DNA of 64,000 nucleotides from Pelodictyon luteolum DSM 273. Its GTDB lineage: Bacteria > Bacteroidota > Chlorobiia > Chlorobiales > Chlorobiaceae. The DNA lies in the NCBI RefSeq assembly GCF_000012485.1, contig NC_007512.1, forward strand, positions 1,697,501 to 1,761,500. Direction: 5' to 3'. A model generated the notes under the pieces. The model was not told the DNA's origin. It did no database searches and saw nothing but the letters and a program-made list of their open reading frames with translations. This document shows, piece by piece, positions 1 through 64,000 of the stretch (its first letter is position 1; each line of letters starts with the position of its first letter). The translations under genes and the position numbers were made by a program.

Positions 1-383
1 ACCCTGCTTGCGCATTCGACTGTAATGACAGGGCCCCTGTAGGTATGCAGGGTGAGCGCGTCCTGATGGGAGGTCATCACCCTGGCAAAGCTTTCGATCA
101 CATTCTTCGACGACTCATCCATGACCAGACCCGCCTCAGCTATGGTCTTGCCTTTCAGGCCATCCATAGTGCTGCCGAGCAGATGAAGGAGAAACGGGTT
201 GGCATCCTCTATACACCCTTCAGGATGACTGAGGATGAGAATGCCTGTCTGGGCCTCTTCGAATACCCTGCGGTAGAACGGATTCTGCTTCTCGTCGAGC
301 CACTCTTTACGGACGCTGCCGCCCCGGCCTGCCGATCGCGGGGAGGAATCAATGCCCTGTAGGGATTGTTTGTCTTTACCCAT
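1..383 (-). CDS. PAS-domain signalling protein (N-terminal part)
   Basis: The minus strand stays open from an ATG at 381-383 to the window edge (about 127 codons), so the C-terminus is missing. After a polar N-terminus of about 30 residues comes a PAS-like domain: FYRRVFEEAQTGILIL, then a GCIEDANPFLLHLLG stretch (the classic D-x-N-x-x-F/L pattern), then LKGKTIAEAG. PAS domains sense small molecules, redox or light, usually ahead of a histidine kinase, GGDEF or sigma-54 output module. The output module lies outside the window, so the role is unknown. It is transcribed divergently from rplU. Confidence 0.7.
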   Translation of the reverse strand, partial: MGKDKQSLQGIDSSPRSAGRGGSVRKEWLDEKQNPFYRRVFEEAQTGILILSHPEGCIEDANPFLLHLLGSTMDGLKGKTIAEAGLVMDESSKNVIESFARVMTSHQDALTLHTYRGPVITVECASR

Positions 384-586
384 ACTGCCCTGCCGGTTCA
401 AAATAGAGAAGATTCAAACGGATAGGAATGTACGTATTTATGCCGCCACCTCTGCACGGTTTCTTCCGGCTGCACTGCCCTGGATACGCGCCCTGACTCC
501 GGAGCATGACGGAAATGCCAGCGATGAGGGTCATCCCGATGACATGATTTCATGCTACGGCACCGAATAATTTATCAGTTCAATGT

Positions 587-614
587 TTGATTTTGAGCCA
601 GGGAATACTATATT
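587..614 (+). promoter_or_regulatory. Candidate sigma-70 promoter for rplU-rpmA
   Basis: TTGATT at 587-592 and TATATT at 609-614 are separated by 16 bp and lie about 40 bp upstream of the rplU start chosen here. This is a plausible housekeeping promoter judged only by consensus match. Confidence 0.4.
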
Positions 615-651
615 TGAGACCTTTATCATTAATACATTTAATACGAGCAAG

Positions 652-942
652 ATGCAGGCGCTGATCGAGATTTCTGACAAGCAGTATCTGGTAAAAAAGG
701 GTGACACCCTTTTTGTCCCCAGACAACAGACCGCCATCGGCGACACCATGGAGATCAGTTCCATGGCGACGATCGACGGAGCAAACACCGTCCTCAATCC
801 TGCAGTAAGCGTCAAGGCGAAAGTCCTTGGCCATGTCAAGGACGACAAGGTCGTGGTGTTCAAGAAAAAACGCCGGAAACGCTACCAGTCACGCAACGGC
901 CATCGCCAGCAGATGACCCAGATCGAGGTGGTTTCCCTTTAA
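652..942 (+). CDS. rplU: 50S ribosomal protein L21
   Basis: This 96-residue protein begins MQALIEISDKQYLVKKGD, matching the start of the L21 family, and contains the typical KKRRKRYQSRNGHRQ basic segment near the C-terminus that contacts 23S rRNA. A longer in-frame start at 583 would add 23 residues not found in the family, so the internal ATG at 652 is preferred. L21 is a structural protein of the large subunit. The gene is followed 39 bp later by rpmA, the usual pairing. Confidence 0.95.
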   Translation: MQALIEISDKQYLVKKGDTLFVPRQQTAIGDTMEISSMATIDGANTVLNPAVSVKAKVLGHVKDDKVVVFKKKRRKRYQSRNGHRQQMTQIEVVSL

Positions 943-981
943 GACAGGCAGCAAAGGTTTTCTAACGATAATTTTTTTCCC

Positions 982-1236
982 ATGGCTCATAAGAAAGGCG
1001 GCGGATCAACGAAAAACGGCCGCGACAGCAACCCGAAATATCTTGGCGTGAAGGCAGCCGGCGGATCGACCGTATCGGCAGGAACCATCATTCTCCGCCA
1101 GAGAGGCACCGTCATCAAGCCCGGAACCAATGCCGGCATCGGACGCGACCACACCATCTTCTCACTTGTTGACGGAGTCGTAACATTCCGCAACGGCCGA
1201 AACAACAAGAAACAGGTAGATATCCTTCCTTCCTGA
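982..1236 (+). CDS. rpmA: 50S ribosomal protein L27
   Basis: An 84-residue protein starting [17 protein letters not shown], the hallmark of L27, whose N-terminus reaches towards the peptidyl transferase centre. It also has the family segments [18 protein letters not shown] and [11 protein letters not shown]. It is co-transcribed with rplU and followed by a strong intrinsic terminator. Confidence 0.97.
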
Positions 1237-1273
1237 GTTTGGCTTGCCATAAAATAAGGTTATATTTCTTTAT

Positions 1274-1302
1274 AGCCGTCTTATCTTAAGACGGCTTTTT
1301 TT
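1274..1302 (+). terminator. Intrinsic terminator of rplU-rpmA
   Basis: A perfect 10-bp stem (AGCCGTCTTA paired with TAAGACGGCT) with a 3-nt loop is followed by a run of T. It lies 37 bp after the rpmA stop. Confidence 0.9.
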
Positions 1303-2504
<1,202 letters not shown>

Positions 2505-2536
2505 GCATACCGGATCAATCCATTGCTTGAATACAT

Positions 2537-2566
2537 AAAAAAAGCGGCCATTCGGCCGCTTTTTTT
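2537..2566. terminator. Bidirectional intrinsic terminator after mdh
   Basis: A GCGGCC/GGCCGC stem with loop ATTC is flanked by seven A on one side and seven T on the other. Variants of the same hairpin recur at 2762-2793 and 2988-3019 inside the tandem repeat. Confidence 0.9.
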
Positions 2567-2620
2567 ATGAACAGGTGTCCCCCATTACACCTGTTCCACC
2601 TCACGGGCGTGAGGAGTTTC

Positions 2621-2740
2621 ATGATTATACTTGCAATTGCCGTGCCAACGCCAGAAAATCCCCATTTTCCCATACAGAACCGTCCCTCATCGTACACTGC
2701 CGGATCCATTGTGAGACGATCCTGTTCCATACCCGAATGA
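2621..2740 (+). other. 39-codon mini-ORF in repeat unit 1 (copied at 2847-2966)
   Basis: ATG at 2621 follows a Shine-Dalgarno-like GAGGAG at about 5 nt spacing. It opens 39 codons beginning MIILAIAVPTPENPHF and ending SIPE. The identical frame exists in unit 2 (2847-2966). In the truncated unit 3 the same ribosome site and ATG read into unrelated sequence for about 63 codons. No homologue is recognised, so it could equally be chance within a non-coding repeat. Confidence 0.25.
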
Positions 2741-2761
2741 AAGCAGGCACTTCAGGGGGAT

Positions 2762-2793
2762 AAAAAAAAAGCGGCCTTTCAGCCGCTTTTTTT
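2762..2793 (+). terminator. Terminator at the end of repeat unit 1
   Basis: GCGGC/GCCGC stem with loop CTTTCA, preceded by nine A and followed by seven T. An identical copy lies at 2988-3019 at the end of unit 2. Confidence 0.85.
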
Positions 2794-2987
2794 CGAACAG
2801 GTGTCCCCCATTACACCTGCTCCACCCCACGGGCGTGAGGAGTTTCATGATTATACTTGCAATTGCCGTGCCAACGCCAGAAAATCCCCATTTTCCCATA
2901 CAGAACCGTCCCTCATCGTACACTGCCGGATCCATTGTGAGACGATCCTGTTCCATACCCGAATGAAAGCAGGCACTTCAGGGGGAT

Positions 2988-3019
2988 AAAAAAAAAGCGG
3001 CCTTTCAGCCGCTTTTTTT
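2988..3019 (+). terminator. Terminator at the end of repeat unit 2
   Basis: Same sequence as the hairpin at 2762-2793: GCGGC/GCCGC stem with an A-tract before and T-tract after. Confidence 0.85.
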
Positions 3020-3311
3020 CGAACAGGTGTCCCCCATTACACCTGCTCCACCCCACGGGCGTGAGGAGTTTCATGATTATAGATGCAAGTGCCGTGCCAA
3101 AGATCGTGATACATAAAAAAAATAGCACCAAAAGCCAGCAACACGCTGTATGCAGGGAGTTGCTGGCCACAAAAAGATGCGTATTGATGGAAATCAGGGG
3201 CATAGCTGCCCTCAGGCAGGTCGGTCAAAACAGTACATCACGTCCTGTTTTGACACAGCTGTAGCAGAAAGATGAAGGAAATGAGAGCTTGATAACTTTC
3301 CGCCGGGAATA

Positions 3312-4364
3312 TCAAGCTCCGGGGTCAGCCGGCTCCTCATGGCTAACACAGTGAATGGCCCCGAGCCCCCATATCAGGTCACTGCAGTCGATGCCCACCA
3401 CCTCCCGATCTGGAAAACAACCGCGGAGAATCCGAAGCGCCTCGGCGTCCTGTTCACACCGGTACACGGGAACAAGAACCACGCTGTTGGCGATGTAGAA
3501 GTTGGCATAGCTGGCCGGAAGTCGTTCGCCCTCATAGTAGACGGGATCCGGCATAGGCAGCTTTACGACCCGTAGCGGCTCGCCCCTGAGATTGGTATAC
3601 CCCTTGAGGAGCTCATAGTTCTTTTGAAGCGGCTTGTAGTTTTCATCTTCAGGATCATCCTCCACGGCGATGACCACCGTGTTAATGCTGACGAAGCGCG
3701 CCATATCGTCAACGTGGCCGTCTGTATCGTCACCTGCGATCCCGTCACCGAGCCAGAGTACTTTCTTGATGCCGAGCCAGCGCCCGAGCTTCCGCTCGAT
3801 ATCCTCCCGGCTCATGGTGGGGTTGCGGTTAGGGTTCAGCAGGCATGCCTCGGTGGTCAAAAGCAGCCCCTCTCCGTTCACGTCAATCGCGCCGCCCTCG
3901 AGCACCATTCCGGTCGATACCAGCGGCATCCGCCGGATGGCGGCTATCCGGGACGGAACGGCATTGTCGTCGTCGTACGGTTCGTATTTCCCGCCCCATG
4001 CGTTGTACTCCCAGTCAAGGATGACCTTTTCCTGCGTATCGCCACTGGTATGATAGACGAAGTTCGGCCCGTGATCGCGGCACCAGGCGTCATTGGTCGG
4101 AATCTGGTGAAGAAATACCCGTTCCATTTTGAGACAGGGGTGGCCGGATGCAAGAAGCAGTGCGCGCACATCATCTTCCATCTGCTCATCAAGCACATTG
4201 ATATGCACATCCTCAGATGAACTCAGCCAGGCGGCCAGTTCAACAAACACGGCAGGCACCGGTTCAAACTTCCCCGGCCATGACTCAAGCTTGTGCGGCC
4301 AGGAAAGCCAGGTTGCCTCGTGCGGAGCCCATTCAGCGGGCATGACATACTTCGGTTCAGGCAT
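3312..4364 (-). CDS. aguA: Agmatine deiminase (agmatine iminohydrolase)
   Basis: A 350-residue member of the peptidyl-arginine deiminase family (PF04371). It hydrolyses agmatine to N-carbamoylputrescine and ammonia. Family markers are PAEWAPHEATWLSWPH at the N-terminus, TNDAWCRDHGP, LEGGAIDVNGEG, DTDGHVDDMARF and the C-terminal GAIHC with the expected nucleophile Cys339. Length fits the family. It is the last gene of a minus-strand run whose upstream member at 5734-6612 encodes the next pathway enzyme, which supports the assignment. Confidence 0.92.
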   Translation of the reverse strand: MPEPKYVMPAEWAPHEATWLSWPHKLESWPGKFEPVPAVFVELAAWLSSSEDVHINVLDEQMEDDVRALLLASGHPCLKMERVFLHQIPTNDAWCRDHGPNFVYHTSGDTQEKVILDWEYNAWGGKYEPYDDDNAVPSRIAAIRRMPLVSTGMVLEGGAIDVNGEGLLLTTEACLLNPNRNPTMSREDIERKLGRWLGIKKVLWLGDGIAGDDTDGHVDDMARFVSINTVVIAVEDDPEDENYKPLQKNYELLKGYTNLRGEPLRVVKLPMPDPVYYEGERLPASYANFYIANSVVLVPVYRCEQDAEALRILRGCFPDREVVGIDCSDLIWGLGAIHCVSHEEPADPGA

Positions 4365-4395
4365 GGGTAGAGAAAATGATGGGGTTGAAGGGTTT

Positions 4396-5661
4396 TTACC
4401 TGTCGGGGTGCAGCAGATACTCCCTGATCCGTCCGATCCGCTGCATGACCGGAGGATGCGAATAGGTCATGAAGACGTGGAACGGATGAGGCGTGAGGTT
4501 GGATAGGTTGCTGCGCGACAGCTTCCGGAGCGCATCAATGAGTGCCTCCCCGCGGGGAAAAGTTGATACGGCAAACCTGTCGGCCTGATACTCGTGCCGG
4601 CGGGAGAGCACCTGCAGGAACACCGAAAGAATGAACTCTACCGGGGTGTAAAGCAGCATGAAAAAGACCAGACTGCCATAAACAGAGAGGTCCTGCATAT
4701 AGAACGCATCAAAGAGCTGGCGGTTGGCGAGGAAAAGCGAGAGGAGAAAAAAGAGCACTCCGAGGTTCAGGATGCTGAGCGCCATGCTGATGAGAATGTG
4801 CTTTTTACGGAAATGGCCGATTTCATGAGCCAGGACCGCAACCAGTTCATCAACCGTATGGGCATTGACGAGGGTATCGAAGAGGGCGATCCGCTTCTGC
4901 TTGCCGAATCCGGTGAAGAACGCGTTGGAACGGGCGGAGCGCTTCGAGCCGTCGATTACATAGATGCCCTCAAGAGGAAAGTTCACCCCTTTTGCATAGC
5001 CAGTGATCGCATCCTTCAGCTCACCGTCCTCAAGAGGCACAAAACGGTTGAAGAGGGGCATGATCCAAGTCGGGGCCACATACTGCAGCAGCAGGCTGAA
5101 GGCAGTCAGGGCTCCCCAGGCGGGCAGCCAGGCCATCGGACCCGCCGCCTCGAAAAACCAGAGCAGGGCTGCAATGACGGGAGCGCCGATCAACACTGCA
5201 AGCGCAAGGGTTTTCAGCAGGTCCGAAACGAATACCCCCGGGGTCGTCCTGTTGAAGCCATAGCGTTCCTCGATGACAAAGGTCTTGTAGATGCTGAACG
5301 GCAGTGAGATGAGCGACTGGAGCAGCATGAGCGAACCGATGTAGAGAACTCCGGTCGGGATGGAACCGAAAGCGAAGCCCCGAAGGAACTGGTCAAGCAG
5401 GTTGAACCCTCCGGAAAACCAGAACACAAGAAGCAGCACCAGGGCAACAGCACCGCTATACAGCGAGAGGGTGGTCGATGCACGAAGGTAGGCCTGCGAC
5501 TTCAGGTAAGCCTCCTCGTCGAATATGCCTTTGAATTCAGAAGGAAGGCCAGAGCGGGATGCCTTGAGGTTGAGCAGTTCTGATACCAGTCTGATGAGGA
5601 AGGTGGCAAGAAGCGTGAAAAGTACCACTGCGCCAAAAACATTCATCGGGATAGGAAACAT
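4396..5661 (-). CDS. M48 family (Ste24-type) membrane metalloprotease
   Basis: About 421 residues with several hydrophobic membrane segments and the zinc-protease motif HEIGH in VLAHEIGHFRKKH, plus the downstream ligand motif EYQAD. This architecture matches CAAX-prenyl-protease-like M48A peptidases, which in bacteria are probably involved in membrane protein quality control. The start is uncertain: an ATG at 5661 (MFPIPMNVFGAVV) is chosen because it directly precedes the first membrane helix. Another ATG at 5646 and an in-frame TTG at 5715 are alternatives. It lies between the two agmatine-pathway genes. Confidence 0.85.
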   Translation of the reverse strand: MFPIPMNVFGAVVLFTLLATFLIRLVSELLNLKASRSGLPSEFKGIFDEEAYLKSQAYLRASTTLSLYSGAVALVLLLVFWFSGGFNLLDQFLRGFAFGSIPTGVLYIGSLMLLQSLISLPFSIYKTFVIEERYGFNRTTPGVFVSDLLKTLALAVLIGAPVIAALLWFFEAAGPMAWLPAWGALTAFSLLLQYVAPTWIMPLFNRFVPLEDGELKDAITGYAKGVNFPLEGIYVIDGSKRSARSNAFFTGFGKQKRIALFDTLVNAHTVDELVAVLAHEIGHFRKKHILISMALSILNLGVLFFLLSLFLANRQLFDAFYMQDLSVYGSLVFFMLLYTPVEFILSVFLQVLSRRHEYQADRFAVSTFPRGEALIDALRKLSRSNLSNLTPHPFHVFMTYSHPPVMQRIGRIREYLLHPDR

Positions 5662-5733
5662 AAGATTCACTTGATAGTCACTCGTTATTCGCCCGTGCAT
5701 TGCATCAACAGTCAACCTTCATTCAATTCTCAC

Positions 5734-6612
5734 TCAATCTTCATCAATAAACCGCTTCTGAATATCCCCGTAGGTTTCAATGCGCCTGTCGCGCAGAAAC
5801 GGCCAGTGCGACCGGTAATGGCCGATGCGGCTCCGGTCGCACGCGGCCAAGAGAACTATTTCCGCGCCAGCAGGAGCTTCAGCCTCGATGGTGCCGAATG
5901 GTCCGCTGACAAAACTGTTCCCCCAGAACTCCAGGTCCCCTTCCCGCCCGACCCTGTTGGCAGCGGCGACGAAAACGCCGTTGGCAACCGAGTGGGACTG
6001 CTGGATGGTTTTCCATGCCGCAAGCTGCGAGCGGCGGACCTCCTCTGAACTCTCTCCGGCCGCCCAGCCGATGGCCGTCGGATAGAAGATGATTTCAGCG
6101 CCCTTCAGCGCCGTCAGGCGTGCAGCCTCGGGATACCACTGGTCCCAGCAGATGAGGACTCCGATGTCTGCATACCGCGTCCGGAACACCTTGTATCCGA
6201 GGTCACCGGGGGTGAAATAGAACTTCTCGTAAAATCCCGGATCATCGGGAATATGCATCTTGCGGTACCGCCCGAGAAGGCTGCCATCGGCATCGACCAC
6301 CACGGCCGTGTTGTGGTAGAGCCCGCGGGCCCGCTTTTCGAACAGCGAGGCAATGATAACCACTCCGAGTTCCCGTGCCAGGTCCTGAAACAGCTCGGTC
6401 GTTGGTCCCGGGACCGGCTCGGCAAGCAGGAAGGGATCGTACTCCTCAGTCTGGCAGAAATAGAGCGAGGTGAAGAGTTCCTGAGTGCAGATGATACGCG
6501 CTCCCGCAGCCGCAGCCTCGCGGATCGCGGCGGTTGCTTTCCGGATGTTTTCCTGAGGATCGGCCGTGCAGGAGGACTGCACGAGGGCGATGGTGACGAT
6601 ATCTGAGCTCAT
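5734..6612 (-). CDS. aguB: N-carbamoylputrescine amidase (nitrilase superfamily)
   Basis: A 292-residue carbon-nitrogen hydrolase. The Glu-Lys-Cys triad is visible as Glu45 (CTQELF), Lys118 (RYRKMHIPDDPGFYEK) and Cys155 (ILICWDQWYPE in related form VLICWDQWYPE). The PDDPGFYEKFYF segment and overall length match the AguB class, which converts N-carbamoylputrescine to putrescine, CO2 and ammonia. Together with aguA it gives a complete agmatine-to-putrescine route in one transcription unit. Substrate assignment rests on family resemblance and context. Confidence 0.88.
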   Translation of the reverse strand: MSSDIVTIALVQSSCTADPQENIRKATAAIREAAAAGARIICTQELFTSLYFCQTEEYDPFLLAEPVPGPTTELFQDLARELGVVIIASLFEKRARGLYHNTAVVVDADGSLLGRYRKMHIPDDPGFYEKFYFTPGDLGYKVFRTRYADIGVLICWDQWYPEAARLTALKGAEIIFYPTAIGWAAGESSEEVRRSQLAAWKTIQQSHSVANGVFVAAANRVGREGDLEFWGNSFVSGPFGTIEAEAPAGAEIVLLAACDRSRIGHYRSHWPFLRDRRIETYGDIQKRFIDED

Positions 6613-6628
6613 GAGAAGAGGGGCTCGG

Positions 6629-8913
<2,285 letters not shown>

Positions 8914-9058
8914 AACGGGGTTCTTTCATTTTTCTTCAGCTGGATTGGGTGCCAGCAAATATAATATTTACATTGCTTTTTTTACTGTCGCAGGCCTCCA
9001 TCAAGGGGGTTTTCCTGCCGACGGTCTTCATTCATAAGATTCTGGAGTTTTTCAAGGG

Positions 9059-9814
9059 ATGCTGGCAAAACGGATCATCCCCTGCCTTGATGTGCGCGAC
9101 GGCAGGGTTGTAAAGGGCATAAATTTCGAGGGGCTGAGGGATGCGGGCTCGATTCTCGAGCAGGCGCGCTTCTACAACAATGAGCTGGCCGACGAACTGG
9201 TTTTCCTCGACATTTCCGCTTCGCTGGAATCACGCAGAACAACGCTGGAGGAGGTGCTGAAAGTTTCCGGAGAGGTTTTCATCCCCCTGACCGTCGGCGG
9301 CGGAATCAACTCCGTGGAGCGGGCCCGGGAGGTCTTCCTCCACGGGGCCGACAAGGTATCGGTCAACACCGCTGCCGTCAAGGAACCGGAGCTGATCTCG
9401 CGCATCGCCGAAAAGTACGGTTCGCAGGCGGTTGTGGTAGCCATTGACATCAAGAAGGTCGACGGCCGCTACATCGTACACACCCATTCAGGCAAACAGC
9501 CGACAGCGTATGAAGCGCTTGAATGGGCGCTGAAAGTACAGGAACTCGGCGCAGGGGAGATCCTGCTGACGAGCATGGACCGTGACGGCACCAAAGAGGG
9601 TTACGACAACGACAGCCTCGCCCTCATCTCCACTGCGGTGCATATCCCGGTCATCGCCTCGGGAGGAGCAGGCTCACTCGAACATCTCTATGACGGCTTC
9701 ACCAAAGGTCACGCCGATGCGGCCCTGGCCGCCTCTATTTTCCATTTCCGGCAGCACTCCATCCGCGAAGCCAAACAGTACCTACGGGACCGGGGCATCA
9801 CCGTCAGGCTTTGA
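9059..9814 (+). CDS. hisF: Imidazole glycerol phosphate synthase, cyclase subunit
   Basis: 251 residues, the length of HisF. It begins [20 protein letters not shown] with catalytic Asp11, and has the second catalytic Asp in VAIDIKK and phosphate-binding loops TVGGGI and ASGGAGS. With HisH it makes imidazole glycerol phosphate and AICAR in histidine synthesis. No other his gene is adjacent. Its 3' end overlaps the convergent CIA30 gene by 11 bp. Confidence 0.97.
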
Positions 9815-10328
9815 GTGCGTCCGGCTCAGGGCCATAGGCACGTATCGATTTGATCTCAAGACGGAACGCACCGGAGTGCTCCTTCGAAATAAGTACTCCG
9901 ATCTGCACGATCGAAGCAAGCTCAAGGGGCTCAGCATCCTCTATCACCCTCCCGCGGAATGATGCCGTAAACGCATTGAACGGCAGGTCGACCTCCTGCC
10001 ACCCTCCGGCAACCGTCTGGAAATCGCTCCGGTAAACGATGCCGTCGTACCGGTCATCGTTACGGATCCGGAAACTGTATCTCCGTCCGTCTCCTTTGAC
10101 GAGCAGCCGGATGCCCAGGAACCCCCTGAAATCGCGCTCTTTGAGGAATGTCCGGACGGAGGCGAATCCCCCGCTGTTGCGCGTGGAAAGCACTCCCTCG
10201 AAAACACCCGCCCCATCATCACCGCGTTGGAAACGGCTCTCTGAAACCCCGCCCATCACCTCATCATCCACGCTGTGCCACTTCAGGCATTGAGGGTTCG
10301 TAAAATCGCAAATTACCCGTTCCTGCAT
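9804..10328 (-). CDS. CIA30 family protein
   Basis: 174 residues resembling the CIA30/NDUFAF1 beta-sandwich family (PF08547): WHSVDDEVMGGVSESRF near the start, RNSGGFASVRT, a YSFRIRND core and IVQIGVLISKEHSGAFRLEI at the end. Mitochondrial members assist complex I assembly; bacterial members often resemble carbohydrate-binding modules and have no settled role. No signal peptide is visible. It overlaps hisF tail to tail. Confidence 0.8.
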   Translation of the reverse strand: MQERVICDFTNPQCLKWHSVDDEVMGGVSESRFQRGDDGAGVFEGVLSTRNSGGFASVRTFLKERDFRGFLGIRLLVKGDGRRYSFRIRNDDRYDGIVYRSDFQTVAGGWQEVDLPFNAFTASFRGRVIEDAEPLELASIVQIGVLISKEHSGAFRLEIKSIRAYGPEPDALKA

Positions 10329-10500
10329 GCAATTGCTGATTGAGGTTATTGAGCTGTTATAGAAATATTATCGATGCGATATTCTGCGCCATGCCGCAGC
10401 TTGAATCTCTCCTGCTCTTGAAGATTCTTAGGAATAGTAGGGCGCACATTTGTATTTTCACAGGAATAACAACGGCGAACTGCCACCAAACGATCCCGCA

Positions 10501-10980
10501 ATGCACCCGATACTGTCCGCCACCCGCTACCTTGTGCTCATAGCCGTCGCATCACTGTTTGCCGGCACCATAACGATCCTCGTCTATGGAACCCTCTCAG
10601 TAGGAAGCCTCATCCTTGACGCACTCTCTTCAGGCACGATTTCGCCGAAAGGAGGAAAAAACCTGGTGCTCGGCTTTATCGAGAACGCTGATCTTTTTCT
10701 CGTTGCAACAGCCCTCTACATCATGGCGCTCGGCCTCTACGAACTGTTCATCGACGACACCGTCCCCATGCCCGAATGGCTGCAGATCCATACCCTTGAC
10801 GACCTCAAGGACAAGCTGGTCGGGGTGATTGTGGTCGTGATGGCGGTACTCTTCCTCGGCCATGCGGTGACGTGGCACGGCGAAAGCACAATTCTCTACC
10901 TCGGAGGCGCCATCGGAGCCGTCATCGCCAGTCTGGCCCTCTTCAACGGGCAGAAAAAAAAGAAGGACCCGAAACCCTGA
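10501..10980 (+). CDS. YqhA/UPF0114 family membrane protein
   Basis: About 159 residues with four predicted membrane segments and the family pattern of a first helix after TRYLVLIAV, an ENADLFLVATALYIMALGLYELF segment and a DDLKDKLVGVIVVVMAV helix. Function of this family is not established. The ATG at 10501 is preferred over an upstream TTG at 10450 that adds polar residues without a convincing ribosome site. It ends in a Lys-rich tail. Confidence 0.8.
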   Translation: MHPILSATRYLVLIAVASLFAGTITILVYGTLSVGSLILDALSSGTISPKGGKNLVLGFIENADLFLVATALYIMALGLYELFIDDTVPMPEWLQIHTLDDLKDKLVGVIVVVMAVLFLGHAVTWHGESTILYLGGAIGAVIASLALFNGQKKKKDPKP

Positions 10981-10996
10981 AGGACTATCTTCTGAC

Positions 10997-12124
10997 CTAG
11001 AACCACTTCCTCGTCCTGAAAAAAAGGATCATACCGATGAAAATCGAGCCCATGAGCCCGAGGACCCCGAAGTAACCCCACGGCCATCCCAGCTCGGGCA
11101 TGTAGCGGAAGTTCATGCCGTAGACTCCGGCGATGAAGGACAGCGGCATAAACACGGTAGCGATGATGGTGAGCACCTTCATGATCTCGTTCATCCGGTT
11201 GTTTGCGATGGCAAGCCACGTGTCGTACATCCCGATGACGATGTCGCGATAGGTCTCAACGGTCTCGATGACAAGGACGATATTGTCGAGGATGTCCCTG
11301 AAAAACGGCCGGGTCGCCTCGTCGTCGATCACCCGGTACCGGTCGCGGCCGATGCTGCTGATGATTTCACGGAGGGGCCAGACTGACTTTCGCAGGAGGA
11401 TCAGTTCCTTTTTCAGGGTGTACATCGCCGGCAGCGATCCACTGCCGACCGTATCGGTCAGTTCGTCGTCCAGCGTTTCAATCCGGTTCTCGAACTGCTC
11501 GAGAACCGTGAAGTAACTGTCGACTACCGAGTCGACGATGGCATAAGCCAGATAATCCGCGCCCTTTTTCCGGACATTGGTGCCGGGGTTTTCCAGCCGC
11601 TCATAGAGCGATTGGAACAGCAGGCCCGGGCGTTCACGGAAACTCAGTACGAACCCTTCCCCGATGACCAGTCCCAGCTGCTCTTCCGACACATCACCAC
11701 CATCGCCTTCAAGCTCCAGCGTCTTGAGCACAAGAAAGAGATAGCGATCGAAATCCTCGATTTTCGGCCGCTGCAGGGTATGCAGGATATCTTCCAGCGT
11801 CAGGGGATGAAGGCCGAAGAGCGTGCCTGCCTCCTCGACCAGCCCGACATCGTGCAGTCCATCGATGTTCACCCAGAGCACCTCGCCCTCCCGACGGAGC
11901 GCCACGGCCTCCCGGATGGTCCCGGCAGAGGCGCGCCGGACGGACTCCTGGCTGTAGCTGAATACGGTGATTGCCGGATCCTGCATTTTCCGCCCTCCGG
12001 TATGCACAAGCGATCCCGGGGCCGTACCGAGAGTGCCGGCCATACCGCTCATGACCTTTTTCATCGGCCGCCGCAGGGCAGTGGCTCTGGCTGGTTGACA
12101 TTGTTTTTTTCGAGCATGCTTCAT
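10997..12124 (-). CDS. corA: CorA family magnesium/cobalt transporter
   Basis: 375 residues: a large soluble N-terminal domain followed by two C-terminal membrane helices with the selectivity signature YGMNF in [15 protein letters not shown]. CorA forms pentameric Mg2+ channels in the inner membrane. The ATG at 12124 overlaps the phosphoketolase stop as ATGA, so it is translationally coupled to xfp. An upstream in-frame start would overlap xfp further and is less likely. A basic N-terminal extension of about 40 residues is longer than in most CorA proteins. Confidence 0.92.
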
Positions 12125-14550
12125 AAGCCATCGGTTGAGGGTTTCAGGGTACGGGTCCACTGCCAGTTGCGGACTTCGGGCAGGTCTTCACCGTGGGTAC
12201 GGATATACTCATTATGGGCGATCAGCATGTCACGCACATACTGCTTCACATAGGCCGCTTTCTGACGAAGCCGCGGCACCCGCTCCACCACGTCGGCCAC
12301 CAGATGGAACCGGTCGAGATCGTTGCGTACGACCATATCGAAAGGGGTGCTCGTGGTCCCCTCCTCCTTGTATCCGCGCACATGAAGGTTGTAGTGGTTG
12401 GTCCGGCGGTAGGTCAGCCGGTGGATGAGCCACGGGTATCCGTGATACGCAAAGATGATCGGACGGTCAATGGTGAAGATGTCATCGAAGTCCCTGTCCT
12501 TCAGGCCGTGGGGGTGTTCTTCCGGCGGCTGCAGGGTCATGAGATCGACGATGTTGACCACCCTGATCTTCAGATCCGGGATTTTCTCCCTGAGGATGTC
12601 TACCGCCGCAAGAGTCTCAAGGGTTGGGACGTCACCAGCACAAGCCATCACCACGTCGGGGTCGCCGTCCAGGGTATCGCTGGACGCCCACTCCCAGATT
12701 CCGATGCCGCAGGTGCAGTGACGGACGGCCGATTCCATGTCCAGCCACTGCCAGGATGGCTGCTTGCCGGCAACGATGACGTTGATGTAATCGCGCGAAC
12801 GGAGGCAGTGGTCGGTGACGGAAAGCAGGGTATTGGCATCCGGCGGCAGGTAGACGCGTATCACATCGGCCTTCTTGTTGACCACATGGTCGATGAATCC
12901 GGGGTCCTGATGGGAAAAACCGTTATGATCCTGGCGCCATACGTGCGAGGTGAGAAGATAGTTGAGCGAAGCAATAGGCCGCCGCCAGGGGATTTCCTGC
13001 TTGCATACTTTCAGCCACTTTGCATGCTGGTTGAACATCGAATCGACGATGTGGATGAATGCCTCATAGCAGGAAAAGAATCCATGCCGACCCGTCAGGA
13101 GGTACCCCTCGAGCCACCCCTGGCAGGTATGTTCCGAGAGGATCTCCATGACACGCCCGTCCGGCGCCAGATGGTCATCATAATCCATGACCTCATCCAT
13201 CCAGGTCCTGTCAGTCACCTCGAACAGGAAGCCAAGGCGGTTCGAGGCCGTCTCGTCAGGGCCGAAAACCCGGAAATTGGCCGCCGCCATATTCTCCTTC
13301 ATGACATCGCGAAGGAACGCCCCCGCAACCCTTGTGGCCTCCGCCTCGACAGCACCGGGAGATGGCACCATGACGGCGAAGTCACGGAAATCATGCATCA
13401 TGAGATCTCTCAATAGCAGCCCGCCGTTGGCGTGCGGGTTGTCACCCATCCGCCGCTTTCCCTTCGGCGCAAGTGCCTTCAGTTCCGCCCGGAGAGCACC
13501 CGACGGAGTAAAAAGCTCTTCAGGCCTGTAGCTCCGCATCCAATCCTCCAGTAGCTGGAGGTGTGCCGGGTTCGTACGGACCTCGGCAAACGGGACCTGG
13601 TGCGAACGCCAGAAATCCTCGACCTTTTTGCCATCGACTTCTTTCGGCCCACTCCACCCTTTGGGTGAACGGAGCACAATCATCGGCCAGACCGGCCGCT
13701 CCCTCACGCCGCCGTTCCTGGCAGCTTGCTGGATACCCTTAATGTCATCAAGGCAGGCGTCCATGGCCGCAGCCATTTTCTGGTGCATGTCAAGAGGATC
13801 CGACCCCTCCACGAACCGGGGGCTGTATCCGTAGCCTTTCATGAGATTCTCAAGCTCCTCATGCGGAAGGCGGGCAAGCACCGCCGGGTTGGCGATCTTG
13901 TAGCCGTTCAGGTGGAGAATGGGCAGCACCGCCCCGTCACGGCATGGGTTCAGGAACTTGTTCGAGTGCCAGGAGGTCGACAGCGGTCCTGTTTCAGCTT
14001 CCCCGTCGCCGATGACAGCGGCAACGATGAGATCCGGATTGTCAAACGCGGCTCCGTAGGCATGGGAAAGCGAATAGCCCAGCTCTCCGCCTTCATGGAT
14101 GGAACCCGGGGTCTCGGGTGCCACATGGCTCGGCACACCGCCAGGAAAGGAGAACTGATGGAACAGCGTTTTCATGCCGGCCTCGTTTTCCGATACCGCC
14201 GGGTAATACTCGCTGTAGGTCCCCTCCAGCCATACGTTGGCAAGTACCGCCGGGCCCCCATGACCGGGACCGGAAATGTAGATCATATTGAGGTCACGGA
14301 TGCGTATCACCCGATTCAGGTGCACATAGATGAAATTCTGGCCTGGTGTCGTCCCCCAATGGCCCAGCAGTCTCGGCTTCACATGCTCCGGGACGAGCGG
14401 TTCCAGGAGAAGCGGGTTTGCGAGCAGGTAGATCTGTCCCACCGAAAGATAGTTTGCCGCCCGCCAGTAGGCGTTGAGTCCATCGGCTTCTGCCGCTGTG
14501 AGAGCACTCTTCGTTTCTTCCCTTTCCTTCGTAGGATCCTCTGCATTCAT
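12121..14550 (-). CDS. xfp: Phosphoketolase (xylulose-5-P/fructose-6-P)
   Basis: 809 residues, the normal length for this thiamine diphosphate enzyme, which cleaves xylulose-5-P or fructose-6-P with phosphate to acetyl phosphate plus glyceraldehyde-3-P or erythrose-4-P. Markers include [34 protein letters not shown], the ThDP motif beginning [11 protein letters not shown], and [14 protein letters not shown]. It starts 26 bp after ackA, whose product converts acetyl phosphate to acetate with ATP formation. Confidence 0.96.
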
Positions 14551-14576
14551 CGGTTCATCTCCATCTGCTGTATCGG

Positions 14577-15755
14577 TTAACGTAAAAGCGCAAGCCTCAA
14601 TGCCTCGCCGGCAATCATCTGCTCTTCATCCGTCTGCATGACCCGTATCACGGCTCCGGCGGTGTCGGCGGATATCACTGCTGCATTTTCCCCATTCCGC
14701 CGCTCGTCCAAAGCAATCCCCATGCACTCAAGTCCGTTGCAGATCCGGCTTCGGATTACGGGAGCGTGCTCTCCAATCCCGCCCGTAAACACCAGGAGGT
14801 CCAGCCCGCCAAGCACAGCGATCAGCGACCCCAGGTGTTTTCTTGCCTGGTAGCAGAACAGATCCACCGCAAGGCGGGCCGCAGGATCGGAGGCTTCAAG
14901 CTCAAGCAGGTCGCGCATGTCATCGCTCTCAGCCGAAACCCCGAGCAGGCCGGAACGGCGGTTTACCATCTCCTTGACCTCCTGTGGAGACATCCCCGCC
15001 TCTTCAAGCAGAAAGAGCAGCACCCCCGGGTCGAGGTCCCCGGTCCGGGTACTCATGACGAGCCCTCCAGCCGGAGAAAACCCCATGGTCGTCTCGACGC
15101 TCTTGCCGTCCTTCACCGCAACCATGCTTGCCCCGTGACCTAGATGGGCAAGAACGACCCGTCCCCGGTCTGCACTCCGCTCACCCATCCGGCGGAGTTC
15201 GGTGAGCAGGTACTGGTAGGAGAGTCCGTGGAACCCATAGCGCTGCACACCCTGCCTCCTGACTGGTTCCGGAAGTGCGTACATCCTGGCAACTTCAGGC
15301 ATGGAGCGATGGAAAGCAGTATCAAAACAGGCAACCTGCGGCACGCCGGCCATCAGCTCTGCAGCAAGCGCCACACCCTTGAGGGCAGGAGGAAGATGTT
15401 CAGGAGCATAAGGGACCAGACGGCCGATATCGGCCAATAGCTCCGGGGTGACGATGGCTGGATCGGCATAAAGCGGACCGCCGTGCACCAGGCGGTGCCC
15501 GATGATGTCCGGCGGCGGTGCATCAACGGACTGTATCCAGGAGAAAATCCGGCGGAACGCCGCTTCATGACCTGATGCCCCGGCAGGCTCCCCGCCGGAG
15601 GAGGCTCCCCCACGGTGGCGGACACTGAGGGTGCTTCCGGAGGACCCGATCCGCGTCAGTTCTCCGGCATAGATCGACTGCAGTGGCGCTCCCGATGCGT
15701 ACAGGGCGAACTTGATGCTTGACGACCCCGCATTGAAGACGAGAATGTATTTCAT
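14577..15755 (-). CDS. ackA: Acetate kinase
   Basis: 392 residues beginning [19 protein letters not shown], the family start. Other signatures are [10 protein letters not shown] in the form [42 protein letters not shown] and [13 protein letters not shown]. It interconverts acetyl phosphate + ADP and acetate + ATP. An in-frame start 14 codons upstream would add a non-family extension. First gene of the ackA-xfp-corA operon. Confidence 0.96.
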
Positions 15756-15938
15756 CGGCACAGGCATTGGTCTCAGCTGAACAGCACACGGGAACACTAC
15801 ACAAAGAATGGCACAAACAGATCCAGTGAGAAAAGCGGCGGGTTACATCACAAGAAAAATGCGTCCCGTTGACTGTCCCCCCCGACCGGGGATTTGCATA
15901 TATTCCAATATGCCCTTCAATCCCGATCCCGACCAGCC

Positions 15939-16964
15939 ATGACGACAGTCCCCTGCTTCATTGCCGGACTTCCCAAAGCGGAACTCCACCTGCACATTGA
16001 AGGAACGCTTGAGCCCGCAATGATGCTCAGGCTGGCCGAACGGAACAGGCAACCCCCGCCCTTTCCCGACGTCGAAACAGCTGAAAAAGCCTACCGTTTC
16101 ACCAATCTGCAGTCGTTTCTCGACATCTACTACCGCTCGACTGAGGTCCTCGTCACAGAGGAGGACTTTTACGACCTGACGCTTGCCTACCTTGAAAAAG
16201 CCGCATCCCAGAAAATCGGGCATGCTGAAATCTTTTTCGACCCCCAGGCCCACACGGTGAGGGGAATTGCATTTGCGACCGTGCTCCGGGGCATGGAAGA
16301 AGCCTGCAGGGAAGCCCATAGCAGGCTCGGCATCTCCACCCGGCTGATCATGTGCATCCTCCGGCACCTCAGCGAACAGGAAGGCATGACAATGCTGAAC
16401 GAGGCCGTCCGGTGGAAACGCTGGATAACGGGCATCGGCCTTGATTCATCGGAACGGGGAAATCCCCCTTCAAAGTTCCATAACCTGTACCGGGAAGCCC
16501 GCCGTGAGGGGTTCTTCCTGACGGCCCACGCCGGGGAAGAGGGATCGGCGGCTTCGGTGAAGGAGACGCTGGATCTGCTGCATGTCGACCGCATCGACCA
16601 CGGGGTGCGCTGTATGGACGACCCGGCGCTTGTCAAGGAACTGGTGCGCCGCGCCGTGCCGCTCACCGTCTGCCCCCTCTCGAATGTCAAACTGCAGGTT
16701 TTCGGGAGCATGCAGGAACACAACCTCAAAGCGATGCTCGAAAAAGGTCTCATGGTCACCCTCAACTCCGACGACCCTGCGTATTTCGGTGGCTATCTGA
16801 ATGATAACTTCACTGCGGCAGCTGAAGCACTCGACCTTTCGTTCAGCGACATCATCCGGCTTGCCGCGAACTCCTTCAACGCCTCCATGCTCAGCATCGT
16901 GCAGAAAAAAATCCATCTTCTTGAACTGGCCGACTATGCCCGGGGCTTCGCTCCCGGCCACTGA
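15939..16964 (+). CDS. Adenine deaminase (adenosine-deaminase superfamily, Aah1-like)
   Basis: 341 residues starting MTTVPCFIAGLPKAELHLHIEG, with the metal-binding HLHIEG, the GLDSSERGNPP segment, HAGEEGS, RIDHGVR, the CPLSNVKLQVF block and NSDDPAYFGGY. The combination of PLSNVKLQVF and DPAYFGGYLNDN is typical of the adenine deaminase branch rather than classic adenosine deaminase. The predicted product is hypoxanthine, the substrate of the next gene 11 bp downstream. Substrate preference is inference. Confidence 0.85.
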   Translation: MTTVPCFIAGLPKAELHLHIEGTLEPAMMLRLAERNRQPPPFPDVETAEKAYRFTNLQSFLDIYYRSTEVLVTEEDFYDLTLAYLEKAASQKIGHAEIFFDPQAHTVRGIAFATVLRGMEEACREAHSRLGISTRLIMCILRHLSEQEGMTMLNEAVRWKRWITGIGLDSSERGNPPSKFHNLYREARREGFFLTAHAGEEGSAASVKETLDLLHVDRIDHGVRCMDDPALVKELVRRAVPLTVCPLSNVKLQVFGSMQEHNLKAMLEKGLMVTLNSDDPAYFGGYLNDNFTAAAEALDLSFSDIIRLAANSFNASMLSIVQKKIHLLELADYARGFAPGH

Positions 16965-16975
16965 ACCCGACACCG

Positions 16976-17518
16976 ATGCCAGCAAGCACTCCAGAACCCC
17001 GCCCCACACCCTTCATAACCGCTGAAGCCATCGCAAAGCGTGTCGCCGAAATGGGTTCCGCCATTTCGAAAGCGTATCCGGAAGCGACCGCTGAAAACCC
17101 CCTGGCCGTTGTCGCGGTCCTGAAAGGTGCGTTCATCTTCGCCGCAGACCTTATGCGCGCCCTCACCGTTCCCTGCACCCTCCAGTTCATATCGGCCTCG
17201 AGCTACAAATCGGGCACCACCTCTTCGGGCAGTGTCGAGCTCAACCACGACCTTGACGTCAGGGGAAAGGACGTCCTCATTATAGAGGACATCGTCGATA
17301 CCGGGCTGACCATACTGAGGATCTCAGAAGCATTGGCAGCCCTGAAACCCGCCTCGATCCGCATCTGCACTCTTCTTGACAAACCCGCCGCCCGCATCCA
17401 TCCAGCAAGGGCCGACTACATCGGCTTCAAGGTGCCCGACCGGTTCCTCATCGGCTATGGCATCGACTGGAACGAACGCTTTCGCGAACTTTCCTACCTC
17501 GCCATGCTTGAGGGCTGA
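16976..17518 (+). CDS. hpt: Hypoxanthine phosphoribosyltransferase
   Basis: 180 residues with the PRPP-binding motif VLIIEDIVDTGLT and the flexible-loop ISASSYKSGTTSSG. It joins hypoxanthine (or guanine) to PRPP to make IMP/GMP. Tight linkage to the adenine deaminase gives a two-step adenine-to-IMP salvage module. The C-terminal FLIGYGIDWNERFRELSYLA is the family end motif. Confidence 0.93.
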   Translation: MPASTPEPRPTPFITAEAIAKRVAEMGSAISKAYPEATAENPLAVVAVLKGAFIFAADLMRALTVPCTLQFISASSYKSGTTSSGSVELNHDLDVRGKDVLIIEDIVDTGLTILRISEALAALKPASIRICTLLDKPAARIHPARADYIGFKVPDRFLIGYGIDWNERFRELSYLAMLEG

Positions 17519-17566
17519 ATCTCCTGCCGAAAGCCCTATACCGGGGCGATTAAGTCGCCTCTTTGA

Positions 17567-17586
17567 GGGCGCGCAGACACGCGCCC
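17567..17586 (+). terminator. Hairpin after hpt
   Basis: A perfect 7-bp stem GGGCGCG/CGCGCCC with a 6-nt loop lies 48 bp after the hpt stop. There is no T-run, so it may stabilise or end the transcript rather than act as a classic intrinsic terminator. A smaller GGCGA/TCGCC hairpin followed by TCTTT sits just before it (17545-17564). Confidence 0.35.
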
Positions 17587-17728
17587 AACGCCCATCGATG
17601 CAACAAAAATCACATAAATGTCTGAATATTTATTTTATTTAATCAAAAAATCCTTACTTTTTTAGGGTGGATGGTAATGAAATCTAAATAACTGGGACTC
17701 GGCAGCAGCCGCACAACGGAACCGGAAG

Positions 17729-18886
17729 ATGACCACACCGACAGCAATAGCTCCCGGAAGCATCACGAGGCCATGGATCATCGACACCACACTCCGTGAC
17801 GGGGAGCAGGCACCCGGCGTAGTATTCAGCGACGCTGAAAAAACAGAAATCGCCCTGATGCTGGCCGATGCCGGCATCGATGAGCTTGAGGTCGGCTACC
17901 CGGCCATCAGCCGCGATGAAGAGGCAGTCATCAGGAGCATCACCGGCATGCACCTCCCCATGCGGCTCACCGGATGGGCCCGGGCAAAATGGGAAGACAT
18001 CGAAGCTGCATGCCGCAGCGGAGTCGAGGCCGTTCATATCAGCTTCCCGCTCTCACCCCTCTACCTCCAGCTCATGGGACGCGACTACCCCTGGGTGCAG
18101 GATCAGCTCGGCGAACTGACCTCACGGGCGAAACGCTACTTCCGCTTCGTCAGCGTCGGCGCACAGGATGCGACACGCACCCCCCCAGACACGCTGCGGC
18201 GCTTCATCGCCGATGCCGGAAAGGCAGGTGCCGAACGGGTCAGGATAGCCGACACCGTCGGGGTGGCGACCCCCCTCTCCATCTGCACGCTGCTTGAGAG
18301 GGTACTCGTCACGGGCGGACCGATGCTTGAATTCCATGCACACAACGACCTCGGCATGGCGACAGCCAACGCCTACACCGCCATAGAAGCCGGCTGCGGC
18401 GCCGTCAGCGTCTCGGTGTCGGGTCTCGGAGAACGGGCGGGCAACGCAGCACTCGAAGAGCTGGCCATAGCCCTCAAACTCTCAGGTATTCACCCCACAG
18501 GCATCGATACCACCAAACTGAGTGCACTCTGCAACACCATCGCCAGAGCGTCAGGCCGGGCTATCGAACCCCAGAAGCCTGTCGTAGGTAAGGCTGCATT
18601 CCAGCATGAATCCGGCATACACTGCGCAGCTCTTCTCAAGGACCCGCTCTCGTACCAACCGTTCCTGCCCGCCATGGCCGGCATGCCGGAGCATGAGCTC
18701 GTGATCGGAAAGCACTCCGGCAGCGCCTCGCTGAAAGACTTTTTCCAAAGAAAGGGCATAACCCTCTCGGCAGCCGAAGCCGCCAGCCTGCTCGGCGAGG
18801 TCCGAAAAAGCGCAACAGCAAACAAGCGCTCGCTTCTTCCCTCCGAACTCGAAATCATCTACCATCAGCTCGCTCCGGAGAACTGA
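17729..18886 (+). CDS. nifV: Homocitrate synthase
   Basis: 385 residues of the isopropylmalate/homocitrate synthase family (DRE-TIM barrel). It condenses acetyl-CoA and 2-oxoglutarate to homocitrate, the organic ligand of FeMo-cofactor. Seen are the family start WIIDTTLRDGEQAPGV, the metal-binding HAHNDLGMATAN, SVSGLGERAGNAALEE and HESGIHCAALL. NifV identity is supported by length and by nifA 18 bp downstream. No sigma-54 element was found in the 210 bp before it, so its promoter differs from that of nifH. Confidence 0.93.
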   Translation: MTTPTAIAPGSITRPWIIDTTLRDGEQAPGVVFSDAEKTEIALMLADAGIDELEVGYPAISRDEEAVIRSITGMHLPMRLTGWARAKWEDIEAACRSGVEAVHISFPLSPLYLQLMGRDYPWVQDQLGELTSRAKRYFRFVSVGAQDATRTPPDTLRRFIADAGKAGAERVRIADTVGVATPLSICTLLERVLVTGGPMLEFHAHNDLGMATANAYTAIEAGCGAVSVSVSGLGERAGNAALEELAIALKLSGIHPTGIDTTKLSALCNTIARASGRAIEPQKPVVGKAAFQHESGIHCAALLKDPLSYQPFLPAMAGMPEHELVIGKHSGSASLKDFFQRKGITLSAAEAASLLGEVRKSATANKRSLLPSELEIIYHQLAPEN

Positions 18887-18904
18887 GGAATCACAGGAAA
18901 CATC

Positions 18905-20518
18905 ATGCTCATACCACAGGAACAGGAGAATAGAAGCATCAGCCTGCTTGCGGAAGTCGGCAGGACCGTCACCAGCGAAAACGACATCAGCAAAGTACTG
19001 ACGCTCGTGCTCTTCATCATGTCCGAGCACATGAACATGCTCCGCGGGATGATCACCATCCTCAACCGCGATGCCGCCGAAATAGTCATCAGCCAGTCCT
19101 TCGGACTCACCGAACAGGAAAAGGAGCGCGGGCACTACCGGATCGGCGAGGGCATCATAGGCCAGGTCGTCAAGACGGGCCGCAGCGTCATCGTTCCCGA
19201 CATCAGCGACGAGCCACTCTTCCTCGACAGGACCCGCTCCAGGGAAAAAGAGCGAAAAGAAGGGCTCTGCTTCATCTGCATCCCCATCCGATCCGGCAAC
19301 GAAATCATCGGCACCCTGAGCGCCGACCGCAGGCTCTCCCACCCTGAGGAAGAGAGCGGAAAGAAAACAAAAAAAAGGTCCAACGAAGAGGCCGACCTCC
19401 TGCAGCACCATGTCGACCAGCTCTCCATCATTGCGGCCATGATCTCCCAGGCCGTGCGCCTCCGCCAGCTTGCCAGCGAGAGCGACCGGCGCGAGCAGTT
19501 CCACCCCCCGTCCATTCCCGCCGCAGAGGAACCCCGGGAAGAGGAGGGCATCCCGGAGGAGATGCGGCCGAAAAACATCCTCGGCAACACCAAGCCGATG
19601 CTCAGCCTGTTCCGCATGATCGACAAGATTGCCGCCACCAGTGCCACCACCCTTATCCTCGGTGAAAGCGGCGTCGGAAAGGAGCTTGTCGCCAGCGCCA
19701 TCCACTACAAAAGCCGCCGCTCGACAAAGCCCTTCATCAAGTTCAACTGCGCCGCACTTCCCGAAAGCATTGTGGAGAGCGAACTGTTCGGGCATGAAAA
19801 AGGCGCTTTCACCGGAGCCTCATCGACACGCCAGGGCCGCTTTGAACTGGCCTCTGGCGGCACAATCTTCCTTGACGAAATCGGGGAACTCAGCCTTCCC
19901 ATCCAGGCCAAGCTCCTCAGAATCCTGCAGGAAAAGGAGTTCGAACGGGTCGGTGGATCGAAAACCATCAAGGCTGATGTCAGGGTCATTGCCGCTACGA
20001 ACCGCAACCTCGAAGCCCTTATCATAGACGGACTCTTCCGTGAGGATCTCTACTACCGGCTGAACATCTTCCCCATCACCGTCCCGCCTCTGCGGGAAAG
20101 GAAAACGGACATTCTGCTGCTTGCCGACTATTTCGTCGAGAAATACAACGCCATGAACCAGAAAGGCGTAAGGCGGATATCGACAACCTCCATAGACATG
20201 CTGATGCGCTACCACTGGCCCGGCAATGTGCGCGAGCTGGAGAACTGCATCGAACGCGCCGTCATCCTCAGCGAAGACAACGTCATCCACGGCTACCACC
20301 TCCCCCCGAGCCTGCAGACTGCCGAGTCAAGCGGCACGCCCTGCACCGGCTCACTCCAGCAGAAGCTTGAGGCCATCGAAAGGGAGATGATCATCGAAGC
20401 CCTGAAAAGCACCAAGGGAAACATGTCCAGGGCAGCCGCCGAACTCGGCCTCTCGGAGCGCATCATCGGCCTCCGGGTCAGGAAGTTCCAGATCGACTAC
20501 CGGAAATTCCGCCCCTGA
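18905..20518 (+). CDS. nifA: Nif-specific sigma-54 activator NifA
   Basis: 537 residues with three domains: an N-terminal GAF domain (about 10-200), a central AAA+ ATPase domain with Walker A GESGVGKE, the sigma-54 contact loop GAFTGA, Walker B-type GGTIFLDEIGEL and WPGNVRELENCIERAV, and a C-terminal Fis-type helix-turn-helix (GNMSRAAAELGLSERII). The linker after the AAA+ domain has a single Cys and lacks the C-x4-C of oxygen-sensitive rhizobial NifA. It lies between nifV and the sigma-54 promoter of nifH, its likely target. No nifL is present. Confidence 0.92.
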   Translation: MLIPQEQENRSISLLAEVGRTVTSENDISKVLTLVLFIMSEHMNMLRGMITILNRDAAEIVISQSFGLTEQEKERGHYRIGEGIIGQVVKTGRSVIVPDISDEPLFLDRTRSREKERKEGLCFICIPIRSGNEIIGTLSADRRLSHPEEESGKKTKKRSNEEADLLQHHVDQLSIIAAMISQAVRLRQLASESDRREQFHPPSIPAAEEPREEEGIPEEMRPKNILGNTKPMLSLFRMIDKIAATSATTLILGESGVGKELVASAIHYKSRRSTKPFIKFNCAALPESIVESELFGHEKGAFTGASSTRQGRFELASGGTIFLDEIGELSLPIQAKLLRILQEKEFERVGGSKTIKADVRVIAATNRNLEALIIDGLFREDLYYRLNIFPITVPPLRERKTDILLLADYFVEKYNAMNQKGVRRISTTSIDMLMRYHWPGNVRELENCIERAVILSEDNVIHGYHLPPSLQTAESSGTPCTGSLQQKLEAIEREMIIEALKSTKGNMSRAAAELGLSERIIGLRVRKFQIDYRKFRP

Positions 20519-20747
20519 CATCCTCCTACATTACTGTAGGAACCACCCCATCGACGCATCCGGCTTACCCTGCACAACCTGCTCCGCCGCTCCATCCCGG
20601 TCCTCCTGCGGCACCCGCAGAACCTTACCCCGCCATACTCCGGCACCACTCATCAGCCTCGAAGGCTGCAGGGCAACACGGCATGGGGCAGTCGGAAAGA
20701 AAACCTCTGCATGCCATCCGAAACACGCCCGCCATTTCCGACTGTTA

Positions 20748-20763
20748 TGTATGAAAATCAACA
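20748..20763 (+). promoter_or_regulatory. Candidate NifA upstream activator sequence
   Basis: TGT-N10-ACA (TGTATGAAAATCAACA), the consensus binding site of NifA, lies about 170 bp upstream of the nifH -24/-12 element. This is slightly further than usual but within looping range. It is the only match in this intergenic region. Confidence 0.6.
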
Positions 20764-20933
20764 TTCCTACAAAACGGTAGCCTGAAAACGCACCCGAAAA
20801 GCTCTTATCCCGGGACGAAGGCCGCGACTTAATAAATAATGCCATTTTCCGCCACATCCCCAGCCCGCAACCAGTGCGGGATTCCAGCATCCCACTGCCG
20901 AAGAGAGCCAATCACAACAGACTTTTCCGAACT

Positions 20934-20950
20934 TTGGCACGCATATTGCT
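20934..20950 (+). promoter_or_regulatory. Sigma-54 (-24/-12) promoter of the nifH operon
   Basis: TTGGCACGCATATTGCT matches the sigma-54 consensus exactly: TTGGCAC, five bases, then TTGCT. The expected start site is near 20962, about 76 bp before nifH. NifA is encoded immediately upstream. Confidence 0.92.
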
Positions 20951-21025
20951 ATAGTATCCGTAAATATTCAGGCAAGAGCAAACAACAGCCTCAATATTTA
21001 ACCGGAAAGGCAACTAAAACCCTAA

Positions 21026-21862
<837 letters not shown>

Positions 21863-21917
21863 CAACAACGAAATCCGGCGCCCGAGGGCGCCCAAAACAA
21901 AAGGGAGTATAACGCCA

Positions 21918-22274
21918 ATGTTAATGATCAGGACAATCGTACGGCCCGAAAAGGCGCATGAAGTCATGCAGGCACTGCTTGATGCAGGCTACCCGGCCAT
22001 CACCAAAATATCCGTAGTCGGACGCGGCAAACAGCGAGGCCTCAGGGTAGGCGACGTGGTCTATGACGAACTGCCCAAAGAGATGCTGTTCACCGTCGTG
22101 CCGGATGCCGACAAGGACTATGTGGTCCGGGCCATCCTCGACCATGCCAAGAGCGATGGAGAGGGCAAGTTCGGTGACGGAAAGATCTTCATCTCAGCAG
22201 TCGAAGAGGTCTACACCATCAGCTCGGGAATGCAGGAAACTGAACCGACGCTCGCAGCAGCAAAGGAGGCCTAG
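21918..22274 (+). CDS. nifI1: Nitrogenase PII-like regulator NifI1
   Basis: 118 residues of the PII family starting MLMIRTIVRPEKAHEVMQAL, with the PII C-terminal GEGKFGDGKIFISAVEEVYTI. A good ribosome site (AAGGGAG) precedes the ATG at 21918. In methanogens, clostridia and green sulfur bacteria the NifI1/NifI2 pair sits between nifH and nifD. The complex binds the MoFe protein to switch nitrogenase off when fixed nitrogen appears, and 2-oxoglutarate relieves this. Confidence 0.93.
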   Translation: MLMIRTIVRPEKAHEVMQALLDAGYPAITKISVVGRGKQRGLRVGDVVYDELPKEMLFTVVPDADKDYVVRAILDHAKSDGEGKFGDGKIFISAVEEVYTISSGMQETEPTLAAAKEA

Positions 22275-22275
22275 A

Positions 22276-22653
22276 ATGAAAGAGATCATTTCAGTCATAC
22301 GCATCAACATGGTGAACGCAACAAAGAAAGCGCTCGTCGAGGCCGGCATCCCTGGCTTCACTGCAACCGGGAGGGTCATGGGTCGCGGCAAGGGTCAGGT
22401 CCACTTCGACATCCTCAAAGGCGCCGAAGAGGGCCATCCCGAAGCAATCGCGCTGCTCGGCGATGCGCCGCGCCTGGTCGCCAAGCGGATACTGACGGTG
22501 GTCGTGCCCGATGAGCTCTGCAAAACGGCAATCGACACCATCATAAAGACCAACCAGACCGGCAAGCCGGGCGACGGCAAGATCTTCGTCACCCCCATCA
22601 CCGAGACGATCAGGGTGAGAACCGGTGAAGAGGGCGATACGGCACTCAACTGA
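22276..22653 (+). CDS. nifI2: Nitrogenase PII-like regulator NifI2
   Basis: 125 residues, second PII paralogue, beginning MKEIISVIRINMVNATKKAL, with the extended T-loop region GRGKGQVHFDILKGAEEG characteristic of NifI2 and the C-terminal GKPGDGKIFVTPITETIRVRTGE. A near-perfect ribosome site (AAAGGAGG) lies inside the end of nifI1, and only 1 bp separates the genes, so the two are translated together. Confidence 0.93.
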   Translation: MKEIISVIRINMVNATKKALVEAGIPGFTATGRVMGRGKGQVHFDILKGAEEGHPEAIALLGDAPRLVAKRILTVVVPDELCKTAIDTIIKTNQTGKPGDGKIFVTPITETIRVRTGEEGDTALN

Positions 22654-22691
22654 CGAGAAACAAAACAACAGGTGTAAACGGAGAAATCTAC

Positions 22692-24332
22692 ATGGAGGCG
22701 AACAAGACATATCCGGATCCTTCCGCCATCAGGGAGGAACTGGTACAGAAATACCCGGCGAAGGTCGCCAAGAAACGGACGAAGTCGATCATCATCAATG
22801 ATCCTGAAACCGTTCCAGAGGTACAGGCCAACGTCCGGACCGTGCCCGGCATCATCACCCAGCGCGGGTGCTCCTATGCCGGCTGCAAGGGTGTGGTGCT
22901 CGGCCCGACACGCGACATCGTCAACATCACGCACGGTCCCATCGGCTGCAGTTTCTACAGCTGGCTGACCAGGCGCAACCAGACAAAGCCCGAAACCGAT
23001 GCCGATGCGAACTTCATCACCTACTGCTTCTCGACCGACATGCAGGAGGAAAACATCGTGTTCGGCGGTGAGAAGAAGCTCAAGGTGGCAATCCAGGAAG
23101 CCTATGACCTCTTCCACCCGAAATCCATAGCGATCTTCTCGACCTGCCCGGTCGGACTCATCGGCGATGACGTCCATGCCGCCGCACGCGAGATGAAGGA
23201 AAAACTCGGAGACTGCAATGTCTTCGGATTCAGCTGCGAAGGATACCGGGGCGTCAGCCAGTCGGCCGGCCACCACATCGCAAACAACGGTGTTTTCAAG
23301 CACATGGTCGGTCGCAACAATGAAAAGAAGGAGGGCAAGTTCCGCCTGAACCTCCTGGGTGAATACAACATCGGCGGTGACGCCTTTGAAATTGAGCGCA
23401 TTTTCAAGAAATGCGGCATCACTCTGGTCTCCTCGTTCAGCGGCAACTCCACCGTCGGCCAGCTCGAGAACGCTCATATGGCAGACCTCAACGTAATCAT
23501 GTGCCACCGCTCCATCAACTACATGGGCGAGATGATGGAAACCAAGTACGGCATCCCGTGGATGAAGATCAACTTCGTCGGCGCCGAGTCTTCCGCCAAG
23601 TCGCTGCGGAGAATTGCCCAGTACTTCGGCGACGAGGGACTGAAAGCGAAGGTTGAAGAGGTAATCGCGGAAGAACTGCCGAAGGTAAAGGCCGTAATCG
23701 ACGAGATCCGCCCCCGCACAGAAGGCAAGACCGCAATGCTCTTCGTCGGCGGCTCGAGAGCCCACCACTACCAGGATCTTTTCACCGAGCTCGGCATGAC
23801 GACGGTGGCGGCTGGCTACGAGTTTGCGCACCGCGACGACTACGAAGGCCGCGAAGTGCTGCCCGGTATCAAGATCGATGCCGACAGCAAGAACATCGAA
23901 GAGCTGAAGGTTGAGGCCGATCCGGAGCTCTACAAGCCCCGCAAGAGCGAAGCCGAACTTGAAGCGCTGAAAGCCGAGGGCCTTGAGATCAACGGCTATG
24001 AAGGCATGATGAAGCAGATGATGAAGAAGTCGCTGGTCGTCGACGACATCAGCCACTACGAGTCGGAAAAGCTCATCGAGATCTACAAGCCCGACATCTT
24101 CTGCGCCGGCATCAAGGAAAAGTACGTGGTCCAGAAAATGGGTGTGCCGCTCAAGCAGCTGCACAGCTACGACTATGGCGGCCCCTACACCGGGTTCGAA
24201 GGTGCGGTGAACTTCTACCGCGACATCGACCGCATGGTCAACAACCCCGTCTGGAAGCTGATCAAGGCCCCCTGGGAAACGGCGGCAGGAGAAAACGACG
24301 GAGTGCTTGAAGCCACTTACGCAGAGGCATGA
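22692..24332 (+). CDS. nifD: Nitrogenase MoFe protein alpha chain
   Basis: 546 residues, somewhat longer than the proteobacterial form and typical for the NifI-containing group. P-cluster Cys ligands occur in RGCSYAGCKG and GPIGCSFYSW. FeMo-cofactor ligands are expected in the region FSGNSTVGQLENAHMADLN (helix side) and at the His in QLHSYDYGGPYTGFEG near the C-terminus. With NifK it forms the alpha2beta2 N2-reducing enzyme. Confidence 0.97.
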   Translation: MEANKTYPDPSAIREELVQKYPAKVAKKRTKSIIINDPETVPEVQANVRTVPGIITQRGCSYAGCKGVVLGPTRDIVNITHGPIGCSFYSWLTRRNQTKPETDADANFITYCFSTDMQEENIVFGGEKKLKVAIQEAYDLFHPKSIAIFSTCPVGLIGDDVHAAAREMKEKLGDCNVFGFSCEGYRGVSQSAGHHIANNGVFKHMVGRNNEKKEGKFRLNLLGEYNIGGDAFEIERIFKKCGITLVSSFSGNSTVGQLENAHMADLNVIMCHRSINYMGEMMETKYGIPWMKINFVGAESSAKSLRRIAQYFGDEGLKAKVEEVIAEELPKVKAVIDEIRPRTEGKTAMLFVGGSRAHHYQDLFTELGMTTVAAGYEFAHRDDYEGREVLPGIKIDADSKNIEELKVEADPELYKPRKSEAELEALKAEGLEINGYEGMMKQMMKKSLVVDDISHYESEKLIEIYKPDIFCAGIKEKYVVQKMGVPLKQLHSYDYGGPYTGFEGAVNFYRDIDRMVNNPVWKLIKAPWETAAGENDGVLEATYAEA

Positions 24333-24377
24333 ACAACCCGCAATCACCCGGCAAAATGAAAAAGGAGATTCTTTAAC

Positions 24378-25757
24378 ATGTTATTACGACACACCACCAG
24401 CGAGGTCAAAGAGCGCGAAGGGCTGACGATCAATCCAGCAAAAACCTGCCAGCCGATCGGAGCCATGTACGCCGCGCTCGGCATCCATGGATGCCTGCCT
24501 CACAGCCATGGATCGCAGGGCTGCTGCGCCTACCACCGCAGCACCCTCACCCGGCACTACAAGGAGCCGGTGATGGCGGCGACCAGCTCGTTCACCGAAG
24601 GCGCATCGGTTTTCGGCGGACAGGCCAACCTGCTTGCCGCGATCGACACCATCTTCTCGGTCTACGATCCGGACATCATCGCCGTGCACTCGACCTGCCT
24701 TTCTGAAACCATCGGCGACGATTTGCAGCAGATCACCAGAAAAGCGCTCGATGACGGAAAGATCCCCGAGGGCAAGTATGTGATCTACGCCTCGACTCCG
24801 AGCTTCATCGGATCGCACGTCACCGGCTATGCCAACATGGTCGCGGGCATGGCTTCGCAGTTCGCCGTCTCCACCGGCGAGAAGAAGGACCAGGTCAATC
24901 TGGTCGCCGGATGGATGGAACCATCCGATATGCGTGAACTCAAGCGCATCTCGAAGGAAATGGGAGCCAAAATCGTACTCTTCCCCGACACCTCCGACGT
25001 GCTCGACGCACCGCAGACCGGCAAGCACGTATTCTACCCGAAAGGCGGCGTCACCGTTCCGGAACTCAAGAGCACCGGCGACAGCAAGTTCACCCTTGCC
25101 CTCGGCTGCATCAGCGCCGAACCGGCAGCCATTGCGCTCGACAAGAAATGCTCCGTCCCCTTCGAAACGGTGGACATGCCCATCGGGCTTTCGGCGACCG
25201 ACCGCTTCATCATGGCGCTCTCGAAGGCCGCAGGCGTAAAGGTCCCGGACTCCATCACTGCAGAGCGCGGCAGGCTCGTTGACGTCATGACCGATATGGA
25301 GCAATACTTCCACGGCAAAAAGGTTGCGCTCTTCGGTGACCCCGACCAGCTCATCCCGCTCACGGAGTTCCTGCTTGACCTCGGCATGAAACCACGCCAC
25401 ATCGTCAGCGGTACACCCGGCGGACGATTCGACAAGCGCATGAAGGAGATCCTGGAGCGTGCCCCCGGAGCGAACTTCAAGAACGGCCTCAATGCCGACA
25501 TGTTCCTCCTGCACCAGTGGATCAAGAACGAGCCGGTCGACCTCCTCATCGGCAACACCTATGGCAAGTACATCGCCCGTGACGAGGATATCCCGTTCGT
25601 ACGCTTCGGCTTCCCGATCCTCGACCGCATCGGCCACAGCTACTTCCCCAGCGTGGGGTACAGCGGCGGGCTGCGCATCGTCGAAAAGATCCTCGGTGTC
25701 CTCATGGACCGCCAGGACATGACGGCAAATGAGGAGAAGTTCGAACTCGTGATGTAA
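24378..25757 (+). CDS. nifK: Nitrogenase MoFe protein beta chain
   Basis: 459 residues, the short beta-subunit form. P-cluster Cys ligands occur in KTCQPIGAMYAALG and GSQGCCAYHRSTL, with the SxHSTCLSETIGDDL motif and the C-terminal FGFPILDRIGHSYFPSVGYSGG. A strong ribosome site (AAAAGGAG) precedes the ATG. It lacks the N-terminal extension found in longer NifK proteins. Confidence 0.97.
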   Translation: MLLRHTTSEVKEREGLTINPAKTCQPIGAMYAALGIHGCLPHSHGSQGCCAYHRSTLTRHYKEPVMAATSSFTEGASVFGGQANLLAAIDTIFSVYDPDIIAVHSTCLSETIGDDLQQITRKALDDGKIPEGKYVIYASTPSFIGSHVTGYANMVAGMASQFAVSTGEKKDQVNLVAGWMEPSDMRELKRISKEMGAKIVLFPDTSDVLDAPQTGKHVFYPKGGVTVPELKSTGDSKFTLALGCISAEPAAIALDKKCSVPFETVDMPIGLSATDRFIMALSKAAGVKVPDSITAERGRLVDVMTDMEQYFHGKKVALFGDPDQLIPLTEFLLDLGMKPRHIVSGTPGGRFDKRMKEILERAPGANFKNGLNADMFLLHQWIKNEPVDLLIGNTYGKYIARDEDIPFVRFGFPILDRIGHSYFPSVGYSGGLRIVEKILGVLMDRQDMTANEEKFELVM

Positions 25758-25842
25758 CCCCCCCCGGAAAGTGCCGCCGCAAATCGGCGGCACAGGAAGG
25801 GAGCAGGCAACCATTCAACACCGCTTACAAAAGGAAACAGCC

Positions 25843-27204
25843 ATGGAGCAGATAGGCATCCTCGAGGGAAGGGAAAAACAGATCTTCGAAAAGAAGGATG
25901 GCGGTCAGGCGTTCGACATTTCGTGCGAAACCACCAGCCTATCGGGATCCGTCAGCCAGCGGGCCTGCGTCTTCTGCGGCTCGAGGGTAGTGCTCTATCC
26001 GGTGGCCGACGCGCTTCACCTCGTCCACGGCCCAATCGGATGCGCAGCCTACACCTGGGACATCAGGGGAGCCGTTTCATCGGGCCCCGAACTCCACAGA
26101 CTCAGTTTCTCCACAGACCTCCGCGAGATGGACGTCATCTACGGCGGCGAGAAAAAACTTTACGCATCGCTGATAGAGCTGATTGAAAAGTTCAGCCCGA
26201 AAGCGGCATTCATCTATTCAACCTGCATTATCGGCCTGATCGGCGACGACATAGACGCCGTGTGCCGAAAAGTCGCAAAAGAGACGGGCATTCCCGTCCT
26301 GCCGGTCCATTCCGAAGGGTTCAAAGGGACTAAAAAAGACGGCTACAAAGCTGCCTGCACCGCCCTCATGAAACTGGTCGGAACCGGCCCCATAGAGGAC
26401 ATCAGTCCATACAGCATCAACATTCTCGGCGAGTTCAACCTCGCCGGAGAAGCCTGGATCATCAGGAAATATTACGAGGAGATGGGCATAGAGGTCGTCT
26501 CCACCATGACCGGCGACGGCAGGGTCGGAGCGGTCAGACGCGCTCACGGCGCAACCCTCAACGTAGTGCAGTGCTCCGGCTCCATGACGAGCCTCGCAAA
26601 GGATATGGAGGCCAAATACGGCATTCCCTACATCAGGGTCTCCTACTTCGGCATCGAAGACATGTCCGCAGCCCTGTACGACGTGGCGAAACATTTCCCG
26701 GACCGGCCGGAGATCATGGAAAAAGCAAAGGAGATTGTCAGCCGCGAGGTCAGGAATCTCTACCCCAAGCTCCAGAAGTTCAAGGCGGCGCTCAGCGGCA
26801 AGAAAGCCGCCATATACGTCGGCGGCGCATTCAAGACCTTTTCGCTCATCAAGGCGCTGCGTTCGGTCGGCATGTCGGTGGTGCTTGCCGGCTCCCAGAC
26901 CGGCAACAAGGAAGACTACCTCGCCCTGAAGGAAATGTGCGACGAGGGCACGGTCATTGTCGACGACTCGAACCCCGTGGAACTCTCTAAGTTCATTCTC
27001 GAAAAAGAGGCCGACCTGCTTATCGGCGGCGTCAAGGAGCGCCCGATTGCCTTCAAGCTCGGCGTCGGGTTCTGCGATCACAACCACGAACGCAAGATTC
27101 CGCTCGCAGGCTTTGAGGGCATGTACAATTTCATTCTGGAGGTCTACCAGTCGGTCATGAGCCCGGTATGGCAGTTCGCTCCGCGCAAAGGAGGTTCACT
27201 GTGA
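25843..27204 (+). CDS. nifE: FeMo-cofactor scaffold protein NifE
   Basis: 453 residues, NifD-like. Together with NifN it forms the scaffold on which NifB-co is matured with Mo and homocitrate before transfer to NifDK. Cys-bearing segments RACVFCGSR and GPIGCAAYTWD are conserved. The C-terminal HNHERKIPLAGFEGMYNF parallels NifD. The ATG at 25843 is chosen because of the AAAAGGA ribosome site; an upstream in-frame start lacks one. Confidence 0.95.
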   Translation: MEQIGILEGREKQIFEKKDGGQAFDISCETTSLSGSVSQRACVFCGSRVVLYPVADALHLVHGPIGCAAYTWDIRGAVSSGPELHRLSFSTDLREMDVIYGGEKKLYASLIELIEKFSPKAAFIYSTCIIGLIGDDIDAVCRKVAKETGIPVLPVHSEGFKGTKKDGYKAACTALMKLVGTGPIEDISPYSINILGEFNLAGEAWIIRKYYEEMGIEVVSTMTGDGRVGAVRRAHGATLNVVQCSGSMTSLAKDMEAKYGIPYIRVSYFGIEDMSAALYDVAKHFPDRPEIMEKAKEIVSREVRNLYPKLQKFKAALSGKKAAIYVGGAFKTFSLIKALRSVGMSVVLAGSQTGNKEDYLALKEMCDEGTVIVDDSNPVELSKFILEKEADLLIGGVKERPIAFKLGVGFCDHNHERKIPLAGFEGMYNFILEVYQSVMSPVWQFAPRKGGSL

Positions 27205-28553
27205 AACACGCAAAAACGGCCACCCAGAACGCCTGCAAACTCTGCAATCCGCTTGGCGCATGCCTCGCGTTCAGGGGGATTGAAAAATGCGTCCCCTTCC
27301 TGCACGGATCCCAGGGATGCGCAACCTATATCCGGCGGTACCTCATCAGCCACTACAAGGAGCCGATCGACATTGCATCCTCGAACTTCAACGAGGAGAC
27401 GGCCGTGTTCGGCGGCAGCCACAACCTGAAGCTCGGCCTGAAGAACGTAACCCAGCAGTACCTGCCGGAAGTCATCGGCATCGCCACCACCTGCCTGTCC
27501 GAAACCATCGGCGACGACGTGAAGGGGATCCTGCGCGAGTACATGAAAGAGTCCATATCGAGGACCGGTGAACCAATCCTCATCCACGCCTCGACACCAA
27601 GCTACCAGGGCAGCCATATCGACGGCTTCCATGCCGCCGTGCGGGCCGCAGTGGAAACACTCGCTGAAAAAGGCGTGCCCCGAAACCTCCTGAATCTGTT
27701 CCCGAACATGGTATCGCCGGCCGACCTCCGCCACCTGCAGGAGATCCTCGATGACTTCCAGCTCCCCTCGATGATCCTGCCGGACTACTCGAAAACACTT
27801 GACGGAGGCCCGTGGGCAGAATACCACAGAATCCCCCCGGGAGGCACTCCTGCCGCCGCAATCGCCACATCCGCCAGCGCCATCGGCAGCATTGAGTTCG
27901 GCTCCACCCTCGAAGCCTCGAAGTCTGCGGCAGGATGGCTCGAATCGAAGTTCGGGGTTCCGCGTTACCACCTCCCCCTTCCGATCGGCATCAGGGAGAG
28001 CGACCGGTTCTTCGGGCTGCTTGAAGCCATCAGCCAGAAACCCCGACCGGAAAAGTACGACGACGAGCGGCGCCGTCTGGTGGATGCTTACTCCGACGGG
28101 CACAAATATGTGTTCGACAAAGCCGCGATTGTATACGGCGAAGAGGACCTTGTCATCTCAATGACCGCATTCCTGCAGGAAATCGGCATCCGTCCGGTGC
28201 TCTGCGCATCCGGCGGCAAGAGCGGCCTCATGCGTAAAAAGCTTGAAGCTCTTATTCCGGACCTGGATGGAGAAGGCATCAAGGTGCGCGACGGGGTCGA
28301 CTTCGCCGACATCGAAGATGAGGCGGCACTGCTCCGCCCCGACCTCCTCATCGGCAACAGCAAAGGCTACACCATGTCGCGCAAAAGCGGAATCCCGCTG
28401 ATTCGCATCGGCTTCCCCATCCACGACCGGTTCGGCGGACAGCGCCATCACCATCTTGGATACCGCGGCACCCTGGAGCTCTTCGACCGGATTGTCAACA
28501 CTGTGATCGAGACGCGACAGGATGATTCTGAAATCGGATACACTTACATGTAA
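27201..28553 (+). CDS. nifN: FeMo-cofactor scaffold protein NifN
   Basis: 450 residues, NifK-like, starting at a GTG that overlaps the nifE stop as GTGA and follows an excellent AAAGGAGG ribosome site, so translation is coupled. Conserved segments include NACKLCNPLGACLAFRG, LHGSQGCATYIRRYL and TTCLSETIGDDV. It lacks an obvious separate NifB domain, unlike some NifN-B fusions; nifB follows as its own gene. Confidence 0.95.
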   Translation: MKHAKTATQNACKLCNPLGACLAFRGIEKCVPFLHGSQGCATYIRRYLISHYKEPIDIASSNFNEETAVFGGSHNLKLGLKNVTQQYLPEVIGIATTCLSETIGDDVKGILREYMKESISRTGEPILIHASTPSYQGSHIDGFHAAVRAAVETLAEKGVPRNLLNLFPNMVSPADLRHLQEILDDFQLPSMILPDYSKTLDGGPWAEYHRIPPGGTPAAAIATSASAIGSIEFGSTLEASKSAAGWLESKFGVPRYHLPLPIGIRESDRFFGLLEAISQKPRPEKYDDERRRLVDAYSDGHKYVFDKAAIVYGEEDLVISMTAFLQEIGIRPVLCASGGKSGLMRKKLEALIPDLDGEGIKVRDGVDFADIEDEAALLRPDLLIGNSKGYTMSRKSGIPLIRIGFPIHDRFGGQRHHHLGYRGTLELFDRIVNTVIETRQDDSEIGYTYM

Positions 28554-28569
28554 AAGGGAGGAACACCAC

Positions 28570-29832
28570 ATGCAGCTCAAACTTGAAAACCACCCATGCT
28601 TCAACGACTCCGCCCGACACAAGTTCGGCCGGATACACCTCCCTGTCGCCCCGAAATGCAACATCCAGTGCAACTACTGCAACAGGAAGTTCGACTGCAT
28701 GAACGAGAACAGGCCGGGCGTCTCGAGCAGGCTGCTCTCACCCGGCCAGGCACTGCACTACCTGAAGCAGGCCGTTCTGCTCTCGCCGAACATTTCGGTG
28801 GTCGGCATAGCAGGTCCCGGCGACCCTTTCGCCAACTCCGAAGAGACCATGGAGACGCTCCGCCTGGTCCGCAAAGAGTTTCCCGAGATGCTGCTCTGCG
28901 TCGCAACCAACGGGCTCAACCTCATGCCCTTCATCCCCGAGCTCAAGGAGCTTGAGGTAAGCCACGTCACCATCACCATCAACGCCATAGACCCGGCCAT
29001 CGGCGCTGAAATCTATGCCTGGGTCCGCCATGAAAAACGGATGCACCGCGACATTGAAGCTGCAGAACTCCTGATCGGCAACCAGCTTGCCGCCCTCAGC
29101 GCGCTGAAAGCCGCCGGCATCACCGCCAAGGTCAACACCATCATCATCCCCGGCGTCAATGACCGGCATGTGCTAGCGGTAGCCGAAAAGGTCTCGGAAC
29201 TCGGGGCAGACATCCTCAACTGCCTTCCCTACTATAACACGAAGGAGACCGTCTTCGAAAACATCGAGGAACCTCCGGCCGACATGGTGGCCGACATCCA
29301 GAAAGCCACCAGTGCCTTCCTCCCGCAGATGAAGCACTGCGCCCGCTGCCGCGCCGACGCGGTCGGCATCATCGGAGAGATGAACAGCGAAGCCATGACC
29401 GAAAAGCTCCATGAGGCCGCCAGACTGCCGAAAAACCCTTCAGAGACCCGGCCCTACCTTGCCGTCACGAGCCTCGAAGGAGTCCTCGTCAACCAGCACC
29501 TCGGCGACGCCGACCGGTTCCTTGTCTACGGCATGGACCCCGCCACCGGCACCTGCTCGCTCATCGACTCCCGCCCTGCACCCAAACCGGGCGGAGGACA
29601 ACACCGGTGGGAAGCCGTGGCGGATCTCATCGGCGACTGCCGCGCTCTGCTCTGCAGCAGTGCAGGGGACTCGCCGACCAAGGTGCTGAACACCAAGGGA
29701 ATAGAAGTCATGGTGCTCGAAGGAGTGATTGAAGACGCCGTCACAGGCCTCTTCAAGGGCGAAGACATCCGGCACATGACCCGTAACAGCAGAAAGCATG
29801 CATGCAGCGGAACGGGAGGCGGCTGCGGCTGA
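28570..29832 (+). CDS. nifB: FeMo-cofactor biosynthesis radical SAM protein NifB
   Basis: 420 residues. An N-terminal radical SAM domain has the cluster motif Cys30-x3-Cys34-x2-Cys37 (CNIQCNYC), the HPCFNDSARHKFGRIHLPVAPKC lead-in and later KHCARCRADAVG. From about residue 300 a NifX/NafY-like domain follows (YLAVTSLEGVLVNQHLGDADRFLVY). The tail is Cys/Gly rich. NifB builds the carbide-centred NifB-co precursor. A hairpin (AGGCGGCT/AGCCGCCT, 29817-29841) straddles the stop codon and may reduce read-through to fdx. Confidence 0.96.
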   Translation: MQLKLENHPCFNDSARHKFGRIHLPVAPKCNIQCNYCNRKFDCMNENRPGVSSRLLSPGQALHYLKQAVLLSPNISVVGIAGPGDPFANSEETMETLRLVRKEFPEMLLCVATNGLNLMPFIPELKELEVSHVTITINAIDPAIGAEIYAWVRHEKRMHRDIEAAELLIGNQLAALSALKAAGITAKVNTIIIPGVNDRHVLAVAEKVSELGADILNCLPYYNTKETVFENIEEPPADMVADIQKATSAFLPQMKHCARCRADAVGIIGEMNSEAMTEKLHEAARLPKNPSETRPYLAVTSLEGVLVNQHLGDADRFLVYGMDPATGTCSLIDSRPAPKPGGGQHRWEAVADLIGDCRALLCSSAGDSPTKVLNTKGIEVMVLEGVIEDAVTGLFKGEDIRHMTRNSRKHACSGTGGGCG

Positions 29833-29915
29833 GAGCCGCCTCACCCGGATGTATGGCTTCGGCACACAGGAAAAGCAGAGAAACGTCAACCCCAAACACC
29901 AAACAGGACACCGCA

Positions 29916-30224
29916 ATGGACAAACCCAAACACCACATTTTCGTCTGCGCAAGCTTCCGCGCCCAGGGAGCTCCACAGGGCATCTGCCGCAAAAAAGAGT
30001 CACTCAGTCTGATTCCCTATTTCGAGAGCGAGCTGGCCGACCGCGGCATGACGGACGTGGCCGTGTCCGCCACCGCATGCCTCAACCTCTGCGAGAAGGG
30101 CCCGATTGTCGTCATCTACCCTGAAAACTTCTGGTATGGAGAAGTCGACAGTGAAGATAAGGTCGATGAAATTCTCGATGCGCTTGAAGAGGGCGAAGCG
30201 TGCGAAGCGCACATCATCCACTGA
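29916..30224 (+). CDS. fdx: Thioredoxin-like [2Fe-2S] ferredoxin linked to nif
   Basis: 102 residues of the Shethna-type/thioredoxin-like [2Fe-2S] ferredoxin family: HHIFVCASFRAQGAPQGICRKK supplies two Cys, and ATACLNLCEKGPIVVIYPENFWYG the other two. Family members found next to nifB are thought to feed electrons into nitrogenase or cofactor assembly. The start MDKPKHH at 29916 puts the first Cys at the family position. A second, broken copy of its C-terminal end lies at 33271-33360. Confidence 0.9.
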   Translation: MDKPKHHIFVCASFRAQGAPQGICRKKESLSLIPYFESELADRGMTDVAVSATACLNLCEKGPIVVIYPENFWYGEVDSEDKVDEILDALEEGEACEAHIIH

Positions 30225-30237
30225 TTATTATTGCCTG

Positions 30238-30266
30238 CGCTGTCTTTTCATGATGGAAAGACAGCG
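30238..30266 (+). terminator. Terminator of the nif operon
   Basis: A 10-bp stem CGCTGTCTTT/AAAGACAGCG with loop TCATGATGG lies 14 bp after the fdx stop, followed by ATCTTTAT. The T-tract is imperfect. Confidence 0.65.
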
Positions 30267-30312
30267 ATCTTTATCACCGCAATGCATCATCTGATGCTTT
30301 TTTTACAGTCAC

Positions 30313-30336
30313 CGCTATAACATAGCACACATAACG
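30313..30336 (+). promoter_or_regulatory. ModE-type operator 1 (upstream of the cytochrome pair)
   Basis: 24-bp element CGCTATAA-N8-ACATAACG, beginning 45 bp and ending 22 bp before the ATG of the first cytochrome. It has the spacing and arms of the E. coli modA ModE box (CGTTATAT-N8-ACATAACG, from memory). A modE gene lies at 37355-38167. Confidence 0.75.
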
Positions 30337-30357
30337 GATAACCCTGAAAACGCCCCA

Positions 30358-30756
30358 ATGAAACCCGTCACCAGAGTACTTCTCGCTTGCGCACTGCTAC
30401 CCCTTGGAGCAGGAGCTGCATATGCTGCAAAGTCCGCCGAAACAGGCCAGACACTCTACAACCACCACTGCAGCAGCTGCCATTCCATGACGCCTCCCCC
30501 CGAAACCGCGCCGCCGATTGTCGGACTCGCGCACTTCTACCATAAGGCATTTGAAAAAAGGGAGGATGGTGTTCAGCATATCATGGACTTCATAAAACAT
30601 CCCGAACCATCCCAGTCAAAGCTCCGTGCACCGGCCATTACAAGGTTTGGATTGATGCCGCCACTCAAACTCACAACTCAAGAACGCAGGACCGTATCGG
30701 AATGGATGTGGGACCAGTACAAGCCGAACTTCACCCCGCCGGACTGTCCGGAATAA
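30358..30756 (+). CDS. Small periplasmic monohaem c-type cytochrome (a)
   Basis: 132 residues with a signal peptide (MKPVTRVLLACALLPLGAG, cleavage near AYA-AKS) and one haem motif CSSCH. A Met in RFGLMPPLKL is a good candidate for the second axial ligand. The C-terminus ends WDQYKPNFTPPDCPE. It forms a tandem pair with the next gene: both share the frame of CxxCH, AFxxREDGVxHIMxFI, RFGLMPPxKL and WxWDQY. Placement behind a ModE-type operator suggests expression tied to molybdenum status; the redox partner is unknown. Confidence 0.85.
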   Translation: MKPVTRVLLACALLPLGAGAAYAAKSAETGQTLYNHHCSSCHSMTPPPETAPPIVGLAHFYHKAFEKREDGVQHIMDFIKHPEPSQSKLRAPAITRFGLMPPLKLTTQERRTVSEWMWDQYKPNFTPPDCPE

Positions 30757-30771
30757 CCGGGGAGACAAGCC

Positions 30772-31167
30772 ATGATGATGAAATCAATAATCTTGGCCAT
30801 GACAGGCATGCTCATGGCAGCATCAATGCCTGAAGAGGCTTCAGCCAGCGAGCCAGGTATGGAAATCTACACCCGGCACTGCAACGCCTGCCATCCGCTC
30901 AACCAGCCTCCGACCGGCGGCCCTCCTGTTCTCGGGATTGCGCTCCACTATCACGAGGCCTTCATTGAGCGTGAAGCAGGTGTCACGCACATGATGGCTT
31001 TTATTGAAAACCCTGATCCGCGAGCATCCCAACTCGAGCCCGCAGCAATGACCCGGTTTGGCTTGATGCCCCCAATCAAACTCAACAAACGAGAGCTTAA
31101 GATGGTGGCAGAATGGTTCTGGGATCAATACAGGCAAGGCTTCAAGCCTCCGGGAGGCTGCAGGTAA
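30772..31167 (+). CDS. Small periplasmic monohaem c-type cytochrome (b)
   Basis: 131 residues, paralogue of the preceding cytochrome and only 15 bp downstream with a GGGGAGA ribosome site. It has a signal peptide to about ASA-SEP, haem motif CNACH, TRFGLMPPIKL with the probable Met ligand, and WFWDQYRQGFKPPGGC at the end. Both copies carry a lone C-terminal Cys. The pair was probably produced by tandem duplication. Confidence 0.85.
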   Translation: MMMKSIILAMTGMLMAASMPEEASASEPGMEIYTRHCNACHPLNQPPTGGPPVLGIALHYHEAFIEREAGVTHMMAFIENPDPRASQLEPAAMTRFGLMPPIKLNKRELKMVAEWFWDQYRQGFKPPGGCR

Positions 31168-31193
31168 AGAGCTGAACAGGCAGACATTTACTC

Positions 31194-31222
31194 TTGACAT
31201 TTTTTTTACCCACCGCTATAAC
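31194..31222 (+). promoter_or_regulatory. Sigma-70 promoter of TonB receptor 1, overlapped by a ModE box
   Basis: TTGACA at 31194-31199 and TATAAC at 31217-31222 with 17 bp between them. The ModE-type operator at 31214-31237 covers the -10 and start site, the geometry expected for repression. Confidence 0.75.
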
Positions 31223-31237
31223 CCATACAACATAACG
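31214..31237 (+). promoter_or_regulatory. ModE-type operator 2 (upstream of TonB receptor 1)
   Basis: 24-bp element CGCTATAA-N8-ACATAACG ending 10 bp before the receptor ATG. Arms are identical to those of operator 1; only the central 8 bp differ. Confidence 0.78.
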
Positions 31238-31247
31238 AAAACAACTT

Positions 31248-33167
31248 ATGAAATACTGTTCATCACCAACGCTGATGCTACTTGCACTCTGCTGGATACT
31301 GCCTGGCACCGGTCTTGCGGCATCATTTCTTTCAGAAGAAACCGTGGTTACGGCAACACGCACGGAAACGCCGGTATCAAAAGTCCCTGCAGCTATTGAA
31401 GTGATCAGCAAGGAGGAAATTGCCGCCAGTGGAGCCGAAACGCTTGATGCAGTGCTGGCTGAAGCCCAGAGCATCTCCCTGCAATCCCCCTCCGGCAGGA
31501 TCAGCATCGCAGGACTCAGAGGCCTCAACAGCAAGAATACCCTCATCCTGCTCGATGGCATGCGGCTTTCCTCCGGTTTCGGGGACTATGTCGACATGGA
31601 GGAAATACCGACGGCCATGATTGAGAGGATCGAAATCATCAGGGGTTCAGGCTCCGCACTCTATGGCAGTGATGCCATCGGCGGGGTCATCAACATCATC
31701 ACGAGGAAACCCACCAAAGAGCTCCATGCGGGAGTCGGGTTCAGAACCGGCATCAGCAAATACAGCGAAGCGGGCATGGCCAGGGGTGACGGATGGATCA
31801 GCGGTACGACCGGAAAGCTCGGCTATGTCATTGCCGGCTCCTACAGCGACCGAGATCATTACGATCGTGACAAGAGCGATATCGTACCCGATGGAGATGA
31901 CAAATATCTTGGAGGAGGATCCGCAGCACTGACGTACAGATTCCATGAAGGTGTCACGGCCAGAATGGGAGTGCTTTACCATGATAGGCAAAATGAAGGC
32001 GCCCGCTTGTATTCAAAGAAATATTATGATCGAACCCTTGAAAGCGACCGTACCCTTGGCTATGCGGGTTTAGACATAGCCACAGGAAGCGAATCAACTC
32101 TGACGCTACAGGGCAGCCTATCGAGCTACGACTGGAAATCAACAATGGATCCAATCACCGTAGCTTCCGGCTTCGTAACCAGCCTTAAGCAGGAAGCCTC
32201 GCTTCTCGAAAGTCACTGGGTAAGTAAACTGAGCAAAAGTAACCGGCTATCCATCGGCCTCGATTACCGCAAGGAAGATCGACGTGATGTCAATATCAAT
32301 AAAACATTTGCCGTTGTAACCGGCAGCCACGACGTATGGAACTTCGGGTCCTACATTCAGGACGAATTGTCTGTCATTGACCCGCTCGGCCTTACTCTCG
32401 GCCTACGCTACGACAGCCACTCAGACTTCGGCACCGCATTCAGTCCGAAAGTCAGCATATGGCACCAACTTGCTGACAAACTCAAGATCAGAGGTTCCTA
32501 CGGCGAAGGGTTCCGTGCCCCGACCATCTACGAGCTCTATATCGGTTCTCCATGGACACAAAGCCAGGCGATTGTCGCCAATCCTGATCTCGAACCAGAA
32601 AAATCAAGAACTTATGAAATCGGCATGGATGCAACAGCCGGACCGTTAACCTGTAGCATCACGGGTTTCAGGAACGACCTTCGAGACATGATCGGAAAAA
32701 TTTCATTAGGAATGATAGATGGGGTGCCCAACTACCAGCTCGGCAACATTGACAGGGCAATGACACAAGGCGTAGAGGTAAGTGCATCGGTCACAATCCC
32801 ATATGGCTTTACCCTGTCCGATGAATTCACCACAATTGAGAGCGAAGATAAAAGCACCGGAGCAGACCTGCTGTTCGTCCCGGACATCACCAACACCCTC
32901 AAGCTAGCGTATCTCCAGCCAAAAGCCGGAATCAACGCAAACATACGCTTGCTTACGACAGGAAGGCAGATGACTGACAAGACAACCAAAACAGAGGGGT
33001 ACTCTCTCGTCAACCTGTACCTTTCGAAAAGCGTCATTTCAAACACCAGCGTTTTCTTTGGAATCGACAATCTGTTCAATGACGAGGCAGATGCAGCGTA
33101 TGCGCTGAACAGCGGTGCTGCCGCTACGGGAACCTACTTTTACGGCGGCATAACGATGTCCCTGTAA
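31248..33167 (+). CDS. TonB-dependent outer-membrane receptor 1
   Basis: 639 residues: signal peptide (to about GLAASF), a TonB box-like EETVVTATR, a plug domain (about 25-145) with the typical SLQSPSGRISIAGLRG, VLLDG-like TLILLDGMRLSSG and IEIIRGSGSALYGSDAIGGVINIITRK, then a beta-barrel ending FYGGITMSL with terminal hydrophobic residue. It resembles BtuB/siderophore receptors. The ligand is not evident, but the ModE operator, the neighbouring modAB and the nif context suggest a molybdenum compound such as molybdate chelated by a small molecule. Confidence 0.9.
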   Translation: MKYCSSPTLMLLALCWILPGTGLAASFLSEETVVTATRTETPVSKVPAAIEVISKEEIAASGAETLDAVLAEAQSISLQSPSGRISIAGLRGLNSKNTLILLDGMRLSSGFGDYVDMEEIPTAMIERIEIIRGSGSALYGSDAIGGVINIITRKPTKELHAGVGFRTGISKYSEAGMARGDGWISGTTGKLGYVIAGSYSDRDHYDRDKSDIVPDGDDKYLGGGSAALTYRFHEGVTARMGVLYHDRQNEGARLYSKKYYDRTLESDRTLGYAGLDIATGSESTLTLQGSLSSYDWKSTMDPITVASGFVTSLKQEASLLESHWVSKLSKSNRLSIGLDYRKEDRRDVNINKTFAVVTGSHDVWNFGSYIQDELSVIDPLGLTLGLRYDSHSDFGTAFSPKVSIWHQLADKLKIRGSYGEGFRAPTIYELYIGSPWTQSQAIVANPDLEPEKSRTYEIGMDATAGPLTCSITGFRNDLRDMIGKISLGMIDGVPNYQLGNIDRAMTQGVEVSASVTIPYGFTLSDEFTTIESEDKSTGADLLFVPDITNTLKLAYLQPKAGINANIRLLTTGRQMTDKTTKTEGYSLVNLYLSKSVISNTSVFFGIDNLFNDEADAAYALNSGAAATGTYFYGGITMSL

Positions 33168-33241
33168 CACATCGGTTGGAGCTGAGTAAAATTGAATACA
33201 TCGAACGCATTGCATTTCATGTTTTGTCTTCTTTTCACCTT

Positions 33242-33264
33242 CCCGACGTTTCACTGGCGCCGGG
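33242..33264 (+). terminator. Degenerate terminator copy after TonB receptor 1
   Basis: A CCCGACG/CGCCGGG stem with one mismatch. About 48 bp around it (33221-33268) match the sequence after TonB receptor 2 (35778-35825) at roughly 85 percent by eye, so the 3' flanks of the two receptor genes are related. Confidence 0.45.
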
Positions 33265-33270
33265 GTCTTC

Positions 33271-33360
33271 TTGGGAAATATAGACAGCGAACAAAAAGCC
33301 AATGAAATCCTTGATGCGCTCAAAAAAGGCGATTCCGCCGCAGTTCACGCCATCTTCTAA
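33271..33360 (+). pseudogene. C-terminal remnant of a nif-type [2Fe-2S] ferredoxin
   Basis: Reading from 33271 gives GNIDSEQKANEILDAL then KKGDSAAVHAIF and a stop at 33360. This aligns without gaps with the last 28 residues of the intact ferredoxin at 29916-30224 (GEVDSEDKVDEILDAL then EEGEACEAHIIH). The Cys-containing first three quarters are absent, and the fragment abuts the duplicated terminator sequence. It is the leftover of a second ferredoxin gene. Confidence 0.75.
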
Positions 33361-33415
33361 ATGTGTTTCAAACGCTGCCTTTCCATGTTAGAAAACAGCA
33401 TTTTTTTGCAACTTT

Positions 33416-33439
33416 CGTTATATTCACACTTATATAACG
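33416..33439 (+). promoter_or_regulatory. ModE-type operator 3 (distal, TonB receptor 2)
   Basis: CGTTATAT-N8-ATATAACG, a perfect inverted repeat of 8-bp arms and the best match in the window to the classic ModE box. A TTGCAA at 33406-33411 and TTATAT at 33430-33435 (18 bp apart) could be the promoter it covers. Confidence 0.82.
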
Positions 33440-33482
33440 AATAATAGCACAACCCTGAATTTCAATCCAAACCTGCGCCTGA

Positions 33483-33506
33483 CGCTATAACCCTAAAACC
33501 ATAACG
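33483..33506 (+). promoter_or_regulatory. ModE-type operator 4 (proximal, TonB receptor 2)
   Basis: CGCTATAA-N8-CCATAACG, 67 bp downstream of operator 3 and ending 25 bp before the receptor ATG. Two operators at one promoter suggest tighter control than for the other targets. Confidence 0.75.
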
Positions 33507-33531
33507 AAATCCAACACTGCCACTCACACCT

Positions 33532-35761
33532 ATGAAAAAGACAACCCCCCCCCATAGCCCTCACATGCATGGCGTTTCTGCTCGCAGCAACGGCCCAAGC
33601 CGCTGAAACAGCACCAGACAGCACCGTCATCCGCTTTACCTCCGAGGAAATCACCGTATCAGGCCAGAAGGGAGATATCCTGCAGCAGGTAACCGGCAGC
33701 GAATCGGCCGTACTGAACCCCTCGCAGATGTCCGTCTACAAGGTCATCAACATGATGCCATCCCTCAGCCAGCAGAGCGTCGACCCATACGGGCTCGCCG
33801 ACATATCCAACTACCATGAGGCATTCAAGTTCCGTGGAGTTGAGGCTACGGCCGGCGGCGTGCCGTCCACTACGGCCAATGTTGAAGGACTTCCCGTCAC
33901 CGGCAGACCGGGGGGAGGAGCGACCATCTACGATCTTGAGAACATGCAGAACATCACCATCTACACCGGCGTCATGCCGGCAAACAAGGGACTCGGGCTT
34001 TCCACTGTCGGGGGCAAGATTGACATGGAAATCAAGCGACCTACCGATACGTTTGGTGTTGATGTGAAGCAGACCGTCGGCAGCAACGACTTCAGCCGCA
34101 CCTATCTGAGGGTTGATAGCGGCGAGCTCGGAAGTGGGCTGAAGGCATTCGTTTCGGGATCGACGAGCTATGCCGACAAGTGGAAAGGCGAAGGATCGAG
34201 CAACCGCAACAACCTCATGTTCGGGATCTCGGAAACCTTCAGCGACAGGGTGAAGCTTGAAGCATTCCTTACATACAGCAAAGGGCTGATCCATCCCTAC
34301 CGCGCACTCAGCTATGCCGAAATCAGCAACCTCGAAACCGCCTATAGCAAGGACTACAGCACAGACCCCACCAGCGTCTGGCACTACGACTACAACAAGA
34401 ACGAGTTTGAGGACTGGATGGTGATGGCCAACCTGGAAATCAAAACCGGGGACAGCTCGAAGCTGAACATCAAACCCTACTACTGGAGCGACAAGGGGTA
34501 TTACATGGAAACCATAACACCAACACCGGGAACGAACCTCGTCCGGGAGTGGGACGTCGAGCATGACCTTAAAGGGCTACTCGCTGAATACTCAACAAAA
34601 CTCGGTGATATCGATCTTGATTTTGGATACCTATTCCACACTCAGGAACGGCCGGGACCTCCCTCCTCATGGAAGAACTACACCGTATCCACTGCAGGGG
34701 ACCTTGTATTCAAAAACTGGTCTATCCTCTCGAACACCTCCAGCCACGAACTGCACGAACCCTTCATTGAGGCAAAGTACAGCACAGGGAACTATCGTAT
34801 TGAGGGCGGCCTGAAGTATGTCAACTACACCCTGCCGTCGATCATCACATATGACATGGCGGCCGTTGACGTAAGCTACGACGAGGCTCTCGCCTCGAAC
34901 CCGTCAATAGACGCATCAAGAAGCGCAACAGCAGCAAAAACCTTCAGCCGCGTCTTTCCAAACCTGACGCTGACGAGGTTCATCAATGATGACACATCGA
35001 TTCACCTCGCCTACGGAGAAAACTATGTCACCCATGTCGACATCTATCCCTACTTCATCTCCAATGCCAAAAATTTCATAACCAACGGCATCACCTTCCA
35101 GGAGCTCTGGGACGCCCGCGAAATGGAGACAGCACAGAACTTCGAGCTTGGCATGAAGATGAAGGGCACCAACTGGAGCCTCGCCCCGACCATCTATTAT
35201 GCCATCCACAACCACAAGCAGGCGGTGCTCTACGACCCGGCGCTTAATGCAACATACCCGATGAATAACGCCGACGCCAAGGGATACGGCGTCGAACTTG
35301 AAGCAGACTACAAGCCCTCCCGCGACCTGAAATGTTACGGTTCATTCTCATGGAACCGATTCTACTTCGACCAGGCCATCGCGTCTGATGCCAGCGGCAA
35401 CCCGACTATTGACGTAAAGGGTGACCAGGTTCCTGATGCACCGGAATTCATGGCCAAGGGAATGCTCAGCTACAGGATGGGTGACGTCAGCATCTCTCCG
35501 ATTGTCCGTTACAGCTCAGTCCGTTACGGGGATGTACTACACGAAGAAAAGATCGACGGTGCGACGGTCTTCGATCTTGACATCACCTGGTCGCGACCGA
35601 TGCTCGGATTCAAAAATGTCGACTGTTCGCTTTCCCTCATCAACGTGTTCGACAAACAGTACGTCAGCATGATCAGCACGTCCGACTATAAAACGATGAA
35701 GACATCCTACCAACCCGGAGCGCCGTTCACCCTTATGGCGACGCTTGCCCTCCACTACTAG
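33532..35761 (+). pseudogene. TonB-dependent receptor 2, out of frame at a C9 tract (possibly phase-variable)
   Basis: ATG at 33532 opens MKKTTPP, but nine consecutive C (33545-33553) shift the frame. With eight C the reading continues as IALTCMAFLLAATAQA, completing a perfect signal peptide, then joins the long frame that runs to 35761. Without correction translation could only begin at ATG 33569, inside the signal peptide. The body (about 730 residues) has a plug with YKVINMMPSLSQQS, FKFRGVEATAGGVPSTTANVEGLPV and VMPANKGLGLSTVGGKID, and a barrel ending FTLMATLALHY. The tract may be a slippage switch, a real mutation or a sequencing error. Two ModE operators lie upstream. Confidence 0.85.
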
Positions 35762-35800
35762 AGTTTCTCCGCAGTGCATGTTCTTTCTTCTTTACACCTT

Positions 35801-35830
35801 CCCGGCGTTTCTCCGGCGCCGGGATTTTAT
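35801..35830 (+). terminator. Terminator between TonB receptor 2 and modA
   Basis: CCCGGCG/CGCCGGG stem with a 9-nt loop followed by ATTTTATT, 40 bp after the receptor stop. Related to the decayed copy at 33242-33264. Confidence 0.65.
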
Positions 35831-35858
35831 TCCTGAACCCCGGAAAGAGACTACGATC

Positions 35859-36581
35859 ATGAGAAAAAAAACACTGTTTCCCATTCTGCTGTTCATGCTG
35901 GTTGCCGGCACCCTCCATGCAGCCACACTCACCATTGCGGCCGGCGCCGGCTACAAACGGCCCCTCATGGAGATCTCCCGTCTCTATGAAGAGAAAAACG
36001 GCACCCACGTCGACGGCGTCTACGGCAACATGCAGCATATCATCACCCAGACGACAATGAGCGGCAAGGTCGCCATCATCCTCGGCGACCGCGACTGCCT
36101 CCTCCGCTCCGGCGTAAAGACCTCCGGGTTCCACCGCATCGGCGGCGGCAAACTTGTCCTTGCCTGGCGCAAAGGACTCAAGCTTGACCGGGCTTCGTCA
36201 ATTGAGGGAAAAGCGTTCGGACGGATCGGCATGCCAGACCCATCAAAAACCATTTACGGCAATGCCGCCACCACATTCCTCCAACGCTCCGGGCTCGAAG
36301 CCGGCACCAGAACAAAACTCATGACCATGTCCACCGTCCCCCAGGTGTCGGCATACCTCATCACCGGTGAACTTGACGCAGGATTCCTGAACCTGACCGA
36401 TGCGCTGGCTATTCAGGAGCAGATCGGAGGGTTCATGCCGATTGAGCAGTCGCTCTACGAGCCGATCAACATCGGCACGGTGAAGGTGGCAGGATTTGAG
36501 AACAACAATGAGGCCCGCAGATTTCTGGAATTTCTGGAAAAGCCCGAAAGCCTTGCTATCTTCGGGAAATACGGACTCTGA
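35859..36581 (+). CDS. modA: Molybdate ABC transporter, substrate-binding protein
   Basis: 240 residues with a signal peptide (MRKKTLFPILLFMLVAGTLHA) and a ModA-like fold: LTIAAGAGYKRPLMEISRLYEEKNG at the start, GGGKLVLAWRKGLKLD, and the C-terminal NIGTVKVAGFENNNEARRFLEFL. The usual ModA opening with a Ser ligand (AAASL) is replaced by AAGAGYKRP, so it belongs to a divergent ModA/WtpA-like subgroup. It lies 9 bp upstream of modB. Confidence 0.82.
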   Translation: MRKKTLFPILLFMLVAGTLHAATLTIAAGAGYKRPLMEISRLYEEKNGTHVDGVYGNMQHIITQTTMSGKVAIILGDRDCLLRSGVKTSGFHRIGGGKLVLAWRKGLKLDRASSIEGKAFGRIGMPDPSKTIYGNAATTFLQRSGLEAGTRTKLMTMSTVPQVSAYLITGELDAGFLNLTDALAIQEQIGGFMPIEQSLYEPINIGTVKVAGFENNNEARRFLEFLEKPESLAIFGKYGL

Positions 36582-36590
36582 ACCCATAGC

Positions 36591-37271
36591 ATGCACATCC
36601 CCGCACTCCCCGACGGCATCGCCGGCCCGCTTGAGCTCAGCCTCAGCACCGCAGCAGTGACCCTCGTCCTGCACCTCGCGGCGGGAGTGCTGGCAGGCTA
36701 CTTCCTGACCGGCAGAAGGAGCGTGTTCCAGACAATTGCAGACGGAATCGTGACCCTTCCGCTGGTATTTCCTCCGATTGCCACAGGGTTCCTTCTGCTC
36801 CTTCTGCTCGGGCGTCAGGGCATCATCGGCCAGGGCCTGCAGGCACTCGGTACCGATATCATCTTCAGCCGGAACGGCGTATGGATTGCATCGTTCATCG
36901 CAGGCCTGCCGCTCGTTGTCAAGTCCATGCAGACGGCGGTTGAGGGCATGCCTCCATCGCTCTCTGAAGCGGCATGGACACTCGGTAAAAGCCGTCTGCA
37001 CACCTATCTCTTCGTCATACTCCCCGCGGCCCGAAATGCGCTTCTCACCGGACTTGTGCTCTCGGTCGGCCGTTCGCTCGGGGAAGTAGGCATCACCCTC
37101 ATGCTCGGCGGCAACATCAGCGGAAAAACGGAGACCGTCTCGCTGGCCATCTATAATGCCGTGTTCGAGGGCAATCTCGACCGTGCGCTCATCCTCTCCG
37201 GCCTGCTTGCACTCTTCTCCCTCTCGATGTTCCATCTCCTGAAAAAAATCGGTGGAACGACGGAAGGCTAG
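36591..37271 (+). CDS. modB: Molybdate ABC transporter permease
   Basis: 226 residues with five or six membrane segments and the permease EAA loop MPPSLSEAAWTLGKSRLHTYLFVILPAAR, which contacts the ATPase. The SVGRSLGEVGITLMLGGNISGKTET segment is typical for ModB. No modC ATPase follows: modE begins 83 bp downstream. The permease must use an ATPase encoded elsewhere. Confidence 0.9.
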   Translation: MHIPALPDGIAGPLELSLSTAAVTLVLHLAAGVLAGYFLTGRRSVFQTIADGIVTLPLVFPPIATGFLLLLLLGRQGIIGQGLQALGTDIIFSRNGVWIASFIAGLPLVVKSMQTAVEGMPPSLSEAAWTLGKSRLHTYLFVILPAARNALLTGLVLSVGRSLGEVGITLMLGGNISGKTETVSLAIYNAVFEGNLDRALILSGLLALFSLSMFHLLKKIGGTTEG

Positions 37272-37354
37272 TGAATGAGAAGGCGATTGCCCTATATTGA
37301 TAATGATGTATAACGAAGCGAAAAGACTCCAGATGAAGCTGAACTCCGTAACCT

Positions 37355-38167
37355 ATGGCAAAATGCATGCGTGACGACATCGGCCTTGAAGGCGATATCT
37401 GGTTCCAGAAAGACCGGAACCGGTTCCTCGGCGGCGACAGGATCGCCCTTCTGGACAAAATCCAGGAACTGGGATCCATCAACAGCGCAGCCAAAGCGGT
37501 CGGCATCAGTTACAAGACCGCATGGCACCTCGTCAATATGATGAACAACCTTTCCGAAAAGCCCCTGGTGGAGAGGACCGCCGGAGGCAAGGGCGGGGGC
37601 GGTACCATCCTTACCCGTGAGGGGAAAAAAGTGCTTGAACAGTTCCGGGTGGTGCAGGAAGAACACCGCAAATACCTCCACAATCTGGAACAGCGACTCG
37701 GCAACACGACACAGCTCCATCAATTCCTAAAAATGATCTCCATGAAAATCAGTGCACGCAATGTCTTTTCCGGCACCATTGAACAGATCACACCCGGTGC
37801 CGTCAACGCAGAAGTGGTCATTCTGCTCTCCGGCGGAGCCCGCATCACCTCCATCATCACCAACGGTGCAGTGAAGAACCTCGCACTCAAGGAGGGCATG
37901 AGCGCATACGCCATCATCAAGGCCAGCTCCATCATCATCGGAGAGGATCTGGAGAGCGCAAAGATCAGCGCACGCAACCTCATGTGCGGCACCATCTCGA
38001 AACTGATCGAGGGCCCTGTCAGCACCGAAGTAGATGTTGAAATCGGCGGCGGCAACGTAATTTCAGCCATCATCACCCACGGCAGCTCTATGAAACTCGG
38101 CCTGAAGGAAGGCGGCAAGACCTGTGCAGCCTTCAAGGCATCGAGCGTCATCCTCGGCGTCAACTGA
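37355..38167 (+). CDS. modE: Molybdate-responsive transcriptional regulator ModE
   Basis: 270 residues. An N-terminal LysR-like winged helix (about 18-95) with GSINSAAKAVGISYKTAWHLVNMMN is followed by two tandem MOP (molbindin) domains (about 127-193 and 200-267), each with the ISARNxxxGTI and AxIKASSxIxG patterns. Full-length ModE dimers bind molybdate and act on CGTTATAT-type operators. Four such sites lie at 30313, 31214, 33416 and 33483. A looser CCCTATAT-N10-GTATAACG element just upstream (37290-37315) might allow autoregulation. Confidence 0.95.
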   Translation: MAKCMRDDIGLEGDIWFQKDRNRFLGGDRIALLDKIQELGSINSAAKAVGISYKTAWHLVNMMNNLSEKPLVERTAGGKGGGGTILTREGKKVLEQFRVVQEEHRKYLHNLEQRLGNTTQLHQFLKMISMKISARNVFSGTIEQITPGAVNAEVVILLSGGARITSIITNGAVKNLALKEGMSAYAIIKASSIIIGEDLESAKISARNLMCGTISKLIEGPVSTEVDVEIGGGNVISAIITHGSSMKLGLKEGGKTCAAFKASSVILGVN

Positions 38168-38194
38168 GGCAGTTTCCTCCCGTTTTTCCCTTTA

Positions 38195-38223
38195 CAGAAG
38201 CCTCCCTCATCCGGGGGCTTCTG
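38195..38223 (+). terminator. Probable terminator after modE
   Basis: CAGAAGCC/GGCTTCTG stem with a 13-nt loop, followed by CGGTTTCTGTT. The T-tract is weak. Confidence 0.45.
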
Positions 38224-38304
38224 CGGTTTCTGTTGGCTTCCTCCAAAAGAAGGAATATCTTGTCTCCTCATCACCAACTCTGAGGAAAGAGGAAACACGA
38301 CCGA

Positions 38305-39324
38305 TTGAGCCGTACCGAACAGAACATCCCCCAGCTTGAAGACCGTTTTCAACGCCGGATCACCTACGCACGCATAGCCCTCACGCGCCTATGCAACCTC
38401 CGCTGTTCCTACTGCATGCGGGAGGAACATGAGAGTGGAACGGCAGCCGCCATGATGAGCTTCAGCGAAGTAACAGCCATCATCCGGGCCCTCGCGGCAA
38501 TGGGGATAAAGAAAGTGCGCCTGACCGGTGGCGAACCGCTCCTTCGCAACGACATTTCGGACATCGTCCTTGCGGCGAAACAGACACCCGGAATTGAGAA
38601 GGTAACACTCACCACAAACGGACTTCTGCTCGACCGCCATCTTGACCGGCTGCTTGAGGCGGGCATCGATGCCATAAACATCAGCATCGACTCCCTGCAG
38701 CCTAAGCGATATCAAGCCATCGCTCGCCGCGATGAGTATAGCAGGGTGAAGGCCAACCTTGACCGGCTGATCGGTATCGGAACCGTTCCGGTGAAAATCA
38801 ACGTGGTCATGCTTCGCGGTGTCAACGACGACGAGCTCGGGGACTTCATCGAACTGACCCGACAGAATCCCGTCACGGTGCGGTTCATGGAGCTTCAGCC
38901 GTTCGACGACCACCAGATATGGCGTACGGGCAAGTTCCTCGGTATGGATAAAATCCGGGAACGCATCTTCAGTCTCTATCCTGAAATGGAAGAGCTGCAG
39001 GGATCGGGAACCCAGTATTTCAGTTTCCGGCTGCCGGAACATAAAGGATCCACAGCCATCATCCCCGCCTATACGCGGAACTTCTGCAACCGCTGCAACC
39101 GCATCCGGATAACAGCCGGAGGCACGGCCATGAGCTGCCTGTACGAAAAGGAGGGGGTGGACCTCCTGCAGGCCCTGAGAAATGAAGCAGGAACGGATGA
39201 ATCCCGAAAGGAAGCACTCATGCATTGCTTGAGAGAGTGCATTCTCCACAAGCCCGAAGACGGCAGGAAGGTCAAGGATGCCGGCAGTTCAGCCGGCACG
39301 AGCATGTCGGAAATCGGAGGGTAG
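38305..39324 (+). CDS. moaA: GTP 3',8-cyclase (molybdenum cofactor biosynthesis)
   Basis: 339 residues, radical SAM. The N-terminal cluster ligands are Cys30, Cys34 and Cys37 (CNLRCSYC), and a second [4Fe-4S] site is formed by CNRC plus a Cys 13 residues later (CNRIRITAGGTAMSC). VRLTGGEPLLR is the SAM GGE motif. MoaA converts GTP to 3',8-cyclo-GTP with MoaC. The predicted start is TTG at 38305 behind AAAGAGGAAAC, since the first in-frame ATG lies past the catalytic Cys. The usual GG C-terminus is present (SEIGG). Confidence 0.93.
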   Translation: MSRTEQNIPQLEDRFQRRITYARIALTRLCNLRCSYCMREEHESGTAAAMMSFSEVTAIIRALAAMGIKKVRLTGGEPLLRNDISDIVLAAKQTPGIEKVTLTTNGLLLDRHLDRLLEAGIDAINISIDSLQPKRYQAIARRDEYSRVKANLDRLIGIGTVPVKINVVMLRGVNDDELGDFIELTRQNPVTVRFMELQPFDDHQIWRTGKFLGMDKIRERIFSLYPEMEELQGSGTQYFSFRLPEHKGSTAIIPAYTRNFCNRCNRIRITAGGTAMSCLYEKEGVDLLQALRNEAGTDESRKEALMHCLRECILHKPEDGRKVKDAGSSAGTSMSEIGG

Positions 39325-39325
39325 G

Positions 39326-39766
39326 CTATACTGCGGCTTTCGTGAGGCTCATCCCCGCCTCGACACTGCCGCCTTCCATGACCCTGCAGAAAAGCCCCTC
39401 TTTGGGCATAATGCACTCCCCTGTCGCCACCTGTATGGGGCAACCGCCGTTGTGGCACTCCTTGCCGATCTGAGTGATCTCCAGCACCACCCCGCCCTCC
39501 ACCATGAGCCGGTCGCCGACAGCGAGAGCACAGAGATCGATTCCACGCGTCACGATGTTCTCGGCGAACATCCCGTGGCTGAGTTCCGGCATTTTCGTGC
39601 GCATCCTGTCCACGCTCTCACCGGCAAGCAGTGAAACCTGGCGGTGCCAGTCACCGGCATGTGCGTCACCCTCTATTCCCCAGTCTTTTTTGAACTCGGC
39701 TTTTTCAACCGGTGACTTCAACTCGCCCTTTTCCCTGCTGACGCAGACCGCCTCGATATGTCCCAT
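39326..39766 (-). CDS. MOSC-domain protein
   Basis: About 146 residues matching the MOSC (Moco sulfurase C-terminal) domain: GIEGDAHAGDWHRQVSLL, AENIVTRGIDLCAL and the conserved Cys region GKECHNGGCPIQVATGECIM. MOSC proteins bind molybdenum cofactor or carry sulfur to it. The ATG at 39766 (MGHIEAVCVSREKGE) is the family-like start; a longer frame to 39850 is not needed. It converges on moaA with 1 bp between stops, consistent with a role in cofactor handling. Confidence 0.88.
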   Translation of the reverse strand: MGHIEAVCVSREKGELKSPVEKAEFKKDWGIEGDAHAGDWHRQVSLLAGESVDRMRTKMPELSHGMFAENIVTRGIDLCALAVGDRLMVEGGVVLEITQIGKECHNGGCPIQVATGECIMPKEGLFCRVMEGGSVEAGMSLTKAAV

Positions 39767-39882
39767 ATTCACTTTTACCTGTAGCAATTGTTTTGCGCTA
39801 CGGCCACGTTCCCGTAATCCGCTCTGCATAAATCTGACTGGAAAATACACACAAAGTTATTTGGAAAACATGAAAAATTATA

Positions 39883-39896
39883 TTAACAATTGTTAA
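39883..39896. promoter_or_regulatory. Palindromic operator TTAACAATTGTTAA (site 1)
   Basis: Perfect 14-bp palindrome 30 bp before the DUF4395 ATG and about 117 bp before the MOSC gene start on the other strand. Related sites occur at 42336, 42459 and 55968, each next to sulfur-metabolism genes. Confidence 0.6.
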
Positions 39897-39926
39897 GGGA
39901 TAAAACAGATCAATGAAAACAGATCA

Positions 39927-40379
39927 ATGAAACAGACCGAACCACAACAGGGCATCCCGATGCCCATCGTCACCTTGAACCGCGCCATCCTGCTGGCAGG
40001 CGTCATCCTTGCCGGCGCATTCCAGCAGCCGCTCATCACGACGGCACTCTTCCTCATCATTCTGCCGGCGGTACTGGCGGGCAAAAAGGCAAGTATGGTG
40101 TTCATCCTCGGCTCAAGGCTTTTCGCATCCAGCATTGAAGGCGCCGCAACCGAAAGCGCGAAACTCATGCGTTTCAACAATGCCATTGCCGCCATACTGC
40201 TCGGAGGAGCACAGGTGGCGTTCCTCGCAGGAGCAACTATGGCGGGGTGGGTCCTATCAGGTATCGTCGCCCTAGCCGCCGGAATCGCGCTCTGCGGTTT
40301 CTGTTTCGGCTGTTTCCTTTTTTACCGTTTCAATCTGGAACGACATAAACTTTCGATGAAACTAAACCGGCAGTTATAA
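39927..40379 (+). CDS. DUF4395 family membrane protein
   Basis: 150 residues with three or four membrane segments. It shows the DUF4395 pattern: RFNNAIAAILLGGAQVAFL in the middle and ALCGFCFGCFLFYRF with the conserved Cys pair (CFGC) near the C-terminus. Function is unknown; the intramembrane Cys pair suggests thiol or sulfur chemistry. The start at 39927 is preceded by a direct repeat AAAACAGATCAATGA, whose first copy holds an ATG that stops after five codons. Expression is probably controlled by the palindrome at 39883. Confidence 0.75.
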   Translation: MKQTEPQQGIPMPIVTLNRAILLAGVILAGAFQQPLITTALFLIILPAVLAGKKASMVFILGSRLFASSIEGAATESAKLMRFNNAIAAILLGGAQVAFLAGATMAGWVLSGIVALAAGIALCGFCFGCFLFYRFNLERHKLSMKLNRQL

Positions 40380-40404
40380 TACTGAAAGTCGGATAAGACG
40401 TACT

Positions 40405-40745
40405 CGATCAGCAGACCACTCTCAGATAGTCCATGAACAGACGGCCTAAGACACCACTGGCCCGGTATCTTTTTGAGCCAGCAAAGCACCTTGCTCTTTC
40501 AGCTTCCGCTCTCTTCAGGCCCTGAGTCCATTGCCTTCCCCGCAAGTTGTCAGGATAGCATGTACAATTTGCGGGGGGGCGTGCCCCATCCCCCCCCTTC
40601 TTCACGGCGCCCCCCTCTCTCTTTTCAAGCACTCGATAATCTACCGGCACCATGAAGGGAGCCATATCCTGATTGCTGACGAGGGCGAAACAGCTGAAGG
40701 ATTTCTTCGCTTCGGCAATGGCCTTGTCGTTGAAGCTGACCCTAC
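40405..40745 (-). pseudogene. Degenerate transposase fragment (IS4-like DDE type)
   Basis: On the minus strand, 40621-40740 reads VSFNDKAIAEAKKSF, SCFALVSNQDMAPF and MVPVDYRVLEK, which resembles the AIAEAKxFFGYFALLSN...YRxxxxVEK block of IS4-group transposases. Upstream there is a stop in frame, and downstream the frame runs into low-complexity G/C-rich sequence before GRLFMDYL. No terminal inverted repeats were found. It is read as the decayed C-terminal part of an insertion sequence; family assignment is from memory of the motif. The remainder of 40380-40871 holds no gene I can support. Confidence 0.4.
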
Positions 40746-40871
40746 ATTGTCAACCACAACCGCTTTGCGAACAGACTTTGTGATGCGTTGTTCATGGATA
40801 GCGGCGGGCTGGTTGATTCGAAACCAGGCCCTCGGACTCATCGGGCACGAAGGAGGAATAAACGACATGAT

Positions 40872-42023
40872 TCATCCCCGTGAATGAGGTGTTAAAGCCA
40901 GAGCGAGATCGCAAATAAGGTCGTCGGGATCCTCGATTCCCACCGAAAGCCTGATTACGCCGTCGGTGATACCAACCTCAGCGCGGTGTTCGGCACCCAT
41001 CGATGCATGGCTCATGGTAGCGGGATGCTCGATCAGCGACTCGACTCCGCCGAGGCTTTCAGCAAGGGCGAACAGCTTCGTTCCCTTCAGGACTCGGTTC
41101 ACCTCCCCGATGCCTCCGTCGAGCTCGAAGGAGACCATGCCACCGAACCCGCGCTGCTGCTTTTTGGCAAGTTCATGCTGAGGATGGGTCTCAAGGCCCG
41201 GATAGAAAACGCGGGCGACCTTCGGGTGGCTGTCGAGGAATCGGGCGACAGCCATTGCGTTGCGCTCATGCTCCTTCATGCGTGGAACCAGCGTCTTGAT
41301 GCCGCGAAGCACCAGCCAGCAATCGAAAGGCTGGGCACAGGTTCCGAGGGTGTTGACCAGATATTTCAGCTTTTCATCGATCTGCGAACTGTTGGACAGG
41401 ACCGCACCACCGACAACATCGGAATGGCCGTTCAGGTACTTGGTGGTCGAATGGACCACTATGTCGGCACCGAGCCTGAAGGGTTGCTGGTTGTAGGGAG
41501 ACAGGAAGGTGTTGTCCACGATCGAGAGCAACCCGTGCTTCCTCGACAACGTCGTTACCGCCTCAATGTCGACAAGGTTCAGTAGCGGGTTCGACGGAGT
41601 CTCGATCCAGATTGCCCGGGTCTTTTCATTGATGTATGCCTCGATGCCAGCTGAATCCCTGAGGCTGATGAAATGAACCCGGATCTCGAAATGCTCCTGG
41701 ATGGTCTTCATCAGCCTGGCCGTGCCGCCGTAGCAGTCGTTTGTGCAGATGATCTCGTCTCCGGCATTGAAAAGGTGCATCACGGTAGCGATGGCCGCCA
41801 TGCCGGTGGTGACGGCCACAGCGCATGAGCACCCTTCAAGCGCGGCGATGCTGTCTTCAAGGGCTTTCCTGGTCGGGTTGCCGCTCCTGGTGTAATCGAA
41901 TCCCTTGTGCTTGCCGATATCCTCGAACACGAAGGTCGAGCTCTGGTAGATCGGCGTCATGATGGCACCATAGGCCTTGTCCGGGGCAACGCCGGCATGG
42001 ATTGTATCGGTCTGGAAACTCAT
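40872..42023 (-). CDS. Cystathionine gamma-synthase/gamma-lyase family PLP enzyme
   Basis: 383 residues of the Cys/Met metabolism PLP-dependent family. Markers are YGAIMTPIYQSSTF, the YTRSGNPTR substrate segment, and the lysine site VHSTTKYLNGHSD. It could synthesise cystathionine from an activated homoserine or cleave cystathionine; the sequence alone does not decide. The ATG at 42023 follows GGAGG. Its transcript carries a structured leader with an attenuator (42079-42188), and two TTAACAATTGTTAA-type sites lie in the divergent region shared with metY. Confidence 0.9.
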   Translation of the reverse strand: MSFQTDTIHAGVAPDKAYGAIMTPIYQSSTFVFEDIGKHKGFDYTRSGNPTRKALEDSIAALEGCSCAVAVTTGMAAIATVMHLFNAGDEIICTNDCYGGTARLMKTIQEHFEIRVHFISLRDSAGIEAYINEKTRAIWIETPSNPLLNLVDIEAVTTLSRKHGLLSIVDNTFLSPYNQQPFRLGADIVVHSTTKYLNGHSDVVGGAVLSNSSQIDEKLKYLVNTLGTCAQPFDCWLVLRGIKTLVPRMKEHERNAMAVARFLDSHPKVARVFYPGLETHPQHELAKKQQRGFGGMVSFELDGGIGEVNRVLKGTKLFALAESLGGVESLIEHPATMSHASMGAEHRAEVGITDGVIRLSVGIEDPDDLICDLALALTPHSRG

Positions 42024-42078
42024 GGCAATTCCTCCGTTCATTATTGTTGAAATATCGGGCGCAAACGGAAAAGGAAAT

Positions 42079-42112
42079 AAAAAAACCCCTTCCCTGATGA
42101 GTGAGGAAGAGG
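42079..42112 (-). terminator. Attenuator terminator in the leader of the metB-like gene
   Basis: On the minus strand CCTCTTCC pairs with GGGAAGGGG (8 bp with one G-U), loop TCACTCATCA, followed by seven T. It lies 56 nt before the start codon and its loop contains the 3' strand of the leader's closing helix. Confidence 0.8.
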
Positions 42113-42188
42113 TATTTGGAACTTATGCCTGGAGCCGCCCCTTGAGAGGGCCATTTCCCGGCGATAGTCAGACTCTATATCACTCATC
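42096..42188 (-). ncRNA. Structured leader RNA, candidate riboswitch
   Basis: A 93-nt segment is closed by a perfect 9-bp helix (GATGAGTGA with TCACTCATC). Inside, on the minus strand, are an ATAG/CTAT hairpin, a GCCG/CGGC helix enclosing CCCT/AGGG, and a possible GGAA/TTCC pseudoknot. The 3' strand of the closing helix sits in the loop of the terminator at 42079-42112, so the two folds are mutually exclusive. It does not match the SAM-I core (no GGCAACC element). The ligand is unknown; a sulfur amino acid or SAM/SAH is the obvious guess. Confidence 0.6.
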
Positions 42189-42335
42189 TTTCCTCGTCTC
42201 GGCAACAAATCGATCATGAATACGTGGCCGGAGGTAGAATGCGGCACCGTGTCCCTTGCGGGATCGGTTGTCAAGGCATCATCGGGTCTATTCCCTCAGC
42301 CTTTCTTGATGACTGTCAATGCAGACAAAGAACAG

Positions 42336-42349
42336 TTAACAATTGTTAA
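42336..42349. promoter_or_regulatory. Palindromic operator TTAACAATTGTTAA (site 2)
   Basis: Perfect 14-bp palindrome, identical to site 1, in the divergent region between the metB-like gene and metY. On the minus strand it lies just upstream of a TTGACA (42314-42319). Confidence 0.65.
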
Positions 42350-42458
42350 TGTACACGGAAAAAGCATACGAGTCAAGACGGAAACACACATTTTTTGCAT
42401 ATAAGTGGATGTCCCCTCCGAAAAAAGAGTTTTGAAATCCCGGAAAAAATAACATTTT

Positions 42459-42472
42459 TTAACAATCGTTAA
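42459..42472. promoter_or_regulatory. Palindromic operator TTAACAATCGTTAA (site 3)
   Basis: One-base variant of the palindrome, 123 bp from site 2, on the metY side of the divergent region. Confidence 0.55.
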
Positions 42473-42491
42473 CAATGCGCACGAAAAAAGG

Positions 42492-42555
42492 ATGGGCATC
42501 TCAAACAGCATCACAATGACTGGAAACCACCGGTGCTGCATCTGTTTGCGCCCAT
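42492..42555 (+). ncRNA. Long imperfect hairpin in the metY leader
   Basis: Nested complementary arms ATGGGC/GCCCAT, AAACAG/CTGTTT and GCATCAC/GTGCTGC form a 64-nt hairpin with an apical region containing CTGGAAACCACCGG. It precedes a terminator at 42604 in the same leader and could be part of an attenuation device. Confidence 0.45.
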
Positions 42556-42603
42556 TTCCCGCGCTTCTGATTCACGTTCCAGGTCTGCGAACTGATTCAT
42601 GAG

Positions 42604-42634
42604 GCCGGTCCTGCATGTCAGCGCCGGCTTTTTT
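42604..42634 (+). terminator. Intrinsic terminator inside the metY leader
   Basis: GCCGG/CCGGC stem with a 15-nt loop followed by six T, 126 nt before the metY start. No gene on the plus strand ends here, so it would act as an attenuator. Confidence 0.6.
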
Positions 42635-42759
42635 CGTTTCAGCCGTACAGCATACAGATAATCAATTGTTCAAAGAATCCCGGGCCATGTCGACATCGGT
42701 GTCGTAGAACACACTGCGATTTCACAAAACAAGAAACAGCAACTCACCGAACTTCACCA

Positions 42760-44049
42760 ATGAGCAAGAAACCCTACCAGTTCGAGACGCTGGCGCTCCA
42801 TGCCGGCCAGGCGGTCGACGCTACCCAGTCGCGCGGCGTGCCGGTCTACCGCACCAGCTCGTATCTCTTCAAGAACACCGAGCATGCGGCCAACCTCTTC
42901 GCCCTCAAGGAATTAGGCAACATCTACACCCGACTGATGAACCCGACCACCGACGTGCTCGAGCAGCGCGTCACGCAGCTTGAGGGCGGCGCCGCTTCGG
43001 TCGCTCTGGCCTCCGGCACCTCGGCCATCTTCTACACCGTCATCACGCTTGCCGAGGCCGGCGACAACATCGTTTCGGCCAACAACCTCTACGGCGGCAC
43101 CTACACCCAGTTCGATGCCATCCTGCCGAAGCTCGGCATCGATGTGACCTTCGTCGATCCGAAGGACCCCGCCAACTTCGAGAAGGCCATCAATGAGAAG
43201 ACCCGGGCGCTCTACATCGAGACCATCGGCAACCCCGTGCTCGATTATACGGACGTGAAGGCGATTGCCGAAGTTGCGCACCGCAACTGCCTGCCGCTCA
43301 TTGTCGACGCCACCTTCACCACCCCATACCTGCTCAAGACCATAGAACTTGGCGCCGACATCGTCATCAACTCGCTGACCAAGTGGCTCGGCGGCCACGG
43401 GGCCGGAATCGGCGGCATCATCACCGATGCCGGGCGCTTCGACTGGAAAGCCGGGCGCCATCCGCTCTTCACCCAGCCTGACGCCAACTACCACGGACTC
43501 TGCTGGGGCATTGACCTGCCGGAGCCGCTCGCCCCGATCGCCTTTGCGCTCCGAGTCCGCACCGTACCGCTCAGGAACCTTGGTGCCTGCATCTCTCCCG
43601 ACAACTCCTGGCTCTTCATCCAGGGTATCGAGACCCTGCCGGTCCGCATGGCGCGCCACTCCGAGAACGCGCTGAAGGTAGCCGAACACCTGAAGGCCCA
43701 CCCGAAGGTCGCCTGGGTGCGCTACCCCGGCCTGAAGGACGATCCGTCTTATCCGATCGCATCACGGGACCTGAAGCACGGATTCGGCGGCATGGTAGTC
43801 TTCGGTGTGAAGGGCGGATACGATGCAGCGGTGAAGATCATCGACACGATCGACCTGTTCTCCCACCTGGCCAACGTCGGGGATGCCAAGAGCCTGATTC
43901 TGCATCCTGCCAGCACCTCGCACAGTCAGATGACAAAGGAGCAACAGGCCCAAAGCGGGCTCACTTCCGACCTCATCCGCCTCTCGGTAGGCATGGAACA
44001 TCCGGACGACCTCATCACCGCACTCGACGAGGTGCTGGCGAAGGTTTGA
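42760..44049 (+). CDS. metY: O-acetylhomoserine aminocarboxypropyltransferase (sulfhydrylase)
   Basis: 429 residues, the length of MetY and longer than the cystathionine enzymes. It starts with YQFETLALHAGQAVDATQSRGVPVYRTSSYLF and has the PLP-lysine segment INSLTKWLGGHGAGIGG. It makes homocysteine directly from O-acetylhomoserine and sulfide. This fits a sulfide-using phototroph. Very C/G-ending codons in this gene suggest high expression. A 26-bp gap leads to the regulator gene. Confidence 0.93.
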   Translation: MSKKPYQFETLALHAGQAVDATQSRGVPVYRTSSYLFKNTEHAANLFALKELGNIYTRLMNPTTDVLEQRVTQLEGGAASVALASGTSAIFYTVITLAEAGDNIVSANNLYGGTYTQFDAILPKLGIDVTFVDPKDPANFEKAINEKTRALYIETIGNPVLDYTDVKAIAEVAHRNCLPLIVDATFTTPYLLKTIELGADIVINSLTKWLGGHGAGIGGIITDAGRFDWKAGRHPLFTQPDANYHGLCWGIDLPEPLAPIAFALRVRTVPLRNLGACISPDNSWLFIQGIETLPVRMARHSENALKVAEHLKAHPKVAWVRYPGLKDDPSYPIASRDLKHGFGGMVVFGVKGGYDAAVKIIDTIDLFSHLANVGDAKSLILHPASTSHSQMTKEQQAQSGLTSDLIRLSVGMEHPDDLITALDEVLAKV

Positions 44050-44074
44050 TCGCAACAGATGTAAGTAAAAGAAG

Positions 44075-44731
44075 ATGGTGAACGACATGAAACCGAAAGG
44101 TTCGATACTCATCGCCGATACGCAGTTCCTCACCACCGAAGCGCTAAGGTCAATGCTTGATGCCGAGGGGTACGGGATGAGTGTAGTCCATACCCGCACT
44201 GAGCTGTACGAATACCTGAAGGCCAACGAACCCTCGCTGATCATCACGGACTACATCCTGTTCGATTTCAGGTCGATCAACGACCTGCGGGAACTCGGGG
44301 AGCTGCATGATGGCTCCCCCATCCTGGTGCTCTGCAACTCGGTGAACCAGATGCAGATCAAGGAGCTGAACCAGGCCGGCATCAGGAACATCGCCCTCAA
44401 GACCGACGACCGGACCGAGCTGCTCCAGTCCGTCACGACCGCCATGAAGGGCAAGAAAGCCTATTCCGGCAGCGTGCTCGACATCCTCCTCAAAGAGGAT
44501 GGACCCGCCGAAGACGCCTGCCTGCTCACCACCTCCGAAATCGAGATCGTCAGGCTCATCTCGACCGGACTCACCACCAAGGAGATCGCGGTGAAGAAGC
44601 ATGTCAGTTTCCATACCGTGACGACCCACCGCAAGAACATCTTCCGGAAACTTGGCGTCTCGAGTAGCCCTGAGCTGATGATGTTCGCCATCAAGGCCGG
44701 GCTCATCTACAACATCGAATACCATATCTGA
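44075..44731 (+). CDS. NarL/LuxR-type response regulator
   Basis: 218 residues: a receiver domain (about 8-125) with phospho-acceptor Asp59 (LIITDYILFD) and a C-terminal LuxR helix-turn-helix (about 148-205; LTTSEIEIVRLISTGLTTKEIA, VSFHTVTTHRKNIFRKLGV). The usual acidic pair near residue 15 is reduced to DT (ILIADTQ), so phosphorylation may be altered. No sensor kinase is adjacent. Its position between metY and cysK makes it a candidate regulator of sulfur assimilation, which is inference. Confidence 0.85.
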   Translation: MVNDMKPKGSILIADTQFLTTEALRSMLDAEGYGMSVVHTRTELYEYLKANEPSLIITDYILFDFRSINDLRELGELHDGSPILVLCNSVNQMQIKELNQAGIRNIALKTDDRTELLQSVTTAMKGKKAYSGSVLDILLKEDGPAEDACLLTTSEIEIVRLISTGLTTKEIAVKKHVSFHTVTTHRKNIFRKLGVSSSPELMMFAIKAGLIYNIEYHI

Positions 44732-44859
44732 ACCCCTCTGCCATACCGGCCCTACCCTTTTTACGGTAGACAAAATACCGCAACAGCGGGATTTCAGGCG
44801 CCAGGCATGATGACGATATTCATAAAGTTTGAATTTCCGTCACCAAAACACCGGCACCC

Positions 44860-45813
44860 ATGGCACGCATTGCAAAAAAACTCACCGACCTGATCGGCAA
44901 CACCCCGCTCCTCGAGCTCGGCAACTTCGGGCTGGACCAGCAGGCGCTCGGCACCATCATCGCCAAGCTCGAATACTTCAACCCCGGCGGCAGCGTCAAG
45001 GACCGTATCGGTTTCTCGATGATCGAGGCTGCCGAGAAGGACGGTCTGCTAACCAGAGAGAGCGTCATCGTCGAGCCGACCAGCGGCAACACCGGAATCG
45101 CCCTGGCCTTCATAGCTGCCGCCAAGGGATACCGGCTCATCCTGACCATGCCAGAGACAATGAGCATCGAACGCCGCAACCTCCTCAAGGCCCTCGGCGC
45201 CGAGCTGGTGCTCACCCCAGGACAGGAAGGCATGGGCGGCGCCATACGCAAGGCCGAGGAGCTTAACGAGAGCCTGCCGAACGCATTCCTGCCACAGCAG
45301 TTCAAGAACCCCGCCAACCCCGACATCCACCGCAGGACTACGGCAGAGGAGATCTGGAACGACATGGACGGCAAGATCGACATCTTCGTCTCCGGCATCG
45401 GCACCGGCGGCACCATCACCGGCGTCGGCGAGGTACTCAAACAGCGAAACCCGAACGTAAGGATCGTGGCCGTCGAGCCGACCGAATCCCCGGTGATCTC
45501 GGGCGGAAAACCCGGCTCCCACAAAATCCAGGGCATAGGTGCAGGCTTCATTCCCGATATCCTCAACCAAGGGGTAATCGACGAGATCATCACGGTCAGC
45601 AACGAAAACTCCTTCCGCACTGGTCAGGATCTGGCCCGCACCGAGGGGCTGATCGTCGGTATCTCCTCAGGCGCGGCCGTCTGGGCAGCACTCCAGCTGG
45701 CCAAGCGCCCGGAAAACAGCGGCAAGCGCATCATCGTCATCCTGCCCGATACCGGCGAACGCTACCTCTCCACCCTCCTCTACCAGTTTGAGAATGAAGC
45801 GACAGCAATTTGA
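44860..45813 (+). CDS. cysK: Cysteine synthase A
   Basis: 317 residues. The PLP lysine lies in [11 protein letters not shown], the substrate loop is [12 protein letters not shown], and the phosphate loop [13 protein letters not shown]. It joins O-acetylserine and sulfide to cysteine. The C-terminal end ([14 protein letters not shown]) is the family form able to bind serine acetyltransferase tails, though it ends differently (EATAI). It sits upstream of the sulfate transporter genes. Confidence 0.95.
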
Positions 45814-45852
45814 GCGAATCAAGCCGTCACAATCAGGGGACCAAAGAGGATA

Positions 45853-46056
45853 ATGGACATGAACACTCAACAGTACGAGACGACCAATACCCATCCGTCT
45901 CCGGAGAATCAGGCAAATCCCGCAAGCATACGCTTAAAGCTGGCCTGCCGGTTCGCATTCCTGCTCCCCGGATCAGGAGAGTGCCGAACACTCTCCACCG
46001 AGGAAAAGATCATCGCCTGCATGGCGAAAAAGCATCCAACCCTGTTCATCAGCTGA
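45853..46056 (+). CDS. Small ORF between cysK and sbp, unsupported
   Basis: 67 codons starting [19 protein letters not shown] behind AAAGAGGATA, a reasonable ribosome site. No family is recognised, it has no signal peptide, and two Cys lie in [16 protein letters not shown]. It may be a real small protein, a leader or chance in the 390-bp gap before sbp. Confidence 0.25.
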
Positions 46057-46083
46057 AAAGAGACGAGGCTTGCCCGTATCGAA

Positions 46084-46110
46084 TACCATGTTTGTGGTAT
46101 TTGCGTGGTA
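46084..46110 (+). promoter_or_regulatory. Conserved 27-nt sulfate-assimilation box (sbp copy)
   Basis: The element reads TACCATGTTT, then GTGGTATTTG, then CGTGGTA. It contains an inverted repeat ATACC/GGTAT and a third GGTA half-site. A copy with 23 of 27 identities lies upstream of sir (55903-55929, minus strand). It is centred about 107 bp before the sbp ATG. Confidence 0.65.
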
Positions 46111-46202
46111 CGGAAAAAGGCATTGTCTCTCAAGACAGCCTTATTTACGAACGTTCAACCAGACACACCCAAGACGATGAGCTCCATGAAACACACTTCA
46201 GA

Positions 46203-47210
46203 ATGAAAAGCACCAGATTCTCCGTCGGCCTCGCGCTCTTCAGCAGCCTGCTCTACTCGACCGCACAGGCTACCGCTCCTGCCGGAGCAACACTGCTGAA
46301 CGTCTCCTACGATCCCACCAGGGAACTTTACCAGAGCGAAAATGCGGCATTCGCCAGCTACTGGAAGCAGAAGACCGGCCAGGAGGTCACCATTAACCAG
46401 TCGCACGGCGGCTCCGGCAAGCAGGCCCGCGCCGTAATCTACGGCCTCGAGGCCGACGTCGTCACCCTGGCGCTGGCCTATGACATCGACGCGATCGCCG
46501 ACAGCAAGCTCCTGGCGACGAACTGGCAGCAGCGCCTTCCCCAGAACAGCACGCCCTACACGTCTACCATCGTTTTCGTAGTCCGCAAGGGAAACCCGAA
46601 AGGCATCAGGAAGTGGGACGACCTGATCAAGACAGGCATATCGGTGATCACCCCGAACCCCAAGACCTCTGGCGGAGCGCGTTGGAACTACCTGGCCGCA
46701 TGGGGTTACAAGCAGACGCAGACCGGATCGGCTGACAAGGCCAAGGCGTTCGTAAAGGCAATCTACAAGAATGTTCCCGTCCTCGACACCGGCGCCAGAG
46801 GTTCGAGCCTCACATTCACACAGCGAGGCATCGGCGACGTACTGATTACCTGGGAAAACGAGGCGCACCTTATTCTGAAGGAGTTCGGTAACGACAGGTT
46901 CGAAATCGTGGCCCCGCCGGTCAGCATTCTGGCCGAACCGCCGATCGCCATCGTCGATAAGAACGTCGACAGGCACGGTACCAGAAAGGTCGCCGAAGCC
47001 TACCTGAACTTTCTCTACACCCCGCAGGCGCAGGAGATCATCGTCCAGAACTCCTATCGCCCGCGCAATACGGCAACACTCAGGAAGCACGCATCGAACT
47101 TCCCGGCCATCAAGCTCTTCACGATAAAGGACCTGTTCGGCACCTGGCGCCAGGCTCAGAAGACACACTTCAGCGACGGCGGCACTTTCGACCAGATCTA
47201 CACGCCCTGA
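46203..47210 (+). CDS. sbp: Sulfate ABC transporter, periplasmic binding protein
   Basis: 335 residues with a signal peptide ([23 protein letters not shown]) and the sulfate-binding family start [14 protein letters not shown]. The oxyanion site is in [13 protein letters not shown], and the family segments [32 protein letters not shown] and SYRPRN follow. It captures sulfate or thiosulfate for CysTWA. The ATG at 46203 gives the normal signal peptide. A long hairpin separates it from cysT. Confidence 0.95.
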
Positions 47211-47245
47211 TTCCCAGATACTTTACCCATAACCGAAGGAAAGCC

Positions 47246-47286
47246 CTCAACGAAACGGGACAGGGAAGATGTCCTGTTTCGTTGAG
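47246..47286 (+). other. 17-bp hairpin between sbp and cysT
   Basis: Arms beginning CTCAACGAAACGGGACA and ending TGTCCTGTTTCGTTGAG pair over 17 positions with one G-U and a 7-nt loop. There is no T-run. Such structures after binding-protein genes often protect the upstream mRNA from 3' decay, giving more Sbp than permease. Confidence 0.7.
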
Positions 47287-47311
47287 GAGCGTTCAAAGAT
47301 CTCAATACGCA

Positions 47312-48145
47312 ATGCCGCCGTTCAACCGCAACAAACGACACATCCTTCCGGGATTCGGCCTCTCGATGGGCTACACGGTCTTCTACCTGTCGGCCATCGT
47401 CATCGTTCCGCTCGGAACCATCGTCGTCAGCGCCATCAGGATGGATCCGCAGGCATTCTTCTTTACAGTGACATCCCCGCGGGTACTCGCATCCTATAGC
47501 CTGAGCATCTCAACCGCCGTCTTTGCGGCACTCTTCAACGCCCTCTTCGGATTCCTGACCGCGTGGACACTTGTCCGCTATCGATTTCCTGGCAGGATGG
47601 TGCTTGATGCCCTGGTCGACCTGCCCTTTGCGCTCCCGACCGCCGTGGCCGGCATCTGCTTCGCAACACTCTACTCGCCGGTTGGCTGGATCGGCCAATT
47701 CCTCGACAAAACCGGCATACAGGTCATCAACGCACCATCCGGCATCGTCATAGCCCTGATCTTCATCGGCTTCCCTTTTGTCGTCCGGACGCTCCAGCCG
47801 GTCCTTGCAGAACTGGAGCCTGAAATGGAAGAGTCTGCCCAGAGCCTTGGTGCAACCCGCTGGCAGACCTTTCGCAGGATTCTGCTTCCGCATCTGTTCC
47901 CCGCGCTACTCACGGGCGTAACCCTCGCATTCGCAAGAGCTATCGGTGAATACGGCTCGGTGATCTTCATCGCCGGCAACCTTCCGTTCAAGACAGAGAT
48001 CGCCCCGCTTATGATCATGTCCAAACTCGACCAGTTCGACTACGACGGGGCCTCAGCTGTCGCTCTCGTGCTGCTCCTCATTTCCTTTTCGATGCTCCTC
48101 GTCCTTAACGCGGTGCAACGTTGGCAGCAGAAATCCTACCGGTAA
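47312..48145 (+). CDS. cysT: Sulfate ABC transporter permease CysT
   Basis: 277 residues, six membrane segments, starting MPPFNRNKRHILPGFGLSMG. The LPTAVAGICFATLYSPVGWIG segment and the EAA loop EESAQSLGATRWQTFRRILLPHL are diagnostic of CysT. The ATG at 47312 is preferred over an earlier non-ATG start at 47282 that would lie inside the hairpin. Confidence 0.95.
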   Translation: MPPFNRNKRHILPGFGLSMGYTVFYLSAIVIVPLGTIVVSAIRMDPQAFFFTVTSPRVLASYSLSISTAVFAALFNALFGFLTAWTLVRYRFPGRMVLDALVDLPFALPTAVAGICFATLYSPVGWIGQFLDKTGIQVINAPSGIVIALIFIGFPFVVRTLQPVLAELEPEMEESAQSLGATRWQTFRRILLPHLFPALLTGVTLAFARAIGEYGSVIFIAGNLPFKTEIAPLMIMSKLDQFDYDGASAVALVLLLISFSMLLVLNAVQRWQQKSYR

Positions 48146-48164
48146 CTTCCCGAGCCATAATAAC

Positions 48165-49034
48165 ATGCAGACGAACTCCGAAACAGCGCAGCAAAGCCGC
48201 ACGCCACTGACACGGAACGATCCCCCGACGATCCAGGCCGTCCTGATACTGCTGACGTTCCTGTTCTTCGCGAGCTTCATCTTAATACCTTTGGGATTGG
48301 TCTTCGCTGAAGGATTCAGGAAAGGCGCCCAGGTCTACCTTGAGGCCATCCGCGAACCGTTCGCGCTTGCCGCCCTGAAGCTCACGCTTCTGACCACAGC
48401 CATCGTGGTACCGGTTAACGCGATATTCGGTGTGACGGCGGCATGGGCCATATCGAAATTCACATTCAAGGGTAAGTCCACGCTCTTCAGCCTGCTCGAC
48501 CTGCCCTTCGCGGTCTCGCCGGTAATCGCCGGCCTCATCTTCGTGCTTCTGGTGGGCAGCAGGACCAGCTTCGGAGCCTGGCTCGGGGAGCACGGCATCA
48601 GGATCATTTTCTCGACGCCGGGCATCGTCATCGCCACCCTCTTCGTCACCTTCCCGTTCGTCGCGCGGGAACTCATCCCTCTCATGGAGGCTCAAGGCCG
48701 TGAGGAGGAGGAGGCAGCCATCACCCTCGGGGCGAGAGGCTGGCATGTGTTCACCAGAATCACCCTACCCAACATCAAATGGGGCCTCATGTACGGCATG
48801 ATCCTCTGCATGGCGCGCTCTATCGGTGAATTCGGCGCGGTCTCCGTTGTCTCCGGCCACATCCGGGGCATGACCAACACCGTCCCGCTGCACGTCGAGA
48901 TTCTCTACAGCGAATACAATTACACCGCTGCGTTCGCAGTCTCATCCATCCTTGTACTCCTAGCTCTCGGAACCGTAGCAATCAAGGCCTTGATGGAGAT
49001 GAACGTGCACAACCGCCAACACTCCCAACACTGA
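48165..49034 (+). CDS. cysW: Sulfate ABC transporter permease CysW
   Basis: 289 residues, six membrane segments. The FAVSPVIAGLIFVLLVGSRTSFG segment and EAA loop EEEAAITLGARGWHVFTRITLPN mark CysW. The C-terminal half keeps ARSIGEFGAVSVVSGHIRGMTNT. It pairs with CysT in the membrane and is 6 bp from cysA. Confidence 0.95.
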   Translation: MQTNSETAQQSRTPLTRNDPPTIQAVLILLTFLFFASFILIPLGLVFAEGFRKGAQVYLEAIREPFALAALKLTLLTTAIVVPVNAIFGVTAAWAISKFTFKGKSTLFSLLDLPFAVSPVIAGLIFVLLVGSRTSFGAWLGEHGIRIIFSTPGIVIATLFVTFPFVARELIPLMEAQGREEEEAAITLGARGWHVFTRITLPNIKWGLMYGMILCMARSIGEFGAVSVVSGHIRGMTNTVPLHVEILYSEYNYTAAFAVSSILVLLALGTVAIKALMEMNVHNRQHSQH

Positions 49035-49040
49035 CCTGCC

Positions 49041-50114
49041 ATGAGCATCGAGATCAAAAACGTCACCAAGAAGTATCCAGGATATACGGCCCTTGACGAC
49101 ATCACCCTAAAGGTGCAGACAGGCGAGCTCATCGCCCTGCTCGGTCCATCGGGCTGCGGCAAGACCACCCTGCTCAGAATCATCGCCGGTCTGGAAACGC
49201 CAGACGCGGGAAGCGTCCTGCTCGGGGATCGCGATACGACAAACCTGCAGCCAAGGGAGAAGAACGTCGGGTTCGTCTTCCAGCACTACGCCCTGTTCCG
49301 GCGGCTGGACGTGTTTGAGAACGTCGCCTTCGGCCTCAATGTACGGCCCTCGGGCTCCCGTCCGTCGAAAAGCGAGATCCGCGACCGGGTCGAGTACCTG
49401 CTCAAGCTGGTGCAGATGGACTGGGCGATGAAGCGCTATCCCTCCCAGCTATCAGGGGGCCAGCGCCAGCGCGTGGCTCTCGCCAGGGCGCTCGCGGTAA
49501 ACCCGAAGGTGCTACTGCTCGACGAACCATTCTCGGCACTAGATGCCAAGGTGCGCCAGGAGCTTCGTCGGTGGCTCCGTAAACTGCACTACGATATCCA
49601 CGTCACAAGTATTTTCGTCACGCATGACCAGGAAGAGGCGCTCGAACTCGCCGACCGGATCGTGGTAATCAACAAAGGGCGGATCGAGCAACAGGGCTCC
49701 CCGCAGGAGGTGTATGACCATCCGGCCAACGCCTTCGTCTACAACTTTCTTGGCAATGTCAACGTGTTCCACGGTCGAGTGAGAGAAGGGAAGATACTGG
49801 TCGGCGAAAAACTGCTCGAAGCAGGCCCTGCTTCCGGAATCCACGAAGCTTTCGATGGGCAGGCTTTCATCAGGCCGCATGAAATCGGCATCAGCAGGAT
49901 CCGCAGCAGCGGAAATGACCTTTCCGGATTCATCCGGGACATCCGGCTCATGGGCGGCCAGATCGGGCTCGCACTTGAAACAAAAGCCTTCGACCAGCCG
50001 ATCGAGGCCGAGATCACGCGGGAGGCCTGGCACAACCTGCAGCTGTCGAAGGGAGACGAGGTTTTCATCACCCTCGACCGCCTCAAGGTCTTCAGCGGAG
50101 ACTATGAGATCTGA
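49041..50114 (+). CDS. cysA: Sulfate/thiosulfate ABC transporter ATPase CysA
   Basis: 357 residues: Walker [11 protein letters not shown]-loop FVFQHYALF, signature LSGGQRQR, Walker [12 protein letters not shown] and switch His in [10 protein letters not shown], then a C-terminal regulatory TOBE-like domain. It powers CysTW. As the only complete ABC ATPase in the window it is a conceivable, unproven partner for the orphan ModB. Its 3' end overlaps the facing cobA-hemD remnant by 13 bp. Confidence 0.95.
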
Positions 50115-50911
50115 TAGAATGGTCTGCAAGCAGGTGTGGGGAGATCAACCAGGTCTATGATGCGAGCTACATCGGAAGCGCTGAGAAACGCTGCAGTTTC
50201 CTGCCCATAGACATACACCCTGAGCATCGAAGGGATCCCGCCGAAAAGTTCCAGCGCCTCGCGGGCGTCACGCAGTCTTTCGAGCACAATGCCATCGAAA
50301 AGCGACAAGGCCACACCCAGCTTCAACGAATCGCCATACCTGAGGGTGCAGGGCGGAACGATTCTGACCGGTACAAGGCAGCTCAATGGGCGCAGACCCG
50401 CATAAAGACCGATGAACGGTTCTGGTACATGCCCTGCAGTCCGGCCAACGATGGCCAGAAGCGGCAACGGAGGTGTGTCGTCCCCCTCCCACCGTGACCA
50501 TAGTGACCGATTCGTCATGGAAACATGCCCGACTTACAAGCGCGACAGGGACCTCTGCATCGAACCCACGGTCAAGCAGGTAGGCCATCTCTTCGCCACC
50601 ACGTCCGAAAACAATGGGATCGCCCCCCTTCAGCCGCACGACGACCCGGGGGGTTAGCGCAGCCTGGAATAGCTGATCATTGATCCAATCCTGTCCAGCG
50701 TGGTGACACTTTCATTGCGCTTGCCTACATAGATGCACTCCGCATCGCACCGGTCGAGAATGGAGGAATCGATCAGGTCATCGTAGAGGATGAACGAAGC
50801 CACTTTCAGCACGGCGCCGGCCCTGAGGGTGAGGAAGTCGGCACACCACGCCCCGGCGCCAACGAGGTATATCCTGCCCCGCATATCGCAATGCAGGTCA
50901 GTCGCGGTCAT
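50102..50911 (-). pseudogene. Decayed cobA-hemD fusion (uroporphyrinogen III methyltransferase/synthase)
   Basis: The frame opens with a uroporphyrinogen-III methyltransferase start (MRGRIYLVGAGAW...DFLTLRAG, then ILYDDLIDSSILDR and YVGKR) but stops after SYSRLR. Loss of one base moves the family motif VRLKGGDPIVFGRGGEE to another frame. A large part of the methyltransferase is then deleted; PLPLLAIVGRTAGH resembles its C-terminus. A further frame (SLFDGIVLERL, FGGIPSMLRVYVYGQETAAFL) resembles HemD. The GAGPGDP motif has become GAGAWCA. The gene is non-functional, so siroheme synthesis must rely on a methyltransferase elsewhere. Confidence 0.8.
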
Positions 50912-51350
50912 TGGCGTCTCCGAAAAGCAGCTTGACCCTGTCCCTCCATTCGATTGCTCTCCTGACGTCGGCACCCCCTGATGATACAGCTACCGTCATG
51001 GCGCCTTGCCGGTAAATTGCCGGGGAAAGGAAATCGCAGAGGCTGGGATCATCCGGCGTGTTGATCAGGATGCCCCTCGCGTTTGCTGCACATTTTAGCC
51101 TGGCGTTCGATTCCCGTGCTTCGTCGCAGGCGTAGGTAAGCCATATACCATCAAGGTCTTCATCCCGCCAGCGGCGAAGTCGGCAGTCCGCTATGCTGTC
51201 GACGATCCGCTCGTCGAGCGATTCGCCGACAACCGTAAAATCTGCACCGAAGCGCTTCAGGAGTTCGATTTTCTCAAAGGCGGCAATCCCGCCACCAACG
51301 ACAAGGACCCGTCTGTTTTCAAGGTTGATGCAGACCGGGAGGCAGTTCAT
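50898..51350 (-). CDS. Precorrin-2 dehydrogenase / sirohydrochlorin ferrochelatase (Met8/SirC type)
   Basis: 150 residues with the NAD-binding [17 protein letters not shown] and the [22 protein letters not shown] segment of the CysG N-terminal domain. It is shorter than full Met8 proteins (about 200 residues), lacking the C-terminal helical part. It oxidises precorrin-2 and may insert iron to make siroheme for the sulfite reductase three genes upstream. Its ATG overlaps the cysN stop as ATGA. Confidence 0.85.
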
Positions 51351-53146
51351 ATCTGGTAGTCGTCAATGACCTCTTTCCAAAGAAGCAAATCGGCAATACG
51401 GCTGATCTCATTGGCAATATCATCGACCGAAGGGAGGATGACGTCCGGTGTCGTCCGATAGAAACGGTTTTCGCCGACATTGACGACAAGAATCTCGTTC
51501 GGTGCGTTCAAAAGCTTCAGCGACTCGATGTCGTAATCATCAGGATCATCGATGACCGTAATGAAAATGAGGCCGGCATCGGTCATGATACGCGCCAGTT
51601 CACCGATCCGGCGGAGTTTCTCCTCGGCGCCTCCCTCATCGGATCGAAGGTCGGCCTCAAGGCCGTGTTCAATAGCCGCCATGCCGAGGTAATAGGTGCT
51701 GTAGCGGTTTCGGAAAAGCATACTCTCCAGCTCCTTGGCAAGGGCACGTTTGCCTGTAAGCGGCGGTCCGACGATGACGATGAACTTCGCGCGGTGTCGG
51801 TGAACCCGCTCGCGGTCGACGACGAGCACATTGCCGTTCTCCCAGTGTCGCTCCCGGTCCCGGATATGGCGTTCGAGGATGCTCTCCCCCCCGGAGAGGT
51901 TCTCCAGCACGATGCCCCCGCCTGCGATTTCGTAGTTATCCACGATGACGAAGCGCCCTGTCGCTTCACTAGTCGATGCCAGATCGAAGGCAATCGGCCT
52001 CGTGGTCTCCAGGATGCACTCGCCGACGTCTCTGTTGTCAAGCTGCTGCTTGGTGCGGCTCAGGCGGAGGTCGGAGGCATCGAGGGTGCTCAGAATGCCA
52101 GCGAGCCGCACCGTGGCGTGCGCCGTGCCGAGCTTCAGTTTGTACTCCTTCTCAGTGGACATGGGCACGCGGCCGACCCAGAAGATGTTTGCCCTGAAAC
52201 GCGCTCCAACCTCTGGCTGCGGGTCATCCGGACGCACCATGAGCTCGCCAGGCCGGATGTAGATCTGGGTAGCGAGGGTTACGCCGACCGCTTCGCCGGC
52301 TTTGGCCGAATGCTTCACCGCGGTATTGAAGGATTCGACGGAAGCGATCGATGAGCGTTTGCCGGATGGAAGGAAAAGCACTGCGTCCCCGATGTTCACG
52401 GAGCCGGCTTCGATTGTGCCGGCCACGATGCGCCGGTCATCGCCGGACCCAGTGAATTTGTAGACATCCTGCACCGGGAGGCGGAACGGCTTGTCCCTCA
52501 GCCCCCCCCCGGTACTGAACCGATCGAGCTGGGCGAGCACTGTCGGGCCGTCATACCAGGGCATGGATGCTGAAACCGCTGCAATATTGTCACCCTCGCG
52601 CGCACTGACCGGGATGAAGCCGAGCGGTTCGACGTCGATCTGCCTCAGGTAGGCCGTGTATTCGGCCTTCAGCGCGTCGAAATCGACCTGCCGGTAGCCT
52701 GCAAGATCCATCTTGTTCACCAGCACACTGACCTGTTTCACCCCGAGCATGGCAACCATGTGGCCATGGCGGCGCGAATTCTCCTGAATGCCCTCATGCG
52801 CATCGATGACGAGGAGCGCCGCCTCAGCTCTTGAAGCACCGGTCACCATATTCTTGAGAAACTCGATATGGCCGGGAGCGTCAATAATGATATAGTCGCG
52901 TTTCCGTGTATTGAAAAAGCAGCGGGCCATATCGATGGTGATCCCCTGCGCCTGTTCGTCCTTGAGCGCATCAAGAAGAAATGCATATTCGAACGGCTTG
53001 TGGTTCCGCCTGCACGACTCCTTCACCGCATCAAGTTTCCCATCGGGAAGCGAGCCAGTATCAGCAAGGAGCCTACCGATAACCGTGCTCTTCCCATGAT
53101 CCACATGGCCCACAATGACGATATTCATCTGTTCCTTTCCATTCAT
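51347..53146 (-). CDS. cysN: ATP sulfurylase large subunit CysN with a degenerate APS-kinase domain
   Basis: 599 residues. The N-terminal GTPase has G1 [10 protein letters not shown]3 DAPGH and G4 NKMD, followed by EF-Tu-like beta domains (to about 445). From residue 452 a CysC-like domain follows, but its P-loop reads [11 protein letters not shown] (no Ser/Thr after Lys), and the DGDN motif of APS kinases is replaced ([11 protein letters not shown]). The kinase half therefore looks catalytically dead. CysN GTP hydrolysis drives CysD adenylylation of sulfate. It overlaps sirC by 4 bp. Confidence 0.93.
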
Positions 53147-53205
53147 GGCAGAGTTCCCCTATCCCATTTTATTGTAAAAATCCTCCCCTATGACGCCTCT
53201 CATTC

Positions 53206-54087
53206 CTACATATACCCCACACGCCGAAGGGTCTCCAGCCCGCCAGCGTCCTCACGGTCCTGTGCCCGGCCGGATCGTTCAGCAATGTTGGCCAGCCGCC
53301 CCTCACAAAGCTCGCTGATGATGTCGGCCACCGTCTCCGACTCCGACGCTATCGGCGTTGTGCAGGGCCAGCACCCGAGCGACCGGTAGCGGGTGCCCTG
53401 ACCCCTATTGAAATAGAGCGGGACAACGGGAATTTCTTCGCGCTCAATGTACTCCCAGATGTTCAGTTCGGTCCAGTCGAGCAGCGGATGGATCCGCACA
53501 TGAGTCCCTGGAGCGAAATCAGTCTTGAAGTGGTTCCAGAATTCAGGCGGTTGGTCGCCGACCTCCCAGCAGTTTTCAGTATCGCGGGGAGAAAAATAGC
53601 GCTCCTTGGAACGGCTCCCCTCCTCATCGGCCCGGACCCCTACTATGACGCCAGTGTATGGCTCTCGCGACTCATCAAGCACATAGCGCCCCGTGGGGTG
53701 CTCCATCCTCCAGCGAGGCCACTCCCCCGAGAGCGTCCGCTTCAGCGCCTCGCTCTTCAGGTTGCGGCAGCAGGTGATCCGATCGGTGTTCCCGTCAGGA
53801 AAGCTCAGTTTCCGCTCAACAGCGTCAGTGTTCTCCCCATAGATCATGTTGAGTTCAAACTCCATCGCCATCCGGTCACGGTACTGGATCATTTCGGGAA
53901 TCTTGAAATGGGTGTCAATATGCACAAGAGGCAACGGCACATGCCCGAAAAACGCCTTCCGTGCAAGCCAGAGCAGCACCGTGCTGTCCTTGCCGATAGA
54001 CCATAGCATGCAAAGCTGTCGGAAATCGCGGTATGCCTCCCTGAGGATGTAGACGCTCTGTGCTTCAAGCTTGTCGAGATGGTTCAT
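53206..54087 (-). CDS. cysD: Sulfate adenylyltransferase small subunit
   Basis: 293 residues starting [22 protein letters not shown]. It has the PP-loop [28 protein letters not shown], the [12 protein letters not shown] segment and the C-terminal basic region [24 protein letters not shown]. With CysN it makes adenosine 5'-phosphosulfate from sulfate and ATP. The ATG at 54087 lies inside the end of cysH (23-bp overlap); an upstream ATG at 54105 is possible. Confidence 0.95.
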
Positions 54088-54817
54088 GTTCACTTTTTTT
54101 TTCATTAGTATTCGGGACATGCAGCCCGCACTCCCTGTGCTCCGCCTCTTCCCACCACCACCGTCCGGAGCGGATGTCGGCTCCGGGCTCAACCGCTCTG
54201 GTGCATGGTGCGCATCCAATGCTCGGATACCCCTTCCGGTGCAGCGCATTCGACGGGACATTGTGTCGCAATAGATACCCGAAGACTTCCGCTTCGGTGA
54301 AGGCGGCCAACGGATTAATCTTGAACAGCCCGAACGCTTCATCCCACTCCACAACCCCGGTGCCGGTCCTTGTCACCGACTGTTCACGCCTCAGGCCGCA
54401 GATCCATGCATCAAGAGAGGACAGCCGTCTTTCAAGCGGCTGCACCTTCCTTGTGCGGCAGCACATCCGGCGTTTTTCGACGCTGTCGTAAAAAAGGTTG
54501 GCACCGAACCGCTGCAGCATATCCTCCACCGGGGCCCGTTCAGGAAACAGGACCTCCATAGAGATGCCGTAGTGCATCCTGGTTGCATCAAGAAGATCGT
54601 ATGTCTCCTGCGGAAGACGACCGGTGTCGATGGTAAACACCGGAATGTCGAGCCCGTGGCGGCAGATCATATCGATGATCACCTGATCCTCGGCCCCGAA
54701 ACTCGAGGCAAACGCAAGGTGGCTGATACCGAACTTTCGAACTGCCCGGGAGAGCACCTCTTCAGGCTGAAGCTTAGACCATTCCTGCTGCAGCTTTCCT
54801 GCTGCTGCGCTACTCAT
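54065..54817 (-). CDS. cysH: Adenylyl-sulfate (APS) reductase, assimilatory
   Basis: 250 residues. [4Fe-4S] ligands Cys119-Cys120 (RRMCCRTRK) and Cys202/Cys205 (GCAPCTR) give the CC-x~80-CxxC pattern that distinguishes APS reductase from PAPS reductase. The catalytic Cys is in the C-terminal HRECGLH. It reduces APS to sulfite and AMP, so PAPS, and hence an active CysC, is not needed. Its start overlaps the sir stop as ATGA. Confidence 0.95.
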
Positions 54818-55773
54818 GCGGCCGACCCTCCCCTGAGGCCGCTCGCGGAACCCGCTTCCGGCACACCCTCTCCGGCCGGAGGGATCGAAACCTCGCCGAG
54901 GATGACGAATCTGGCATGTGCAAGCCCCACGCGCTCAATGGTGGCACCGAATCGTTCCTTCGCCCATCCATACTTCCTGTAAAACTCAAGGACACGGCCG
55001 ACAAGCCGTATAACCTCGTCCGCGTCGGCGGCCATCCAGACAAGGGGGTCAGCAAACCGGGGCTTCCTGCCCATCGTCCCTCCAATGAGGATACTGAAGC
55101 CGCTCCGCCGGACAGCCCATCCACCGGAGGTGCATTTTGAGGCGCAGAGCCCGCAGCCGATGCAGCGTTTCTCGTCGACGCTGTAGGTGAACTGATCGTC
55201 CCGAGCTGCCCTCCCGCTACGACTGATGGCATCAACCGGGCAGTATGAGAGGCACTTGCCGCAATCGTTGCACTGCGGGCCTATCCATTCAGGCTCAACG
55301 ACCCCTCTGATGCCCACATCGTTCTCATTGGCCTTGGCGCAGTTGCTGGCGCATCCGGTAATGCCGATCTTGAACTTCGAAGGGGCCTCGGCCCCGAAAA
55401 ACTCCGCATCGAGCCGCTCCCCGAGAGCTTTGGTGTCGATGACCCCCAGCCGGCAGCAGGTGCTCCCCGGGCAGGCCACAATACCCCGAACCCTGGAACC
55501 GCAGGCTCCAAGCTCAACACCTGAACCCTGGAGCTCCAGAAATGCTGGTTCAAGATCCTTGCGCCGCACGTCATGGATCTCGATGCCCTGACGGGTAGTC
55601 AGATGGATCGAGCCGCTTCCATACTTTTCAGCAACTGCAGCAACCGCTGCAAGCTGACGGGAATCAAGATCTCCAGCGACTGATTTGAGGCGCATCACAA
55701 AAACACCGGGCTGCAGCTGTTTCATGATGCCCGTCCTGCTCTCTATTGCCGTTTCCTCCACACTGCTTTTCAT
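54814..55773 (-). CDS. Single-module siroheme sulfite reductase with ferredoxin domain (AsrC/Dsr-like)
   Basis: 319 residues. One nitrite/sulfite reductase half-module (about 20-90) is followed by the siroheme-[4Fe-4S] Cys set CPGSTCC (about 103-109) and GCASNC (about 141-146). Two ferredoxin clusters follow: CNDCGKCLSYCPVDA and CIGCGLCASKC. This is the compact layout of anaerobic sulfite reductases, not the 570-residue CysI. Placed first in an operon with cysH, cysD, cysN and sirC, it most likely reduces sulfite to sulfide for biosynthesis. A GGAG ribosome site precedes the ATG. Confidence 0.9.
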   Translation of the reverse strand: MKSSVEETAIESRTGIMKQLQPGVFVMRLKSVAGDLDSRQLAAVAAVAEKYGSGSIHLTTRQGIEIHDVRRKDLEPAFLELQGSGVELGACGSRVRGIVACPGSTCCRLGVIDTKALGERLDAEFFGAEAPSKFKIGITGCASNCAKANENDVGIRGVVEPEWIGPQCNDCGKCLSYCPVDAISRSGRAARDDQFTYSVDEKRCIGCGLCASKCTSGGWAVRRSGFSILIGGTMGRKPRFADPLVWMAADADEVIRLVGRVLEFYRKYGWAKERFGATIERVGLAHARFVILGEVSIPPAGEGVPEAGSASGLRGGSAA

Positions 55774-55801
55774 CGCCGCTCCATGCTTTCATGATTGAAG
55801 A

Positions 55802-55849
55802 ATAAAACCCTGCCAAAGCAGGCCTCCGTCCAGCCTCAGGGAAGGACGG
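55802..55849 (-). terminator. Two hairpins in the sir leader, possible attenuator
   Basis: On the minus strand CCGTCC/GGACGG (55826-55849) is followed by CCTGC/GCAGG with loop TTTG (55804-55822 approximately) and GTTTTATT. It lies between the sir promoter region and the start codon, so it would attenuate the sulfate-reduction operon. Confidence 0.4.
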
Positions 55850-55902
55850 GACTGACTGAGGTGAGTTAACAAAACACAATCAGCAGGAGAGAGCAAAGCA
55901 TA

Positions 55903-55929
55903 TACCGCGTAAATACCATAAACAGGGTA
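55903..55929 (-). promoter_or_regulatory. Conserved 27-nt sulfate-assimilation box (sir copy)
   Basis: On the minus strand the element reads TACCCTGTTT, then ATGGTATTTA, then CGCGGTA: 23 of 27 identical to the sbp copy at 46084-46110, in the same orientation relative to its gene. It lies 130-156 bp before the sir ATG. Confidence 0.65.
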
Positions 55930-55967
55930 CATGAGGCAAAACCCAATAGAGCCGAGGAAGAAAGATG

Positions 55968-55981
55968 GTAACAATTGTTAC
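55968..55981. promoter_or_regulatory. Palindromic operator GTAACAATTGTTAC (site 4)
   Basis: Perfect 14-bp palindrome sharing the TAACAATTGTTA core with sites at 39883 and 42336. It lies in the divergent region between sir and the second cystathionine enzyme gene (111 bp before its ATG). Apart from the two motifs and the leader hairpins, 55774-56091 holds nothing recognised. Confidence 0.6.
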
Positions 55982-56091
55982 ATTCATACATAAAAGCGAA
56001 AAGCCATTCCCCTGACGGATCTCACCCGGATACGCTGAATAACCGATAATCTGCGTACCTTATAGCAGCAACCATCAACCACCCGAAGCAC

Positions 56092-57234
56092 ATGGAGTTT
56101 GAAACCCTTGCCATCCACGACGGACAGGCTCCCGATCCAGTGACTGGTTCGGTTACCGTACCTATCTACCAGACCTCTACCTTTGAACGGGAAGGAATGG
56201 AATTCAATGGAGGATTCGTCTATTCACGGATCGGGAATCCTACCCGCAAAGCACTTGAATCCACGCTAGCCCTGCTTGAGAACGGCCGTCACGGCCTTGC
56301 GTTCGCATCGGGGGTAGCGGCAGCAATGGCCGCGCTGCAGGTACTCAGGCCGGGAGACCATATCGTTTCAAGCATGGATATCTACGGAGGAAGTTATCGG
56401 ATCTTCAAAGAGGTGATGCAGCCATGGGGGGTTGAAACAACCTATGCGTCCGGCAAAACCACCGCCAGCTACGAGAGCTGCATACGCCCTGAAACGCGGA
56501 TGATCTGGGTCGAAAGCCCCAGCAATCCGCTGATGCGCATTGCCGACCTGAGGGCGCTCGCTGCAATCTGCGGAGAACGGGGGATTCTCCTCGCCGTCGA
56601 CAACACCTTCGCCAGCCCCTACTTCCAGCGCCCCCTCGACCTCGGAGCCGACATCGTGGTCCATAGCACCACCAAATACCTCGGCGGCCACAGCGATGTC
56701 ATGGGCGGAGCCATCATTACCAACGACGGAAAGCTGCACACCGCCATCAGGAACTACCAGGCCACAGCCGGAGCCATTCCCGCACCATGGGAGTGCTGGC
56801 TTATCATGCGCGGTCTGAAAACCCTAAAAATCAGGATGAAGGAACACGAAGCCAACGCCCTCCACCTCGCACGGTTCCTCGAACAGCAACCTGCCGTCAG
56901 CCGGGTACTCTACCCCGGCCTCCCCTCACACCCGCAGCATGAGCTTGCCGCCAGCCAGATGGAGGGATTTGGAGGCATGATCACCATCGAACTGAAAGGA
57001 GGCATGCATGCCGTGGAGAAACTAATCAAAGGGTTGAAGCTGTTCATACTTGCAGACAGTCTCGGAGGGGTGGAATCCCTGATTGCCTCACCTTCCCGGA
57101 TGACCCTCTGGGCCCTTTCCCCGGAAGAAAAAGCAGCCCGGGAATGCACTGAAGGGCTCGTCAGGCTCTCAATCGGCCTGGAAAACGCCCGAGACCTCGA
57201 AGATGACCTCAGTTCTGCTCTCGAAGGCTGCTAG
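56092..57234 (+). CDS. Second cystathionine gamma-synthase/lyase family PLP enzyme
   Basis: 380 residues with VPIYQTSTFEREG, YSRIGNPTRKALE and the PLP-lysine segment VVHSTTKYLGGHSDVMGG. It is a paralogue of the gene at 40872-42023 rather than of metY. Having both suggests that one acts as synthase and the other as lyase, giving cysteine-homocysteine exchange in both directions; which is which cannot be read from the sequence. It is followed 56 bp later by the thi genes. Confidence 0.9.
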   Translation: MEFETLAIHDGQAPDPVTGSVTVPIYQTSTFEREGMEFNGGFVYSRIGNPTRKALESTLALLENGRHGLAFASGVAAAMAALQVLRPGDHIVSSMDIYGGSYRIFKEVMQPWGVETTYASGKTTASYESCIRPETRMIWVESPSNPLMRIADLRALAAICGERGILLAVDNTFASPYFQRPLDLGADIVVHSTTKYLGGHSDVMGGAIITNDGKLHTAIRNYQATAGAIPAPWECWLIMRGLKTLKIRMKEHEANALHLARFLEQQPAVSRVLYPGLPSHPQHELAASQMEGFGGMITIELKGGMHAVEKLIKGLKLFILADSLGGVESLIASPSRMTLWALSPEEKAARECTEGLVRLSIGLENARDLEDDLSSALEGC

Positions 57235-57290
57235 AGCAGAATGATGGCGAGAAAAAGAGGACGAATGAAAATCATGAAGAAACCACCTAA

Positions 57291-57494
57291 ATGCTTACTA
57301 TTGAACTGAACGGAAAGCCCGAACCCGTAGTCGAAGGTTCAACGGTGGCCGACATGCTCGCCATCCTTGGTGCCGACGGCAGAAAGGTGGCGACGGTAGT
57401 CAACGAGCACATTGTCCGCCCTCCCGAACGAACGACCGCTGTCCTCCAGGATGGAGACAGGGTGGAAATTCTGGTATTTGCCGGAGGCGGATGA
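57291..57494 (+). CDS. thiS: Sulfur carrier protein ThiS
   Basis: 67 residues, ubiquitin-like fold, starting [13 protein letters not shown] and ending VFAGGG. The C-terminal glycine is adenylylated by ThiF and turned into the thiocarboxylate that donates sulfur to the thiazole of thiamine. The stop overlaps the thiG start (ATGA). Confidence 0.93.
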
Positions 57495-58318
57495 GGGTCA
57501 GCAAGAATGAAACAGCAGTAATGGACGTACTAGATGTAATGGACGCACTCCACATAGGATCCCACACCTTCAACTCCCGCCTGATCCTCGGAACAGGAAA
57601 ATTCAGCAGCACCGATGTCATGCTCCGGGCCGTCCGGGCCTCGAAGGCGGAGCTGGTCACCGTAGCGCTCCGCCGCTTCAACCGCGAACAGCTCGAGGAC
57701 GATCTCTTCGGCCCGCTCAGTCAGCTGGAGGGCATCACCCTCATGCCGAACACCTCCGGAGCCTCGACAGCCGCCGAAGCCGTCAAAGCCGCGCACATCA
57801 GCCGCGAGCTCTCCGGAAGCCCATTCATCAAGGTGGAGATCCATCCGAACCCGCAGCACCTGATGCCAGATCCGATAGAAACCTTTGAAGCCGCAAAGAT
57901 CCTTGCTTCGGAAGGGTTCCTGGTCATGCCCTACATTTCGGCAGACCCGGTGCTGGCCAAGCGCCTTGAAGAGGTCGGTTGCGCGTCCGTCATGCCGCTC
58001 GGTGCCGCCATCGGCAGCGGCCGTGGACTCTCGACGGCAGGGATGCTCGAGATCATCATCCGGGAAAGCGCCATCCCCGTCATCGTCGACGCAGGTCTGC
58101 GCGCTCCATCCGAAGCAGCACGCGCCATGGAGATGGGCTGCAGCGCCGTTCTCGTCAACAGCGCAATCGCCGCTGCAGAAAACCCCGAGGAAATGGCCGC
58201 GGCCTTCCGCGACGGCACATCTGCCGGCCGCAGAGCCTACAGAGCCGGTCTCATGACTGAAAGCGGAGATGCCGTCCCGACAAGCCCCCTCACCTCATTC
58301 CTCGGGGAAAGACGATGA
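57491..58318 (+). CDS. thiG: Thiazole synthase
   Basis: 275 residues, TIM barrel. The region [16 protein letters not shown] holds the Schiff-base lysine and the DP(I)ET contact, and [12 protein letters not shown] and [20 protein letters not shown] are the phosphate-binding loops. It builds thiazole phosphate from deoxyxylulose-5-P, dehydroglycine and ThiS thiocarboxylate. The first 10-17 residues form an extension, so a start at a later in-frame ATG is possible. It overlaps thiH by 4 bp. Confidence 0.95.
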
Positions 58319-59406
58319 AGGAAGTCCCCGCATGGCTGGTGGATGAAGGGAGTACTGCGGAAATGCGCCGGATGCTCTCTTCCGATTCCCCGGTCGACAT
58401 TGAAACCCTCGCCGCCCGTGCCCGCGCCATCACCCTGCGCCGATTCGGACGAACCATATCGCTCTATGCCCCGCTCTACCTGTCGAACCACTGCCCGAGC
58501 GGTTGCGCATACTGCGGGTTCGCATCCGACAGGACCACCCTGAGACGGCGGCTTGAAGAGGATGAGATCAGAAGGGAGATTGCCGCCATGAAAAAGCTTG
58601 GCATCCGGGACATCCTCCTCCTCACCGGCGAACGGACTGCGGTGGCCGGGTTCGACTACCTGCGCCGTGCCGTGGAGATCGCCGCAGAGGAAATGCCGCG
58701 CGTGTCGGTGGAAACCTTCCCGATGAGCGTAGAAGAATACAGGGAACTTGCCAGATGCGGCTGCACCGGCGTCACCATCTACCAGGAGACCTATGACCGG
58801 GGGCGTTACGAAGAGCTCCACCGATGGGGTCCCAAGAAAGATTTTCTCCACCGCCTCGAAACCCCTGAACGGGCGCTGGAAGGCGGCATCAAAACCGTCG
58901 GTATCGGAGCCCTGCTCGGGCTCTCCGAACCCGTCGAGGAAGCGCTCCGGCTCTACCGCCATGCGCGCCATCTTGCCAAAACCTGGTGGCGTGCAGGCAT
59001 TTCGGCCTCATTCCCGCGCATGCGCCCTGAACAGGGCGGCTGGCAGCCCCCATTCAATGTAAGCGACCATCAGCTCGCCCGTATGATTCTGGCTTTCCGC
59101 ATCGGTCTTCCAGACATGGATCTTGCGCTCTCGACCCGCGAACGGGCATCATTCCGCGACGGCATGGCCGGACTCGGCGTAACGCGCATGAGCATCGCCA
59201 GCAAAACAACTGTCGGCGGATACGATGAGGGGGAAACCGGCGAGCGGGGACAGTTTGACATTTCCGACGAGCGGAGCGCCGGGGAGTTCTGTCAGGCACT
59301 GCGAAATCGGGGAATTGAACCGGTCTTCAAGAACTGGGACGGGGCATACAACGGACCGGCAACACAAATCATCCCTACCGGAGGGCTTAAGGAAACCATC
59401 CCATGA
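58315..59406 (+). CDS. thiH: Tyrosine lyase (2-iminoacetate synthase)
   Basis: 363 residues, radical SAM with [10 protein letters not shown] (CX3CX2C), the ThiH segment [10 protein letters not shown], and [25 protein letters not shown] and [11 protein letters not shown]. It splits tyrosine to dehydroglycine and p-cresol, the anaerobic route to the thiazole nitrogen, as suits a strict anaerobe. It overlaps both neighbours by 4 bp. Confidence 0.95.
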
Positions 59407-60146
59407 ACTTGAGCGCACAGGAACAGGAGCGATACAGCCGCCATCTCGCACTGCCGGAAATCGGCATGGAAGGTCAGCAACGACTGAGGGCGTCACGAGT
59501 GCTGATTGTCGGCGCAGGCGGCCTCGGATCCCCGGCAGCACTCTATCTTTCAGCGGCAGGAGTGGGAACAATCGGGCTCATTGACGGCGACACAGTGGAC
59601 CTTACGAACCTCCAGCGCCAGATCCTTCATACAACGGCTTCGGTGGGGATAAAAAAGGTTGACTCCGCCAGAGAGTGCCTCATGGCTCTCAATCCCAACC
59701 AGAACCTCCACATCTACCCGTTCAGGCTGAGCAGCGAAAACGCCGGGGAAATAGTCAGGGGCTATGACTTCGTGGTGGATGCAACCGATTCGTTCGGCTC
59801 GAAATTCCTCATTTCGAGGGCCTGCCATGCAACCCGCAAACCTTATTCACATGCCGGCATCACCCGTTTTTTCGGTCAGGCAATGACAGTCATCCCGGGT
59901 AAAACAACCTGCTGCCACTGCATCTTCCATGAGGACGAAGCGCCGCCCGAAGCCGCCCCCGAGGGACCGCTCGGTGCCATGCCGGGAGTGATCGGCTCCA
60001 TTCAGGCAATTGAAACCATAAAAGTGCTGCTCGCAATCGGCACGCCACTCTACGACACGCTCCTCACCTGCAACACCCTTACCATGGAATTCCGCAGGGT
60101 GACTGTCCGGCGCGATCCTCGCTGTCCGCTCTGCGGTACCCTGTAA
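59403..60146 (+). CDS. thiF: ThiS adenylyltransferase ThiF
   Basis: 247 residues, E1-like fold: ATP site VLIVGAGGLGSPAALYL, DLTNLQRQILHT and zinc-binding Cys pairs CCHC and CPLC at the C-terminus. It activates the ThiS C-terminus. It could also serve as a MoeB-like enzyme for MoaD, since no moeB is visible here. Last gene of the thiSGHF cluster, converging on dsbD. Confidence 0.93.
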   Translation: MNLSAQEQERYSRHLALPEIGMEGQQRLRASRVLIVGAGGLGSPAALYLSAAGVGTIGLIDGDTVDLTNLQRQILHTTASVGIKKVDSARECLMALNPNQNLHIYPFRLSSENAGEIVRGYDFVVDATDSFGSKFLISRACHATRKPYSHAGITRFFGQAMTVIPGKTTCCHCIFHEDEAPPEAAPEGPLGAMPGVIGSIQAIETIKVLLAIGTPLYDTLLTCNTLTMEFRRVTVRRDPRCPLCGTL

Positions 60147-60166
60147 GCCCTGCACCGGAAAACCGA

Positions 60167-62035
60167 TCAGGGCTTCATGATACCCTGCAGATGTTGCAGG
60201 AACGCTGGAGCATCCATCACCCCTACAATCCGCCGATCCGGCAGTTCATGACCAAAGCGGTCAAAAAAAATGATTCCGGGAGGACCGAACAGGCTGAAGC
60301 GCTTCATGAGAGCCCGGTCTTCTAGTGTATTTGCAGTCACATTGACCTGCAGCAACGTAAAGTCCTGCAGACGGTTCATCACCGCCGGATCGTGGAAGGT
60401 GAAGCGGTCCATCTCCTTGCATGCAACACACCAGTCCGCATAAAAATCGAGCATGAGCGGCTGGTCGGCTGAGCGCAGCACCTCGTCGAGTTCGGCAACC
60501 GAGGTGATGCGCCTGAAAAGAGGTTTTGACTCCCGAATCCCCACGGAGGCCCTGGCCGGACGAATCTCCGAGAGAGGCTCGAGCGGGCGCTCTCCACCGG
60601 AAGCAGCGCCAAAGAGTTCCATCACCCCGATGACGATCAGCACCACACCCAGCGCTTTGGAAAAACGGCGGCCGATCGAGGGTTTTTCCGGCATGGCGCC
60701 GAACACGCCGAGGAACACCGCACAAAGGATGGCAAAGGCGCCCCAGACCACCATAATGACAGTTGGAGGCAGGACTGGTGTAACCATCCAGATGGCGACG
60801 GCAATCAACATGAGGCCGAACAGGTACTTGACGCTGATCATCCATGCACCGGCTTTCGGCAGAAGCGCCCCGGCGGAAAGTCCCACAAGAAGGAGCGGCA
60901 AGCTCATCCCCATAGCCATCGCAAAGAGCGCAAGCCCCCCCAGCACAACATTGCCGGTCTGACTGATATAGACCAGCGTCCCAGCAAGCGGAGCAGCAAC
61001 ACAGGGGCCGACAATCAAGGCGGAGAGGGAACCCATGACGAATACCCCGGCGAACCGCCCTCCCTTAAGGCAGTCCGACGCCCTGCCAAGCTTCGTCTGG
61101 AGCGACTGCGGCATCTGTAGTTGGTAGACGTCGAACATTGACAGGGACAACAGCACAAGAAGCGCTGCAAACGTGACAAGCACCCATGGTTTCTGGAGCG
61201 CGCCGGCAAGGCCTTCGCCAGCCAGTCCGGCGGCAACCCCAAGGGAAGTGTAGACGAAGGCCATGCCCAGGCAGTATGCGACCGCCATCAGGAAACCATG
61301 GCGACGGCTGACCGTTCCCTCTCCGACAATGATTGAAGACAGAATAGGAACCATCGGCAGCACACACGGAGTGAACGAGAGCAGAAGACCGAACACAAGG
61401 AACGCAAGGCCGATCTTCCAGAGACTTCCACCCTCAAGCGTCGCTTTGGCAAGGGACATGTCATCACTTCCGGAAGAAGCACCGCCAGCAATGGCAGGAG
61501 CCTGCTCCGAGGATGCAGCAGATTCCGATGGGTCCCCCGTTCCTCCATCGTCAACCGATTCAGCCAGTAGACCCGGCCGGCCTTGTTCAACAAGGTACAT
61601 GCGGGTCAGGGGAGGATAGCAGAGCCCCGCATCGGCACACCCCTGATATGCAACATCAAGCCGGAACGGGGCGTCGGCAGATACAATCGGGACAACCACC
61701 TTAAGATGGTCATGGTAGATCTCGAGCGCTTCACCGGTCACCTCATCGGTAATCGTCGCCCCTTTCGGCAGAACGGGTTCCTGCAGCGTTGCCGATCCGC
61801 TCCCGACATTGACAGTTATCCTGTCACGGTAGAGCTTGCACCCGTTCGCGATATCCCAGTCCAGCACGACCATGTTTGAGTCCGTCAACGTGGCTTTGAG
61901 CTTGAAGGCCTGGTCCGGATCCAGGAAATCCGAGGCAAAAACCCGCTGTGGAAGCATGCTGGACAGCACGAGCAGGGCCATCGTGAGCCACCGGACATGG
62001 CGATGCTCGTTCTTGATTATTCTTTCTCTCTGCAT
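60167..62035 (-). CDS. dsbD: Thiol:disulfide interchange protein DsbD
   Basis: 622 residues with the full three-domain layout. A signal peptide (to about VFA) leads into a periplasmic alpha domain with the Cys pair in GCADAGLCYPP. A membrane domain of eight segments carries Cys in FTPCVLPMVP and VGPCVAAPL. A C-terminal thioredoxin domain has DWCVACKEMD. It passes electrons from cytoplasmic thioredoxin to periplasmic proteins, including cytochrome c maturation. Its ATG lies within the end of apbE (19-bp overlap). Confidence 0.95.
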   Translation of the reverse strand: MQRERIIKNEHRHVRWLTMALLVLSSMLPQRVFASDFLDPDQAFKLKATLTDSNMVVLDWDIANGCKLYRDRITVNVGSGSATLQEPVLPKGATITDEVTGEALEIYHDHLKVVVPIVSADAPFRLDVAYQGCADAGLCYPPLTRMYLVEQGRPGLLAESVDDGGTGDPSESAASSEQAPAIAGGASSGSDDMSLAKATLEGGSLWKIGLAFLVFGLLLSFTPCVLPMVPILSSIIVGEGTVSRRHGFLMAVAYCLGMAFVYTSLGVAAGLAGEGLAGALQKPWVLVTFAALLVLLSLSMFDVYQLQMPQSLQTKLGRASDCLKGGRFAGVFVMGSLSALIVGPCVAAPLAGTLVYISQTGNVVLGGLALFAMAMGMSLPLLLVGLSAGALLPKAGAWMISVKYLFGLMLIAVAIWMVTPVLPPTVIMVVWGAFAILCAVFLGVFGAMPEKPSIGRRFSKALGVVLIVIGVMELFGAASGGERPLEPLSEIRPARASVGIRESKPLFRRITSVAELDEVLRSADQPLMLDFYADWCVACKEMDRFTFHDPAVMNRLQDFTLLQVNVTANTLEDRALMKRFSLFGPPGIIFFDRFGHELPDRRIVGVMDAPAFLQHLQGIMKP

Positions 62036-62937
62036 GGTGCGACCTCCAGTTCGCAGTTCCTCTGATGAATGGTACCCGTTCTGTCGACGGCAAAGTATGC
62101 CATCCCTGACTCCTCAAGAAAAGCCAGCCCATCCTTCTCCTTCAGCATGGCGATGGTCGAGAGGCTTCCCGCAGCCGTCGCTGTCGGAGCCACAACAGAA
62201 ACCGAACGCCAGTAGGTGACCGGGTACCCGGTCAGCGGACTGAGCACATGGCAGTAACGATGGCCATCAGCCTCGAAGTAACGCTCGTAATCACCGCTTG
62301 TGGCAAGCGCACCTGAAAAAAGCGGCACCGATGCGATGCTCCTTTCCCGCTGCCGTGGGTCGCGGATCCCAATCGACCATGCACTCCCGTCTGGTTTCGG
62401 ACCCACTACCCGGATATCACCTGCGAGGTTGACATACCCATGGCGGATGCCGTCCTGATGCAGACACGCTGCAGCACGGTCGGAAGCGTACTCCTTGCCG
62501 AACCCGCCGAAGTCAATCTGCATCCCCTCGGGAAGGACGATGCTCCGCTCCTGCAGCTCGACCTTCGCCCAGCCGACCCGTCCCAGAGCAGCGGCGAGCT
62601 CATCAGTCCCGGGAACCGTCCCCTTCTTGAAATCCCAGACAGTCCGAAGGATACCTGATGTTATGTCAAAGAGACCCTCACTGCTTCCATACAGGACATC
62701 AGCGTAACGCAGGAGCGAGCCCGTCTCCCGATCACACGGCAGCGGGCCCTTTCCCGCCGCACCGTTGATGGCAGCAAGAACACCATCGGGCCTGTACCGG
62801 GAATACCGGCACTCAATGCGGGATACCTCTTCAATGGCCCGCGCTGAAACCCGCTGTGCCTCACGCCGGCTCTCTGCAGCTATAACCATTTCCCCGTCGC
62901 CCGCCATGGCAGTAAAACCGAACCTGAAAATATCCAT
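62017..62937 (-). CDS. apbE: FAD:protein FMN transferase ApbE
   Basis: 306 residues of the ApbE family, with the FAD/Mg site segments IDFGGFGKEYASDRAA, NLAGDIRVVG, the YCHVLSPLTGYPV block and SVVAPTATAAGSLSTIAM. It covalently attaches FMN to Thr/Ser of target proteins such as RnfG/NqrC-like subunits. No lipoprotein signal is seen at MDIFRFGFTAMAG, so it may act in the cytoplasm. It lies between a DUF3570 gene and dsbD, a set that recurs in Bacteroidota/Chlorobiota. Confidence 0.92.
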   Translation of the reverse strand: MDIFRFGFTAMAGDGEMVIAAESRREAQRVSARAIEEVSRIECRYSRYRPDGVLAAINGAAGKGPLPCDRETGSLLRYADVLYGSSEGLFDITSGILRTVWDFKKGTVPGTDELAAALGRVGWAKVELQERSIVLPEGMQIDFGGFGKEYASDRAAACLHQDGIRHGYVNLAGDIRVVGPKPDGSAWSIGIRDPRQRERSIASVPLFSGALATSGDYERYFEADGHRYCHVLSPLTGYPVTYWRSVSVVAPTATAAGSLSTIAMLKEKDGLAFLEESGMAYFAVDRTGTIHQRNCELEVAPCREKE

Positions 62938-62970
62938 GACTCACTATCTGATGATGTCAGGGGGTGCAGC

Positions 62971-64000
62971 TCATAACAGCCGTGACACCCCGATCTGAAT
63001 GGTACGGGCGCTGAACGGATACAGTCCGGAATCCGGGTTGCCGCTGATCGACCAGCCGGAGTCCTGATGGTAATATTCATACTTTGCGTCAACCGTCCAG
63101 TCCTTGTCGATCTGCTTGCTCACCTTCAGCCCTGCCGTTATAGCGCCGAAAGCTGAGAGGCGTTGGTCATGGGTATAATAGATTCCGCTCGGCTGGGGCG
63201 GCTGATACGCAGGATTATCGGCCGGGTTGAGGCTTGCGATTTCTTCAGCCGTTGTCTTCACATAAAAATCAGCCTCAGTCTGTGAATAGAGCCTGAGGAG
63301 CGGTGTGACGGTCCAGCCGTCTCCGAGCGGCTGGACGTATTCGGCACCGAGCATATGCGCCCTGATGCCGAAGGTGTCTGAATAATAGCGGTACGAAAAA
63401 TGTCCGCTCCCGTCTGTTTCGTCGAAATGGTGATTCCAACGAGCCATGAACGTTGTCATATTACGCTTTCGCGGCCTGTTGTCATTTATTTTGTATGGAT
63501 CGGAATAGTACCCCGTCCCTCCGGAATACCCCAGATTGAGCTGAACAATGTCGTTCTTCGACACCACCTGCGTCACACCGATAAGCCCTCCGTCAATATT
63601 CTTCTTCTCGTGGAGGTTCGGCTGGTTATTGGGATTGATACTGTCCCGCGTCATGCTGGCCCCCATGGTGAGGGTGGTGTTATTGTCCTCTGTCGAGAGG
63701 CTCGCCTGCAGGGAATAATTCCGTGAGATATAATCCGACTCAGAGGAATAGCTGGTGCCCGCAGTTACCGATCCACGAGAGAAATAGCGGGTGAGCTGCA
63801 GGTCGGCGGCCTTGCGGGTATCCTCCATGGCTGAAAGACCGAAGGAATGGAATGAAGGCGAGGCACCCGACACCGCATCATAGGTCAAGGTGCCACCGAC
63901 CGACCACTTGCCGGCAATCGGCGTCATGGCGTAGACGGAGTACGCGTTGATGTTGATACGGTCATCGTCCCCTCCGCTTCCCGCCGACCCTGACGCGCCG
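62971..64000 (-). CDS. DUF3570 outer-membrane beta-barrel protein (N-terminus outside window)
   Basis: The frame enters from the right edge (about 342 codons visible) and ends at 62971. It shows the DUF3570 pattern: DDDRININAYSVYAMTPI near the edge, many alternating beta strands (TYDAVSGASPSF, TYYSE-like TSYSSESDY, FSYRYYSDTFG) and a C-terminus IQIGVSRLL typical of outer-membrane barrels. Function is unknown; linkage to apbE and dsbD suggests a role in a flavinylated extracytoplasmic electron-transfer system. A Gly/Ser/Ala-rich stretch lies at the window edge. Confidence 0.85.
   Translation of the reverse strand, partial: GASGSAGSGGDDDRININAYSVYAMTPIAGKWSVGGTLTYDAVSGASPSFHSFGLSAMEDTRKAADLQLTRYFSRGSVTAGTSYSSESDYISRNYSLQASLSTEDNNTTLTMGASMTRDSINPNNQPNLHEKKNIDGGLIGVTQVVSKNDIVQLNLGYSGGTGYYSDPYKINDNRPRKRNMTTFMARWNHHFDETDGSGHFSYRYYSDTFGIRAHMLGAEYVQPLGDGWTVTPLLRLYSQTEADFYVKTTAEEIASLNPADNPAYQPPQPSGIYYTHDQRLSAFGAITAGLKVSKQIDKDWTVDAKYEYYHQDSGWSISGNPDSGLYPFSARTIQIGVSRLL

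Follow-up and report, generated by a model that had tools for sequence, protein, structure and literature searches.

A SAM-I riboswitch with a predicted transcription-attenuating platform upstream of a metB-like gene in Pelodictyon luteolum and related Chlorobiaceae

In our estimation (probability about 0.94), the element ahead of a cystathionine gamma-synthase/lyase-like gene in Pelodictyon luteolum DSM 273 is a SAM-I (S-box) riboswitch that switches transcription of that gene OFF. The interval 42079-42188 of the window (the whole stretch analysed, 64,000 nt of NC_007512.1; all coordinates are those of the window unless noted) is the expression platform of this known class, and the aptamer lies immediately 5' of it. 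Computation gave the aptamer homology, two mutually exclusive sets of pairings, the conservation of both, and near-equal predicted energies for the two states. The first-pass annotation of the interval had proposed a SAM-linked, riboswitch-controlled transcription attenuator ahead of the metB-like gene, and the adjacent RF00162 aptamer bears this out. A literature search, with supplementary regulon tables outside its reach, found no paper describing this leader; the survey of SAM and SAM-Chlorobi RNAs by Sun et al. (PMC3766115) includes the Chlorobiales.

The locus and its SAM-I aptamer

The metB-like gene starts with an ATG at 42023 on the minus strand, and the N-terminus of its product (MSFQTDTIHA) is identical in orthologs. 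The protein scores highly against the NCBIfam models for cystathionine gamma-synthase (CGS) and cystathionine gamma-lyase (CGL), but under the curated cut-offs of both kinds, so that it may serve in either forward or reverse transsulfuration. The divergent gene next to it, at 42760, clears the OAH/OAS sulfhydrylase subfamily model (the window's own metY) and the gene at 44860 is cysK; the surroundings of the locus are thus sulfur amino-acid genes. The promoter-pattern search returned 3 sites against 1.1 expected. The gene and its nearby signals are:

40872..42023, minus strand: regulated gene, a cystathionine gamma-synthase/gamma-lyase family PLP enzyme (ATG start kept in orthologs)
42031..42035, minus strand: Shine-Dalgarno GGAGG, read from the sequence
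42348..42376, minus strand: candidate promoter TTGACT-17-TACATT (9 of 12 matches, weak alone)

A paralog of the enzyme (48% identical; cystathionine gamma-synthase group, below cut-offs) is encoded at 56092-57225 on the plus strand and is retained in genomes without the riboswitch-controlled copy. Elsewhere in the window, three tandem Chlorobi-1 RNAs (RF01696) lie at 2554-3072 on the minus strand with a spacing of ~226 nt.

The Rfam scan placed a full-model SAM-I match at 42315-42181, overlapping the 5' end of the 42079-42188 interval on the same strand and scoring above the gathering score of 44.4 bits. SAM-I was the only family to reach threshold at the locus, SAH included among those that did not, and SAM-Chlorobi (RF01724) gave no match in 41800-42500 up to an E-value of 10. 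The covariance check proposed with the first-pass annotation, which had named all three families, therefore came out for SAM-I (60.5 bits) and for neither of the others. Its remark that the SAM-I core is absent is right for the quoted interval and wrong for the locus, where the core sits just outside 42079-42188. The parts of the aptamer are:

42181..42315, minus strand: SAM-I (S-box) riboswitch aptamer (RF00162, 60.5 bits, E 1.6e-11, model 1-108)
42308..42315, minus strand: P1 5' strand CAGTCATC, paired to the 3' strand at 7 positions, with one G.G mismatch (Rfam alignment)
42287..42290, minus strand: P2 loop UAGA, 5' strand of the SAM-I pseudoknot, pairing with UCUA at 42238-42235
42266..42272, minus strand: P3 core GACAACC (A replaces G43 of the usual GGCAACC), invariant in the family
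42243..42248, minus strand: P3 3' strand GGTGCC, invariant in the family
42235..42238, minus strand: J3/4 UCUA, 3' strand of the pseudoknot (aligned aptamers)
42181..42188, minus strand: P1 3' strand GATGAGTG, the switching strand common to P1 and the antiterminator (Rfam alignment, pairing tests)

The 4-bp pseudoknot between the P2 loop and J3/4 (UAGA/UCUA) is present in all 28 aligned aptamers. We take the SAM contacts to be U7, G11, C44, A45, A46, U57, G58 and U88, in the numbering of the T. tengcongensis structure; the corresponding nucleotides (J1/2 AAGA, C44/A45/A46 of P3 with U57/G58, and the A-U pairs of P1) are invariant or nearly so across 28-35 sequences. The P3 G43-C59 pair, which is usual and not strictly defining for the class, is replaced by A.C in 28/28. 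The metB-leader aptamer scores well under the metY-type copies of the same family (80-98 bits); one of these, at 80.1 bits, is a second S-box in the P. luteolum genome, upstream of a metY-like gene (O-acetylhomoserine sulfhydrylase, by reading of the translation beside that of the window's own metY). The genome also carries a SAM-Chlorobi RNA (RF01724; C1:776786-776880, 83.9 bits), and thus two SAM-related RNA classes.

The antiterminator, the terminator and the proposed switch

The platform comprises two overlapping structures:

42096..42188, minus strand: 93-nt domain, the antiterminator (9 bp between 42188-42180 and 42104-42096, plus an AGAG/CUCU helix)
42079..42112, minus strand: intrinsic terminator CCTCTTCC-loop-GGGAAGGGG-T7 (predicted hairpin of -12.0 kcal/mol)

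On the minus strand, GATGAGTGA (42188-42180) pairs with TCACTCATC (42104-42096) in a perfect 9-bp helix enclosing exactly 93 nt, and the TCACTCATC strand sits in the terminator loop. The domain, the helix, the position of its 3' strand and the run of seven T had all been described in the first pass, correctly and in the right place. The minimum free energy structure of the platform includes this helix, and adds an inner one between AGAG (42176-42173) and CUCU (42111-42108) of the terminator 5' arm. When the 16-nt 5' strand was shuffled, the duplex energy was equalled or bettered in 3 of 2000 trials. The antiterminator 5' strand and the P1 3' strand are the identical nucleotides. When each state in turn was imposed on the full leader, the predicted energies were -74.8 kcal/mol (P1 plus terminator) and -75.4 kcal/mol (antiterminator), a near balance, so that the energy of ligand binding could tip the outcome. 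Among six relatives, the balance ran from 2.8 kcal/mol toward the antiterminator (G148) to 7.6 toward the terminator (G032).

In the mechanism we propose, at low SAM GAUGAGUGA would quit P1 in favour of UCACUCAUC in the terminator loop, and the AGAG just after it would pair with CUCU in the 5' arm; the terminator would thereby be blocked and RNA polymerase would read through. With SAM bound, P1 would retain the switching strand and the CCUCUUCC/GGGAAGGGG-U7 terminator would form, giving a SAM-dependent stop ~56 nt ahead of the start codon. In the SAM-I class SAM stabilises P1, and since P1 and the antiterminator are competitors, SAM binding should set the terminator free (OFF). SAM binding, actual termination, and the sign and size of the regulation are what we infer here. 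The earlier claim that the closed domain prevents termination therefore survives, as an antiterminator that excludes the terminator. The ON switch induced by excess ligand that was derived from it has the sign reversed, having assumed that the closed domain is the ligand-bound state.

Conservation across Chlorobiaceae leaders

Orthologs were collected by protein search within the family (46 genomes, this one included; 77-95% identity), and the aptamer, antiterminator strand and terminator are present in 35 orthologous leaders. In these 35, 90.4% of the antiterminator cells are paired, versus 33.7-52.1% in slid controls (3' partners displaced by 1-3 columns); the corresponding figures for P1 plus terminator are 96.7% and 45.3-64.6%, and 97.5% of the cells of the terminator alone are paired. 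The homologous leaders to which the first pass had looked for corroboration thus keep the arrangement, but yield no two-sided compensatory change in the antiterminator; changes there are one-sided, mostly to G.U. The case for the antiterminator accordingly stands on conservation, position and the slid controls; a shuffle control of its columns was non-discriminating because the columns hardly vary.

A motif scan of the species-genome collection returned 47 stretches, all titled Chlorobium, Chlorobiaceae, Chlorobiales, Chlorobi or Chlorobiota. A pattern search located a metB-like start downstream in 44 of these, and reading the sequence added one more (L105); the remaining two end too early to show it. 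In L105, which comes from a more diverged member of the Chlorobiales, the P1 strand, AAGAG and an AACUCAUC terminator loop are all retained.

Some leaders depart from the common form. In three genomes (G173, G161 and G168; leaders L084, L086 and L093) the platform is ~60 nt longer and P1 carries GATGCGTG; the terminator loop is shortened (ATCATC) in two of these leaders, and one has TGCTTATC. With GATGCGTG or the shortened loop, the antiterminator helix of these genomes is predicted to be weaker (-5.7 to -8.6 kcal/mol). The metagenome-assembled genome W9_Combined_metabat2_148 has a metB-type S-box leader on two contigs (L123 and L140), each followed by a metB-like start, reflecting either a duplication or two mixed strains. 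The P. luteolum genome itself is filed in genus g1, whose orthologs are at most 81% identical to its metB-like protein, while the nearest matches of both that protein (95% identical to G148) and the leader are in genus g2; this discrepancy over 40872-42330 (minus strand) may stem from horizontal transfer between genera or from the genus labels.

A putative operator, alternative readings and significance

A palindrome is found further upstream, overlapping the candidate -10:

42336..42349, minus strand: palindrome TTAACAATTGTTAA, putative transcription-factor operator

The string TTAACRATYGTTAA has seven exact copies in the genome, compared with none for the reversed control. Three lie in the window (42336-42349, 42459-42472 and 39883-39896), two of them within the metB/metY intergenic region, and other copies have as neighbours, by reading, a FadL-like porin, a transporter, and cytochrome c-like and molybdenum-related genes. 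The palindrome resembles an operator, perhaps that of a Crp/Fnr-like regulator. Relatives have a similar palindrome ahead of the gene, also where the riboswitch is lacking: ten ortholog leaders, nine in g2 (L060-L068) and one in g1 (G167, L088), lack the aptamer before the gene and retain the palindrome as TTAACAATCGTTAA, or as TTCACAATTGTGAA in G167. The operator has thus outlasted the riboswitch in these leaders.

The first-pass annotation had suggested a ligand-binding fold inside the 93-nt domain, and a new RNA there, preventing termination on ligand binding as an ON switch, would agree with the way the closed domain rules out the terminator. It would also agree with the strong conservation, across most leaders of the larger sequence group, of an internal hairpin and the string CUCUUUUCAAAACAGG. 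Yet CUCUUUUCAAAACAGG is missing from the window's own leader, and the interior varies in sequence and length, with no core that aligns across all 35 leaders; the interior is therefore unlikely to bind a ligand, and we discarded a stand-alone aptamer within it on this ground. The known SAM-I aptamer, the only Rfam family at threshold here, adjoins the domain on its 5' side and uses the same switching strand, so it is this aptamer that supplies the ligand fold, and a new ligand-binding class is extremely improbable. Most leaders of the larger group also keep an AAAAGAG/CUCUUUU hairpin directly after P1, absent from the window's leader, which could keep the AGAG strand off the terminator in the OFF state. 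That the S-box has decayed, no longer senses SAM and has left a constitutive attenuator controlled by a transcription factor, we find barely credible: the lower Rfam score and the ten leaders that lost the riboswitch entirely while keeping the palindromic operator would accord with it, but in 35 genomes the aptamer core, the pseudoknot and the platform rank with the best-conserved parts of the leader. A functional and ordinary SAM-I riboswitch is very likely.

The ligand itself deserves comment. The change from GGCAACC to GACAACC, together with J3/4, first suggested an altered specificity; the A at position 43 is invariant in Chlorobiaceae metB leaders and, like J3/4, differs from the metY-type S-box of the same genomes, and SAM-I variants with a changed ligand are already known. 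Both features, however, recur in Bacteroidota S-boxes ahead of methionine-pathway genes, which weakens the suggestion. A43.C59 was found in 3 of ~75 other Bacteroidota RF00162 members sampled, the three preceding a CGS-like gene, metY with metX, and an apparent homoserine dehydrogenase (translations read), and J3/4 ACAU/GCAU followed by UCUA is frequent in other Bacteroidota S-boxes. The presumed SAM contacts are kept, and the downstream gene belongs to sulfur amino-acid metabolism. An altered ligand preference of the metB-leader aptamer is hence possible and not favoured, and a SAM-I-derived variant with a changed ligand, of the kind described for spermidine (PMC10853860), is very unlikely. 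We regard as unlikely, too, that the metB-leader aptamers form a distinct SAM-I branch in which A43.C59 makes ligand affinity or preference differ from that of the metY-type S-box in the same cell; if true, the metB-like and metY genes would have different set points or ligands.

The leader shares with RF00162 the P1-P4 four-way junction, the P2 loop/J3-4 pseudoknot, the core strands, a P1 3' strand that switches, a terminator/antiterminator platform and a methionine/cysteine gene downstream; it differs in having A.C rather than G-C beside the P3 core, and a long-range antiterminator that pairs mainly with the terminator loop. SAM-Chlorobi (RF01724) likewise belongs to the Chlorobi and the methionine cycle, but is a different RNA, found elsewhere in the same genome and unmatched at this locus. 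The spermidine riboswitch has the SAM-I architecture and is an OFF switch with a terminator (PMC10853860); its variants alter the SAM-contacting J1/2 and P3 internal loop, whereas the metB leader keeps those positions and does not precede a polyamine gene.

A riboswitch specialist would find nothing surprising here. The analysis strikes off one candidate new riboswitch class and corrects the expected sign of regulation. Barrick and Breaker (PMC2258182) report that transcription attenuation is dominant in Firmicutes and translation attenuation the commonest elsewhere; the metB leader, whose expression platform recurs among relatives, would be a further transcription-attenuating S-box from beyond the Firmicutes. 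The relatives that lack the S-box and keep the promoter operator are useful for studying the loss of riboswitch control.
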